A stretch of 64,000 nt of DNA from Cucumis sativus (taxonomy: Eukaryota; Streptophyta; Magnoliopsida; Cucurbitales; Cucurbitaceae): positions 28,213,498 through 28,277,497 of the forward strand of contig NC_026660.2 in NCBI RefSeq assembly GCF_000004075.3, in the 5' to 3' direction. The notes beneath the pieces were generated by a model, which ran no database searches, had not been told where the DNA came from, and saw only the letters and a list, made by a program, of their open reading frames with translations. Numbering within the stretch: position 1 is the stretch's first letter; each line of letters opens with the position of its first letter. Made by a program: the position numbers and the translations under genes. Positions 1-64,000 of the stretch are shown one piece after another.

Positions 1-2454
1 TGAAAGTCTCTCCAACTAATGCAGGGGTAGAAGCACTTAAAGTAAGATCTACTTCTGGGTCAAGTTCTTCAACCTGGATTGACCTCAGGCCAGAAAAGGC
101 TAGAGCAGGATCCTTGGTTGGGAGTGTCTCCACATGATCTTCAAACTTCCAGAGAGGTAAATCATCCATTGAAACAGGGCTTTCAGCTCTGCAACAAATT
201 GTAAAGTTTGGTCGTATCTTTGCAATAACAGAGGTGCATTCAAGTTTCCCACTTTGATCTGAAGGGAAAAAAAAACATTAGCGTAATCCTCTAAATTATA
301 GCCACATTATCATCAATATGCATACATGCATAAATATACATGTTATTCTCTCTCTCTCACTCCCTCCCACGCACACATGTATCAAAAATAGCAATCTACT
401 AACAAAAACATAACCTCTTGGATCACGACATGCAGAGGAAAAAAAACTGAAATAGTTCATATATTCAGAATGTAGTAAGATGAGACAATGATAACAATAT
501 CACATATCCAATCATGCCAGGATAAAAAAAAATTGATTCTAACATAAATATATGTCCAAGGTTTCATCTCCTTCCGAATATCCAGTATTTTGGAACAATT
601 ATGAACCTTAATAATAATAAAAATAAATAAATAAATAAAATCGTACACACTTTGCAGAGCCGTTAGGAACATGATAATTGATATAAAATCAAAATCCCCC
701 TAGGCTTCATGGGCATACCAGAATCTCACCTCTTTTTTTTGGGTATATCTTAACCTCTTTGATTTGATGTCTGTTTACCATTAAAAAGAAAATGAAAAAG
801 AAAGAGATAGAAAACTAACATACAATAAAAAATTCAAGAACTCGTGAGAAAGAATCTAAGTTACCAGATTTTATTTGATATGTCATCCGTAGCCATTTAT
901 TTGAGGAAAGTGCAAGAGAAGGAGCTTGCTCAACTCTGTTATCATGTTGATCACCCTCCATCATAGCAGAAGGAAGTCTTTCAGCATTCATTATGATAAA
1001 GTTACACTCTGGTTGATTAAATTGAACTTCTAATTGATCAAGTTCAATGGTAAGGGGCAAGTGAGATAGAAGTGACACGGTAATCAAAGTAGTCATCCCG
1101 GGCTTGATTACTTGTTCATGAAAAGCAACTGAAGCAAGAAGTACTAATCTAAGAGGGCTCACTAGATCAATTTCAAGATGTACAGGATTGTCTCCTGTTA
1201 CTTTGAGCTCTTTGCCATGTTCAACTGAGGTCAATACTGATTTTTCATGAACGAGATTAAATACTTCGTTGTGGATTTTTTCCCTCTGTTCTAGAGTTGC
1301 GGGGCCCACTGGGCAGCAATCTTGGGATCTGAGAGAGAGCATATGAAAATCAGATGATATGGGCAGTGCAGCCATTTCAAGAGAGTACTCCAAATAATCT
1401 TTCACAGTACCATGTTTCCTAGACAACTCTCGCAGGTAACCAAGGACTTCCCATAACAAAGTGGCCCATCCCTCTCTCCTATATAAACTCGCAACACTGT
1501 CAAAATGTTTTTTTGCATCTTCTAAATCATCCATTGCATAATGCTCTTTAGCTATCTGGAATGCACAAAAGGAGCTCGTTCTCTGGGCTTTGGCATGACT
1601 ATATGACTCGTAAGCTTTTTTGAGAAGAGTAATCATCTTTAATGGATCTTGATGTTTTTTCTCTTCGGCAATGGTATTGTTCAAAAACTCTTCATCGGTA
1701 ACACTGCATGTACAAGACAAGTTAAGGTTTGGGTATAACGATTATATATAAATGATCAATTGAGAACTTACTTCTTCAGTACTTACGTTTGCATAACCAT
1801 TACATCAACTTGTTCACGTAACCTAGAATACTGCCCCACATATACTGATGGCACCAAAGACTCAGTAGTTTTTTCCAATTCATCCGCATTAATATACATT
1901 GACAACATAAACTCAAAAGATGATCTCTTCTGCTTCAGATAATTAGCAGCTAACTGTTTCAAGAGTAAATTTCTGAATCAAATACATTACCTTCCTGACT
2001 TGATTAAAGTTCACACAAAAATTTATAGCTTGCTTAAATTGCATGTTATAGGAAACAAGAAAAGATTAGATATGTGTTGAACAATGCAATTCTAAATAAG
2101 TCGGCTAGAAATGTAGTATTTTCAAGGCATCAAAAGAACAATACCTTGAACACCCTAAGCTATCAAGAACACCGATGGGTATCCTATTGATTAAAAGAAC
2201 ATTGAATCTAATCTATCGAGACAAGCAAAGCTCTAACAGCATAATTAAGTAAAAAAGCCATCACTTGTACAGACCGACAACAATTGGAAAGAAACCAGGA
2301 ATAATTTCATACGTTAGTCCGTTCACATTAACTAATTTACAGATGACATATTTGGACAGAGTTACGGAGAGGCAAGAGGTGGGGAGTCTAATGCATTAGA
2401 ATGTTTTTCTTCTTTTGTGTGTGTGTGTACAAAGGGAACCCTAAACACCCCCCC

Positions 2455-2502
<48 letters not shown>

Positions 2503-5500
2503 AAAACCTCTTTATGAGATGTGTCAAAATGGAAGACTCGGTATCAGCAAATCTAATAAAACCCCTAGATAAATCATATTGTGTTCTAACCCTATATCCT
2601 ATGAGTTAAGATCATTTGTTTCTTCTTTTTTGAACTATGGTGCTTTCCTAATGTAATTCCAATAATCACAGGACTGAACTGTTTGATGTTTCATCTCTAG
2701 TTTAAACTTTGAAGCTGACAGATATGGTCTCACTAATATATATTCAGGCAAAGATTAGATAAAGAAAACAAAATGGAGAACTACAGGTAGCCAATTTTCT
2801 AGAGTCTCCAAGAAACAGCCTACAGATACATATCCTGAATGTCTCTAAAAAAAATATTCTCATTTCAGATTGGTTCTTAAAGATTCAGATACATATTATT
2901 TTAAAAGTATTTCTCAGAATATAAAAGAAATTATTGAACAAAATTATGAGGACTAGAAGGCAAGAAAACTAGAAAAGAGGTTACAATCATTCCATTAAGA
3001 TAACAACTTAATGCATAAAGGTTACTGGAAGTAGAATATAGAAATATGAAGGAGGATCATACCTGATAGTAATAAGCAGGATAGAACTCCCATTCAGTTA
3101 AAGGCTTGTTTCCAGTGCCTAAACCCAGTGATGGGATGGTAAGACTGGTTGCTGAGCTTGTCTCTAGCAACTCTGCAAATACCGAAAACTGTCTACTCAT
3201 CCATTCCCAGTGAAGAAACTCAGTATCTGGCTCTCCAACTAGCCTACTGTACAAGGTAATATGTTGGCGGAACCATGTCACTGCTTCAGTGACCTTGCCA
3301 CTGTGCAATAACAAGGTTGATATCTTAAAGTGTAACTGCTCTGCAATTGTTTTAATCTCGAGCAACCGCTGAATTGATGAGGCCCTTGATGGTATCCCTG
3401 AAATCTGCACACAGAATAAGAAATGTTTAATGGTGGAAACAGACAATGAAGTTACCTGCTCTTGTGCAGTACACGGACAACTATGTATACGGCAACAAGA
3501 GTAATTCAAAGAAGTTCAGATGCATTCGATTAAATATTATCTGTGTTGTAATTTTGATGGGAGCCTATTAAATGTTGCCATTATGGACTGATATGTGATA
3601 TATCTATAGCAATAACCTAGGCATAATCTAGTCAAAATTAGTATCTTAACCTCCCATGAACTTTCCAAGCATAAATGTTGTCAATTCAGTAACTGTCTTT
3701 GTGGTATTAGCCAAGGTACCATATAAGTAGTCAAATTATGGAAATTTTTATCCTAATGATAAATCAAGCTTACACTGAGCAAACAAAATATTATACAAGG
3801 GAATACAAAAAAAAACACCCCTAAGAGAGGAGTTCATAAACTAACTATGACACCAACTCCAATCCAAAAAGATAAGACCTAACTAATAATTTTTTTATAA
3901 AAAAATAATAACTAGAGAGACCAACGCCCACAAAAATGTATAAAATTTAACAGTATACCAACTGTTGTTTGTATATCATTCAACCCTCTAAAAATTCTAT
4001 TATTCATCCCAAGCTAGATACCCTGTTAAAGTAAATAAATAAACATTGATGTCTCCAAAAGACTTTGCCCTTATCTCGAAAAGAGGGATTCAAAATAACT
4101 TCCTCTATCATGGAACAATGAACTTTATAATGAGCCAACCAGACCCCAAAAGAAGCCCAACTGCAGTCCTAAATGCTCAACAAACTGACAGATGCCATCT
4201 AAGATGTTAACTTCCCCAAAAGAAAGTTTCCAATATTGCTAAATGTAGTTGGAGTTCTACTGTATCTAAAAGAAAGCAAGAATAAGGAAATACTTGATTT
4301 AGTGTACCACTTCTGGGATTTAAGAAAATAAAGCCTAACTAATGACAAAAAAAAAAGCACGTGACAATAACGACTCAAAATAAAAGGGAAATTCATGGTG
4401 CAAATGATAATATACCTCCCACAGCTTGTTGTAGGCATCCTCGTAAAACCGTAAAGCTTCAATCCAGTCACTAAGAAACTCTGCATAAACGGCAGCCTAG
4501 CACAAGATGGCATAAAGAAAAATCAAGTCCAATCGAACAACTCAAAAAACATTATATACAATCATAGAATTTCTGTATACAGTTCAATAGGGAAAAGAAC
4601 TGAGATGCTGTTACCAACTTCTGGGGAAAATTTGCCAAACTTGCACCATCCTGGTGTCAAAGTAATTGTACTAAACAGAGTCTTCTCTTTGATCACATTT
4701 TTTCAAACGCAAAAAACTTGAGAAAGGCTGAAATGGTAAATCTTTGAAGAAACACTATTTTAGTCAGTCAAATCTCACTCTCAACTAAAAATCCGTCTAA
4801 TGGATATAAATTGTTGAAGACACTCGGTGAATCATCTAAAAGGTTCTATATGCTTCGATTGGCTAAAGCAGGCACCAAGAGCTAAGAAGGGAGCCTGCTT
4901 GAAGAAATTTAGCTTGCTTACTGAGAGAGGAGAACTTACTTTAAAGCAATACCGAATATTCAACTCAGTGGAATTGTAAGTCCTCTTTTCAATTCGAGTT
5001 TTCACCTTTCTTCCTTCATCTTTATAATATGTATTTGCTAGTTCTGAGAAGAAGCTTCGCAACCTGCGCAAGGGTGTTACAGATAATAATAATAATAATA
5101 ACAAAATTGCTACTTTTCAAGGAAAGAGAAGGTAAATGAAATGCCTGTGAAGCGACTGCATTAGTTCCGAGGCATCGTTAGGATTAACAAAGACAACATA
5201 TTTTGAGTCCACTTCAGCACGTTTGCGTAAAGCAATCATCCGATCCTCATTGATATCATCTGCAGTAAAAACCTTAAATGTATATATAATTACAAAAAGA
5301 AAGAAGTAACAAACTCACCCATCATGGGTTTCTCCCAAAATTAACAAAGGAGAATAAAAAAGAAACAGCCGTGGAGAATGTGTATACCTTTGGAATCGGA
5401 ATGAACAATAATAACAACTAATTTGATGTTCCTAGAACGAGTCACAGCTCTACAAATAAAATGCAACTGATTTCAGATAAAGCAGCTATATCAATTAACA

Positions 5501-5882
5501 GAGAACAGTGAGGAGTGATTAGGCAGTACTTGAGGTGATCAAGATCGGAGCAGAGTTGAAGCCACTGAGCAGGATCGCCGGAAACATGATGAGAGGGAAA
5601 AAGAGCAGCAACAACAGCAGGAACCTTGGTGCGATGCTTAAGAAGCCAATCCCTCTTGAAGATACCGGGAGGGGGAGAGGAAGGAGGAGGTTCAGAGGAG
5701 TCATTGGGGGAAGGAGGAGGGAGCAGAAAGGAGATCTTGGAGAGGTCGGGGAAGGCGAGGGTGTGGATCGGAGGCTGGTCGGAGAGGAGGTGAGTGGATA
5801 TGGTGGGGTGAAGGTCGGGACATCCGACGAGGGAAATCAGCCTCACGGGCGGAGTTTGAAGCTCTTCAGGATAATCCTGCAT
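1..5882 (-). CDS. TRAPPC11: TRAPPC11 (trafficking protein particle complex subunit 11), 5' part of gene
   Basis: This is a subunit of the TRAPP tethering complex, which acts in ER-Golgi and trans-Golgi vesicle traffic. The exons, read on the minus strand, are 5882-5530, 5449-5388, 5259-5145, 5063-4940, 4496-4416, 3404-3063, 1953-1787, 1703-865 and 258 to the window edge. They join in frame for about 780 residues, and the rest of the gene lies beyond position 1. The start is MQDYPEELQTPPVRL. The conserved blocks RDWLLKHRTKVPA, IAEQLHFKISTLLLH, WMSRQFSVFAELLETSSAT, EGWATLLWEVLGYLRE and DLVSPLRLVLLASVAFHEQ match plant TRAPPC11 as I remember it. The middle part is the foie gras domain; the C-terminal Gryzun-type region is off the window. 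The intron after residue 176 starts with GC instead of GT. Its 1.1-kb intron at 1954-3062 holds a long poly-C and CA tract. Identity is secure; the exon edges are inferred. Confidence 0.9.
2448..2498. repeat. Poly-C run followed by CA microsatellite
   Basis: About 24 C residues in a row (2448-2471) are followed by roughly 13 CA units. A short TG run lies just upstream at 2417-2428. The tract sits inside a TRAPPC11 intron, so the transcribed strand reads TG repeats followed by about 24 G. Confidence 0.95.
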
Positions 5883-5969
5883 TCTTCTTCGTCTTCTTCA
5901 ATGGAGTTCTTTTGGGAGTTTGAGAGAAATGGCGGATCTAGTAGTGTCGCGCCATTTCGGTGGAATTGA

Positions 5970-6912
5970 CGAACTCGCGAGTGAACCCCCAAATTGGACA
6001 CCGTCAGACGTTAATTCGCTGCCGTCGTCCCGATTTTTAATTATAATAAATAATACATAATAAATTAGCATTATTTTTATTTTAAAAAATTGTTTTAAAT
6101 GAGATAAAAGGAATTCTTAACTATATTTTATATTTTTTTTTTAAATTTCGCTATGAAAATAATTCTTATTTTCCTCTTTACCATTTTGAAACTAGGTCTT
6201 ATATTCAATTGTTGAGTATACACATTAGTTTACTTTGGATCAAGAATTTATGGGTAGTTTGATTTAAGAATTTACGGGTGGTTTGAATTTTTCCACTCCT
6301 ATAACTAATAATTTTACGACTGACGTCTTATCTAAAATATGTTTGAAATAGCCTTGAATGAAGTTTTAAAACATGCAAATATAATTTTGAACAAATTTTT
6401 TTACTATTTTGTAAAGAAATTGATAGAAAGAAAAATAATCATTTTTGGACCATTTTGTTTATATAATATACCTATTTCGTAGCACAAGAATTAAGGGATG
6501 AAGATCAATGCTCTAGTCTTCCATAGATGAGACCATGTCAATTAATAGTAAGCTATACGTAATGAACAAGATTCGAACTTTGTTCCTTGAAATTTAATTT
6601 GTCAGAGACAAAATTTAGTAATAATAAAACATTATTTAATATTATAATCTAACACCTGGTAATCCCTTAATAATCCCTTAATATGTCTGTCCTTAATTGA
6701 CATGATCTTCACTTCTAGATATTCAAGGTTCGATGTTCTTATCTCAACAATAATAGTAAAAGAAAAATAATCTATAAATCATACACGTTCCTCTTTTCTT
6801 TTCTGATAAACATATGATATAAATAGTTCTACCTGCTAAACAAAACTTGTTGGGGGTTTAGTGTTTGAATTAATGAGGATCCATTGTAGATCTCCAACTA
6901 CATAATCAAAAT
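5970..6912. other. AT-rich spacer between TRAPPC11 and the thioredoxin reductase
   Basis: There is no credible ORF here. The stretch holds the TRAPPC11 promoter side (right after 5882) and the 3' end region of the reductase gene. A weak inverted repeat (14 of 15 bases) lies at 6531-6545 and 6693-6707 and could be the trace of a small DNA transposon, but no clear target duplication was found. Confidence 0.6.
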
Positions 6913-9196
6913 TTATAATTTACTCTTTTCAGTAGCAATCTCTTGTAGGTAATGTTCTGCATCCAAAGCAGCCATGCAACCTGCATCATTTCAACATCTT
7001 GAATCAGCTCAAAACAATAACCATATCCAATGCAATACAAAACAATTACTTTCTACGAGAAACTGACGAGTGACTATGAACAAAAAAGAGAATTCCTTAA
7101 CATCAGGACGACAAACCAAGAAACTAATTGATAGAAATAGTGTTTAAAAGCAGCTATATTTTAAAAAACCAAAGCTTCTTTTGTTATCCATTACTTCTAT
7201 GTTCTTGAAGACCAAGTCAAACTTTGAAATCTAGAAAAAAATAGTATTTAAAACCAAGCTTTTTACTTTTAAAATTTGACTAAGAATTCAAGTATACTTC
7301 CACTAAGAATAAAATCAATAAACATGAATTTAGAAGAAACAAACAAAAAACTAAGAACAAAATCACTGCAAAACGAGACTCGAATTCATGAGATTCTATA
7401 CAATTTGAGAGTAAGTACTTGCCCTAGTAAGAATAATAAACCAAACCAATGGCATCGAACACAAAAGGCACAACCCTAATAAATAGAGTTAAAGAACACA
7501 GTGAACCAGTTCATCCGGGATGATTTGTTACACAAAACTAAACTGCTTTCAACTAGAGCCATCCCAATCAACCCTATTCTCTATAGTGCCAAATATATGT
7601 AAAAATCTGACATCTGCTCTGTGAAAATAATATTTCTAGGTTAAATGTCGAGTTCTCTCTGAAATAGAGGAGAGGAGAAAGCTCATTCAAACCATCACAA
7701 CGATCTTTTCTCTTAACATTTGTGAGTGCCTTGGTCAGCTGGTACGTGTCTCACTTGTTCTTACGTAGCAACTACCTAAACCCTGATATATTTTGTTGCC
7801 TACCTCAGGCTCATTTTCTCTATAGCCCTTTCTTACTTCCATGAACCTTGTTAATCACTAAGCCAAACCCACAACGACCCATCACATCAACTACATGGTT
7901 AATATAGAAATTAGGGATTGAGCAAAGAGATTTTCTCTACATGTTCTCCTATCGAAAAACCTTCTTATCAGCACCAAACTTGAATTGAGAAGTTAAGAAC
8001 ATTCAAATGCAAGACGAAGAAGAACAACAAGCAAGTCATAGGAGAAAGGAAGAGTGAAACCACTAACCAGTTCCAGCGGCAGTAATGGCTTGTCTATATC
8101 TCTTGTCTTGTACATCTCCGGCTGCAAAAACTCCCCGAACACTAGTCCGAGTCGACCCCGGGTTTGTCACTATGTAACCATCAGAATCGAGTTGAAGCTG
8201 CCCATCCAAAAACTTGGTCGCTGGTTCATGCCCAATTGCAAAAAATAGCCCAGAAACCTTCAAATCGGATACCTTCCCACTAACAACGTTTTTCACTTTC
8301 AGACCTCCTAAAACTCCCTTGTCTCCGTCTCCATAGGCCTCAACCACCACAGAGTTCCAAACCACCTCGATCTTTGGGTTGCTCAGGGCCCGCTGCTGCA
8401 TGATTTTTGATGCCCTAAAAGCATCTCGCCGATGGATGATGTGCACTTTGGAGCCATATTTGGTGAGGAAAATCGCTTCCTCCATGGCTGAATCACCACC
8501 ACCGATCACTGCCAACGGCTTATCCCTGAAAATGGGGGCAGCGCCGTCGCAAACTGCACAAGCGGATATGCCACGATTCCAAAACCCTCCTGGTGCATCG
8601 CCAGAGCCAGCAAATGATAAACGCTTCGCAACAGCACCTGTGGCCACAATTACAGAGTCTGCGAGTACAGTTTTTGAATCAGTGAAAATCTTGAAAGGAT
8701 TAGTGGAGAAATCGACTTTGCTAACAGTTTCGGTGAAAATCTGAGTTCCGAAACGGAGAGATTGGTTGCGGCACCGGTCCATCAGATCCATTCCAAGGAC
8801 ACCGTTTGAGAAGCCGGGGAAATTCTCAACTTCGGTAGTGGTGGTAAGCTGTCCACCCGGCGCAATGTCGTTGGCCATCCATCCTTCGAAGAGGATTGGC
8901 CCCAGCTCAGCCCGGGCAGCATATATGGCGGCGGTGTGGGCGGCTGGGCCACTTCCAATGATACAGAGCTTGGTCCTCAAGTTTTGAAGACCAAGATCGT
9001 CCATGGCCGCGATTTTGGAACCGGAACTCGCAGAACTAGAAGAAAGAAATGCCGCCGCAACTGTGGTAGACGCTACGCCAATTAAATTTCGACCTCTTAC
9101 GAGAAAACCAAAGAGCTTCTTTCCATTATAATAAGAGTTACCAAATTTCATCATGTTATGCTTCTCTTTTCCACTCTTTTCAACCTTATCTATCAT
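6913..9196 (-). CDS. NTRB: NADPH-dependent thioredoxin reductase, NTRA/NTRB type
   Basis: This flavoenzyme reduces h- and o-type thioredoxins with NADPH in the cytosol and mitochondria. There are two coding exons, 9196-8068 and 6980-6913, with a 1.1-kb intron between them; the second codes only the last 22 residues ([14 protein letters not shown] plus tail). The total is 398 residues from the first ATG. Visible motifs are the FAD site [10 protein letters not shown] (81-90), the redox pair CAVC (213-216), the NADPH site [10 protein letters not shown] (232-241) with HRRDAFR, and the second FAD site [10 protein letters not shown] (355-364). The first 64 residues are basic and serine-rich, as in a mitochondrial presequence. 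Met65 would give a 334-residue cytosolic form, the usual length of this family. Met15/16 have a better start context than Met1. The leader is a copy of the neighbour's (see 9202-9264 and 9332-9756). The symbol NTRB is by similarity; NTRA fits equally well. Confidence 0.93.
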
Positions 9197-9240
9197 AAGA
9201 ATGGTGGCCTAGAATATGGTAAATCATCAATCCTCGACAT
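9193..9240 (-). promoter_or_regulatory. Upstream ORF of 15 codons in the thioredoxin reductase leader
   Basis: An ATG with A at -3 opens the reading frame [15 protein letters not shown] and stops at a TGA that overlaps the first reductase ATG as ATGA. The first 13 residues are identical to the N-terminus of the coiled-coil protein coded at 10122-10565. If the transcript includes this leader, ribosomes must reinitiate or leak past it to make the reductase. This is seen in the sequence; its use in cells is inferred. Confidence 0.75.
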
Positions 9241-9264
9241 GGTCGTGCGATTGTGCTTCTCGCT
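9202..9264 (-). repeat. Duplicated segment, copy of 10527-10590 (acceptor and first 13 codons)
   Basis: The segment covers the leader-intron acceptor, the end of the leader and 13 codons of the neighbouring coiled-coil gene. Homology stops abruptly after the codons for Pro-Pro: at 9202 the sequence turns into reductase leader, while the partner goes on with its own codons. By analogy with the partner the leader intron of the reductase would end at 9263, giving an exon start at 9262. Confidence 0.85.
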
Positions 9265-9331
9265 TTAGATGCTATACAAAATAACCAAATTACAACGCAC
9301 AGTAAACCTAGAAAATAAGATCGCTCGTTCA

Positions 9332-9756
9332 AATATAATTCCCAATCAAAGAAACGAACAAACCAATCAAACAGTTCCTGCCACTCCGTTAAATCCTACC
9401 AAAACTGAAGAATAAACCCTGCCGGGGAAAAAAACGAACAATAACTTAGATAGTCATAAATAAATTCGACCCCACCTCTAAGAAATAGCGATTAGCCCGT
9501 TCAGGAGAGAGAGACCCACAAAGGAAATTAGCAAGTGAGATTGAAAGGGGGGACCTTAGATCTTTGCAAGGAAGAAACAGTGGGGAGTAGCAAACTTGTC
9601 GTTAGGGATGAAATTGGGCAACAATTGCAGTCGCTCTTGCCGCCGGAAAATGGGAATAGACGACCGTCGACGATAAACTGGAACTAACTTCTCGACGGCT
9701 GCGTAGAAATTCGAGACAGAGAATGAGATAGCGAAAATTGCACGTTTCGAAAGAAT
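9332..9756 (-). repeat. Duplicated promoter and leader exon, copy of about 12737-13164
   Basis: Both copies share long blocks such as AACCAATCAAACAG, GCGATTAGCCCGTTCAGGAG, AGTAGCAAACTTGT and GACGACCGTCGACGAT, at roughly 80-85 percent identity by eye. Read on the minus strand, both hold a leader exon that could end at the shared AAG/GTCC donor (9555 here, 12946 in the partner). Here the leader intron would be about 290 bases, against about 2.36 kb in the partner. The most likely role is promoter and first noncoding exon of the reductase. Confidence 0.85.
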
Positions 9757-10121
9757 ATGTACTTCGGTTCATAAAGAAAAAGAAATTCTGAAAAACAAAG
9801 ATTGAAACTATTTAAAAATATAATTCAAAAAAACTTAAATAAGCTAAAAACAATCCATTAAATGTATGTAATTTGATAAAACTATCACAAATCTAATAAA
9901 AATTAACACATTTAATCATAAAACTTAGAATTACATAAACAGCATTTTCAAGAAGTAAATTAAAGAAGCTTCCTTTCTTGTCTTGTTAACCCCCGACCTA
10001 TACAATGGCTCAAAAGGTTAAACATTTTTTCTTATATTGATAGCAGCTCCTAGCAAAACTGTACATATTTTTCCAGTTCTACTTATCATCACAAAAGGCA
10101 GAAAATTAGCAACATAGGTAA

Positions 10122-10565
10122 CTAATGCTGTGGTAAATTTGAATGGGCAAGCTGCAATTCTGAACGATCGATTAGTCCTTCTAAAACAAGAAGTTCATCC
10201 AAGAGACCAAGCTTTTCTTCTTCTAGGGTCTTTACTTCATCTTCAACTCCTTTCAGTTCTGCTCCCAAACTAAAGCTCTCTTCCTCTAGGAGTAAGTATT
10301 TTCTTCTTAAGGCACGGTACTCATTCCCAGATGCAGATGAATCTGGCAACGAATCCGAATTCGATCTTTCGGGCTGCTGAAACACTACGGATGGTTCATT
10401 TTTCAAACTTCTTTTGGAAGCCTTCTGTGCTGTTTGTGCTGGAAAAGACCCCTTAATTCGATCACTGGGATCTTTCACTTGTACATGAGATGCTGTGGAA
10501 GCTTTTTGATGCAAAGCTTTCTGTTTTGGTGGTCTAGAGTATGGTAAATCGTCAATCCGAGACAT
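10122..10565 (-). CDS. Small coiled-coil protein of unknown function
   Basis: This is a 147-residue protein coded by one exon. It starts [15 protein letters not shown]. The N-terminal 80 residues are polar and look disordered. Residues from about 83 to 138 (starting at YRALRRKYLLLEEESF) have the heptad pattern and high Glu/Leu content of a coiled coil. I do not recognise the family with confidence, but the clean ORF, the coiled coil and the preserved first 13 codons in the duplicated copy at 9.2 kb show that it is a real gene. The leader appears split: an acceptor at 10588-10589 lies 20-odd bases before the ATG, and the proposed leader exon ends at 12946. Homo-oligomerisation or a role as subunit of a larger complex would fit; no function can be assigned. 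Confidence 0.8.
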   Translation of the reverse strand: MSRIDDLPYSRPPKQKALHQKASTASHVQVKDPSDRIKGSFPAQTAQKASKRSLKNEPSVVFQQPERSNSDSLPDSSASGNEYRALRRKYLLLEEESFSLGAELKGVEDEVKTLEEEKLGLLDELLVLEGLIDRSELQLAHSNLPQH

Positions 10566-10587
10566 GGCGGTGCAGTCCTGCTTCTCA

Positions 10588-12945
10588 CTGCAGCGGCTGT
10601 GGAAAAGATTAAAAGTACAAAAGAATAGATAATTAGTCGTTATTTATTTTAGGGTTTGAGAGTCGCACAGAAGTATGAGGCAATGAAGTTTGTCACGGTG
10701 CAAGAACATTCATTATCAACACCAAACATCATAGCAAACCATGTATCTTCTCTTAAAAATTATTTCAAACCATTAACTTTTATTAAGGAAAATATATTTG
10801 CATCGCAACTATTTTAAATTGAATATGTCCAACAACCAAAAATACCTACAGTCAATAGAGAAACACATTGAAGAAACGTTCTGAATGTTAACATCACTAT
10901 AAATCAACTTCATCACTTTCATATAAAAGACAGTTTACAATTACTTAAAGCTTAAAGATTTTAGAAGTTGTGTCAAAGTCACTGCCACTTGGTCCAGTCA
11001 ACTTTCTTTTTAACCATATGTCCAGCTAATAAATAAGAAAATATTCCACTTATTCAAAGGGATAGGAAAAATATAGGAATACTTAAACTTTCAAAATAAG
11101 GCAACCAGAGCATATCTTTGTGGTTAAGGTATATATAATATACCCTGATAAAAAAGTTTGGAGTTTCGAGACTTCCACCTCACGTGTTGAACTCCAAAAA
11201 AATCAGAACCACTACAAGGAAATTAAAAATGTTAACCATCAAGGATGGTTAAGTAACAATGCCTACAACTACAATAAACAAGAGACAGAAAAAGGAAAAC
11301 AGAAACCATAATTAGGATAACAAAAATGGAGAGTGGGTGGGACCAAGAAGGTGAAACTTCTTAGAACCGAAAGACTGTTGTATAACCTTTGGAACATATC
11401 CTATCAAAGTAAGGTTGTACTAAAAGTGTGAAACTTCCGTATTGATCTTTGCCTTTTTACTTTGGTTTCTTTTTTGTGTCATATCTTACTCCCTTTATGG
11501 TCATACAATCAGTGACTCTGTACTTTCACTCTTGTGCTACTTATATCTCTCATTCAAAAGACAATTCTGGTACGCAATAAATCCCACGGAACTCACCTAC
11601 CGTACAAGTCTTTCCTTCTGATCCATCTTACCGCTTTCTCTTCTTCTAGCAACAAAATCCTCAACAAGCATTATCTTCTCTTTTACTCATTCTTGGATTG
11701 TGAAGAAAGAAAAATCAACTAAGATGGAAGTGTGACAGAATCCTATCTCACGAATGGTATGCCTAGATGGGAGGCAAGGGGCAGTAGTTTGTCAACTTTT
11801 CATGGTATATAAACAATCATAAATGCAAGTCTCAGGCATTTGATTTCTAAAATGTTCCTAACGTTGTTATCTATCCAAAAAAAATGAGAAGTTGTGCTAC
11901 CATCCGTAAGATGGTATATAAACAATCTTGTGCTACTTCTTCTAGCAACAAAGTCCTCACGTGTGGATTCAACACACAAACAAACAAAAAAAGAAAGCAT
12001 CCAACACAAAATCCATTAATAAATCCCACACGACAAAGATACAAACTACATCAGAATGCAGTCCTGAATCCACAAGCCCACAATTCGAGTTCGGCATAAG
12101 CTATACAAAGAGAATTAGAAACATTACAAAAGATCAAGTCCACTTTTCACACCGATCTTTTGCAAGAACTCAAGACTTCCAATAGAGAAGGGAGGGAATT
12201 AAAACACTGATATCATACCAATTACCAATTAATGGAAGTACAGAACAAAAGAGAGAAAGACATAAAAAACTCAGCAGGGTTAATCTCAATTAAAACACAG
12301 ATGAAAAATATAGTCATCAAAACAATCAATAAAGAACATCCGATAACAGAATCTTATTAAAACGATCCCCAAAACAAAATTATAAGTAATTGCTCGGTTA
12401 ACTTAGATTCTAATTCAAAAGAGCTCATAGTAATAACACACACACACACACATATATATGGCAACTCGTTCCCCCAAAATTTGATCATTTTTTAAAACAC
12501 TTGAGCTGCGAAATACCAGGCGATGATAAAGAAAACGTAATGATTAGAAGACCAAAAACTAAAAACCAGAAAACCGTAGAAATCTAAACCGACGATGCCC
12601 TAAGCATAGGAAGTACATTAGACGTTTAACCCTGAACCCCACGCCAGGCATAGGGGTCGGATTGAAGCGGGGAAACCCACAAAGTGAATCAAAATACATC
12701 AAGGCATTAAACCTATAAAATAAATGCGCTGCTTCTAATATAATTCGAAATCGAAAGAAATACGAACAAACCAATCAAACAGCTCATGCCACTACGTTAA
12801 ATCCTACCCAAATTTAAGAGTAAACCCGCGGGGGAAAAAACGAACAATAAAGAAATTCGATCCCACCTCTAAGAGATAGCGATTAGCCCGTTCAGGAGTG
12901 AAAGACCCAGAAAGGTAATCGGCAAGTGAGATTGAAAAGAGGGAC
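10588..12945 (-). other. Long leader intron of the coiled-coil gene
   Basis: The boundaries are inferred from the AAG/GTCC donor at 12946/12945 and an AG acceptor at 10588-10589. Inside there is no convincing coding sequence. Short direct repeats are present: ttctagcaacaaa at about 11644 and 11938, and ggtatataaacaatc at about 11804 and 11912. A CA/TA microsatellite lies at 12437-12457. Confidence 0.55.
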
Positions 12946-13164
12946 CTTAAATCTTTACAAGAGGGAAACAGTACTGGAGAGTAGCAAACTTGTGGTTAGA
13001 GATGAAATTGAGAAAGGGTTAGAATGGCTGAAGCCGTCGGAAGATGGCCATAGACGACCGTCGACGATGAATTTCCCCAACAAAGTTGTCGACCGAAGTG
13101 GCGTAGAAATTCAGAGATAAAAGAGACTTGAGAAAGGAAAATGGCACGTTTTCGGGAGAAATTA
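12737..13164 (-). promoter_or_regulatory. Proposed promoter and leader exon of the coiled-coil gene
   Basis: This is the partner of the duplicated segment at 9332-9756. The donor AAG/GTCC at 12946 and the conserved stretch up to about 13160 mark the likely first exon and core promoter. The transcription start is not visible. Confidence 0.55.
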
Positions 13165-14938
13165 TTGATTTTTGCCACAATGTGGCGGGCAATTCTTACG
13201 TACAAGGGAGAAACGCGTCTTATTTATACTTGGTAGTTATCAAGCGATTGCCTTTTACTTTAATTACAAATTTGTCCCTACAATGTAAATATATCATTTC
13301 GGTTACATAAAACCTCATAAATGGACTGTGATTTTGATTAGGTAGTTCTTAAGTTTTATCAAATTATATAGAATAAATTCTTGACAATAAATCACCTTGA
13401 CTCAATCTTAGTTTTTTATAGTAAATATATAATTTAACTATATATTTATTTAATAACTTACGAGTTTTTTCTATGTATTTATATTTTATTAAGGCAATAG
13501 ATGTTTTATGTAATTTTGAACATAATAACGTGGTTGACGTAGGGTAATAAAATTACATTAATGGTTTTTCTTCAACAGGAAAAGGGTAAGAGAAATCACA
13601 TTCTTATACTGATTTTTATTTTAATTTCATCTATATAAATTTCAATATTTATACCTTTTCATATCAATTATTTTTTATTAAATATAAGCTTTCCATTCTA
13701 GGATTTATAAATTGAAAACAAAACCAACAAACATAATAACTAAATTGAAATGAAACTCAAATCTTAAATATTACTTTTAGATTCAAAATTTAAGATTAAC
13801 GCTTGTATCTTTTCCGTAAAACTATTAGAGTCTCAACGTGATACTTTAATTTATGATCATGGCGTAAGTTGTATGTTTAATTACTAGAACGATTAATCAA
13901 TATTTGAAATTTTTGTATGGATGACTTATAATTACAAAAAGTTGCGTTAAAAAAAAAAAAAGACTTCGATACTTATACCATTCACGGTCAATATGGTCGC
14001 TAAAATATATGTAAGGGCTTAACACTCCTACTAATTATTGCACCTTCCTCCCCTTCTTCTTCTCGTTTCTCCTTAGACTGAAAAATAGACATATATGTTG
14101 TGTTGGATTTCTCTTGACTGGATGGAAGCTATGGACAAGATATTCAATTCAATTCATGACTGTAACTTTGATTTTTTAATAACACGAACATTTGCGTAGG
14201 AGAAGAGTGATTGGATCTGAAGGGAGTGAGAGGAGAGACGACACCATAGTTGGTGTGAGGCACAGTGATGTCGTCGGGTAGAGTATTGGAAGGGCGGATG
14301 CTACGAGCCTTTTCTCACATGATCATTGTGGTGTGACAACGAAAGGAAATGGAGAAGGAGAGTGGTGGAGGAGAGCAAACTAATACTAAAAAGGAAAGAC
14401 TTGCCAAAAACTGTCGAACAAAAAGATGTGAAGAAGTGACAGGAAGAATTAGAACGAAGAAACGAGTGGAAAGGAACGAAAGTTCATGGAAGCGTATGGC
14501 AGTCGCACATTTTTTTGTAAACAAATCGATCCTTTCACGTGTGAGTAACATTCTCAAAAGATTACTTTTCTGGTGGTTATTTTTTTCGAGTCATTCCTAC
14601 AAATTTTCCTCTAGAAAACTCCATTGAAGGTACCAAAGTAATTACTGAGTGAATAATAGCAAAACAAACAATAAAATTAAATTATGTTAAGAGCCCAAAG
14701 CCTTATCTGCTTGTCTTCTTCTTCTTCTTCGAGCTCATCTACCATTCTCGAGGTTCAGGCGAGGAATTCTCGAGTTGTTCCTTCGAATTGATTCCGGTTC
14801 TGAACAATCTAATCATGGCAATGCATTCCCATTGAGCAAACCAGCTAGTACATAGCAGGTATTGTTCGTTTAGGAAAAAATTAAGCTTTAAGCTCGCCAT
14901 CGATTCTCCGAGCCCACTCGCCTCTCTCGCCTCTCGGG
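13165..14938. other. Divergent intergenic region
   Basis: The spacer separates the coiled-coil gene (minus) from the phosphatase gene (plus) and must hold both promoters. A cacgtg G-box core lies near 14537, about 400 bases before the phosphatase start. The short ORFs at 14315-14627 are purine-rich and overlap on both strands, with no recognisable product. Nothing else is supported. Confidence 0.6.
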
Positions 14939-17817
14939 TTGAATCGAACACGTATCATGAACGCTTCATTTTGCTGTAATAACATTCAACAACATCCACA
15001 ACTCTTTAAAGTTCAACACCCAAGCTCCTCCCTGAGGGGAAGAAACCCTATTCAATGGTCATCTGCTGTTATTCAGACGGCGGAGAGCGAAGTGGCAACT
15101 GAGGAAGCTGCGTCCCAATCGGAATCTGTTGCTCGTCGCCTTATTCTGCTTCGTCATGCTAGGAGTTCACGGCAAAAACTGTCAGTGCGAGGTGACATTC
15201 TAAAATTTATCAGATTATTGAACTGTCTACCTAGCTATGAACACCTTGCATCATCTCATACTCTTTTCATTGTGCAATTTCACCCGTCCTGTCATGGTTA
15301 CATATGAATTTCGTTTGTTCTCCTTAATTATTGTTCTCTAGATCATGATCGCCCCTTGAGTAAAGATGGAAAAGTTGATGCTATTAAAATTGCTCATAAA
15401 CTCCAAGAATTGAGTTGGATCCCTGAACTTATTTTATCCAGGTTAGGTCTTTCTTCAACTGATTATACACTTTCACGATGTATTTTTCTCTCCCTCATTC
15501 GAACGACCCTGTTTGAACTTAGAATGCCCTGCAATGCATGATTATAGGTATGATAATTTATTTTCCTGTAGCTTTTCATATTTCCATTAATCCTTTCTTT
15601 GTATTGAAGTAGAGCATCCAAGACAAAATTTAAAGAATCTAACTCTATACCGTTTGCATTTGGACTTGGATTTACTGGAGCAGTGATGCCAAGCGAACCA
15701 GAGAAACACTTAAGCTAATGCAGGAGCAAGTTAGTGGTTTTTTGGAAGCAGAGGTTCATTTCATTTCCAGTTTTTATTCTATCGCTGCCATGGATGGTCA
15801 GACTGCGGATCACCTTCAGCAGGTTATCTGTAACTATTCAAGGAATGAGATAGTTACAGTCATGTAAGTGTTACTGATTCTATATTCAATAGAAAAGAAG
15901 CAAGTAGGCCAAATTGAGCTTAGCTCCAAGGGTAATTGGCTTGTCTCCTTTTCGATAGGTTGGAGGTTGGATCTTCCATCCCTTCAGTTATTGTACAGAA
16001 AAGAACGGAAAAGAAAAAGAGCAAGTAGAAAGGGAGAAGGGGAACTGTTGTCACTGTCATCCTTAATTTTGAGTTTGTTTTGCTAATACATAATTTTCTA
16101 ATAGGTTAGGTCACAGAATGTTTTCTATACTTGTTGTTATTGTATAGACTATTCAATACTGCATTTTTAGTCTTCTCTCATGTCAGCACTCCTTCATTTT
16201 AAGAATGAAATTTAGCGTAGAAATCTTCCAACAAAATCAATATTTTTTGTTCAAACCTCCAAAAAAACATGTGTCGTGGTTTCTAACAAGGAATAATGAA
16301 ATAATAGGGGAAATAGTAAGACAACAATGATTTTTATGCAGGTGTATGGGACATAATAAAGGGTGGGAAGAGGCAGCCTCAATGTTCAGTGGTTCCTCCA
16401 TAAAACTGAAGACATGTAATGCTGCTTTGCTTGAGGCTTCAGGAAAATCATGGGATGAGGTTAGACCTTAATGCTTCTGTTCGATATCATTGGTTTGAAT
16501 GAGAACATTTGTCTGGCTGGATGGGCATGCATCATGATTGTACACCTACATACAGTGTGAACTTAAATGCTCTTTGTTGAGGCTTCACATTAATTTCCCT
16601 CAGTTAACCTCGAGGAAAACTGGCCACCCTTTTTTCAAAAGAAAACAATTTGGATACTTACATTTTCTTATAAAAAATAAAACTTCCTCTTTACTTTAGG
16701 TAGATTTGGGGACACGGCATCTTCACTGGATTAAATGAATACTACATGAAACTATTTGGAAAATGCATATTCACACATAACACAATAACAACCTTTGCTG
16801 TTATATCCTCAGTTACAGAATTTCAATTGGTTAGAATCAAACTAAACTGATTTAATCTGAGAGATATTCCTTCAGATGCTGAAGTTAAGACAGCCCCAAC
16901 TCCCTATGGCAGGGTCGGGTTTGTAATGGAGATCAAATTTAACACCTGTTTTCCTGTGATCATATGTGATATGGTGGGTTGATGCTGACCCCATGAGGAA
17001 TATTAGATTGGATCATACTTCTTTGGTAAGGTTCAACTAGGTGGTAATCATGAAGTTAAGTAAACAAATGGTATGGTAAAAACTGAAAAGATGTGATCCC
17101 CAATTTCAGGAGCTTTAGTTTTTTGGTACACTTGGATGCCCTGGGTTGTAGGGAATGAGGGGAAGACAATCTAGATAGGTCCTGGGTAAGGACCACAATG
17201 TTATGGTCTGTTCATGTTCAAGGTCTATTAAAACTCGCATATTTACTTATACTGTTTAAGATGACAAAAGGCATCCCCTATTTATTGCTTGCCCTTTTCT
17301 TTTTTTTCCTTTTTCCAAAGATAGTCACATCAAATTGTTTTTAGGACCTCACAATGTTTATAAGTTACATGGAATACTACTTTGTTCATTGATGATTGGT
17401 TTTGAGATAAACTTACCTGTTATCAAATATGATATCAGACCCATAAGTTCACAGTAGATATTCTGACTAAAAAGGGAAAAAACAAAGAGATCTAATTCAA
17501 GAATCTGAACAAAAAAGATCACAATCAAGATGGGTATGTTGAGGATCTTCAATAGGTATTCCGTTCACGTGGACTACACTACTCATTGTCGATTAATTTT
17601 GAGATGAAACTTTATGTTATTTAATATTTTTCTCTTTCACGTCATCTAATCCAATACGGTAATATCTGTAGATGCTTTCTCTATGATTGCAAGTAAATCT
17701 TGAAACTTCTGCTCTTACTGATGTTTTCCTTGTGATGTACATATTCAGGCATTTGCTTTGGCGGGACTAGGTGGATGGAAGCTTCATGGCATAGTAAAAC
17801 CAAATAGTAGATCGTAG
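14939..17817 (+). CDS. SixA-like histidine phosphatase (phosphoglycerate mutase superfamily)
   Basis: The five exons are 14939-15191, 15342-15441, 15684-15863, 16342-16459 and 17749-17817, together 239 residues. The histidine phosphatase core starts at about residue 67 with RLILLRHARSS; His73 would be the phosphorylated residue. Further family blocks are HDRPLSKDGK, SDAKRTRETLKLMQEQV, HFISSFYSIAAMDGQTADHL, MCMGHNKGWEEA (second catalytic His182) and FALAGLGGWKLHGIVKP. The first 65 residues are hydroxylated and poor in acid at the start, which would suit a plastid or mitochondrial transit peptide. A second ATG at 14957 is an alternative start. The substrate is unknown: bacterial SixA removes phosphate from histidine phosphotransfer proteins, but this cannot be carried over to plants on sequence alone. 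Confidence 0.88.
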
Positions 17818-18466
17818 AACATTTTATAGTTTTCTAGAAAAGTTTAGCAAATTATAGTAACCACTTGTAGTACTCGAATTCACCCTTAGAATGCTCATTT
17901 ATCTATATATGATAACTTCAATGAAATTTCGACTTCTTGTCTTTTAAATTTCTGCCATTTAAATGTTTTTGCTTATTCTTATTCATTGGTATTTGACTAT
18001 CTGTCAACAATTTTGAAAATTTTAAAATTCGTTTAATCGTGTTTAAAATTATTTGAAAAATATCATACTTAATCATTAAAAATAAACTTAATATTTAATA
18101 TTATATTTTTAGTTATTTTAGAATCACCCTAAGAACAGTGTAGGATGATTTTCTTAAATATTTCAAAAGTGTTTTTTACTAAATGGTAACAAATAAGTGG
18201 AATAGTTTAATGCCCTAAGGTTTAGGCTATACCATCAATTATCTACCAATAGTTTAACATTTAATATTACACTCTTACATAATCTTTTTATACCATCAAA
18301 TTTATTTTGAATCACAATTAAAAATCATGTTTGAATGCAAATATTGAAAAACGAAAAATGACAAAAAGTGATTTCAATTTAGTATTTTCGTGAACTTGAG
18401 CTGTATCGAATCAATAATTTAATAGTTCACGTAATTGCTTGGTAAGAAGAGTTGAGGTGTACTTTT

Positions 18467-18512
<46 letters not shown>

Positions 18513-20371
18513 AAAATGGCTATTTTCATAATTTATATTTCATAATAATCCCCACCATATCACATTTTGACAAACAAAGTCAGAGACAAAGCTGCAATTT
18601 GCACCCATTAATTTAAGTCCTGTAAAAAGTACAATAAAGTTTTTACTTTATCCCTTTAATTTCTCATTTTTCTGTCTCCCACACTCCTTTTTTTTAAAGT
18701 TACAATTAAAAAGTATGTTAATTACCAAAATTTCAACTGACAAATGACACCTTCTTTGAATTTTTTTTTTCTTTTTTAAAATCATGTGATGTACGAATAT
18801 TTCGAATTTTGATTAATTCGGAAAAACGATCTTATTATCTATGCATATTCTTAAAAGCAATTTATTTAATTCCTTTTTTTTTTTAAAGTACCACAATGGT
18901 TTTTTTCTTTTTCCTTTCCATTTTATTGCTATAGTATTATGTATTCAAAATGAAAAAGTCTACCCAGATTATTTGCTTTAAACATAAGTTATTAGATTTA
19001 TGATCAATTTGGAAGCTGACTTTTATTTACTAGAAAATAAGTGCAAAAGTCAAGTGTTATCTCTTTAAACTTCAAATAATAATAATAATAATAATTGCAA
19101 TAGTAATAACAATAATAATCACTAGAATATTTTTAGTAATTTGATCCTAGGTTTAAATTAGTAAATAAGATTAAATTATTAATTAATACACATTGTTATA
19201 GACTTACAAGTGGTGTAGGTCAATTCACTTACCCAAAATATCAATTTATATGTTTACAATTAGAGGAGGGTGGTAAAAGATGGAAGTGTTAAAAATTTAT
19301 AAAAATATAGTAAATTTTATATTATATCTATAATATTTTGATTCAGTATGTTATGTTAATTTATATTGAATTATTTGACAATGTATCTAGAGGTAAGTTA
19401 TTATTATTTTTTTATGCATGGTAAAAATTAATTAAAGTTATTTAAAATATTGATTAAAAGTGGAGTAAGAGATTAAAAAGGATGAATGTTGAATAAAAGA
19501 ATGTAGTAAATAGTAAATAAAGTTTGGAGGATTTTTAGATAATATTTATGGTGCAGCTGGGAATGATAATTACAATGTTGTATAATGTTTGCCTTAAACA
19601 GCCATTGAATTTATAGTTTAAAAAGTTATAGAAGGAAATAGGCAATAAGAGAGTGAGTAGATATCAACATTATTATTTATAGAAGTACTTGCAACTTTGC
19701 ATCTAAAAGAATATCCACTTTGTTAAAGCTTAAAGGAGCTGCTTTAGGAAAATCCATGGCTTTCAGGTACACAACAGCAATGCACCAGCAAGATTTTGGA
19801 TAATTGTTTCCAAATAACATCCATTACTGAGACCAATTAAAGCATTTGAGTCAATAATCTCTCCCATTTCCCCCTCTTTCTGTAAACCGTACGATTATCG
19901 AGAAGACGAGCAAGTTTTTAACGTCACCTTCGGAATCACTACGAAGAGACTTTTCAATTCAATGATTGTAAAACTCTGGACGAGAAACAGCAGTGTCAAA
20001 GGAATTTTCACTACTTGGGGCCACCAACTGGATTGCCTCTGTTTGCTGCTGTTTTTGTAGCCGTATCTCTTGCTCTTTCCCTTCATTTCTGCCGATGACT
20101 CTGGATCTGGATATGCTTACTGCCAGGTAATGTGTTTCTGAGTTTTGTTCTTCCATTACGGAGTTTTGTTCTTATTACTGGCTTTTGCTATGATGGGCTG
20201 GGATCGATTTGAGAGTTTGTGGCATTTGTTGTGTTTTTGCAGATCGAGAAGTGGTTTTGGTGTTTGAGATGCTCGTGGAACTTTTGTTTTGGAGAATGGT
20301 GAACTGAAATTGTGACTTGGGATTTCTTTTCCTATGAGGCGGAGTAGCCGTCGAGGACTTTTGGAATCAAT
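17818..20371. other. Intergenic region and leader of the hydrolase gene
   Basis: The region is AT-rich and without coding sequence. It contains a 39-base AT microsatellite (18471-18509) and AAT runs near 19073-19120. From about 19740 the base composition becomes less AT-rich, and the stretch to 20371 probably holds the promoter and leader of the alpha/beta hydrolase, perhaps with a leader intron. The short ORFs on the minus strand at 19895-20156 are not believed. Confidence 0.6.
18471..18509. repeat. AT dinucleotide microsatellite
   Basis: The tract is about 19 perfect AT units in the spacer between the phosphatase and the hydrolase. Confidence 0.95.
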
Positions 20372-23300
20372 ATGATTGATCAGTTCATCAATTTTGTTAT
20401 TCGGCCGCCCAGGTTATTTTTCTGCTATGCTTACCAATCTCTTGAGCTACTGAGCTGTTTTATGGAGCTACAACATTATGTGGCCATAGTATAGCGTCAA
20501 ACGAAGTGATGATTATTATGCAGTTGAGATCTTGTTTGTTTTTTAGGTTTGTGAAGAGTGAAATCACTCAAATTAGTCTTTATATTGTACATTTTATTAC
20601 AATTTTTTTCCATACAGGGCGGATTATAACCCTGATCAATATTTATGGGAGAAAAGCTTTACTCTCGCGGGCAGAGCATACCAACGACAGGATTTGGAGG
20701 CAAGTAATTCTTCCGTAAATTTCCAGTTCTTTTATTTATTTAATTTTACTTATTCCTGCCTATTGAAGAATATCTATAATCCTTCTGTATTAACAAGTTT
20801 TTCCGATTCAGCTAAGAAATTCAAGAGGACATACCTTGCAATGCAGTCATTATTTGCCTTCATCTATTCCTGAAGACACCCCTCTGCCCTGTGTCATCTA
20901 TTGCCATGGTAACAGGTACTTACTCGTGAAAAAGATCTCCTGTTGGAAAAGGTTTTGGAGGATTTCTTTGTTCTATTGCTTTTCTTTAGTTTTTGGGCAT
21001 GGGTTTGACAAGTGACAACTGGTCTTATTTTTACTTTTTGTGGTGATTGCATATGATTCTGGACATTCTACACTGAGAATTCTTAACTTAGTTTCTTCTT
21101 GCCAATTATTCAGTGGATGTAGAGCAGATGCTAATGAGGCTGCTGTCATACTTCTTCCATCAAATATTACTGTTTTTACTCTTGATTTTTCGGGTTCAGG
21201 CTTATCTGATGGAGATTATGTCAGCCTTGGTTGGCATGAGGTATTTATCTGTTTACTATACATAGTGGTTTCAGTTAATTGAGGTTCTGAATCTGAAATA
21301 TTTTGAACTATGATTTCAATGATGGAAGAGAGATGACCTCAAGGTTGTGGTAACATACTTACGAAGCAACAAACATGTATCCCGTATAGGTCTCTGGGGA
21401 AGATCCATGGGTGCTGTAACTAGGTATGTTGAGTCATATGCTTTACCATGCTGTCATCAATATATTGTATGCCTTGATGTTTTCATTTGTCATGAAATTG
21501 ATCTTAGAGCGAGAGTATGAAGTGTACGTCCTTTTGGTGTATTGAGTTCAGTTTGTTCTCCGTGTCCTTCGTCTATTCTGTCCTCATCTTTTGACAGATG
21601 ATGTATTGATGCAATCATGCTAAATCACAATTTCGCACTTCTTAGCTGCCACGTACTAGATATGCGTAGAAATTCTGCAACTTCTCTCAAGTTAAATAAA
21701 ATTTATTTCCTGTAATATTGTTTGCTTTTAAAATGAAACCTTCAATTTATTCATTCTTCTCATAGTATAGATGAAGTTTGTTCCCACTAACGACCTTACA
21801 GATGGATCCTGCCGCCATAGTTTGTACCCACTAATATAGATGAAGTTTTCTGTAATATTTTTCATTTCTTTAGTTAGTGCTAAGACCCTTTTATTCCCTC
21901 TCTCGTTGCTTGTTTTTATTTGCCCTTGTACATCCTTTCATTTTTCTTGATGAAAGCTTGGTAAGTAAAATCAGCATTTTGGTGAAACAAATCACTATTC
22001 TTTTCTGGGAGGATGACGGTGTTGCTTTAAAACCAATGAATATACCCAATTGGCAAGAACTTCTGATATTACTGTGGTATAGTCGTATCGAAACGTGTCA
22101 GACTTGGGGAAACTTCCATGTCCCTGCTAATTAGGAGGCTAGGAAGACAGCCATTTGAACTCGAACTTCCATGAATTTTGTTTTATTACTGAATTTTGTT
22201 TCCTTGGTTAAAAGAAAAATGAAGATAGAAACCTTCTTTAGAACATCTATTTCTCTTATTTTTTGCGAAAAAAAGATGCTCAGTGAATGCTTAAAAATTT
22301 ATCGGTCTGGTTTCGTCCTCTTTTCCTTTTTATTTTTTTTTACTGGAATTTATGATATTTCAAAATTTTTAGGATGTATTCAATTACCTGAAACCTTCTG
22401 TGATACAATGCAGCCTTCTTTATGGAGCTGAAGATCCTTCCGTAGCTGGAATGGTGCTTGACAGTGCATTTTCTAACCTTTACAATCTAATGATGGAACT
22501 AGTTGATGTTTATAAGATCCGACTACCTAAATTCACGGTACAACCTCTACCTTATGCCACCTTTCACTGACTAGTTTAACCCATCTGCATATTTCATTGG
22601 ACGCTGCTAACTGTGTCACACTAATAACCATTGAGAACTACAATCCTATTGTTTAATACCTGATTTTGTTAGTAACTCAAAATATTGCAAATTAGTTTTG
22701 AGTTGGTGTAGTCAATTCCTTGGTTCTAGGAAATAGTTGAGGTTATTATTAGTTGTAGTCAAGTCTAATTGAGTTAGTGGGTTAGTTGCTAGCATTGTGT
22801 AATCTAATTTTAGACTTAAGATGTGTATTTATTTTGAGCATTTTTAAGTGAAATAAATATTTCCGATTTTCTCATTTCTCTATATAGCTTAAATATCAAC
22901 AGATTTCTTTCATAAACGATATATGTGTAACAAATTTGGGGAATTGAACTTTTTTATTTATTTTGAAAAAGTTGAAAACAATTTAATAGAAAGAAAAGGC
23001 TTGGAGAAAGGTGGTACCTGCTGTTTCAATTTGTGGTAGTTGATGTTAGCAGTTCCAGGTGGATCCATCATGGCCTTTTCTGTAATTACTCGACTGTCTA
23101 TATTAATTTGGACTGGGAGTGCTTCCTTTAGTCCATAGATAAGAGAGATATCTTGTTTGGATGGATGATGACATAATGCAAACTTGATATGCCAGGTAAA
23201 AATGGCTGTTCAATATATGCGGAGGGTAATTGAGAAGAGGGCGAAGTTTGATATCATGAATCTTAATTGCTTACAGGTTTGTCTGACCTATCATTATATT

Positions 23301-25487
23301 AGAGCTTGCTAGATTGGCTTCTTCAACTATATTTATCTGTAGTTGTGCCAATTATTTTACCGGAAGGATTTGTCTTCAAAAGTTTGCCATTTTGGCCCTA
23401 CTTGAACACGAACCAGTGTTATTTCATTTTAGTGCAGTACGTTTTGTTTGAAACCATTTTTTGAAATGCCATCAGGTGACCCCAAAAACCTTCATTCCTG
23501 CTTTGTTTGGGCATGCTAACTGTGACAAGTTCGTTCAACCTCATCACTCTGAACTCATCTATAATTCATATGCGGTACTTCCACTTTTGAAGGAATTATA
23601 CTTTTGACTATAGGACTGCAATTTTCTCATTTCTGACTCAATTTTCTTTATAATGCAGGGGGATAAAAATATTATAAAGTTTGATGGGGATCACAACTCT
23701 TCAAGACCACAATTCTATTATGACTCGGTTTCTATTTTCTTCTATAACGTTCTTCATCCACCTCAGTTACCTTCTGCTCATGCAAGTAAGCTTGAGAAAT
23801 ACTATGATTTAGGAGATTTGAAGATTGGGGCTGATAAGGATGAGGTAAATTTCTATCTTGATTGCCTCTGAGCGAGTGCAGTACTCTCAAATTCAATATA
23901 TGCTGTTTTTTATTCATACGTAATTCTTATTGTTTTCCATGTCCATGGATCAAGTTTTGATTCTGAAAGTCTCCACCAATTTCTGCTTGATATCTCTTAA
24001 TACTTGAATGATGTAAATCTATTCCATATATATTGTTAGTAGCTGTAAAATATTTTACTGTTAGGAACGTTAGGAGAGTAGAATTTTTTTTGGCAAATTT
24101 GCTTATAAGTTCATTTACTAACAATTTGGAAAATATAGACATATTTCTTTCTTTCGGTTTGATGAGACTCCTAGATCTCTAGGCTAGTCCCTCTTTGGCT
24201 CATTTTGGGAGGATTGTTTGGAGGCCTATTTTTTTTCATGGCAATTGATGGTCGGCTTGTAACTATTCGTTTATTCATAATTGAACTTAGTTTCAGATTT
24301 TTTTTTTAAATATTAGATAACAGTTGCCGATAGAGTCAGGGACATTGAGAAAGAAGCAGATCTTTGAGAGAAGTTAGGGACATGTTTTTATTAATGAGTA
24401 CTTGAATTTTTAATGTCAATCAGATTCACCCAATCTTCAACCTTTTGATTTCCAGAATCTAATATACGAGATAATATCAAGGCTCCGTTCTACTGGAAAT
24501 GATGTTGCTGGTTCCTCTTCTGCTCCAAGTGTTCCAACCACGAAATTTGTTGGCGACCTTATTTCTGAAATTCCTCCAGTGATCACAGAAATTGTACGTC
24601 TTAAATTAATTGCCATGTTTTGATATTTCCTTTACCCATTGCTTAACGTTTGTGATCTTGATGTATTATTCATTGTGTCTGCTGCAGGATACCATACCTA
24701 ATGATTATAGTACAATTAACGGTGATGAGCTATCAAATCTGCAGGTGATCTTAATTTACTGTCATTGAAACTTGAAAGTGCTTTAAAATTTTAAATCTTG
24801 GGCTTTATATTTAATAATCAGTATCCATTTCTAGCTTTTGCATCGACCTTAAGAGAAAAAGGGTCAACAGTGCTGGCATTGCCATTTGTCATCGTTTAAC
24901 AAGGACTTTTAGTTCCAATTTGTAGGACCAGCCAGATGGAGAAACTGAAGAATGTTGCTCGTACACGAGTTCAAATAGAGAAAGCTGGGGAAGATGTTCT
25001 TCCCTAGGAGGCAGTGAAGAAGAATCTTCTGCCGATTGTATGGTTTCTAAGAACAAATTTCAGGTATTATCCTCCTCTGATGAATTGAATAGTTTTACGG
25101 TCAAAATCCCATTTCTTAGAAATAGAATAGATATCAGTGGGCATTAAGTAACATTGAATTTTTTTGGCTTTTGATCTGGTACCTAGTTGGATATGGTTGG
25201 GAAGGATTTGACTTTAATGTTCAGCTTCAAGATAGATAATTGCTAATGTTCTTTTTCTGTATGCACGATATTCCATTAAATGATTACAGGAAACTTTAGA
25301 AGCATTTCCAACACCTCTTAGAAGCACACAAGGAAAACCCTCTTATTCGTCGGAAGGTGACAAGAAGAAGAAAAAGAAGAAAGTTGCAACCTCTCAGTCT
25401 CAGAAGCAGAAGAAATCAAAAACGGAGAAACTAGAAGCCCTTAGTAGACACCTTAGGCTTTGCATTTTAAGGCGAATACATCGTTGA
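20372..25487 (+). CDS. Alpha/beta hydrolase superfamily protein with basic C-terminal tail
   Basis: The thirteen exons are 20372-20412, 20618-20699, 20812-20915, 21114-21240, 21329-21423, 22414-22537, 23196-23276, 23476-23574, 23659-23844, 24456-24593, 24688-24744, 24926-25063 and 25290-25487. They code 489 residues. It starts MIDQFINFVIRPPRADYNP, as in a conserved plant family. The hydrolase fold is complete: oxyanion region CVIYCHGNSGCRADANEA, nucleophile elbow GRSMG with Ser144, probable acid Asp235 in ANCDKFVQP, and His263 in FDGDHNSS. The fold ends at about residue 310. The rest is low-complexity, with a serine/acid-rich part and a lysine-rich block before the end LRLCILRRIHR. The second intron begins with GC (GAG/GCAAGT). 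The substrate is unknown; serine hydrolase or thioesterase activity is the family expectation. Confidence 0.92.
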
Positions 25488-26242
25488 AGATGGCCATTTA
25501 TGATTTCCACTGTACCATACCCACAACATTGTAAAATGCAGTTGTCGTTTCTTTAGATTTAATTGTAGCTTCCTCAACCCAACAACATACGGAACAAAGT
25601 TGGCAGTAACCGTTTAGATTTTCGTTTAGTAAATTAAATTGCCCTGTGCGAGTGTTTATATGATTAGTTTAGAAAGTTTAGATCTGTTGCATCTTTAAAT
25701 TAAATGGATGAGGAGTAAAGATTCAAATTTTGGATCAATCTTGGATTCTCCAAAGATCTATGTACGTTCTCTAAAGATCTATATAGTGCCGTCGTACTCC
25801 CTCAATGAATTCTGGTTTGGATTCAACAGGCTGGAACTTTCATTAGAAACCTTAATGGATTTTAAATCTGCTGGAGCTTAACATAGATTTTCCCTTAATG
25901 GTTTGGTATTGGATTCAAACGATAGATCGCCAAATGAAAGGGGATTGTCGATTATATTGATCACATGCAAATATTGAATTCAACTCCAACAATTCTTTAA
26001 GATTAAGCATCGGTCCTTCCTCGATCATTAACATAACCATCATGGTTCACTAAATATTGGTCCTACTCAGGAGAACATTTATGTGCCGAGATGTGATATG
26101 ATACACCGAAATATGTAAAGACTAGCAAAACTATACTCGGAGTTAACCATGGAAGATAATTTGTAAACAAAGAACACTAGGACTAAAAAAACTTGGTTTA
26201 GTCTAATTGGCCGTCGTCCCCTATCGATATTCCAGATGAAGC
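25488..26242. other. Spacer between convergent genes
   Basis: The stretch contains the 3' untranslated ends of the hydrolase (plus) and the PHL7-like gene (minus). No ORF, RNA gene or repeat of note is visible. Confidence 0.6.
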
Positions 26243-28115
26243 TCATTCCTTGTGAGTGGAGTTTAAACTAGACTCCAGTATCTGATGTGCAAGTATCATC
26301 TTTGACTGTATTTGCTTCTTCACTGGCCTCGGACTCTCACTTGGGGAGCTATGGCAACCAGAATCAGGCGTCAATGGTTCGTGATGAGACGAGAAAGAAT
26401 CATCAATAGAGACACTCTTGCCTTGGGCACGTTCCTTTGATACCTTCTCCTGGCGAGGAAACTCGGATGTGGACGCGGGTGTCGAGGGGTCGTTTTTATC
26501 AACTTCTGGGCAGTTATCACCAGAAGCAGGAGCTGTAAAGGCAGAGGCAGCTGGAGCTCCTGAAAGAACCCCACTAAGTTTTTGTTGCTCTTCGATTATC
26601 TTCTTCAAGTACTTGCCTTGGGCTTCAATCCGTAACTGCAGTTGTCTCTGTACCTGCATGCGATGAAACAATCAGATGTTTGTGAAAATTTAGCCCACCC
26701 CGCAGCAGTCGAATCATGATTCCTTGTGATTCATTAGCCAAGACTTCAAATTACGAGTTACGCCGTGCATTCTATTTAGTAATAGGTTGAGTGCGTGCTC
26801 CAGTTTTTAAAATATCTGAAACGTGAAGGGTGCGTGCTCCAATTTTTAGAATAACTAGAGCAAACCTCCAATTGTTCATGCAGTCGCTTCTGGACCTCCA
26901 TCTGCAGCTTAAGTGCTTCAGTAATTTGCATTCCCCTGCAAAAATATAATAAATTTCATTTTTCTTGTCCTTGGTGATCAGATGGTCAAAAGTTTAGGGT
27001 TACTGCCATCAAACAGTCAGTTGCCAATTAAGAGCAAGAAGGGTGCCTCGTTCTACATTATATTTACATTAACTTCCAGTATAACGCAGAGCTAAATGAG
27101 AAGTGTATGGGGATTAGACTTACGACGAGCCATCAATGTTTGATAGAATGTCACTAGAATCCTTCTTGTCGGTCTTTTTCCCTTGCATCAACAATACAAC
27201 AAACAGGTGAATGACTTGGTGGATGTCACTAGTGAGGTTTTGTCTGCAAAATTTTGTGCGAATTAAGATGGAAAAGGAACAATTTGGAACTCGATTCACC
27301 TACCATCAGACGAGGAGTCGGGAAGGTATTTTGCAAGCCTATATTTCTGGATGAATCCAAGAAGACAAATTAGAAAACAAACTTTATGCATGCTAACATA
27401 AACCTCATCTTAAGTAAGAATAAGAAATCAATCTTAATTATGTGAAATATTACATACCTGTAGGTGGCTTTTGACGTGGTATATTGTTAAACCTTGAACA
27501 CCCATTACTCTGAGGACGCCTTTGGGTGTAGCACCTAATGAAAAGATGAAACTTACACCCGTAAATATGGTTTAAGACATCTTAAATCGTCGATTGATTT
27601 AGGAGGTTAGACTGATGAGTGAAGGTAAATTTAATATTCTATCATCTAACGTCATCCTTTGTTGGCACACAAGTTCAAGATAGTCTACCCTAGCTTCAAT
27701 TTTTACTAAGTCCATCATGTTTTATTCCTCCACTCCCCATATAATATACAGGATGCATCCAATTTATGGTGTCAATTTTTCATATCTTTGTTTATTTTAT
27801 TATGCACAAGAATACCCTAACACTTTCATTTTCTCATGTGAGTTGGAAGGGAAAAGTTGTACAACTTGCCAACAAAGAACTAACGCGATAATTTAAATTT
27901 GGCATCAACATTTTCATCCTCAGGCACAGTATACGTATATACGAAGATGCTAAACTACAAAGCTACTAGAGGTGAGTTCACTCACGATCTGGACCACCAA
28001 GTTGTGCGACTGCATTAACAAATCGTTCGTGAAGATCATGTGTCCATCGCAGTCTCTGCTTTGAGGCCAAATTTGGGCTTTTGCTGGTAGCATTATTTCC
28101 ATTTGTGGGGTCCAT
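26243..28115 (-). CDS. PHL7: MYB-CC transcription factor, PHL7-like
   Basis: The six exons are 28115-27986, 27534-27458, 27346-27304, 27181-27124, 26935-26866 and 26653-26243, coding 262 residues. The single MYB-like (GARP) domain runs from about residue 20 ([14 protein letters not shown]) to [20 protein letters not shown] near residue 80. The coiled coil of the CC class follows: [20 protein letters not shown], then [20 protein letters not shown]. The C-terminal part is rich in Ser/Pro and includes [19 protein letters not shown]. The order and wording match the Arabidopsis PHR1-LIKE 7 type as I recall it. MYB-CC proteins bind GNATATNC-like (P1BS) sites as dimers and several act in phosphate response or phloem development; the exact role of this clade is less clear. 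The leader seems to be split by an intron whose acceptor is near 28187. A related gene lies directly upstream. Confidence 0.9.
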
Positions 28116-28176
28116 CACAAACTAATGAGTTGTTCTGAATAAAGCTTGAATTATGGGCACTCTGTTGTTGAAACAT
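28093..28176 (-). promoter_or_regulatory. Upstream ORF overlapping the PHL7-like start codon
   Basis: A 27-codon ORF starting MFQQQSAHNSSFIQ opens 61 bases before the PHL7-like ATG, in another frame, and ends 20 bases inside the main ORF. A second upstream ATG at about 28181 opens a 19-codon frame. Both sit just after the inferred leader acceptor. They would lower main-ORF translation if this leader exon is used. Confidence 0.5.
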
Positions 28177-28187
28177 GTCATTTACCT

Positions 28188-31100
28188 GTAAACAATAACC
28201 AAGTCTAAATGAAGTAAAGAAGACAGAGTTCAACAACAGAGCATCTTAATGAATTCAAAATCTGAATAAAAGTGAGTTATGATGGAGATTCATGATTTTG
28301 CTAACATATGGATATTTTCTGCCAAGATTAATGACAGAAAACCTCAAAACTTGGCAATTTAATTGGGTTTCGTGGGTTTCAAAGATGTTTGGATCATTTG
28401 ATCTTCAGAAGGGGCATTCTTCCTTGACCAAACCTATACCCAACACAACGTAAAAAATGGAGTATCTGGAGAATATACAAGAAAATCAACAGTAATTTAG
28501 CAATGATGGAGCAAAGGGCATGACATCAAGAGAGATGTCACCCCAGCACACTTATCTTCACCAAAGAAAATAGATTAGAATCTGAAAAGACCAATGGTTA
28601 ATGATAATTACAAATATGCCAAAGAAAGAGATGCCTTCTCACCACCGATTGGTTCACACAAAAAAAAAAACCAACTAATCAAATCGATGTAATCTTGAAA
28701 ATAATTAAAGCCAGCGAAATGGTTACTTGAGCATTAAAACAAGTCCAAATTCGTTTTCGTTAAGATGCTTTAGAAGCAACACCAAAATGAAAAAAAAAAA
28801 TAAACATTTGAACCTCATCAGTTATTTCCTTCAAAGGTAAGTAACCAACGCTTCAATCACTCAAACAAAGAAACAAACCCCCCTCCTCATCCGTGTTCCA
28901 ATCGGTAATCACATACAAAACCCGAAACTAATTACAAACGCCTTCAGAGAAATGTTAAAAGCTACAAACGAACTAACAAGCGAAAGAGAAAAGAAGAACA
29001 GTAGACTGAAAGAATCGAACTAGTGACTAGGGTTCTAGGGTAGACAATCAGGGTAAGTCAAAGAAACATGGGCTGGGGTTACAGTTGCAAAGCATAGAAA
29101 AACTTAAACTAGAAACCCCATGTAAAAGAAAGATAAAATTACAGGTTTAGAAAGAGGATAAGAAGATACCCAGATCTAAGAAGGCATCCCCCAATAATGG
29201 GATGGCGCCATTTCTGAGTGTCTTGAAAGCTTTGGAGTTTGAAGAAGGCAAGTAAACTTTTCTAAGAGAATCAAAGGAAGAAGAAGTAGATAAAATTGGA
29301 TTCCCTTGTGAGTGTGGCAGTTAAACTAACGTATGTAAGTAATGGCATCTGATTCCTTCTTCCAGTCTCTCGATTTTTGGGTCACAGTGACTGTGGTTTG
29401 TCTGGAAATTGAAATGAAAAGAGTGGAAGAGGAAGTTGTTGTTGTTGTTGTTTGTGTGAGTGTGAGCAGTCTTCTCATCATCAGCCTTTGCCTGCTTTGC
29501 TTTATGGGAAAGAACGCAAAAACCTTTGGTCCCTTTTGGAGTTTTGGCTAAACCTCAATCTCTTCTCCATCACTCACCTTTCCACATTTCTTTAACTTTC
29601 CATTCAATTCACACACTCATAAATTTTAAATTACATCCACATTTCTTTGTTCCATACAATTTAATTATAATAGTTAACTCTATATTAACCTCTTCAAAAA
29701 AAATTACAAATACATCCAAATTCGATTCTCGAACTCTATTATTAAAAAATCATGTAAAAAATATTAGTATAAAATTTGACCACTTTGATCATATTTACAA
29801 TCTTTTCTAAACGGTTACTATACATTTAATTATTATTTCTAAACTTCCTTACTATTACTTATAACAATTATAAGACTATTGTTTCTCTTCAACTGTTTTA
29901 ATATAACACTACCAATTGCATAAAGTCTTTGGTAAATTTTGTAAATTTACCTTTTCAATTCAATTCCTCTTTTTCTTTCACTTTTGTTTCTAAAAGTTAA
30001 GACTATAATTTCACTTTCGTTCTCTCTGTCTCTCACAAAATCTTTCCTAATGGTAAATTCACCGTTTAAAATTTTTGCCTTTTGGAGTAATATAAGTTTT
30101 ACCTTTTTTCTCTCTCTCTTTTGTGTGTGGTTAGCTTTTAAGATTCAAATATATTTTATTAAAAATAAAACATATATCTTATATAATAATTCCTATTCAA
30201 AATTTCAATTTTACGAATCAGTTTTTATTTTTATTTTACAATTTTAAAAGTCCAAACACATATTAGATATTTTTAAATTTTATTAGAACAAACTGACACA
30301 AAACTTTAATTTAGATCTCGTTTGATAAATATTTTGTTCTACAATTTATGGTTTTTGAGTTTATATTTGTTTTTCTTTTCTAATATCTTAATCATAGTTT
30401 CCATTTTTTAGAGAACATTTGAGTAAACTACAGTAGAAATAGACTAAACTTAGTTTTTCAAATTTTAGTTTTGTTAGTAAAAATATTGGTTGAAGGCAAC
30501 CTACATGAAGATTGAAGATAAGATACATGAATTTAATTTTAAAAACTAAAATAGTTACAGAATATGGTAAATGAACTTACAATTTAACCATATGTTAGAG
30601 AATTGCAAGCTAAATAATAAGTTAATAATAAGCAAGAAAAAAATTATGAGCAGAAAAAATAGCCAAATAACAAGAAAATAGTAATAAAGGAAGAAGAAGT
30701 TGGGCTCTTTGGGTTCCAACAGCCAATTATTTGGCATTTGGTCAGAGTCAAAACAACACATTGGAAGTTGAGAGGCTTTTCCTTATCTTTTGGAGGACAG
30801 CTACACTTCAAATATATATATATATATATACAACTTTTAAAATACTATTTGTTCCTTTTTTTATGAATGTCTCTAAATAAGAAAAAAGCAAGGCTTTATT
30901 CTTCCAAAATAAGTCATTTCTTTAAGAGACATATTCATTTCCTTTTTCCTAAAACCAAGGTCTGCATTTCTTTTTGTCTTCATTTTATTGTATACTTTAT
31001 TCTTTAAGAACAATCAAGGCTTGATCAGTGTGTTGATTATGATTTAGTATGAGAAATAATTGGATACTTGCTAAGTGAAAATGGCACAATATTCAATCAT

Positions 31101-31441
31101 TTTGCTATCATCGGTGGAAGACAATGTGCATTTCACCTACTAACAAGTGACACAGGAATGTGTTTCCAACATAACATTACTGATTACACCCTAATAATAG
31201 AATTAAATCTGTCAAAAGTCAGACAGAAATCAACTATAATTGTCCAGAACAGCAAAAAGAATGCCTAACTACTTGCGACGAGTTGTCAAAGAACTAAACT
31301 GCTCGGGTTTACAAGGTAGGGAGAATGTTCATGCTGCAGTTCATACCAGATTCTATGAATGGAAAATAATGAGCTTTTTACAGAGTTGGAAATAGATCAT
31401 ACTTTTCATCAATCATGATGAGTTTTTTTGTTTGCAGAACT
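28188..31441. other. Leader and spacer between the two MYB-CC genes
   Basis: The part up to about 29300 likely holds leader introns and the promoter of the PHL7-like gene. The part from 29340 to 31441 is AT-rich, with a TA microsatellite at 30812-30831. The ORFs at 29342-30247 and 30555-30761 are low in complexity and not believed. No mobile element could be recognised. Confidence 0.55.
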
Positions 31442-34400
31442 TTATCCCCACATGTCGCATCCGGACACGCCATGATGGTTAACTTGGATGATGTTAGCAT
31501 TTTGTATTCCTTCCTTGGCTCCACTCCAAATCAAAGATGCAGTTGCTGAACCCAAGTTAACCATGTTTTTCTTGCTTGCAGCAGGAGATTTTTCCATAGC
31601 CAATCCCCCGGGACTCTCATTTGAGGTTAGGCAGCTTTCGGTTGAACAATCAGCCCTCTGGCAAGGAAGATTAGCCTGCACTTCTTCTGTTCCATTCACT
31701 CTTTCCATCTCTTGTGATTGCGTGGTGTAGAAACCAAGTGGGTCGATGGAAGTACTTCTCGGGCTCTTGCGATCCTGTCCTTCGGACTTCTTGCTGTCTG
31801 AGTCCGAAACTGCACCTACAATGAATTGATCTGCAAGCATTTTACAAGCTCTCTCAAGCATGGCCAAATATCTTCGCTCGGCATCCTGACGAATTTGTAG
31901 GTGCTTCTCTGCCTGCCCAACGATGGTAAGGTAAGCTAGCTGAAGAATGGACCCCAAGTCTCAGTATTAACACTTGGAACTTGGAAGTTCCTATCCTATC
32001 AGCAGGTACAGAAATCTCCATCGCCAGTTTTTTTATCAGTAATTCTAAACATACTCGATCATGAGGACAATCAACTAAGCAAGCAATCTAAAAACCACAA
32101 ACTTATATGCCTTTTCACCATTAAAATTATGTTTAGGACCCACTCCAGTATTCACTAACAAGTTTGGTTCTTCGTGGAGTCTTGTCCAGAACAATCATCA
32201 ATTTCCATTTTGATGTTAAGGATGAAAATTTTACCTCAACTTGCAGATGCAATTTACTTTGCACCTCCATTTGCGCTCTTAATGCCTCCTTGACTTCATA
32301 ACCACTGAAACAAACATTTAAGTTATAAACAGTTTGAACAAACTTGATATCTCATAACACAACATTCAAGGCATTATCACAAGTATCTTAAAGGAGGGAA
32401 AAAAACTCTTATCTTACTCGGCCATTTCAGAAATTGGCAAGTCAGGAGAGAAATTATTGGTACTTGGACTTTCTAAAAGGTATGCACCTGATGTTCATTG
32501 CACCAAGCGATAAATAAAGATTTAAATAGTTGACTAGATAGGTTAAAACTTTCAGAAATTAGTAGCAAGAGCAAATGCTGATAGTGAAAGGAGAGCAAGT
32601 TCTTTTGGATAAGAACTCCATGACCCAACACAAATAACGTAGTTGAACATCAGCAGACTCATGGAGGCTACATCGCATGGTATGCAAGGACAAAAATAGA
32701 GATGTGTCGCTTACCATCTTTAGATGCCTCACCCATATCCTTCCCAGATTGCTTACCTAATCTGTATTTCTGTAATAAAGAAACAAGCATACATAAAAAT
32801 AAATCCACCATGAATTCCAACATCAGAACTCTTTCATAGAAAGATGCATTTTCATGCCATTATGATTACCTGGAGGTGGCTCTTCAAATGGAAGAGAGTC
32901 AGTCCTTTCACATTCATTGTTCGCATTATTGCTTTTGGAGTAGCTTCTGCACCAAGTGTTCAAATGTCAAACCCTGATCATTGACTAGAATTCAAATATG
33001 ACCCATATCATCCCCACCCTTGTCCCCACCAATAAACAAATTAAAAGAAAGATAGTCAGAAGACCCATCAGTCAAGGCATGCAAAGAAAGTTTCTCTATG
33101 CTGCAAGTAAATGGACTAATGCTTTTTTTTTTTTAAAGTACAACAAATGTGGAGATGAGGATTTGAACCTTTGATTTCAAGAAAAGAAACAGACGCCTAA
33201 AAAACTAAGCTGGAGCTTCTGGCAACAAGTGAACTTAACGATTACACTACAAATTCTGGTTTTTGTAAAGTTCGAATCTTATGGTCAAACATGTCGATCA
33301 TTCTCCAAAAGAAAATAAATAACAATATCTTCAAAGAAAAGAACAGGAGTCCAACCATTTTTGTCAGATTGTACCATTTAAGACCTTAATTGGAGTGCAT
33401 AACACAGTTACACTGCTCTTCCTAACAATCTTGATCGGAGGTTTTATGTCTATCTCTAAGTTGTTCTTTGGGTGTTTTGATAGCGAAAAAGTCTACTTCT
33501 CATCCCAAAAGATCTAAAAACTACAAAACAAAAGGTAAAAATAAAGATTTTTTTTTTAAGTTCTTATATAAAACTCTTTAACAATGACATATTGAACATT
33601 ACAAGTCTGCCACACAGTACGAACCGTATTATAAAAAGATTCACATTGATTATGTTGTGATATAAATACAGTATAACAATATTTTCTGACTGGCTGAATT
33701 GGATTTAAAAAAAAAAAACCAAAACCATTTCAAAATTTAAGCAACCAGTTAATGTGGACATTAGTTTCACAATGTCAAAACTTTAACGATCTCCTTTGTG
33801 GTTATATTGTACTTCAATCCAATATTTTTCCTGGAGGAGTTGAAACATTTATGTGTAACTTAAGCACATAAATAAAATATATAAAGACGAAATTGTCGTT
33901 CCCATTAAGTTCATATAACTACTTTCAACTGTAAAAACTAGATAGAATCACGATGATATTTTATCTTTGTGGACTCTTACATGTGCCTTCACCAGTATAC
34001 AGATGAACTATTTTCACAACTAGAAAACAAAACTATCTTCAAACTGATGATGAGATTTCTTACTGGCAGACTGTGCCTTGATACTCCATTATGAGGCAAA
34101 GGCTAACAAAACCCGTAAATATGATAAGAAAGGATAACTTATGTGGTTGAGCAAATTTCACATATAATAACATTAATTATCGCTCCTGAGATATGACCAT
34201 GAAGGAATCTTGATATGTACCTCACTACCTAGATCATTAAGTTAACTAGTGAAGGTGTTCAAACAACGAATTACAAAAACCTAAAGTTGTATAAAGTTTA
34301 CCCAATAACATTCAAATGATGTCTGGTTCCATTAACTTTTCTGCAAGGTAATTTATTCATATACATGTCTTGAACAAAGTCAAACATACTGCAACTACAG

Positions 34401-35851
34401 TCATGCTTAGTTGCAGTGAATATGTGAGCATGAAAATGATGACGCATACTACTACTACTACTTAGGAATGAATCAAAACTGTTTATAGATTTTTTTTTAA
34501 TCTGATTTCAGATTGTCTAAAACTGTATTTTAAAGGTATATGATGTTTAATAAAGTCATCGTATCAAATGAAGTTGATATCTAGTTGGATACAAAATCTA
34601 AAGGTATATTGACATCCTAATTATAAACTCACGATTGGGTTTTATGTGAAAGTCTAAATAGATTTCTTATCAAATAATGGACAGATACCGAGTTCCAACG
34701 GTATGCTTATTAACAAGAAAAATGAATGACTGCACCACAAAAGTTAAACAAAAAGGACCTCAAAGAAACCAATGAAGCCAAACAGAAGTTCCAGGGATTC
34801 CAATCCTTAAAAATAAAAACAAAGTGACACCCTTAAAATATTTGAAAGCTAGACAGACTAAAATTTTTCTTCCTGACTGTTTAAATGAAACAACAGCAAT
34901 ATCAAATATCCTCCATCAAAATCTAAACAATCTTTTATCCAATTAGAAGCATACCCTTCCCAGACAGCAATCATTTATGAACATTCTTCAAAGTACTCAA
35001 GCACAAAGTCCCCATTTCTAGAGACCAACTGAACTACTATGGCTTTGACAAAGTCGTGAAATTTGAAAGATCGATAAAGAATCTGCCGAATTTAACTACT
35101 CTAGAGGAATGAGCCTGGCCTCCCATCCCATTACTCTAAAGTCTTAACCCATGCTTTCCTTTTCAACCATAAGTTGCCTAATTTCTACTAAGTTTTTTAC
35201 CTGGCTAAATGCTAGGTGATCGTCACCAATGAGAATCTTTCAACAGAATCAAACAACCCATTCACATTGTAAGCACAAGTGAATAGTAGAACTAAAATGT
35301 AGGCGTTCCACTTTCCAGTGCTTGATCCTGATGGAACGCAACTCATTTCAACGCATCAATCATTCATCACAATGCAAAAGTACTCAAAACGAAAATCGAA
35401 ATTCTACACTAAATCGTCTAAAAAATAGGTACTAAGCAGACGATCGCCGCTATTCTTAGTAAAAGAAAAATAAGTAAATAAAAGAAGTTTAATCTAATCG
35501 AAGCTAGTTGAGTGAACAGCCTGCCCACTTCAAGTAACGCGTCTATTGCAACAAACAGATGAACAAGAAGAAAAACAAAACATCCAGATTAATGAGACTA
35601 AACGCTTATAAAAACTGGAGAAATTAAAGTAAATGGAGAAAGAAGCACTGACTGCCAGCACCACCGAGCTGAGTAACGGCATCGACGAATCGCTCGTGAA
35701 GATCCGCAGTCCATCGGAGGCGTGGTTTGGGATCTGAAGTCAAAACGAGACAAGGGTCTCCACGGTGAGTGTGGGTGAGGTCAGAAGCAACAGAACCACG
35801 GGGACCATGGATCTGGATATCTCCGTCGGGATTAACAAGTCTAGGAAACAT
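31442..35851 (-). CDS. PHL2: MYB-CC transcription factor, PHL2/PHL3-like
   Basis: The six exons are 35851-35653, 32946-32870, 32769-32715, 32487-32418, 32304-32235 and 31912-31442, coding 313 residues. After an N-terminus ending in DPCLVLTSDPKPRLRW, the GARP/MYB domain runs through DLHERFVDAVTQLGGAG, KATPKAIMRTMNVKGLTLFH and LKSHLQKYRLG (about residues 45-105). The coiled coil is GYEVKEALRAQMEVQSKLH then EKHLQIRQDAERRYLAML (about 135-180). The tail is rich in Ser, Glu and Gln. This matches the PHL2/PHL3 clade, which acts with PHR1 in the phosphate-starvation response. Intron 1 is 2.7 kb (32947-35652) and contains one copy of a 97-bp repeat. Exon 2 (77 nt, ending SHLQ) and exon 5 (70 nt) have the same lengths and phases as in the PHL7-like neighbour, which supports common descent. 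PHL3 is an equally good name. Confidence 0.9.
34031..34128. repeat. 97-bp repeat, copy 1
   Basis: The copy lies in intron 1 of the PHL2/3-like gene. It aligns without gaps to 37751-37848 with about 9 mismatches, or roughly 91 percent identity. The longest perfect block is GGCTAACAAAACCCGTAAAT and the bases after it. Confidence 0.9.
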
Positions 35852-36025
35852 AACCCTTGTCGTGAAAAGGGGAGAGGGAGAAGAAGAAAAAAAAATGGTG
35901 AAAATGGGAATGAAAGAAGGGAAGAAAGAAGGGATTTTTTTATCAGCGAGGGAAGGAAGAAGATGAAATCTGGAGTTGGGTTAAGAATGAATTAGAGAGA
36001 AATTGGAAGTCCATTGTTGGGTGAT

Positions 36026-36063
36026 GAAGAAGAAGAAGAAGAAGAAGAAGAAGAAGAAGAAGA
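36026..36063. repeat. GAA trinucleotide repeat in the PHL2/3-like leader or promoter
   Basis: About 12 units of GAA (TTC on the coding strand) lie roughly 175 bases before the start codon. Such pyrimidine-rich tracts are common in plant leaders. Confidence 0.9.
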
Positions 36064-37750
36064 GTAGTGCGTGAGAGAGAGAAAGAGGGAGGGAGTTGGC
36101 ACAGATTTCAAAGCTTTGTCTTTTTCTGTCATCATCGTCTTCGATGCAGCAATTAGTCGTCAAAATTTTGGAGAATGTAATAAACGACGACGATTATTCC
36201 ACCATCCATCCAAGGGCAATTCCGGAATTCAACCTTAACTTCATAATTTCTTTTTATTAGGATTAGGAACTACTTCCTAATTTATTACAATTAATCATTA
36301 CTCCCTATCTTTATTACAACTATTATTACTTTACTTAATTATTTTATTTTTTGTTAATTAAACTCAAAATAGATTATTGCTTCTTTTTTTTCTTCCCCAA
36401 TCACTTCCAATAATAAAACCTTCATTTTATTGTTCAACATTTCTCTAAGTTCTTATAATAATAATAAAAATATTAAATACACGATAATAAATCATCCACC
36501 GACAATAGGGTAATTATAAGAATGAGGAGATAACAACATCCTAACTAAGAAAACCATTTTAGGCAATCTTCTTGTAGGAAAATGTACACTTTGATTAAAA
36601 GACGGCATAGACAAGGTGCACCATCTTTTCAACTTCAACTAAAATGTTTGTGGAAAGACTCAAATTTGTACCTAAATCTTGCGTAAGCTTTCAAACTTTT
36701 AAGTGTGTGGTGATTAGTAGAATCCATTCTTTTGAATTTAATGGTTAGAGAAAAAAAGATGTAAAAACCAAAATGAATGAGCTTTCAAGCATAAAGTTGA
36801 AACTTTGAACGTTGAGAAATAGTACATGAAGATTTCTATAGATATATGTATGAACAGAAGCATGAAAGAGCAATGAATGATTGACATATCCTATTAAATT
36901 TTAGATTTTCATTCCTAAACTTTATTGCACTTAAAAAGATATAAAAATAAGAAGCTACAAAGTTATATTATATTTTCTTTTTAGAAAAAGTTATGAGCAG
37001 TGGTGATTGTGAAATATTGTTGACGTCGACCCATTCTTCTTCATGGCTCACTCACTTTTTCTTGTATAAAAAAAGGTTTAGGGTTTGACAACAAATAAAG
37101 ATTACTTTTTTAAAAAAGAAAAAAAAAATTCTTTTGAACAAAAATCTTGACAATCGAAACCAATTGTATGTGTAGAAGCACTTATCTCACTATAGCTATA
37201 TATTTAGTACAATTTCAAATAAAAATAATAAAAATATTTACAAAATATGATAAAATTATAGGCCTATTTTGAATAGATATGAATAAAAGACTACTCGTGA
37301 ATGATAGAATATAAAATTTTAGCAAATAATAATAATAATAATATGAATTCAATTAGAATAAAATTCCCAATTTATCCCCTATATCTCCTTTGTATCTCCA
37401 CCAATAATTTTGTCATATTGATGATATTGTCTAGTGGTAGTTGAATCTTATTTGCTTTTTTGACTTAAAAGTTGAGATTTTTTTGGTTTTTGTTTTTTAG
37501 GTAAAATATTAACCAATATCATTATAATCATAATAATCATTTATTTCATTTTATTTCTTGAGCTAAAGCCCTCCTTACCCATAGCTCTCAACTTCCATCC
37601 CTTTCAACTATATAGTCTTTTTACAATTATGCCCATCTCCTCAATTTTGTTTGTGAGTACCCATTTTCAAATAATGTATTTTTCTTTAATATTTTTCTAA
37701 TTTAAATACATTTTAAACAATAGGGCAAATTGCAAAAACTACCATAAAAA

Positions 37751-37848
37751 ACCTATCTTCAAACCAATGATGAGATTTCTTACTGAAAGACTGTAACTTG
37801 ATACTCCATAATGGGGCAAAGGCTAACAAAACCCGTAAATATGATAAG
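37751..37848. repeat. 97-bp repeat, copy 2
   Basis: This is the direct-orientation partner of 34031-34128, 3.7 kb away. It sits inside a sequence that reads like one continuous AT-rich repeat on either side (gcaaaaactaccataaaaa before, ggctatacttctgcg and gctatttttcattc after), as if it had been inserted there. Confidence 0.85.
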
Positions 37849-38413
37849 GCTATACTTCTGCGTTTTTTTTAATTTTGCTATTTTTCATTCATTTTCTTCT
37901 AATTTTTCATTCGTCTTCCATTAATAAAATTATAATTTAAAACTTTATTATTAAAAATTTTATATATATATATATATATATATTCAAACACATTATAAAT
38001 AGAGGTCTAAGAACTCAGACATACATATCTTATAACACATTAATCAAATTTAAACAAAGTTTACATCAATTAAACTATAGTTCTTGAATCTTCCCAATGA
38101 ATTTTTAACCCCTGATCTGTTAACAAACATTCCTATCATTAACAAGTATAATAAAACTTAATTACCAAACATATTGAATTGTTTGTTCTTTTTTACAACC
38201 ACATTTTTTGGTTCTGAAATGATAAGCAAATCTCAAGAAAAGGTCACCCAAGACTCTAAAATGCTGCTGTTTTCTTTCAAGTAGGGGAGAAAAATAGCTT
38301 AGCATTGAATCTCATGGCCATCCCATTGTCCAATCACTTCAGTATCAGATACTATGTTGCTCTAAATTTTGGAGGCTCATCTAAGGCTACCTCTGTGTGT
38401 TCCATCTCTAAAT

Positions 38414-41231
38414 TTAAAGCCGGTAAGAATGCAAATGCTTGGCCCATCTTCTAGCCATGAACGGATCGTGATACTCCCATCTTTCGACGCTGCTAATCCT
38501 CCCACCCATACTTGCATCCTCCTCTTCCCTGTTTTCACGACCAGCTTCGTCGAAAGTAACAATGTTGCTGCTCTTGTTTCCTATACTTAGCAGGGTTTCA
38601 CCTACTTTGATGCACTCCTCATCGTTGACCTCCCCATCAACGTAGGTGTATCTCACCCTGACATGTCCATCGTTATCACTGAACAGGTTGTCGATTACAA
38701 TTCTCTTTTCTTCGTCGCCTCTCAACTCTGCAATACCAATAATGGTTGATCTGCTGCTTTCCTCTCCTATTCTTAGTTGGATGTTTCTGATTATTCCTCT
38801 TAGTACTTTTGTCGTCAGGAATTCTTCGAACTCCTGCATTACAAAACCGGTTGAAATGCTGAATCCCAATCCTACGTGAAACCAATGGACTGGGACAACG
38901 GGCGATTCCAAGTTGATGAGATGGTACGGCTGAGTTCGGCTATCGGATAGGTGCAGTATGGAGGAGTTGGGGTTCTTGTGGATGCTATCCTCAAGTATCT
39001 TAACTGCTTTCTTCAGCCCTTCCACAGTATCTGGCTGTCCCATGTAGAAAAGACGGTCAATAACTTGTAAGGCGGCTCTTTTTCCATAAGATGTCATACG
39101 TTTCAAGGGAAACACGCGGGTAGCAGAAGACGAGTAGGTAACAATGGCTAAACGGTCGATGGAACGAAGGGAGGAAACCACCAAGGCCATGGCTTGCTTG
39201 AGGAGCCTCAGGTGCGGGCCATTGGCGCACGCAATCAGGACCAAGTCAGTCGCTTGTTGATGTGCCAATTTCACTGAAAGGTAATATCTCGAACTGTTCC
39301 TAGGGTTGCCTGTACGTGGTGTTTGCCGGGCTGGTGATTGCAATGAGGGAGAGGGGCTTCTACAGAGGAATTGCTGACGAAGTGGTGGCCGAACGTGGTG
39401 GTTGGAGCATACATAACCAGGGGTGCAACCACTCCCCTGAATTGGAGGACAGAAGCTTGATGGGGTCGTATGTACATAGAAAGAGAGGCGAGAATCATGA
39501 GTAGGTGTATGGTCCAGCTCAACAGGGTCATCATCATCATAACGACCGGAGAGCAGGAAGGAGCGACGATTGATGCGAAATGTGGCGATGGAATCATCAA
39601 GAATACGGAGAATAGGATCACTCTGTGGGCAAAGTGGGGCTGAATTCCGGGGCAACTGGGTCCATTGAGCTCGACAAATGGGGCATGTGACACTGCCATG
39701 ACGGACATTCGAGGAGATGCAAGTGAAATGGAATGCATGAGAGCACTGTGCGGTGAAAATGGCCTGCCCTGGACGACTCCCTTTGGTTTTATAGTTCAGA
39801 GGATCAAGGCATATGGCGCACAGATTCTGCCATGCGAATCAGGACAAATATGCAGGTTAGATAATTGAATATTGAAAAAGAAAGAACCTTTGACTCAAAT
39901 TAGAGCTAAACTTTTCTTAACTTTTACTCACTTATTAATCATACAAGTGTATTTAATTGCTTAATATTAAATATGTCTCATTTCAATTTAACACATTAAT
40001 GATTATTAAATAATAAAACTATGACATGACAGACTAAGCAAATAAATCTTTTCTTTTCTTTTCTTTTCGAAAAAAAGGTAAAAAAAGAATTGAAAAGTAA
40101 GCAAGTAAGATGAGTTATGAAAGAAATCCAAGCCTTTCTGGTCCAAAAATAAAGTTGAACTCTCTCTATTGGATATTCATTTGAAGTAATAACCGGAGAA
40201 TGACTTAAGAAAAGCAAGAGAGGATTTGACTGCCTTTTTACTCAGAAATTTAAATGGTAATTTTAATGTTTAACCCAGTAATCAGATTCACATCAAAAGC
40301 ATAAAAACAAAGAGCAAGCAATAGACAAAAAAATCCTTAAATTGATACTGGCTCAAAAGCTGTGCAAGAATTCCACCATAATCAAGAAATATTTCCTTGT
40401 TCTAATGAAAATGTTGGGAAAAGCAATAAGAGATTTTAATTCTTCGGTGGGAACTGTGAGTTTCAAATGTACATAATTCTGAAGAATAGACTAAAAAAGA
40501 AAAAGAAAAAAAGAAAAAACAGATGCAAAACTAAAACAGCTCCAAGAGAGAACAATTTTCTAAAAAGAAACACTTGACGGAAAATGTTCACTCAATTGTT
40601 ATTCTAAATACACAGAATCCTTTGAAACCGTCTTCCAAACAAATCAGGCAGGATGCAAAACTTAACGGCTCCAAGAATTGAAATAGCTTTCTACACTTCA
40701 ACTCAAAAGGCTACAAAATTTTCTTTCAGTAAGACAATTTACATATGGAGAGCTCCCAAAACTAGGCAAATTGTTCATATGAACGGTCAATTACCTTGGA
40801 AGGCAGATTGTTCGTGGTAATTGATTCTGCTTGATCTGGAATTTCACCTTCTCCAACTTCTTCGACGACGTGCCTTGATTTTTCAGCCGACACCACAGAC
40901 AAATTCGAAACCTACCGAACAAAGTCCAAAGAGAGTAAAACGAAATTAGAGTCGTCAAAGAACAAAATCCGAACTCGTAAGAGATCGTAATCTCAAAACA
41001 AAAACCCAAAGGAAGAACAAGAAACGAAATCAACGAATTCAGCCAAGAAATCTAAGAATTGAAGCAATGTAAGGGACATAAACGATAAAAAAAAAAAAAA
41101 AAAAAAAAAAAGAAGCTTACAGAACGAGCTTTTCTGGGAGAAAAGGAACGACAAGCGTATGCAGCAACAACAATCTTTCTAGCAGCTTTCTTAAGAATGG
41201 AGGAGGGTCCTCGTCGGCCTCCGCCGGCCAT
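38414..41231 (-). CDS. RING finger / von Willebrand A domain E3 ubiquitin ligase, WAV3 family
   Basis: The three exons are 41231-41121, 40911-40795 and 39826-38414, coding 546 residues. The N-terminus (MAGGGRRGPSSILKKAAR) is basic. The RING finger follows at about residues 78-125: CAIC, then QCSHAFHFTC, then CPIC, a complete set of eight zinc ligands in C3H2C3 arrangement. The vWA-like domain starts at about residue 215 (TDLVLIACANGPHLRLLKQ) and continues through DRLAIVTYSSSATRVFPLKR and ILHLSDS. The C-terminal part ends EYHDPFMARRWAKHLHSYRL. This build is that of WAV3, its WAVH homologues and EDA40, which act in root gravitropism and auxin responses. The vWA metal site (DxSxS) is missing; I recall this being shared by part of the family. 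Which Arabidopsis member is the orthologue cannot be decided here. Confidence 0.88.
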
Positions 41232-44200
41232 AGTGCAAAATACCTCACCAATGCAGCAGCATCAAAGGGTAAATAAGAGCATAAAGAAGCAGCAAATGAA
41301 GAAATGAGAAATGGCGAAATGTGGAAAATCCGGTGAGAGTGAAAGAAAAGGAAAGGAAATGCGCCTGCGAGTGGAGAGAGTCCCCACTACTGCTTTAAAT
41401 TATTCAATGCCCTTCCTTTCGCTTTAATTATTTATTTCTCTCTTCTTCTTTTCTTTTCTTTTTCTCTTCAATTTATTTATTATTATTATTTTGGCATTTT
41501 GTATTAATTTTATTACCACTAATAGTGAGACCTTATTGTTAATATATATCAAACTTATTATTATTATCAATATGATCAACACGTTATTATTTCTAAATTA
41601 GACCCTATACAGACTTTACTTTACTATGAATCTTTGGATGCTTTCAAATGTCAATCATTTTCATTTATATATTTTATATATTTCATCTTACTTTACTCAA
41701 ATTCTATTTTTTTTATTCTCCCACTTTATAATTCATCCTAATTTTCACGTTGAAGATATACTTGTGAGTGCATAAGTTGTAAAGGAATACTACTAGTAAT
41801 GTTTCATATTAAAAACTATCAAATTAGTCTCTATAGATTAAGTTCAAATACAAAATTCAAAGTTTAATGATTAAGCTTGTGATTTGAACTCAAATTGAGT
41901 GTGTGTGTGTGTGTTTTATATATAATTCCTTTAGAAAATGAAAATGCACGAATTTCAAGATCTACTTTGGTTTGGCCTCCAAAGTCCAAACTGCGCAAAT
42001 ACTTAGCCTTTATTTTTATTTCTTTATTTTGAAACAAAAGCACTGTTGAAGAAGGTGACCTTTTTCTTTTTGTTTTGCTTTGCTTTTTTGTTGGGGATTA
42101 GTATTTTCACAAAAACTATACATATATATGTGTGTGTGTGAAAATTTGTATACATATATATATCACCATTCAAAAATTGAAGAAGAATTAAAATTTCATC
42201 TGTAAATGTGAGAAAATAGAATGATGTTTGGTATTGATTAAAAAAAAAGGGGAATTTGATGAATTTGTTTAATTTTTCCTAACATATTTAAATAATTACT
42301 TTGTGTATTGGTCATTTTCTTTTTATAAAACTCTATTTTACTAAAATTATTTGAGTTTAGGGAAATTTACAACTTTGGTGAGATTTTAAGTTAAAATTAG
42401 TTTAGACCACGTTTACCTATAATCATAATTGGGTCAAAAATATTTTATTGATGCATTGATTGTTTTTTTAATCATGCTTTATTTTTTATAGTTACAATTT
42501 TGACACATTTATTGTTACATTTATCGTTTGACTCGATAATGCTAACAATATGTTGTAATATTCATATATGGATTTCATGCGCGTAGTTTTTAAACATAAT
42601 TAGATTATACATATCATATGTTACTAATTACGAATGTTGGTAAACAACAATAACAAACTCAATAAATGTGACTCTTTTCTTTAAATTACCATTGATTTAT
42701 TACATTTTCTTTGGATAAAATTTATCATTGAGCCCAAATCGATACGTGACAACTTTAGAGTTGAAAATTGAAATTGAAGTTTTTCCTAAATTTTAAACTT
42801 TGTGGCCATGAAATTGACGAGGAACAAGGTCATGTGACTCATGTGTGGGTTTTCTTCTCCAACTGTTGTCCCATCTACATTATTTTAAGCATAGATATTT
42901 TTGAACCATATATAATCATTTGAAGTTTAGTTTATCATTTTAAAAAGTAATGTGGCATAAAATACAAGAAGAAGAAGAAAAAAACATATTTGGTGTTAAA
43001 AGATGAAAGAAAAGTTTAGATAAATGAAATGAAAAGGCAATAGAAAAGAAAGAAAGAAAGAAAGTAACCGTTGGATTTGAAAATTGAAAAATGGAAAATG
43101 GAAGTTTGAATTAAGGACTAAGAATTGAAAAAGGTTTAATCATAATTTTGCAAATAATAATGATGGAATTGGCATTGATCCATTCCCCCAATTATAGCTT
43201 TGTGAGTGTGCATTGTATTTCATAAGTGGGAATTAGCACAGCAACAAAACAAAAAGGGCAAAGGGCCAAAGGCAAAGACAATGCCAATGCCAATGCCAAT
43301 TTGGCATTCAACAAAACATCTCAAATGCTTTTGATTTTCTTCTGCTTGTTGCCTTCCTTTTGGCACTTTTTTCACACTTTCCTCTCTCTCTCTCTCTCCC
43401 TCTCTCTTTTGACATTTCTGTAGTACTTTTCCATCTTGTGTTTATTTCTCATTCATTCCCTCCAATCAGACATATCCCTTCTTCCTTCTCCTACTTGCGT
43501 TTTGAAATGAAATCGCACGGATGCATGAACGGTCCATGTTCGTTTTAAATGGTTGTATTGTTGTTGTGTATGCATATATGAAGGATAATATCCTTATTAA
43601 TGTGAGATCTGTTGGGGAAGATTTTGAAAAGAAAGTCATTTTGCACCTATATCTTAAAGTGGACGAATAGTATCGTTGTTTTAACATTGAACATCTTCTA
43701 TTATGAATTTCTTCTTTTAAGAAAATGATTCTATTATGAATTGGTAGGATATACCATTAAAGAATTTAATTTGGAAATGTTTGACAACTTAGGTAATTTG
43801 GGAGAGTTGAGCTCGATGGGTATCTGCTCACCGTTTGTTTCAATTTACATTAAAAAGGTTTATTGTCTCGTTATTCATGTCAATTCACATTTCTCATAAT
43901 TTAGTAGAATTTCCGTACACATCACCAAATATTTTTTTGAAAAATGAGATTTGACTAGCTATTTCAAAACAAAGCTTTCTAATCTTTTACTCATCACAAA
44001 GTCTTTTTTCATAATACTACATTTTTCTCGTTCACTTTAAGTTTGCTTTTCTTTTTCTTCTTACTGTATGCACTTGGTTAGTTTGGCATCTAGAAAAAAT
44101 CAAGATGTCGTCATTGTTGTCAAGTACGGAGAAAAGAGCATTACCATTTTAGAGACGAAATATATATATAGAGAAGAATCTAGAGAGGAAGAAGAATTAC

Positions 44201-47200
44201 TGTGAGGAAGAAGACAGGGGAGATGGAGTTATGGAGGAGGAAATTGAAGCAGAATCGAGAGAGGAAGAAATAAAAAGAAAAAGGTCTGAAAATGATTATA
44301 GAACTTTATTTGAAAAAACGTGTCAAACACATTGTGACCCAATTCTTAGGTCAATCTATCAAATTATTGATGTGTCCTTCAAATATCTATCTTACACTTT
44401 CTTTTTTTTCTTTTTAGTAGAACTTAATATCAGAGGTGCAATGCAAAAACCCAACCTGTTTATATTCCCCTAACAATAACCAAGATCTCCATCTCTTCTT
44501 ACTAATAATCTAATTTGGGTTTTTTTTAAGGATAAAGGATGTTAATCAAGAACTTAAACATGAACAATTGTTTTTAAAAAGAGAGAACCCAAATGGCAGA
44601 AAAGAGAAGACTGTGGCGACAGCATTATAGAGAAGGACCTGAGCCTAAGGCTAAGCTACTAGAGAAAGAATCTCTCTCTTTTACCGTATCAGAAAAGAAA
44701 AAAAAGAAGCTTTGGACTTTAATTTTGCCTTTCAAAATGATCTCTCCTCTCCTCCTCTCAGCCCTGCACATGAAAAGAAGGGAAGAAGAAGGGTCCCAAT
44801 AGACAAAGGTTACTGCTGTCTGAAAAAAAGAAAAGATTGCTTGATTGCTTGAATAATATGCAAGTCTCAGAACTCAAAAGTTATATTCATTTGACTAATT
44901 TCAAAACAAAGCATCATAGTTTAGGCTTCAAACATCGAGGTTGTTTCGTGTTTGGTTGAGACTTAGGTCATAGGCTAAGAAGATAAAGGCAATGAATGAA
45001 TGGATGAACGAACCACCTTATTTGTTGTGTCTTTCTTTCAGTGCTATTTTCCTTTAGGTTGACTGTCTTTGTTTCTTGGTAACAAAATGAGAGCGTAGGA
45101 CAGAAGAAGTAACTTCAGTCAGAAGAAGAGAAGATAGGTATTTGTTACAAACTCCAAGTCCAATGCATAAATCTCTTGCATTTCCTTTCACACTCTGGTG
45201 AATCTCGAAGACATAGCAAAACTAACGTATAATTAAATGTTTTAGTCTCTTATCTTCCCATGTTGTGAAACTCCAACTTATTCCATAGATGTAAAGAGAG
45301 TTTAAACTCAAACTATTTTTAAAAAACAGTTGACATTAGACTGAAATATGAAAGAAAATGAAAATATTCATGAACTTAACCATCTACTTTCATGAACTTT
45401 AGATGATGCATACTACTCTAAATTTGTTGTTCATGAACTTAGCCATTTACTTAAAAATAATTGTCTTCCAAAATGCACTATTCCTTTTAATCTTTTGTAA
45501 ACTCTTCAAAATTATCTTAAAAAATTTGTTTTAACGTGAATAAAAATTAAGACTTGGTTAGTTTTTGTCTAACATTCTAAATGAATTTTAATTCAAAAAT
45601 AATTTGAAATGTCTAAAAAAAAAGTTAAAGACAACCATGCAACTTTGAAGAAAAAAAAGTAAATGCATCTTTTTAAACAAGAGACAAAGCTTAGGATTCT
45701 TTTATTCTTTTAAAAAATAGATAATGATTATTATAAATAGATAATTACAATAGATAACACTTTTAGAAATAATAATTGAGTGTATAATATTGTTAAAAAG
45801 TTGCAAATAAAGCAAAATCCATCGGTGATAGACTTCTAACGAGAATATGATATATCATCGATAAACTCTTATTGACATAGTTTTCATTCAAGAACTATAT
45901 CAAACTTGTGTCATATCTGCATTTTTTTAAAAAAAAAAAATTGTCATATCGCATTTGTAAATACTTTGAGCCTTATTGTTATATTTGTTGTTTCAATATA
46001 AATTGATAGACAAGAACGAGATACGGTGAATGGCCAATCTAGACCTCAATTGAAGCATTGCATTTAGCGATATGAGTTATGGTAGGTTTGATCTGATTTG
46101 TATGTACAATCATTGATTGTATGAAATGTAAAGTTGCTTAGATCATTTGATTCTCATGGTATCACCCAAAAAGCTTCTTATCCTAATAAACTTTTCACAT
46201 GTCTTGCCTAAGCTATAAGACTGTAATTCCAAATAAAAACAAACGACGACTAAATCGAAAGAGGCACGTTGATTCAATCTATTTGGCTAAATAGATTTCT
46301 AGGTTTGTTTTTATGCAACTTGAAAAGCGAATGAAAAAGCTCTTCAGCTCTATTAATCATCATCATTGTTGATTTGATTTGATTAGTTTTAAATTTGTTC
46401 ATTATGTTTTAGTCCATTTCAATCAATTCCCCCATTTGATTCGATTTGTTAACAAAAACGGTTCTTTAGTCAACTTTCTTTTGTATTTTTCATATCAACA
46501 CATGTTGATTTGATATCTGAATTTAACAACTAATCAAGCCCAATAATAATTATAAAGATTAAGAAAATTATTTCACCTATTTTTGTTTATCTTCCTCCTT
46601 ACCTTTTCCTCCCTCCACCTCATCTCCAAAAGGGTTGGATTAGATTAATTCTTATCATCTTCGAAACTCTTTCAATCTCTTCCTAAATCCTATAAATCCT
46701 ACGAAATCAACATGTGATCAAGGTTAATCTAGGAGTAGGGTTTTAAAGCCATCAAAGTCAAATTACGATCACTTCTCGAATCAGAGAGCAATAAAGATCA
46801 ATTAATAATACAAATTAGTCACATAAATTCATAAGGACAATATCAAATTTTGACATCTGGGTCGAGAGGATACATGTTAACTAGTTAAGCCATACACAAG
46901 TTAGCTTTGTCCAAAGGATTAATTAAATTTACACAAACACATAAAGACAAATAATACCTCGGAATTTTGGCTTGGTTTTAGTCTATTGTCCATGAGTTTA
47001 ACCCATCCAACCCCATCTGTCTCAAAGAAGTTATGGAGCTGCATAGAGAGAGAGGGTTAGGTATGCAGGCCGATCCCTACTGGGCCCTGAAGTTAGTGGC
47101 AAAGAAAATGACTATAAATTAATAGTTAAGACCCAAAATCCAGATGTGAAGCATAAATAAAGACATTGATTCATATACAAGATTTATATCCACACAGTTT

Positions 47201-48070
47201 GAAATTTGAATCACAGTTAGGAGGCATTTTCAATAGGCCCCACAGAGAAAGAGAAGTATTCAATCAATCAAATTGAAGTAAAGAAGGCAAAAGATACCAA
47301 ACAGGCGTGATTGAAGGAATAAAGTGGCAGGTAACAAAGCCAGCTGCACACATAATGCCACAGCCATAACACACACCTTTGCTTTTTTCCTCAATTCACC
47401 AACCCTCAACTCCCCACCGCTCTTTTCATTATGAAACTAAATCCTATTTCCAAGCTACAACCCAACCCATGGTCTTTCTGTTTGTGCAAAATCATGCCAG
47501 ATAAAGCACCTACTGATACAAAATTTAAATTGTAGTTGATTAAATGCTGATTTATCGGACAAAGAATGAATTCAATAGACAAGCAACTTGGGGATGTAAA
47601 TCTAAGAAAGAGCAATCGGGAATGTTAGTTAAAGTTCATGATGAATGCCAAATCTCTCTCTCTCTCTCCCTCTCTAGTTTAATTTTTGTAATCTCCATCT
47701 GGCCTGTTTCAGTTACTCTTTGAATTTTACGAAATAGAAGTTTCAGAAAATATAAAATAAAAGGGGGAGAAAGAGAGATAGAAAGCTGACATCTTATCCG
47801 AAAGTTGAACTTGCGACTTGTTAAAAGGATTTGGTTAAGCAGATTCTGTACAGCAACAGAATATAGAGACTCACATATGGTATACATCTAAAGTGGGGGA
47901 ATTTAGAATAGATAGCATCAGTTAAGTTCTAATTTACATAACCAATAAACGAATTAAGGAGAAGGGAAAAGAATATATTAGAGAACCAAAAAAAAAAGCA
48001 GAGATCCAGACCTGGAAAACTATTGTGGATGTTAAAATCATGGAGGAAACTAGGAGTCCACAAGGACCAT
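41232..48070. other. Gene-poor gap of 6.8 kb
   Basis: No gene is recognised. The RING/vWA promoter lies at the left side. The region is AT-rich with GT/AT microsatellites (41899-41914, 42120-42165), CT runs (43382-43408, 47653-47674), an AAAG run (43048-43063) and a small GCCAAT tandem (43281-43302). Several ORFs of 60-100 codons occur but are low in complexity. A stretch around 45790-45960 resembles dispersed cucurbit repeats. The part between 43200 and 44820 is less AT-rich and could be transcribed as a noncoding RNA, but nothing proves it. Confidence 0.5.
45790..45960. repeat. Possible dispersed repeat fragment
   Basis: The stretch contains the phrases tcggtgatagacttct, atcatcgataaactct and gtcatatcgcatttgtaaat. 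I remember similar phrases, built on gatagact and tatttgtaaat, as frequent in cucurbit intergenic DNA. No ends or target duplications were found, so the class is open. Confidence 0.35.
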
Positions 48071-51000
48071 TTATGGATTAATGTTGCATTCTCTTAGATA
48101 TACATTGTCAAAATCAACATGCTTTGTCCAATAATTTCGGTACTTGGGTATGGCTATCTCAAGCCATGGCTTCATGTTCCCGTTATAGTGTATGACGGCC
48201 GCTCGGTCAATTTCCTTCTGCCCAACATTAGTATTGTATCCTAGACCTAAAACATGCCAGGATTTGTCGAGCTGATAAGTGCGTTTCCAAAATGTGATGA
48301 GACCCGGTGGTAATGTCCCCAGCTTCCACAATTGTCTGTCGTAATTCTGAATAAAAAATGCAGATATTTTGAGCAAGAGGACTAGTAGCCTAATTCTACT
48401 TCCAAAGAGCTAGGATCTACAAGTCACAATAAAACAATACTTCCCAGCACTAAATAGATATGCATCAGACCCTCCTAGTCCCCGCACCCCACAAAAAAAA
48501 AAATTAGAAACAGAAAAAAAAGATGTTTCATTTCAAATTTTTTTCCAGACGTATTTTCAGTGTTGAAAAGGTTTGCGCACAAGTAAAATAAATATTCATC
48601 CTTAAGAACTTACCAGCTTCTGCCAGGAGTGGTACACCTCCGTAATATTCTGCCTCTTCCATTCATCCAAATCAAAGATATTCATACCATATGCCCAGCC
48701 GCAGGCATGAGGGTCAAAACTCTTGGAGATGAGAGGGTTTGAGAAATTGAGATATCTATCAAACCGATGAAAGCTTTCTCCACAAGTCTCAACAGCACCA
48801 TTAACATTTCCTTTCAAATCAATGGACCAAAGTCCCGTGAGATCTTTCTGCACAACTATATCATCATCCAGGAACAAAACCTTTTTGAGCTTCGGGAATA
48901 ACTGTGGGAGGTAAAATCGTAGATGGTTCAAGATGGACAAGTACTTTGGATTCCGGAACTTCATATTTGAATCAGAGCTAGCCCGATGAGACCGGAAGTA
49001 ATAATCTATCATGGTTGAAGAACCCAACTGCTTAAGAACTGGACTATAACTGGCATTTAACCATGTAAACTCTTCAATATTCTGAATCTCAATTGTAGCT
49101 TTGTCAGGTGGATTTGCTTGAAACCACATTCTCATTGCTGCATAGTTGAGTCTATCTGTAATAATGTGAAAAACATGTTTTGAAGACTCCTGAAAATACC
49201 AAATACATTACATAAGTTACGATCTCAAATAAAGGAAAAGGTCCATAGTTGTATAAACTTCAACAATGACAAGAAATCAGATTCTTCCTACCAATCCCAA
49301 TTAATTGTGAAAAATAAATCATTGTACAAACTATAAACAGACAGCATAGTTCCATGAGAAATATATACCTCTGCGTGAGTAATTGTTGAGTTAACAACTA
49401 CTGCTGCTGCCAATACATTATCTGAGAATAATGCATAATGATACAGGTCTGGATCTTCAAGTTTCTCTTGACCTGGGAAAGGCTGTTGGGACCAATTCAG
49501 AGAATAGTATTCAGTTGTCAGGCGCAAAGGAAGGCAATGAAGGCCTTTAGGAAGTGTTTTGGCTGTTAACTGTGTTAGAAACAGGCCTTGTTTCTTGTGC
49601 ACTCGTAACTGCTCTTCAGTTGAGTGAAGCATAGCTCGTAGTTTCTTTACTACGGTAGAACAGTCATCCTGAGCTTGTTTCCCTTTTGCCAAGGTTAGCT
49701 CCATCGTTTTCAATCTCTCATGGGCACTGCAACATTAATAGAATTCCAATAATGAACACAAAGACCCTCTCAAGAATGTGCCATCCCATTAGATTTAAAT
49801 AAATATATAAAAGACAATAATTCATTTTCAATGTGATCATGAAAGCCATCAGACAGAAAATTTACTTTTTAGGTAGCTCAGAATCCTTGCTTGCATCACC
49901 TAACGTTCGTTGAACTTCTTTTATCCTCAGTCGAAGTTCTCTTGTAAGGTGGGGATTGTTCCTAGTGCCTGGAAGCGAGAGGTAAACTTTGGCCCTAATG
50001 AGCTGGTCCTTTAGATGTCTTACCCGAGCATTAGTATGAGCAACTTGAACACTGTCTTGTTCGACTCTCGATTTTACTATTTCCCCCCCATCAGTTTTTT
50101 CAGAAGTTTGAGTGGCTGACTGCTCCTGTTTGACGTTCTGGTAGTTAACAAGGCAAGAGAAACCAAGAGAAAGTAGAGTTAAAATGATTAATTCTGGAAA
50201 TAAGGAAGTTTATGTACAACATAACACTACCACTTAGTTAAGAACTGAAAGCCAGAACTGTCTGTGAAAATCATGAAAGAGCTATCAAAGGCTACTAAAT
50301 ATCACCATGAACGTGCAAATACAATACAACCAAATAGTATAGGAGAAATGAAAAAAAGATACATACAGGATCAACTTCGCTGTTCTTTTCACTGGTACTA
50401 TTGGGATTCCCTGAAATGACATTTGGCAGCCCAATGGGGTCCGTAACTTGTTTAATGGGATTCTCATTTTGAGAAAGACCTTCGTCATCAGTTGTGGACA
50501 ATACTCGAGTAGATTTACGCTCTATGACACCTGTGCACCAGAAGAAGAAATTAACAAATCACAAGGTAAAGAAACATACAAAACGAAAATAATGGTGCAA
50601 AAACAAAGAAATATATATATATATATCATATAGCACATTCTTGGCCAAACCTTGGATGCCGTCATTGCTCTGCCAATCCGAAGCACCTGAATCTGTAAGC
50701 AACTTGTTGTCGGAGTAAACAATCGCAACGGGCTCTTTTACGCTTGATGAAGATTTCTATAGCCCAAACGATGAATCAAAGAAGAAACATCAGAAAACTT
50801 AGTAACTCAAATATGCAAAAAGAATAACAAAACAAAGTAATAATCCAAAAATAGAATTTAAAAAGATCACGAGAAATTGATAAACAAAATACCCCACCCC
50901 ATCAACAAGATTCAGATGCCCGTAGTTGCTATTGAAACCCTAGTTCATTAAGACAATGAAAAATCAGAAGAACTGAGAGAAAATACCCAAAGATCCAACC

Positions 51001-51317
51001 AAACACCGTTCTGCAAATATAGCAATTGAAAGCAAAAAAAAAAAGAAGAAGAAGAAAGCTATTTAAACGCATTTACTTACAGAAGTTGCAAAACCTTCAA
51101 CAAGATCGCCCTTAGCTGTAGAAACAACAACCCAATATTAAAATCTAAAAAATGAACAACAATAAATTAAAAAAAAAAAAAAAAACTAAATCAGTGAGTT
51201 AGAAGAAGAAGAACGCTAACATGAGAACTTAAGAGAGGCGAGGCGATCAGTGTAAAGCAAAATCGGAGCAATAACCGTGAAAAAGAGCATCAAGGCCACC
51301 AGATTTCTGATCAGCAT
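48071..51317 (-). CDS. GAUT4: Galacturonosyltransferase, GAUT4-like (GT8 family)
   Basis: This Golgi type II membrane enzyme adds galacturonic acid to homogalacturonan in pectin synthesis. The nine exons are 51317-51221, 51115-51081, 51010-50987, 50756-50651, 50530-50367, 50137-49866, 49726-49369, 49189-48614 and 48346-48071, coding 635 residues. A membrane anchor (LVALMLFFTVIAPILLY) lies at residues 6-22. A polar stem with the GAUT block DQLIRAKVYLSLPG follows. The GT8 domain fills the second half: LTAKTLPKGLHCLPLRLT, FSDNVLAAAVVVNSTI, KVLFLDDDIVVQKDLTGLW (metal-binding DDD), GAVETCGESFHRFDRYLNFS, CGWAYGMN and HYNGNMKPW. The C-terminus LRECNINP is that of GAUT4 as I recall it. The third exon is only 24 nt. 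An out-of-frame ATG lies 7 bases before the start. Confidence 0.93.
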
Positions 51318-51324
51318 TTTTCAT
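51247..51324 (-). promoter_or_regulatory. Upstream ORF overlapping the GAUT4-like start codon
   Basis: An ATG at 51324 opens a 25-codon frame (MKNADQKSGGLDALFHGYCS and five more) that overlaps the main ORF by about 70 bases in another frame. Its context is weak (T at -3), whereas the main ATG has A at -3, so leaky scanning is expected. Confidence 0.6.
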
Positions 51325-53316
51325 GAAAACACGAAATACGCAGAGTAATAACAAATCCAGAGTCCACCGGCTGGATCGATAAGGCAAAGAAAGGACACGC
51401 GTCTTCAAAGAACGGATCAGAAAGTAAGGACAGAGGGAAAAGGGATGGAATAATGGAAATATAAGATAGGTTTTGGCTAGGGCGAAACTGTATTGTAGGT
51501 AAGAGTAAAGAACATGAAAAGAGTGATGAGGTTGAAGAAAGAAAGCTTTATTTAGAAAAAGAAAATGGCGGAAGAGGATAGAGGAAGAAGAAGATGAAAG
51601 GAATTTGATTTTGATGAAAAGAGCGTGAGCGTGTTGTGTTGGGGTTGGCGCAATGAGAGTGGCAGTTTTGAGAAGAAAAAAAATAAAGAGTGATAACTAC
51701 GAATCAAAGATGTCAAACACGTGATCGAAAGAGGTAATTGCGTAATTACGGACACGGACACCCCTACCCTATTCTTTATTCATTAGTCATATTTCATTTC
51801 ACTTTTAACCCATTCAACCACTAATTTTAACTTTTTTAAAACTATACACTGAAATCCAATTTGCAATTAAAGCATTTCTTTCTTTTCTTCTTTGTAAATA
51901 ACTATGTAAAAACCATTTGTTAGTTATCAATAACAATTCCCAATAAATATCTTTTTTAATATTACGAAAAGAAAGTATATTAATATTAAAGATTGGTTGG
52001 AAATGAAATAATTATATTGTTTATTATTTATTATTTATTATATGAGGACACGCAGCCATCATAATCGTCAATAAAAAAATGATAGTTGTTAAAATAATAA
52101 AAAAAAAACGATAAATCAAGAAATAGACCGTTGCAATATTAAAATATTGAACATACATTTGGGCTCACATTTTTACTTTGCCATAGGCCCAAATCCCCAG
52201 CCCATTCACAACACCAACAAAAGGATTCTGAAATTACATCACATTCTATAATAATATATATTTTATACCATATTTTATTATTGGTATTAAATAGCTAAAT
52301 ATATTATACTAGAAGAAATTTTTCATAATTATATATAAAGCCTAAACTAAATCTCCTATATAAATTATTTTCTTTGTTTTTGTATATTTTCTCTCCCTTA
52401 AATTGCACATAGATATATAAAATGGATAAGTAATGTGTATACTTGAAAATGAAACATAAAAGAATAAATATGCAATGGATTGTAAGGAATTTATAAAGAG
52501 ATTGAAATGTGTGTGTTGAAGTTGGAAGGGAGGAGGGAGGGAGGGTGTAATGAAAGCGTGATGATGGAACGTGAAAAGTGGAAGAAATAAGGGTTGGAAG
52601 GTGGCCATCATGTGTAACATGTTCATGTTTGTTGGGTGACGAATGATGCCCTCCTCCCTCTCTCTCTCTCACTTATATCCGCACAACCACGCCATTTCCT
52701 CACTATTTGCGTGACTCCTTTTCTTCATTTCCCCCCTCACATTTTCAATCCTTCTTTTTATCTTCTTCATTACACCATCATTCTCTCCTTTTGCTACTCC
52801 GTTACTTCCTACACTTTCCACTTTCTTCTTTAAATTCGTTTAAATATTATTTTTCCATACATTTATCAAAACTTTATAATATGATTTTTTAACTTTAAAT
52901 AATAAAATAATTTTACCATTCAGCAACAAAAGTTTTCGATAATTAAAGAAAAATGTCATTTTTATTTTAAATATATGAAAGGATAATATTTGGTTACATC
53001 TATGTTTTACTATTTCATCATTGGTCTAAAAAAAATTAAAATATTTAAAAACTAGATAATAATAATTTGTGACACGTTACATTATATAGAATAATTTGGT
53101 GTGATATGAGGATAAAATGCAGCATTAGATGTGATATATGAGGTGAGCCAACGCATAGTGTAAGTGAAGGGTATTTTTGATAATTTAGCCAACTTGTTTA
53201 TTTCTGATTAACAAAATCTCTCGTTTCCTTTACCTTTACCCGCCCATATATATATATATATTATATATATTTGGTTTCATCGTTCATCTTCCGAATCACT
53301 TCCATCAGTTTATTCA
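51325..53316. other. Divergent intergenic region
   Basis: The region lies between GAUT4-like (minus) and the intronless gene (plus). A cacgtg G-box core is at 51718-51723, about 400 bases before the GAUT4-like start. The short ORFs at 52304-52892 come from a pyrimidine-rich tract and are not believed. A TA-rich element at 53248-53271, 46-69 bases before the next ATG, is a likely TATA region. Confidence 0.55.
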
Positions 53317-53802
53317 ATGGAACGCCATAACACAAAGCGACCACGAGAATCATCGTCGTTGTCGTCACCACCCGATGGAATATACGATCAATCTTCGTTG
53401 CCGGAGATCGCTAACGTAAAGAGGCAGCACAGCCACGATAATGCTCAAGAATCTTCTCCTGGTACATCATTTGATTTCGATCTGTTGTCGTTCGGGGTCT
53501 TCGATTTCCCCTGGTTGAAGGACGGCCTGATTTATTCCAAATCCGATGACTGGAAATTTGAAGACGTTTTCTTCACCTCCGTTTACAATGGAGCATCCAC
53601 CGCCGATATTGCTACTCCGCTTACAATTGGAACGGCGTTTACAGAGTTTCTGCCGGATCCTTGGGAGAAGGATTACGAGGCACAAGCGCCGCCGCCGCCT
53701 CCGCCGTCGTTGGACGGCGGAGAGCAGGGAGGGGAGGCAATGGATTGTATCTGGAGGTCTGTGCTAAATCAACCGCTTCAACAAGGGAGTAGTGCGTTGT
53801 AG
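53317..53802 (+). CDS. Intronless gene for an acidic protein of unknown function
   Basis: The ORF codes 161 residues starting MERHNTKRPRESSSL. A TATA-like tract sits just upstream. The codon use is GC-richer than the surroundings, as expected of real coding sequence. The N-terminal 50 residues are polar with a basic KRPRE patch that could be a nuclear signal. The middle is acidic and aromatic (FDFDLLSFGVFDFPWLKDG, then KSDDWKFEDVFF), resembling an activation or protein-binding segment. A run of six prolines lies near residue 127, and the C-terminus CIWRSVLNQPL looks conserved in style. I do not recognise the family. A stress-responsive small nuclear protein is one possibility, but this is a guess from composition only. 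Confidence 0.7.
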   Translation: MERHNTKRPRESSSLSSPPDGIYDQSSLPEIANVKRQHSHDNAQESSPGTSFDFDLLSFGVFDFPWLKDGLIYSKSDDWKFEDVFFTSVYNGASTADIATPLTIGTAFTEFLPDPWEKDYEAQAPPPPPPSLDGGEQGGEAMDCIWRSVLNQPLQQGSSAL

Positions 53803-55539
53803 AATCGTTCATGAATTTCTTGCGATGATTTTGCTCTGTCTTCTTCTTCTTCATCTCTTCTTCTTCCTGTTTGAGGTTTGATCTTACATAGGCTCCTCCT
53901 CCCTGTGGAATTCCATCTATAAGGACTTGCCATTTCGATCCAAAAAAAATCATGAGAATTTTCCAGTTTGATGGAACTATGGGAGGAGATTAGGTCTTCT
54001 TTCTTCTTTTCGGAACTTTCTTTAATTTTGTGAATTGGTTTTAATCTTTGTTTGTATATGGAATACCAAATCAATTCTAAATAACAAAAACACAGCGGAA
54101 AAGCTTATAATATCTGAATAAAAATGATTGGAGGTGGTCGATAGATGATGAAAAATTCTAAATATGCACACAACATTTCAAAATTTGTATTTAATAGACT
54201 ATGTTGGATTGGTAAGAATCCTTTAGATTTTGAGACTATAAAATGTTTTGGAAATGAGTTTGTGATGCTCTTACTTTTTAATAACAAATTTCGTTTACTC
54301 ACACTATCTTTTTAACTGGAAATTGTCAAAAAAAAAATTTACAAAAAATTTCATATTTCATCCACAACAAGCAACTAGTATTCTTCTATTAGCAGACATT
54401 AATTGTTTAAAACTTTTTAAATTTATTTTACTATTTTTAAAAATACTCAGCCAACTTTTGAATTTTTTTCTTTATTTAATGTTTAACTAAGAATTCAAAT
54501 ATTTTAAGAAGAGAAGTGGATGAGAACAACCGTAAGTTTTCTTTGAAGTCAAATGATAATCAAACAAGACCTTAATTTGTAAACTTCAATGTGATAACTA
54601 AGTGTAGAACATTTTTTTTAAGATTGAAAATATAACAAAATTTATGTGCTCATATTAGGGTATGGACTATCACTCTAAATCTTATATCTAAATTTTTCTA
54701 TACTTGTAAATTATTTCGTATTTTGTTGTCTCTTGATGTTTTGGGTATGATCATTATATTTGTAATTATTCCTAATAAGTGTGTTGTTTAGTTTTTTTTT
54801 TTTTTTTGTTAAAGAAAAAAAACTTTGTAATGCATAAGATCAATTTTGAACGGAATTTTGAGATACAACGTGACTTGTGTGGAGATTTATAGTTGGATTA
54901 GTGTGAATATGTTACTTGTAGGTGAAGTAACGTAACCTCCACTAAAATGTCATGTGAACTCAACAATTTTTATTCTTATAACTCCTCTCAACTTTAAACG
55001 TCCATTGTACTCTATTATTGTTCAAGAGAGGTAAAATAGAATATCAATCATTGATAAAAGTTGAACTCATGTACAAATGTGTGAATGACCAAAAGGTTTG
55101 AATTTCGGATCCATCTACCCTTTATCGTGCTAAAAGTATGACAAGCAAAATATAGCTCAATGATACGACACCACACTTATGTTTCTTGAGATTGAAAATC
55201 AAAGTAAGAACCCTGTCATCATCGCATTTATTGAACAAAAAAACAACGAATATGAAGAAATGGTGCTAAAGGTTCTTCACCAAAAGAACTAATGAATTCA
55301 AAACAATGTTGATTTACAGTTGAATTGACTGCAGAGTGAAAATGTAGCATTAAAAGAAAATGCCTTTTTCTTTTAACACAAAAGCTTCTTCTACTCTTTT
55401 TTTGGTTGGGAAGGGGGAGGGGATATTCACATTTCACAGCAGCACATGAGGAAAAATGAAAAAGAATGAAAGAATGAAATGAATTAAGGCAGGCACAAAC
55501 AGATTGTTGAAGCCAGCTTAGTTTCTATAATCTCATGGT
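53803..55539. other. Spacer between convergent genes
   Basis: The spacer contains the 3' untranslated region of the intronless gene and, from about 55100, the 3' region of the Rab gene. The antisense ORFs at 53639-54302 are not believed. No repeat beyond a poly-T run at 54791-54808 is seen. Confidence 0.6.
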
Positions 55540-57542
<2,003 letters not shown>

Positions 57543-60500
57543 TTTTTTCCGGCCGGATCTGCTTCAGAAATAGAATACAGTGATTAAATCCAAAGATTAT
57601 GGTCTGAATTTATGCAAAAACAGAGAAACATAGAGCAATTCACAATGAAAGAAGGAGAAAGCGAGTGAAGTATAAAGAGAGGATGAATCGCAATACGATC
57701 AACCCAAATTAAGTTTCAAATTTCATATTTTTAATTATTAAATTAACATTTTATTTTCCATCATTTTAAAACTTAGAATTTAGTTTTATGATTTTCTATC
57801 GTCTCATCAAATTCTCCTAAACAACGGTTATCAAACTTTAATCTTTATAAAAAAAAAACGAATGATACATTTACTCTTCAAACTCAACTGTGTTAGTTTT
57901 CAATAGAATTAGCCTTTTGAGATACAAAACATATACTTCTAAGGTCAATCATTTGTTTTGGTAGCACTTCACTGATTTAAGAGTATTTTCATAAAAATCC
58001 AATGCTAAATTTAATTACCTTTTGCGACAAAATAAAAGAATTTATTGGTAAGTGTTTAAGGTATGATATAGTAAATGGAAAGGAAAAATTGAGAAAAGAA
58101 TGGATGGAAGTGAATATAAAATGAAAATCCATATTTATAATACTATTATTCTCATAGATTGTTTGACGTGTAATTAAATGATTGACTAGTTAAGAAAAAA
58201 GTTTACCAATTATGGCCAAAGAAACAAAATAAACAGAAAGAGCCAATGTTAAATTGGGTTTAGGAACAATAAGTAGATGCCTCAGCCTCAGGCTCTCTCG
58301 TTCCACACAACACGTCGGAAATATCAAAGCTTATTCGTTCCGGCAAATGGAGAATATATACATCAAAGCTAATAACAATCATTTTTCAAAGAAAAGAAAA
58401 AGAAAGTTAATAACGAAAATAATGTCCACATTGAAATGGACAAACGATTTCTCACATCAAGAAAAAAGAAATGGAAAAGCCAAAGAAACCTCGCTGTAAG
58501 GAGAGGTTTAAAATCTCAAATTTACAACTAACCACAATAAGAAAAAGAATTTGATAAAATGTGGATGTTTTGTTATTTTATAAAAATCAGAAAATTATAA
58601 ATAAATAAATAAATAAATAAACCTGCCTAAAATGTTTATTATTGATTGTAAAATATTGAAAGAATGAATGAATGGAATTGAATATGGTAATGGGGTTGGT
58701 AAGGTAAGTAATTAAGTTGTTAATAAGAGCTGGAAAAGGTAATTAACTTAAAGAGATTAGAAAAGGTATGGAATTAGTTGGATAGAAAGAAACGGACATA
58801 TTTTAACAGCGCAAGCCTCGTAGTCTGTCAATCTCGAAGTTGAAGAAATTTTTAAAAGAGAATTAGAGAAGAGGTGGAGCCTATGGCGCTGTACGTTGTC
58901 GTTTTGAGTGGTTGTTTTTTAAACAAACATACATACAAAAGTTAATCTCTATTATTCGATCCAACCCACGAACCCCCTTTTGGCTTTATTCGTGGACTTA
59001 TGTGCCCTCCTATATGTATATATATAAAAGCCATTTTTACGATGGAGTTTGGCTTTGGGTTTGGCATTGGGATTTGAGAGATAGGAATGAATATATATAT
59101 ATGCATCTGCCTGGCTCCCTGAATGCCAACTACGAAGGCTTTGCCAAAATTTGTTATTCGCATCCTTCTTAATTGGCATCATGGGAGTCATGCAGGCACC
59201 TTTAACTCCCAAAAACTTTCTTATTGCTCCTATATATATATATATACATACATCTACATATGTATACAACATCTCCATGTTTGTTACGTTCTACTTTTTC
59301 TTTTCAGGTACGTTTTCACTTCTAATTTCTCATTGTATACTTGCATATCTATCATTTATAGTTTTGAGTTTGAAGTTTTGAAGAGTGTTATGTGTTAACT
59401 ATTGTAGTGAATGTGTTAGTTAATGTATTTGTTATGGGATCATAAGAGTCGTCTTTGTGTGTAGATCATTATTATAATTTATGATTTCTTTTTGTTGATG
59501 GAGATTGTTGAATTGATGAGAACTTGAATTATAATTTGTTGTTTAATTTTTCAAAGTGCTTTGGACACATGTATTCTAAAATTGCTTTCTTAGTGTAATT
59601 ATTTCTCCCTTGTTGCATTGTTCGGTGTTGTAAATGGGTTAGGTACACTGTGGAATAGTTCATGCAATTGTAAATTATTCAAAAAAGTCATCACGATAAT
59701 GTCGGACGATTATGGTAATTTAGTGGTCAAGTTAAATCATATGTTTTTTTTTTAAATCTATATCTATTGATATTATCATGAAGATATTTCCATTTTTTTG
59801 TTCTGAGTAATGTTTAGGTGCAACCACATCATTTGATGCTCATTTTCTCTTTTGCACACAAATAATTTTTTCTAATTGTTAAAAAAAGTATCACATGACA
59901 CATTTTTATTGAAGTTCTAGCTTGCACAAAAGATGACTATGCGGATTTTTTTCATTGAAGGAAGAAAATACGAGGGATGCTTGGCCTACTTCATTGTGGC
60001 CTTTTCCAAACAATTCTACCAAGGTGATTTTTTTAGTACATATTGGAGAGGGAGAATTGGATCAATTTGGAATCTCTTAGTTTTCAATGTATATCGTTGT
60101 CAGTTAAACTAAGCATGTAGTTTATGCTAATTTTTATAATTAGAAAAAATCTATTTAAAAATTATTGAATGTTTATGAAAAACTTGATGTAGAAAGGTTT
60201 TAAGGTTTTTATTTAAAAGTGTTTATTTTGAAGGATAAATTTTTTAAAACGAATTAACAAGTGAACATAGATGTATTAACGTATATTTATATGAGCAACC
60301 AAGATGTTTGAGATTTAAATTCTCTCAAATAAAAAAATTAAACACATCGTCAAAGTCTAAATTGAAAAATGATAGGAAAAATATATTGCCATAAAATTCT
60401 TCCCTCAAACTTAGATAAAGGTTAGGTTAACATTTATTCAATTTGATGGTTTAATTTTTATAATTTTTGTATGCAATAAAATACAATATATGAATATATT

Positions 60501-61410
60501 TGAAGAATTATTATGAAAGTAGATAATAAAAATCAAACCTAAAGTAAGAATAAAGACTAAATTTAAACTTATTAAAGAAATACAAAATGGAATATTGAAA
60601 CTAAAATTGAAAGGAAGAATTTAACTGAAAAAGAAGTCCAATTGTTTATAACAAGAAATTCTTAAAAAGACACGTGGCAAGATATGGGGAAGAGAAAAAT
60701 GACGCGGACTTCTCAAAACGCCTCGATAACTTACGAAGGGGGAAGGGGTTTTTCAGATTTCGCTTGTATTGGGGCTTTCAAGTCTGTGTTCATTCATCTA
60801 TTTTTCTTTCTTCAAATCAGTTACAAAATTATTACTTTTTTTTAGGAATCAAAATTAATACATTTAATAAGTTCGTTTCAAAACAAAAAAAATACATTTA
60901 ATGACATATCCTCCAAAACAAAAAATGTTTTATTAAAGTAAGGATACATAAACATAGGTACATGCACCAAATATTTTTTACCCTTTTTAATATTAAGAGA
61001 GAAAGAAATTTGAGTGTAACTTTTGATTAATGAACCTTGTAAATTGAATCAAACCCACTTTCTTCAAAGTTTATATTAGCATTTGAAACCGTAATTTGTT
61101 GCTACGCTGTGGCTTGATGACATTCAAATCTCTACGAAATCTTAAATATCCATTGATTGTCATTTTCCCCTCTTATTTTCTCTACCTTTTAAAGAAGCTC
61201 AAGCTCGAGCTTGAGCTCATACTCTGTTTTTATTTGTTCTGCTCCACATAGCCTACATTAATGATTCCGAGGAATAACAATTCCCCTAAAATATATTTTA
61301 TTTTGCACAAAAAGCCTTTACACAAAGCCAACAAATTCTCCCAACTTTTATTCCCATAACTACTTTACGCCATTTTACACTCCATTCTCAATTTCCCCTC
61401 TTTCTCTCCG
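57543..61410. other. Divergent intergenic region of 3.9 kb
   Basis: The region lies between RABB1 (minus) and the phosphofructokinase (plus). It is AT-rich, with AAAT (58598-58620) and several TA tracts (59011-59026, 59092-59102, 59232-59246). A cacgtggc G-box element is at 60671-60678, 730 bases before the kinase start, and a 22-bp perfect palindrome is at 61196-61217. The ORFs at 58254-59398 are short, mutually overlapping and not recognised. Confidence 0.55.
61196..61217. promoter_or_regulatory. Perfect 22-bp palindrome upstream of the phosphofructokinase
   Basis: The centre reads caagctcgagcttg and the symmetry extends 11 bases to each side. It lies about 195 bases before the start codon, in the expected promoter or leader. 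It could be a dimer-binding site or an RNA hairpin. Confidence 0.5.
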
Positions 61411-63635
61411 ATGGCCACCGCCAAAATATCCGACCAACACCCCACAATCACCGTCGCAGACCTCCCCCACCTGACCGACAACTTCCCCAATCTCAAAACC
61501 CGAACCAACCCACTCCAAACCAACCAATTCTTCCACCCAATCGACGGCTTCTACGCTACCTCCACCGACATCGTCCTCCGCCGGATCGCCTTCGACCTGT
61601 CCGGAGACACTTCCCCTGCTCACGTGGCGTACCGCCGGGCTGGTCCGAGGAGGAAGGTTTATTTCGAACCGGAGTCGGTTCGAGCGGCGATCGTGACATG
61701 CGGAGGGCTGTGCCCCGGGATGAATACGGTGATCAGAGAGCTGGTGGTGGGGCTGTGGGAACTTTACGGAGTGCGGCAGATATATGGGATTGTGGCGGGT
61801 TACAGAGGGTTTTATTCGACGGAGCCCGTGGAATTGAATTTGAAATTGGTTGATAATTGGCATAAGAGAGGTGGGACTGCTCTTCAAACATCACGAGGAG
61901 GGTTTGATCTGAAGAAGATAGTGGATGCCATAGAAAACCATGGTTTCAATCAGGTTTTTACTCTGTTTCTAACTGAATCTTTACGTCTCTGTCTTTTCAA
62001 CTGCAAATTAAGTGTTTTGTAGCGGTGGATGACGTGTTTATATATATATAAAAGAATAATTAGGTGTATTTATACACAAGCTGAGTAATTTAGAAGAGTA
62101 GAATTGGATGGGTAAGAAGAAAAACCACGAACTCAAATATTATTCAATACGAATTATATACATGCAGTGGAGTAAGCTCCTCGATGACACAATTGAGAAC
62201 CATGTTATTTTTAAATATAACCAAATAAAAATAGATAGAAATATCGAAACTAATTAGGAAAATACACTTATTCGATGCAATTTTCCTCAATATATATATA
62301 TACAAAATACAACCAAATTTTAAATTCTAATAGTTTAGTTTATGTCTATAAATGTATATTTTATAAATATATTTTTTCAGTAGTTTTGGGGTGATTGGAA
62401 TATTCTTTTGAATTTTGTGTAAAGTAGTTTTGTAAAATGATTAAAAATAACAAATTTGACAAAATATTTATCAACTAACACAATTTTATATTCTATCTCT
62501 ACCAAACATTTAATAGTCATTAATAATTAATAAGAATCTAAGAATTTTGGTGTAAATTATAAATATTTTAACTTATTTTGTTATTTTTAAAAACATTATA
62601 ATATTTTTCAGATTTATCAATTAATTTTCTGTTTAGTTTATTTTAGAATATAGTTTTTTCGGTGTATTTGTTAAATAATTTATTTTTCATACGAATTCTG
62701 TTATGCCTTCCAACTCCAACCGTAAAACTTGGATCTTTCCATGTTCAAGCAGTTTCAACTTTCAATTACGAATTATGATTGTTTGAATGGCAATTCCTTG
62801 CAAAATGAGGTAGGTTTACATAACCGGAGGGGATGGCACAATGCGTGGCGCCGTCAAGATATTCGAGGAAGTACGTCGTCGGAATCTTCAAGTCGCGGTC
62901 ACCGGAATTCCTAAAACTGTCGACAATGACATTGGAATTATTGACCGATCATTCGGATTCCAAACGGCCGTCGAAATGGCACAACAAGCAATCAACGCTG
63001 CTCATGTGGAGGCCGAGAGCGCCGTGAATGGGATAGGGCTAGTGAAATTGATGGGCAGAAGCACCGGCCATATTGCACTCCATGCCACATTAAGCAGCCG
63101 AGACGTCGATTGCTGTTTGATACCTGAAATGGCCTTCTATTTGGAAGGCAACGGAGGTTTGTTTCCGTTTCTTGAACGAAGGTTGAAGGAGAACGGGCAT
63201 GCGGTTCTGGTGGTTGCTGAGGGAGCAGGACAAGGTATGATACCTAGAACGGAAGCGCAAAAGGAAGAGAGAGACGAATCTGGAAATCCGGTGTTCTTGG
63301 ATGTAGGCGGATGGTTGAAGACGGAGCTCAAGAATTGGTGGGCGACAACGCATCCCGGTGAGTTATTTACTGTGAAATACATAGATCCTACTTATATGAT
63401 TCGTGCCGTGCCTGCAAATGCTACAGATAATTCCTATTGTACACTGCTCGCTCATTCAGCCATTCATGGAGTAATGGCTGGTTATACTGGATTTGTCTCT
63501 GGCCCTATTAATGGAAACTATTCATATATTCCATTGAAAGAGGTGGCAGAAGCAAAGAATGAAGTTAATACTAGAGATCATAAATGGGCATGGGTTAGAT
63601 CTGTCACTAATCAGCCCGATTTTGTTAAAAGTTAA
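61411..63635 (+). CDS. PFK3: ATP-dependent 6-phosphofructokinase, plant cytosolic type
   Basis: The enzyme phosphorylates fructose 6-phosphate with ATP, the committed step of glycolysis. The two exons are 61411-61953 and 62814-63635, with an 860-base AT-rich intron, coding 454 residues. Motifs in order: [19 protein letters not shown] (about 92-110), [22 protein letters not shown] (182-194, with the GGDG of ATP users rather than the GGDD of PPi users), [11 protein letters not shown] with the catalytic Asp, [13 protein letters not shown], and [12 protein letters not shown]. There is no evident transit peptide, so it belongs to the cytosolic group (PFK1, 3, 6, 7 in Arabidopsis). The protein is a little shorter than those relatives, mainly at its C-terminus. 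The symbol PFK3 is a best guess; PFK7 is possible. Confidence 0.93.
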
Positions 63636-63894
63636 CTACTCGATCTGAAAAACATCAGTCCATAAGGGGGTCTTAGTGGAAATGAAATTTTAGGATTATG
63701 TGTTTGTAACTCTTAAGATACCCTTAACTTTTGAAATCAAAGTTCTTGTTTGTCGGCTCAACTTTTTATTTCAGGAAATGATTTCTGGTTGGTACACACA
63801 AATCAAAATGATCAAACACACCTCACGCTTTGATTACTTTAGCAATTGATCTAAAGCACACTGCACACAATCTCTACTACTATTACTTCAACAG
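63636..63894. other. 3' region between convergent genes
   Basis: Only 259 bases separate the kinase stop from the stop of the gene at the right edge. The two transcripts probably overlap or end back to back. Confidence 0.6.
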
Positions 63895-63981
63895 TTAGAA
63901 GTTTCGCAGCTTTATGCTTTTTGTTATCTGGGTTTGACATGTTGGGCAGAAGAGGAGATCTTTACCACAATCCGAGCATGT
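63895..63981 (-). CDS. Last exon of a probable RING-type ubiquitin ligase (RGLG-like), partial gene
   Basis: Read from an AG acceptor at 63983-63982, the exon codes TCSDCGKDLLFCPTCQTQIT and SIKLRNF-type residues before a TAA. The spacing C-x2-C-G-x-D-L-x2-C-P-x-C followed by a basic end matches the C-terminal half of the RING in RGLG-type ligases, where the exon would continue a ...GHQ/TC... motif. The rest of the gene lies beyond the window. If the acceptor is not used, the frame stays open to the right edge. Confidence 0.55.
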   Translation of the reverse strand, partial: TCSDCGKDLLFCPTCQTQITKSIKLRNF

Positions 63982-64000
63982 CTGCGACAAACGTGCTTGT

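Follow-up and report, generated by a model that had tools for sequence, protein, structure and literature searches.

In the cucumber (Cucumis sativus) genome, on contig NC_026660.2, a thioredoxin reductase gene lies beside the gene of a coiled-coil protein, and the DNA just upstream of the reductase resembles the 5' end of that neighbour. This raises the question of what the reductase received from its neighbour, be it promoter, leader or coding start, how the transfer came about, and what the acquired sequence might do in its new place. The analysis covered a 64,000-nucleotide stretch (positions 28,213,498 to 28,277,497), referred to here as the window; its GC content is 0.347, and its intron-broken genes include MYB-CC, glycosyltransferase 8 and phosphofructokinase pieces, all in the manner of plant nuclear DNA. 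Both the reductase and the coiled-coil gene are on the minus strand, such that the sense direction runs from high to low coordinates. The relevant parts of the two genes are as follows.

6913 to 6980, minus strand: last coding exon of the thioredoxin reductase (sequence read by eye)
6981 to 8067, minus strand: intron of the thioredoxin reductase, GTTAGT...GCAG (sequence read by eye)
8068 to 9196, minus strand: first coding exon of the thioredoxin reductase (Pfam, structure match, ATG positions)
10125 to 10565, minus strand: coding sequence of the coiled-coil neighbour, 147 amino acids, source of the 13 copied codons (open reading frame)
10597 to 12866, minus strand: predicted leader intron of the neighbour, 2,270 bases (donor score and acceptor AG)
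12867 to 13164, minus strand: copied part of the neighbour's predicted leader exon (predicted from sequence)
13221 to 13228, minus strand: TATAAATA ahead of the neighbour, outside the copied block (TATA[AT]A match)

The recipient gene was identified by its protein matches. Pfam Pyr_redox_2 matches the frame running from 9196 to 8068 (E 2.9e-47), and the best solved structure for this frame is Arabidopsis 1vdc (E 3.3e-173, query residues 69-377); the two matches together mark a low-molecular-weight plant NTR sequence. By these matches the gene is a plant NADPH-thioredoxin reductase of the NTRA/NTRB type, and it looks intact. As for the source protein, in Pfam it reached only a sub-threshold INO80E match (15.3 bits against a cut-off of 27.8), PDB returned nothing better than E 0.45, and a search of bacterial and archaeal contigs, uninformative on plants, gave 157 pattern matches of which 0 were confirmed at E 1e-3.

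Self-BLAST of the whole window, run with E values up to 1e-4 and the low-complexity filter on, returned three self-matches, two of which are the copied blocks. These, and two features predicted or read within and beside them, are listed below.

9300 to 9756, minus strand: copied block 1, the leader exon and the start of the leader intron (source 12705-13164)
9202 to 9295, minus strand: copied block 2, the end of the leader intron, a short untranslated stretch and the first 13 codons (source 10527-10620)
9272 to 9475, minus strand: predicted leader intron of the copy, 204 bases, GTGGGG ... TATAG, with an alternative end at 9263 (donor score and acceptor AG)
9193 to 9240, minus strand: captured upstream ORF, 15 codons, its TGA overlapping ATG 9196 (sequence)

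In block 1, 362 of 465 columns are identical (9300-9747 against 12705-13151, E 2e-98), and in block 2, which aligns without gaps, the figure is 70 of 94 (9202-9295 against 10527-10620, E 6e-10). The global alignment score of 503 for block 1 was equalled by 0 of 100 dinucleotide shuffles, and that of 92 for block 2 by 0 of 500. The two copies lie near each other and agree in orientation and order, with the blocks spaced 4 bases apart in the copy as against 2,084 in the original. An earlier, sequence-only reading of this DNA had placed two such blocks upstream of the reductase, in the order and orientation of the neighbour, and had proposed an alignment as the check; with both blocks scoring far above their shuffles, that claim is borne out, except that the inner ends, which it put at 9332 and 9264, are actually at 9300 and 9295. 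These results confirm that the duplication is real, and that copies of the neighbour's leader, of the two leader-intron ends and of the opening 13 codons now stand upstream of the reductase.

The 3' edge of the duplication is sharp. Past codon 13 of the neighbour, at 9202, 27 of the next 32 positions differ in register, and the similarity of the flank beyond is no better than chance (388 of 500 shuffles score as high), in keeping with the earlier claim that homology stops abruptly inside what was the neighbour's coding sequence. The copy thus breaks off within its source gene and joins another gene, the reductase frame from 9196. When the coiled-coil protein was searched against the window by tblastn, it retrieved itself and the 13 codons (E 0.003), and further hits had E 0.49 or worse among the matches listed. 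The 5' edge, near 9756 in the copy and 13164 in the original, is also sharp: the 94-96 bases past it (9757-9850 against 13165-13260) score -26, a value reached by 49 of 500 shuffles in global and 95 of 500 in local alignment. For the 44-46 bases directly adjoining this edge the corresponding counts are 15 of 500 and 81 of 500, and for a control pair of unrelated intron stretches 31 of 500 and 165 of 500; a short decayed remnant of homology past the 5' edge is possible.

The ends of the predicted leader intron were located with a splice-donor scoring matrix and from the positions of acceptor AGs. The best-scoring donor is the same in both copies, GAG/GTGGG (the slash marking the splice point), at 9475 in the copy, where its score of 4.09 is the highest of any GT in 9296-9800, and at 12866 in the original, where its 3.61 is the highest in 12650-13200; among the minus-strand GTs of the window, 1.0% score 4 or more and 2.2% score 3 or more. 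Acceptor AGs occur at corresponding places, CACAG at 10597 with TATAG at 9272, and GCAG at 10588 with AAAG at 9263, and the copy holds a candidate extra acceptor, TTCTAG/G, with its last intron base at 9209. The leader is an exon by prediction from sequence, and on that prediction the donor and acceptor positions survive in the copy, as had been claimed, in the form of matching candidate sites (9475/12866, 9272/10597 and 9263/10588). The intron lengths that had been given, about 290 bases in the copy and 2.36 kb in the original, are replaced by predicted lengths of about 204 and about 2,270 bases.

Two ways in which the copy or its shorter intron might have arisen could be set aside. A retrocopy was rejected, since the copy keeps predicted intron sequence including both ends (9300-9475 and 9263-9295). 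A transposon insertion as the source of the longer intron in the original was also rejected: repeats of at least 12 bases listed in 10560-12760, a minimum that a shorter target-site duplication would escape, include no inverted ends or direct repeats flanking 10620 and 12705, the break points. As transposon ends are missing there, we prefer a deletion in the copy over an insertion in the original as the more likely cause of the length difference.

The 3' junction has a consequence that the earlier reading did not contain. After the copied codon 13 the sequence continues TTC TTA TGA, which closes an upstream ORF at 15 codons, and the stop of this ORF overlaps the first in-frame ATG of the reductase (ATGA, 9196-9193). 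Its own start, ATG 9240, has A at -3. Two more short ORFs lie close by: one, out of frame, begins at 9126 (A at -3, G at +4), between the presequence ATGs and ATG 9004, and the other begins at 9227 and overlaps the captured ORF. On the predicted splicing, the captured ORF would be part of the mature reductase mRNA.

Equally absent from the earlier reading, which had correctly described the first 13 codons as copied, is the pattern of change within them. The 13 shared codons encode an identical peptide, although 5 of their 39 nucleotides differ, all 5 synonymously; of the noncoding positions of block 2, 19 of 55 differ. In 200,000 simulation runs with 5 random changes placed outside the ATG, the peptide stayed unchanged in a fraction of 0.0007-0.0019, depending on the share of transitions, a result that covers the two branches jointly. 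Under constraint on the neighbour's branch alone, with the copy drifting, the copy should have gathered 2.5 to 6.6 amino-acid changes, and the chance of seeing no change in it would be 0.08 at the divergence of block 1 and 0.0014 at that of the block 2 noncoding part. Synonymous divergence is high, at 5 of 9.0 sites, though these are very few sites, and the conservation of the peptide is known from one pair, the source gene and its copy. Constraint on the 13 codons of the copy is, on these numbers, likely but not certain, and its object would be either the upstream-ORF peptide itself or a long-lived full gene that was later truncated.

A complete coiled-coil duplicate that persisted under selection for most of its life and was truncated recently would leave just such a synonymous-only pattern, which would then tell nothing of the upstream ORF; constraint on the 13 codons suits a once-complete gene, and had the entire 3.4-kb unit been duplicated in tandem, the second gene would have been complete except for its promoter. 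Against this, codons 14-147 have left no remnant near the reductase (the next tblastn match listed being that at E 0.49), and a copy beginning at 13164 would have been without a TATA box from the outset. We consider the chances of a late truncation to be about even; it bears on nothing but why the codons are constrained, and is compatible with the explanation that we prefer for the locus as a whole. The more specific proposal, namely that selection has kept the captured 13-residue peptide to act on the ribosome and thereby set the mitochondrial and cytosolic shares of the reductase, appears unlikely.

The in-frame ATGs of the reductase fall in three groups: 9196, with C at -3; 9154/9151, with A at -3; and 9004, in the context GCCATGG. 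The first 45 residues from ATG 9154 include 5 K/R, 0 D/E and 10 S/T, a composition as expected of a mitochondrial presequence, and the similarity to 1vdc starts beyond them, at residue 69 counted from 9196. ATG 9004, which is Met51 counted from ATG 9154, sits immediately ahead of the 1vdc-matching part; by composition and ATG positions, then, the reductase has both a presequence-like extension and an internal start. Reichheld and colleagues in 2005 reportedly found that the two Arabidopsis forms come from transcripts differing in length. Arabidopsis NTRA is listed as having a downstream start at Met49 with an acetylated N-terminus, Ac-ME (PMC8770321), and expression of both NTRA and NTRB is described for mitochondria and cytosol (PMC7539121).

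The explanation that we prefer is that the 5' region of the reductase is a chimera, and that the captured leader and upstream ORF steer which form of the enzyme is made; taken whole, we give it an even chance, and the order of events, the splicing, the translation and the targeting in it are those that we infer. From 13164, where the source begins, to 9756, where the copied block begins, the distance is 3,408 bases, with the whole coiled-coil coding sequence and its 3' flank in between. The simplest course is probably that a unit of about 3.4 kb carrying the coiled-coil gene was duplicated in tandem, and the event looks old. A deletion in the downstream copy would then have taken out about 2.1 kb of the leader intron, and a second one, running from codon 14 to a point some 50 bases or less from the presequence ATG, would have removed the former upstream region of the reductase and placed the gene behind the copied leader. 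Between the block and the presequence ATG there are now just 47 bases (9155-9201), hardly enough space for a promoter belonging to the reductase itself; messages encoding the mitochondrial form should therefore begin inside these bases, inside the copied block or above it.

In transcripts initiated above 9476, splicing would remove the leader intron from 9475 down to 9272 (or 9263), and the 13 codons taken from the neighbour would form a 15-codon upstream ORF, probably a small decoy. After translating a short ORF, ribosomes have to move on some way before they can initiate anew. After the upstream ORF, ATG 9154 would be too close (38 bases), and ATG 9004 (188 bases) would be used more often, such that in mRNAs with the upstream ORF initiation would shift from the presequence start (ATG 9154) towards that of the cytosolic enzyme (ATG 9004). 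Conversely, mRNAs lacking the upstream ORF, either because they start below 9240 or because they are spliced to 9209 at TTCTAG/G, would allow the mitochondrial form.

Several observations weigh on the other side. The neighbour's TATA box is absent from the copy, which counts against this explanation, and so does ATG 9772: a start site about 30 bases below TTTAAATA, a TATA-like word at 9816, would bring this ATG with its 56-codon frame into the leader. Folding of the leader RNA showed no excess over shuffles (z 0.21) and Rfam at gathering scores gave no match in 8000-14000, on which grounds a structured leader RNA was rejected. The copied leader exon (9476-9756) contains zero ATGs, against a dinucleotide-shuffle mean of 1.98 (P 0.107); this absence is not significant by that comparison, P being 0.028 with simple shuffles. 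All three, the folding, the Rfam result and the non-significant ATG absence, count against a special role of the leader.

One may ask whether the copied leader is an inert relic, with the reductase starting below 9240, in the copied intron or in the 47 non-copied bases; its mRNAs would then have neither a spliced leader nor the upstream ORF, and the copied DNA would contribute at most promoter sequence. The uncopied TATA box and the leader's lack of a special fold or Rfam match fit such a relic, and an upstream ORF in good start context would be expected to reduce reductase output. It is harder to reconcile with the retained splice-site positions, with the unchanged peptide of the upstream ORF, and with the lower divergence of block 1, where the copies disagree at 70 of 439 aligned positions (39 gap columns not counted) as against the 19 of 55 in the noncoding part of block 2 (Fisher P 0.0023). 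Slower divergence of block 1 is expected if the leader and early intron are in use, although local rate variation or gene conversion could also cause it. On balance we find the inert relic possible but rather doubtful.

The distribution of unchanged sequence within block 1 fits a use of the leader and early intron in both genes. Seven stretches, each of 14 to 23 bases, are invariant, four of them in the leader exon and three in the first ~120 bases of the intron. TTNGATYTG is an intron-enhancement motif, and the invariant run CTGTTTGATTGGTTTGTTCG, at 9374-9355, contains a word one mismatch away from it; two more one-mismatch words occur in each copy. The 23-base invariant stretch of the leader had 0 matches in viral contigs, a search that is uninformative on plants.

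As to the promoter, the earlier reading had proposed that the reductase took over both the promoter and the splicing leader of the neighbour, which would tie the expression of two unrelated proteins. The leader, the intron ends and the codons did come from the neighbour, but a copying of the core promoter is not supported: TATAAATA (13228-13221), the one TATA[AT]A match in 13150-13300, begins 64 bases above the block edge in the original, outside the homology. What the data establish, therefore, is a copied leader and intron; co-expression of the two proteins does not follow, because it presupposes the shared promoter.

A duplication that also took in the neighbour's promoter, with the two genes co-expressed, nevertheless has some points in its favour. 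As TATA-like words the copy offers only TTTAAATA at 9816 and TATTTA at 9841, and the former sits 60 bases above the copy's edge, resembling the 64 of TATAAATA in the original; a possible short decayed remnant in the 44-46 bases at the edge (15 of 500 global, 81 of 500 local) would point the same way. The resemblance in position is only suggestive, since a word of the set TATAAA[AT], TTTAAATA and TATATAA begins in a given 11-base minus-strand stretch about 1% of the time and TTTAAATA was put in the set after it had been seen. The 94-96 bases above the edge, with their score of -26 (49 of 500 shuffles), compare poorly with the 92 of the similarly long block 2, and the unrelated intron control pair did about as well (31 of 500). 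Overall, a copied promoter is improbable. That the neighbour's 5' region was merely placed twice by an assembly error is hardly credible, considering that the copies differ at 16% (block 1) and 26% (block 2) of positions with many gaps, whereas misplaced copies of a single allele would be nearly identical.

The locus can be compared with three kinds of known system. In plants, conserved-peptide upstream ORFs are short ORFs whose peptide is unchanged despite synonymous differences, and the captured ORF is like them in that its peptide is unchanged while synonymous sites differ; it is unlike them in that it was compared with its source gene, as one pair, and not with orthologues. For most constrained upstream-ORF peptides no origin is known. 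Selection on the peptide in the copy would make the locus a traceable origin for one of them; were the constraint no more than the trace of a full duplicate that lived longer, it would be a case of ordinary leader capture. With plant NTRA and NTRB, as far as excerpts of the reports go (PMC7539121, PMC8770321), the cucumber gene shares the enzyme family, the N-terminal extension and an internal start (Met51 against Met49), and differs from what they describe in that its 5' region is a captured leader with an upstream ORF.

In Drosophila yakuba, according to an excerpt of Rogers, Shao and Thornton 2017 (PMC5460883), tandem duplication gives chimeric structures and shuffled regulatory elements. 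The cucumber locus resembles the chimeric genes of that excerpt in that the 5' part of a neighbour was set before another gene, with a change of expression possible, but the captured leader, intron ends and 13 codons stay unfused as a closed upstream ORF, and the event looks old with its tandem origin being deduced. In the literature on plant NTRs, upstream ORFs and chimeric genes, a scope mostly outside subscription papers, this arrangement was not found described; tandem-duplication chimeras are already known, and a foreign coding start serving as the upstream ORF of a probably dual-targeted enzyme is a variant of them. If the steering of enzyme form is true, the captured ORF would be a simple handle on the mitochondrial and cytosolic split of one reductase gene. 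Judged from the DNA, the capture of a leader at this locus is clear, and an upstream ORF was captured with it; the source gene and the recipient are next to each other within the window, and a coding start became the upstream ORF of a housekeeping enzyme.

The coiled-coil gene adjoining the thioredoxin reductase gene (CDS 10125-10565, minus strand) spans the INO80E Pfam model in full, scoring 15.3 bits, below the cut-off of 27.8, and the encoded protein may be a plant relative of INO80E, a subunit of the INO80 complex. The gene's own leader carries a short upstream ORF, MAIFRRLQPF* (13051, minus strand), whose ATG is replaced by ATT in the duplicated copy of this leader that lies upstream of the reductase, such that the start is gone there. 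Within the leader intron of the coiled-coil gene, a 17-base sequence is repeated exactly (11802-11818 and 11911-11927), and the motif CTTCTTCTAGCAACAAA(A/G)TCCTCA occurs twice in the same region, at 11640 and 11936. The reductase presequence itself contains an out-of-frame ORF with a good start context (9126-9097, minus strand), located after the mitochondrial ATG and before the cytosolic one.

Elsewhere in the window, matches to MYB-CC LHEQLE were found in two open stretches about 5 kb apart, both on the minus strand (26246-26671 and 31445-31960); the match in the latter scored 21.4 bits, under the Pfam cut-off of 29.1 bits. The two stretches are perhaps related genes lying side by side. Lastly, self-comparison of the window revealed, as its third self-match besides the two copied blocks, a direct repeat of 103 bases with 90% identity and a spacing of 3.7 kb (34026-34128 versus 37746-37848).
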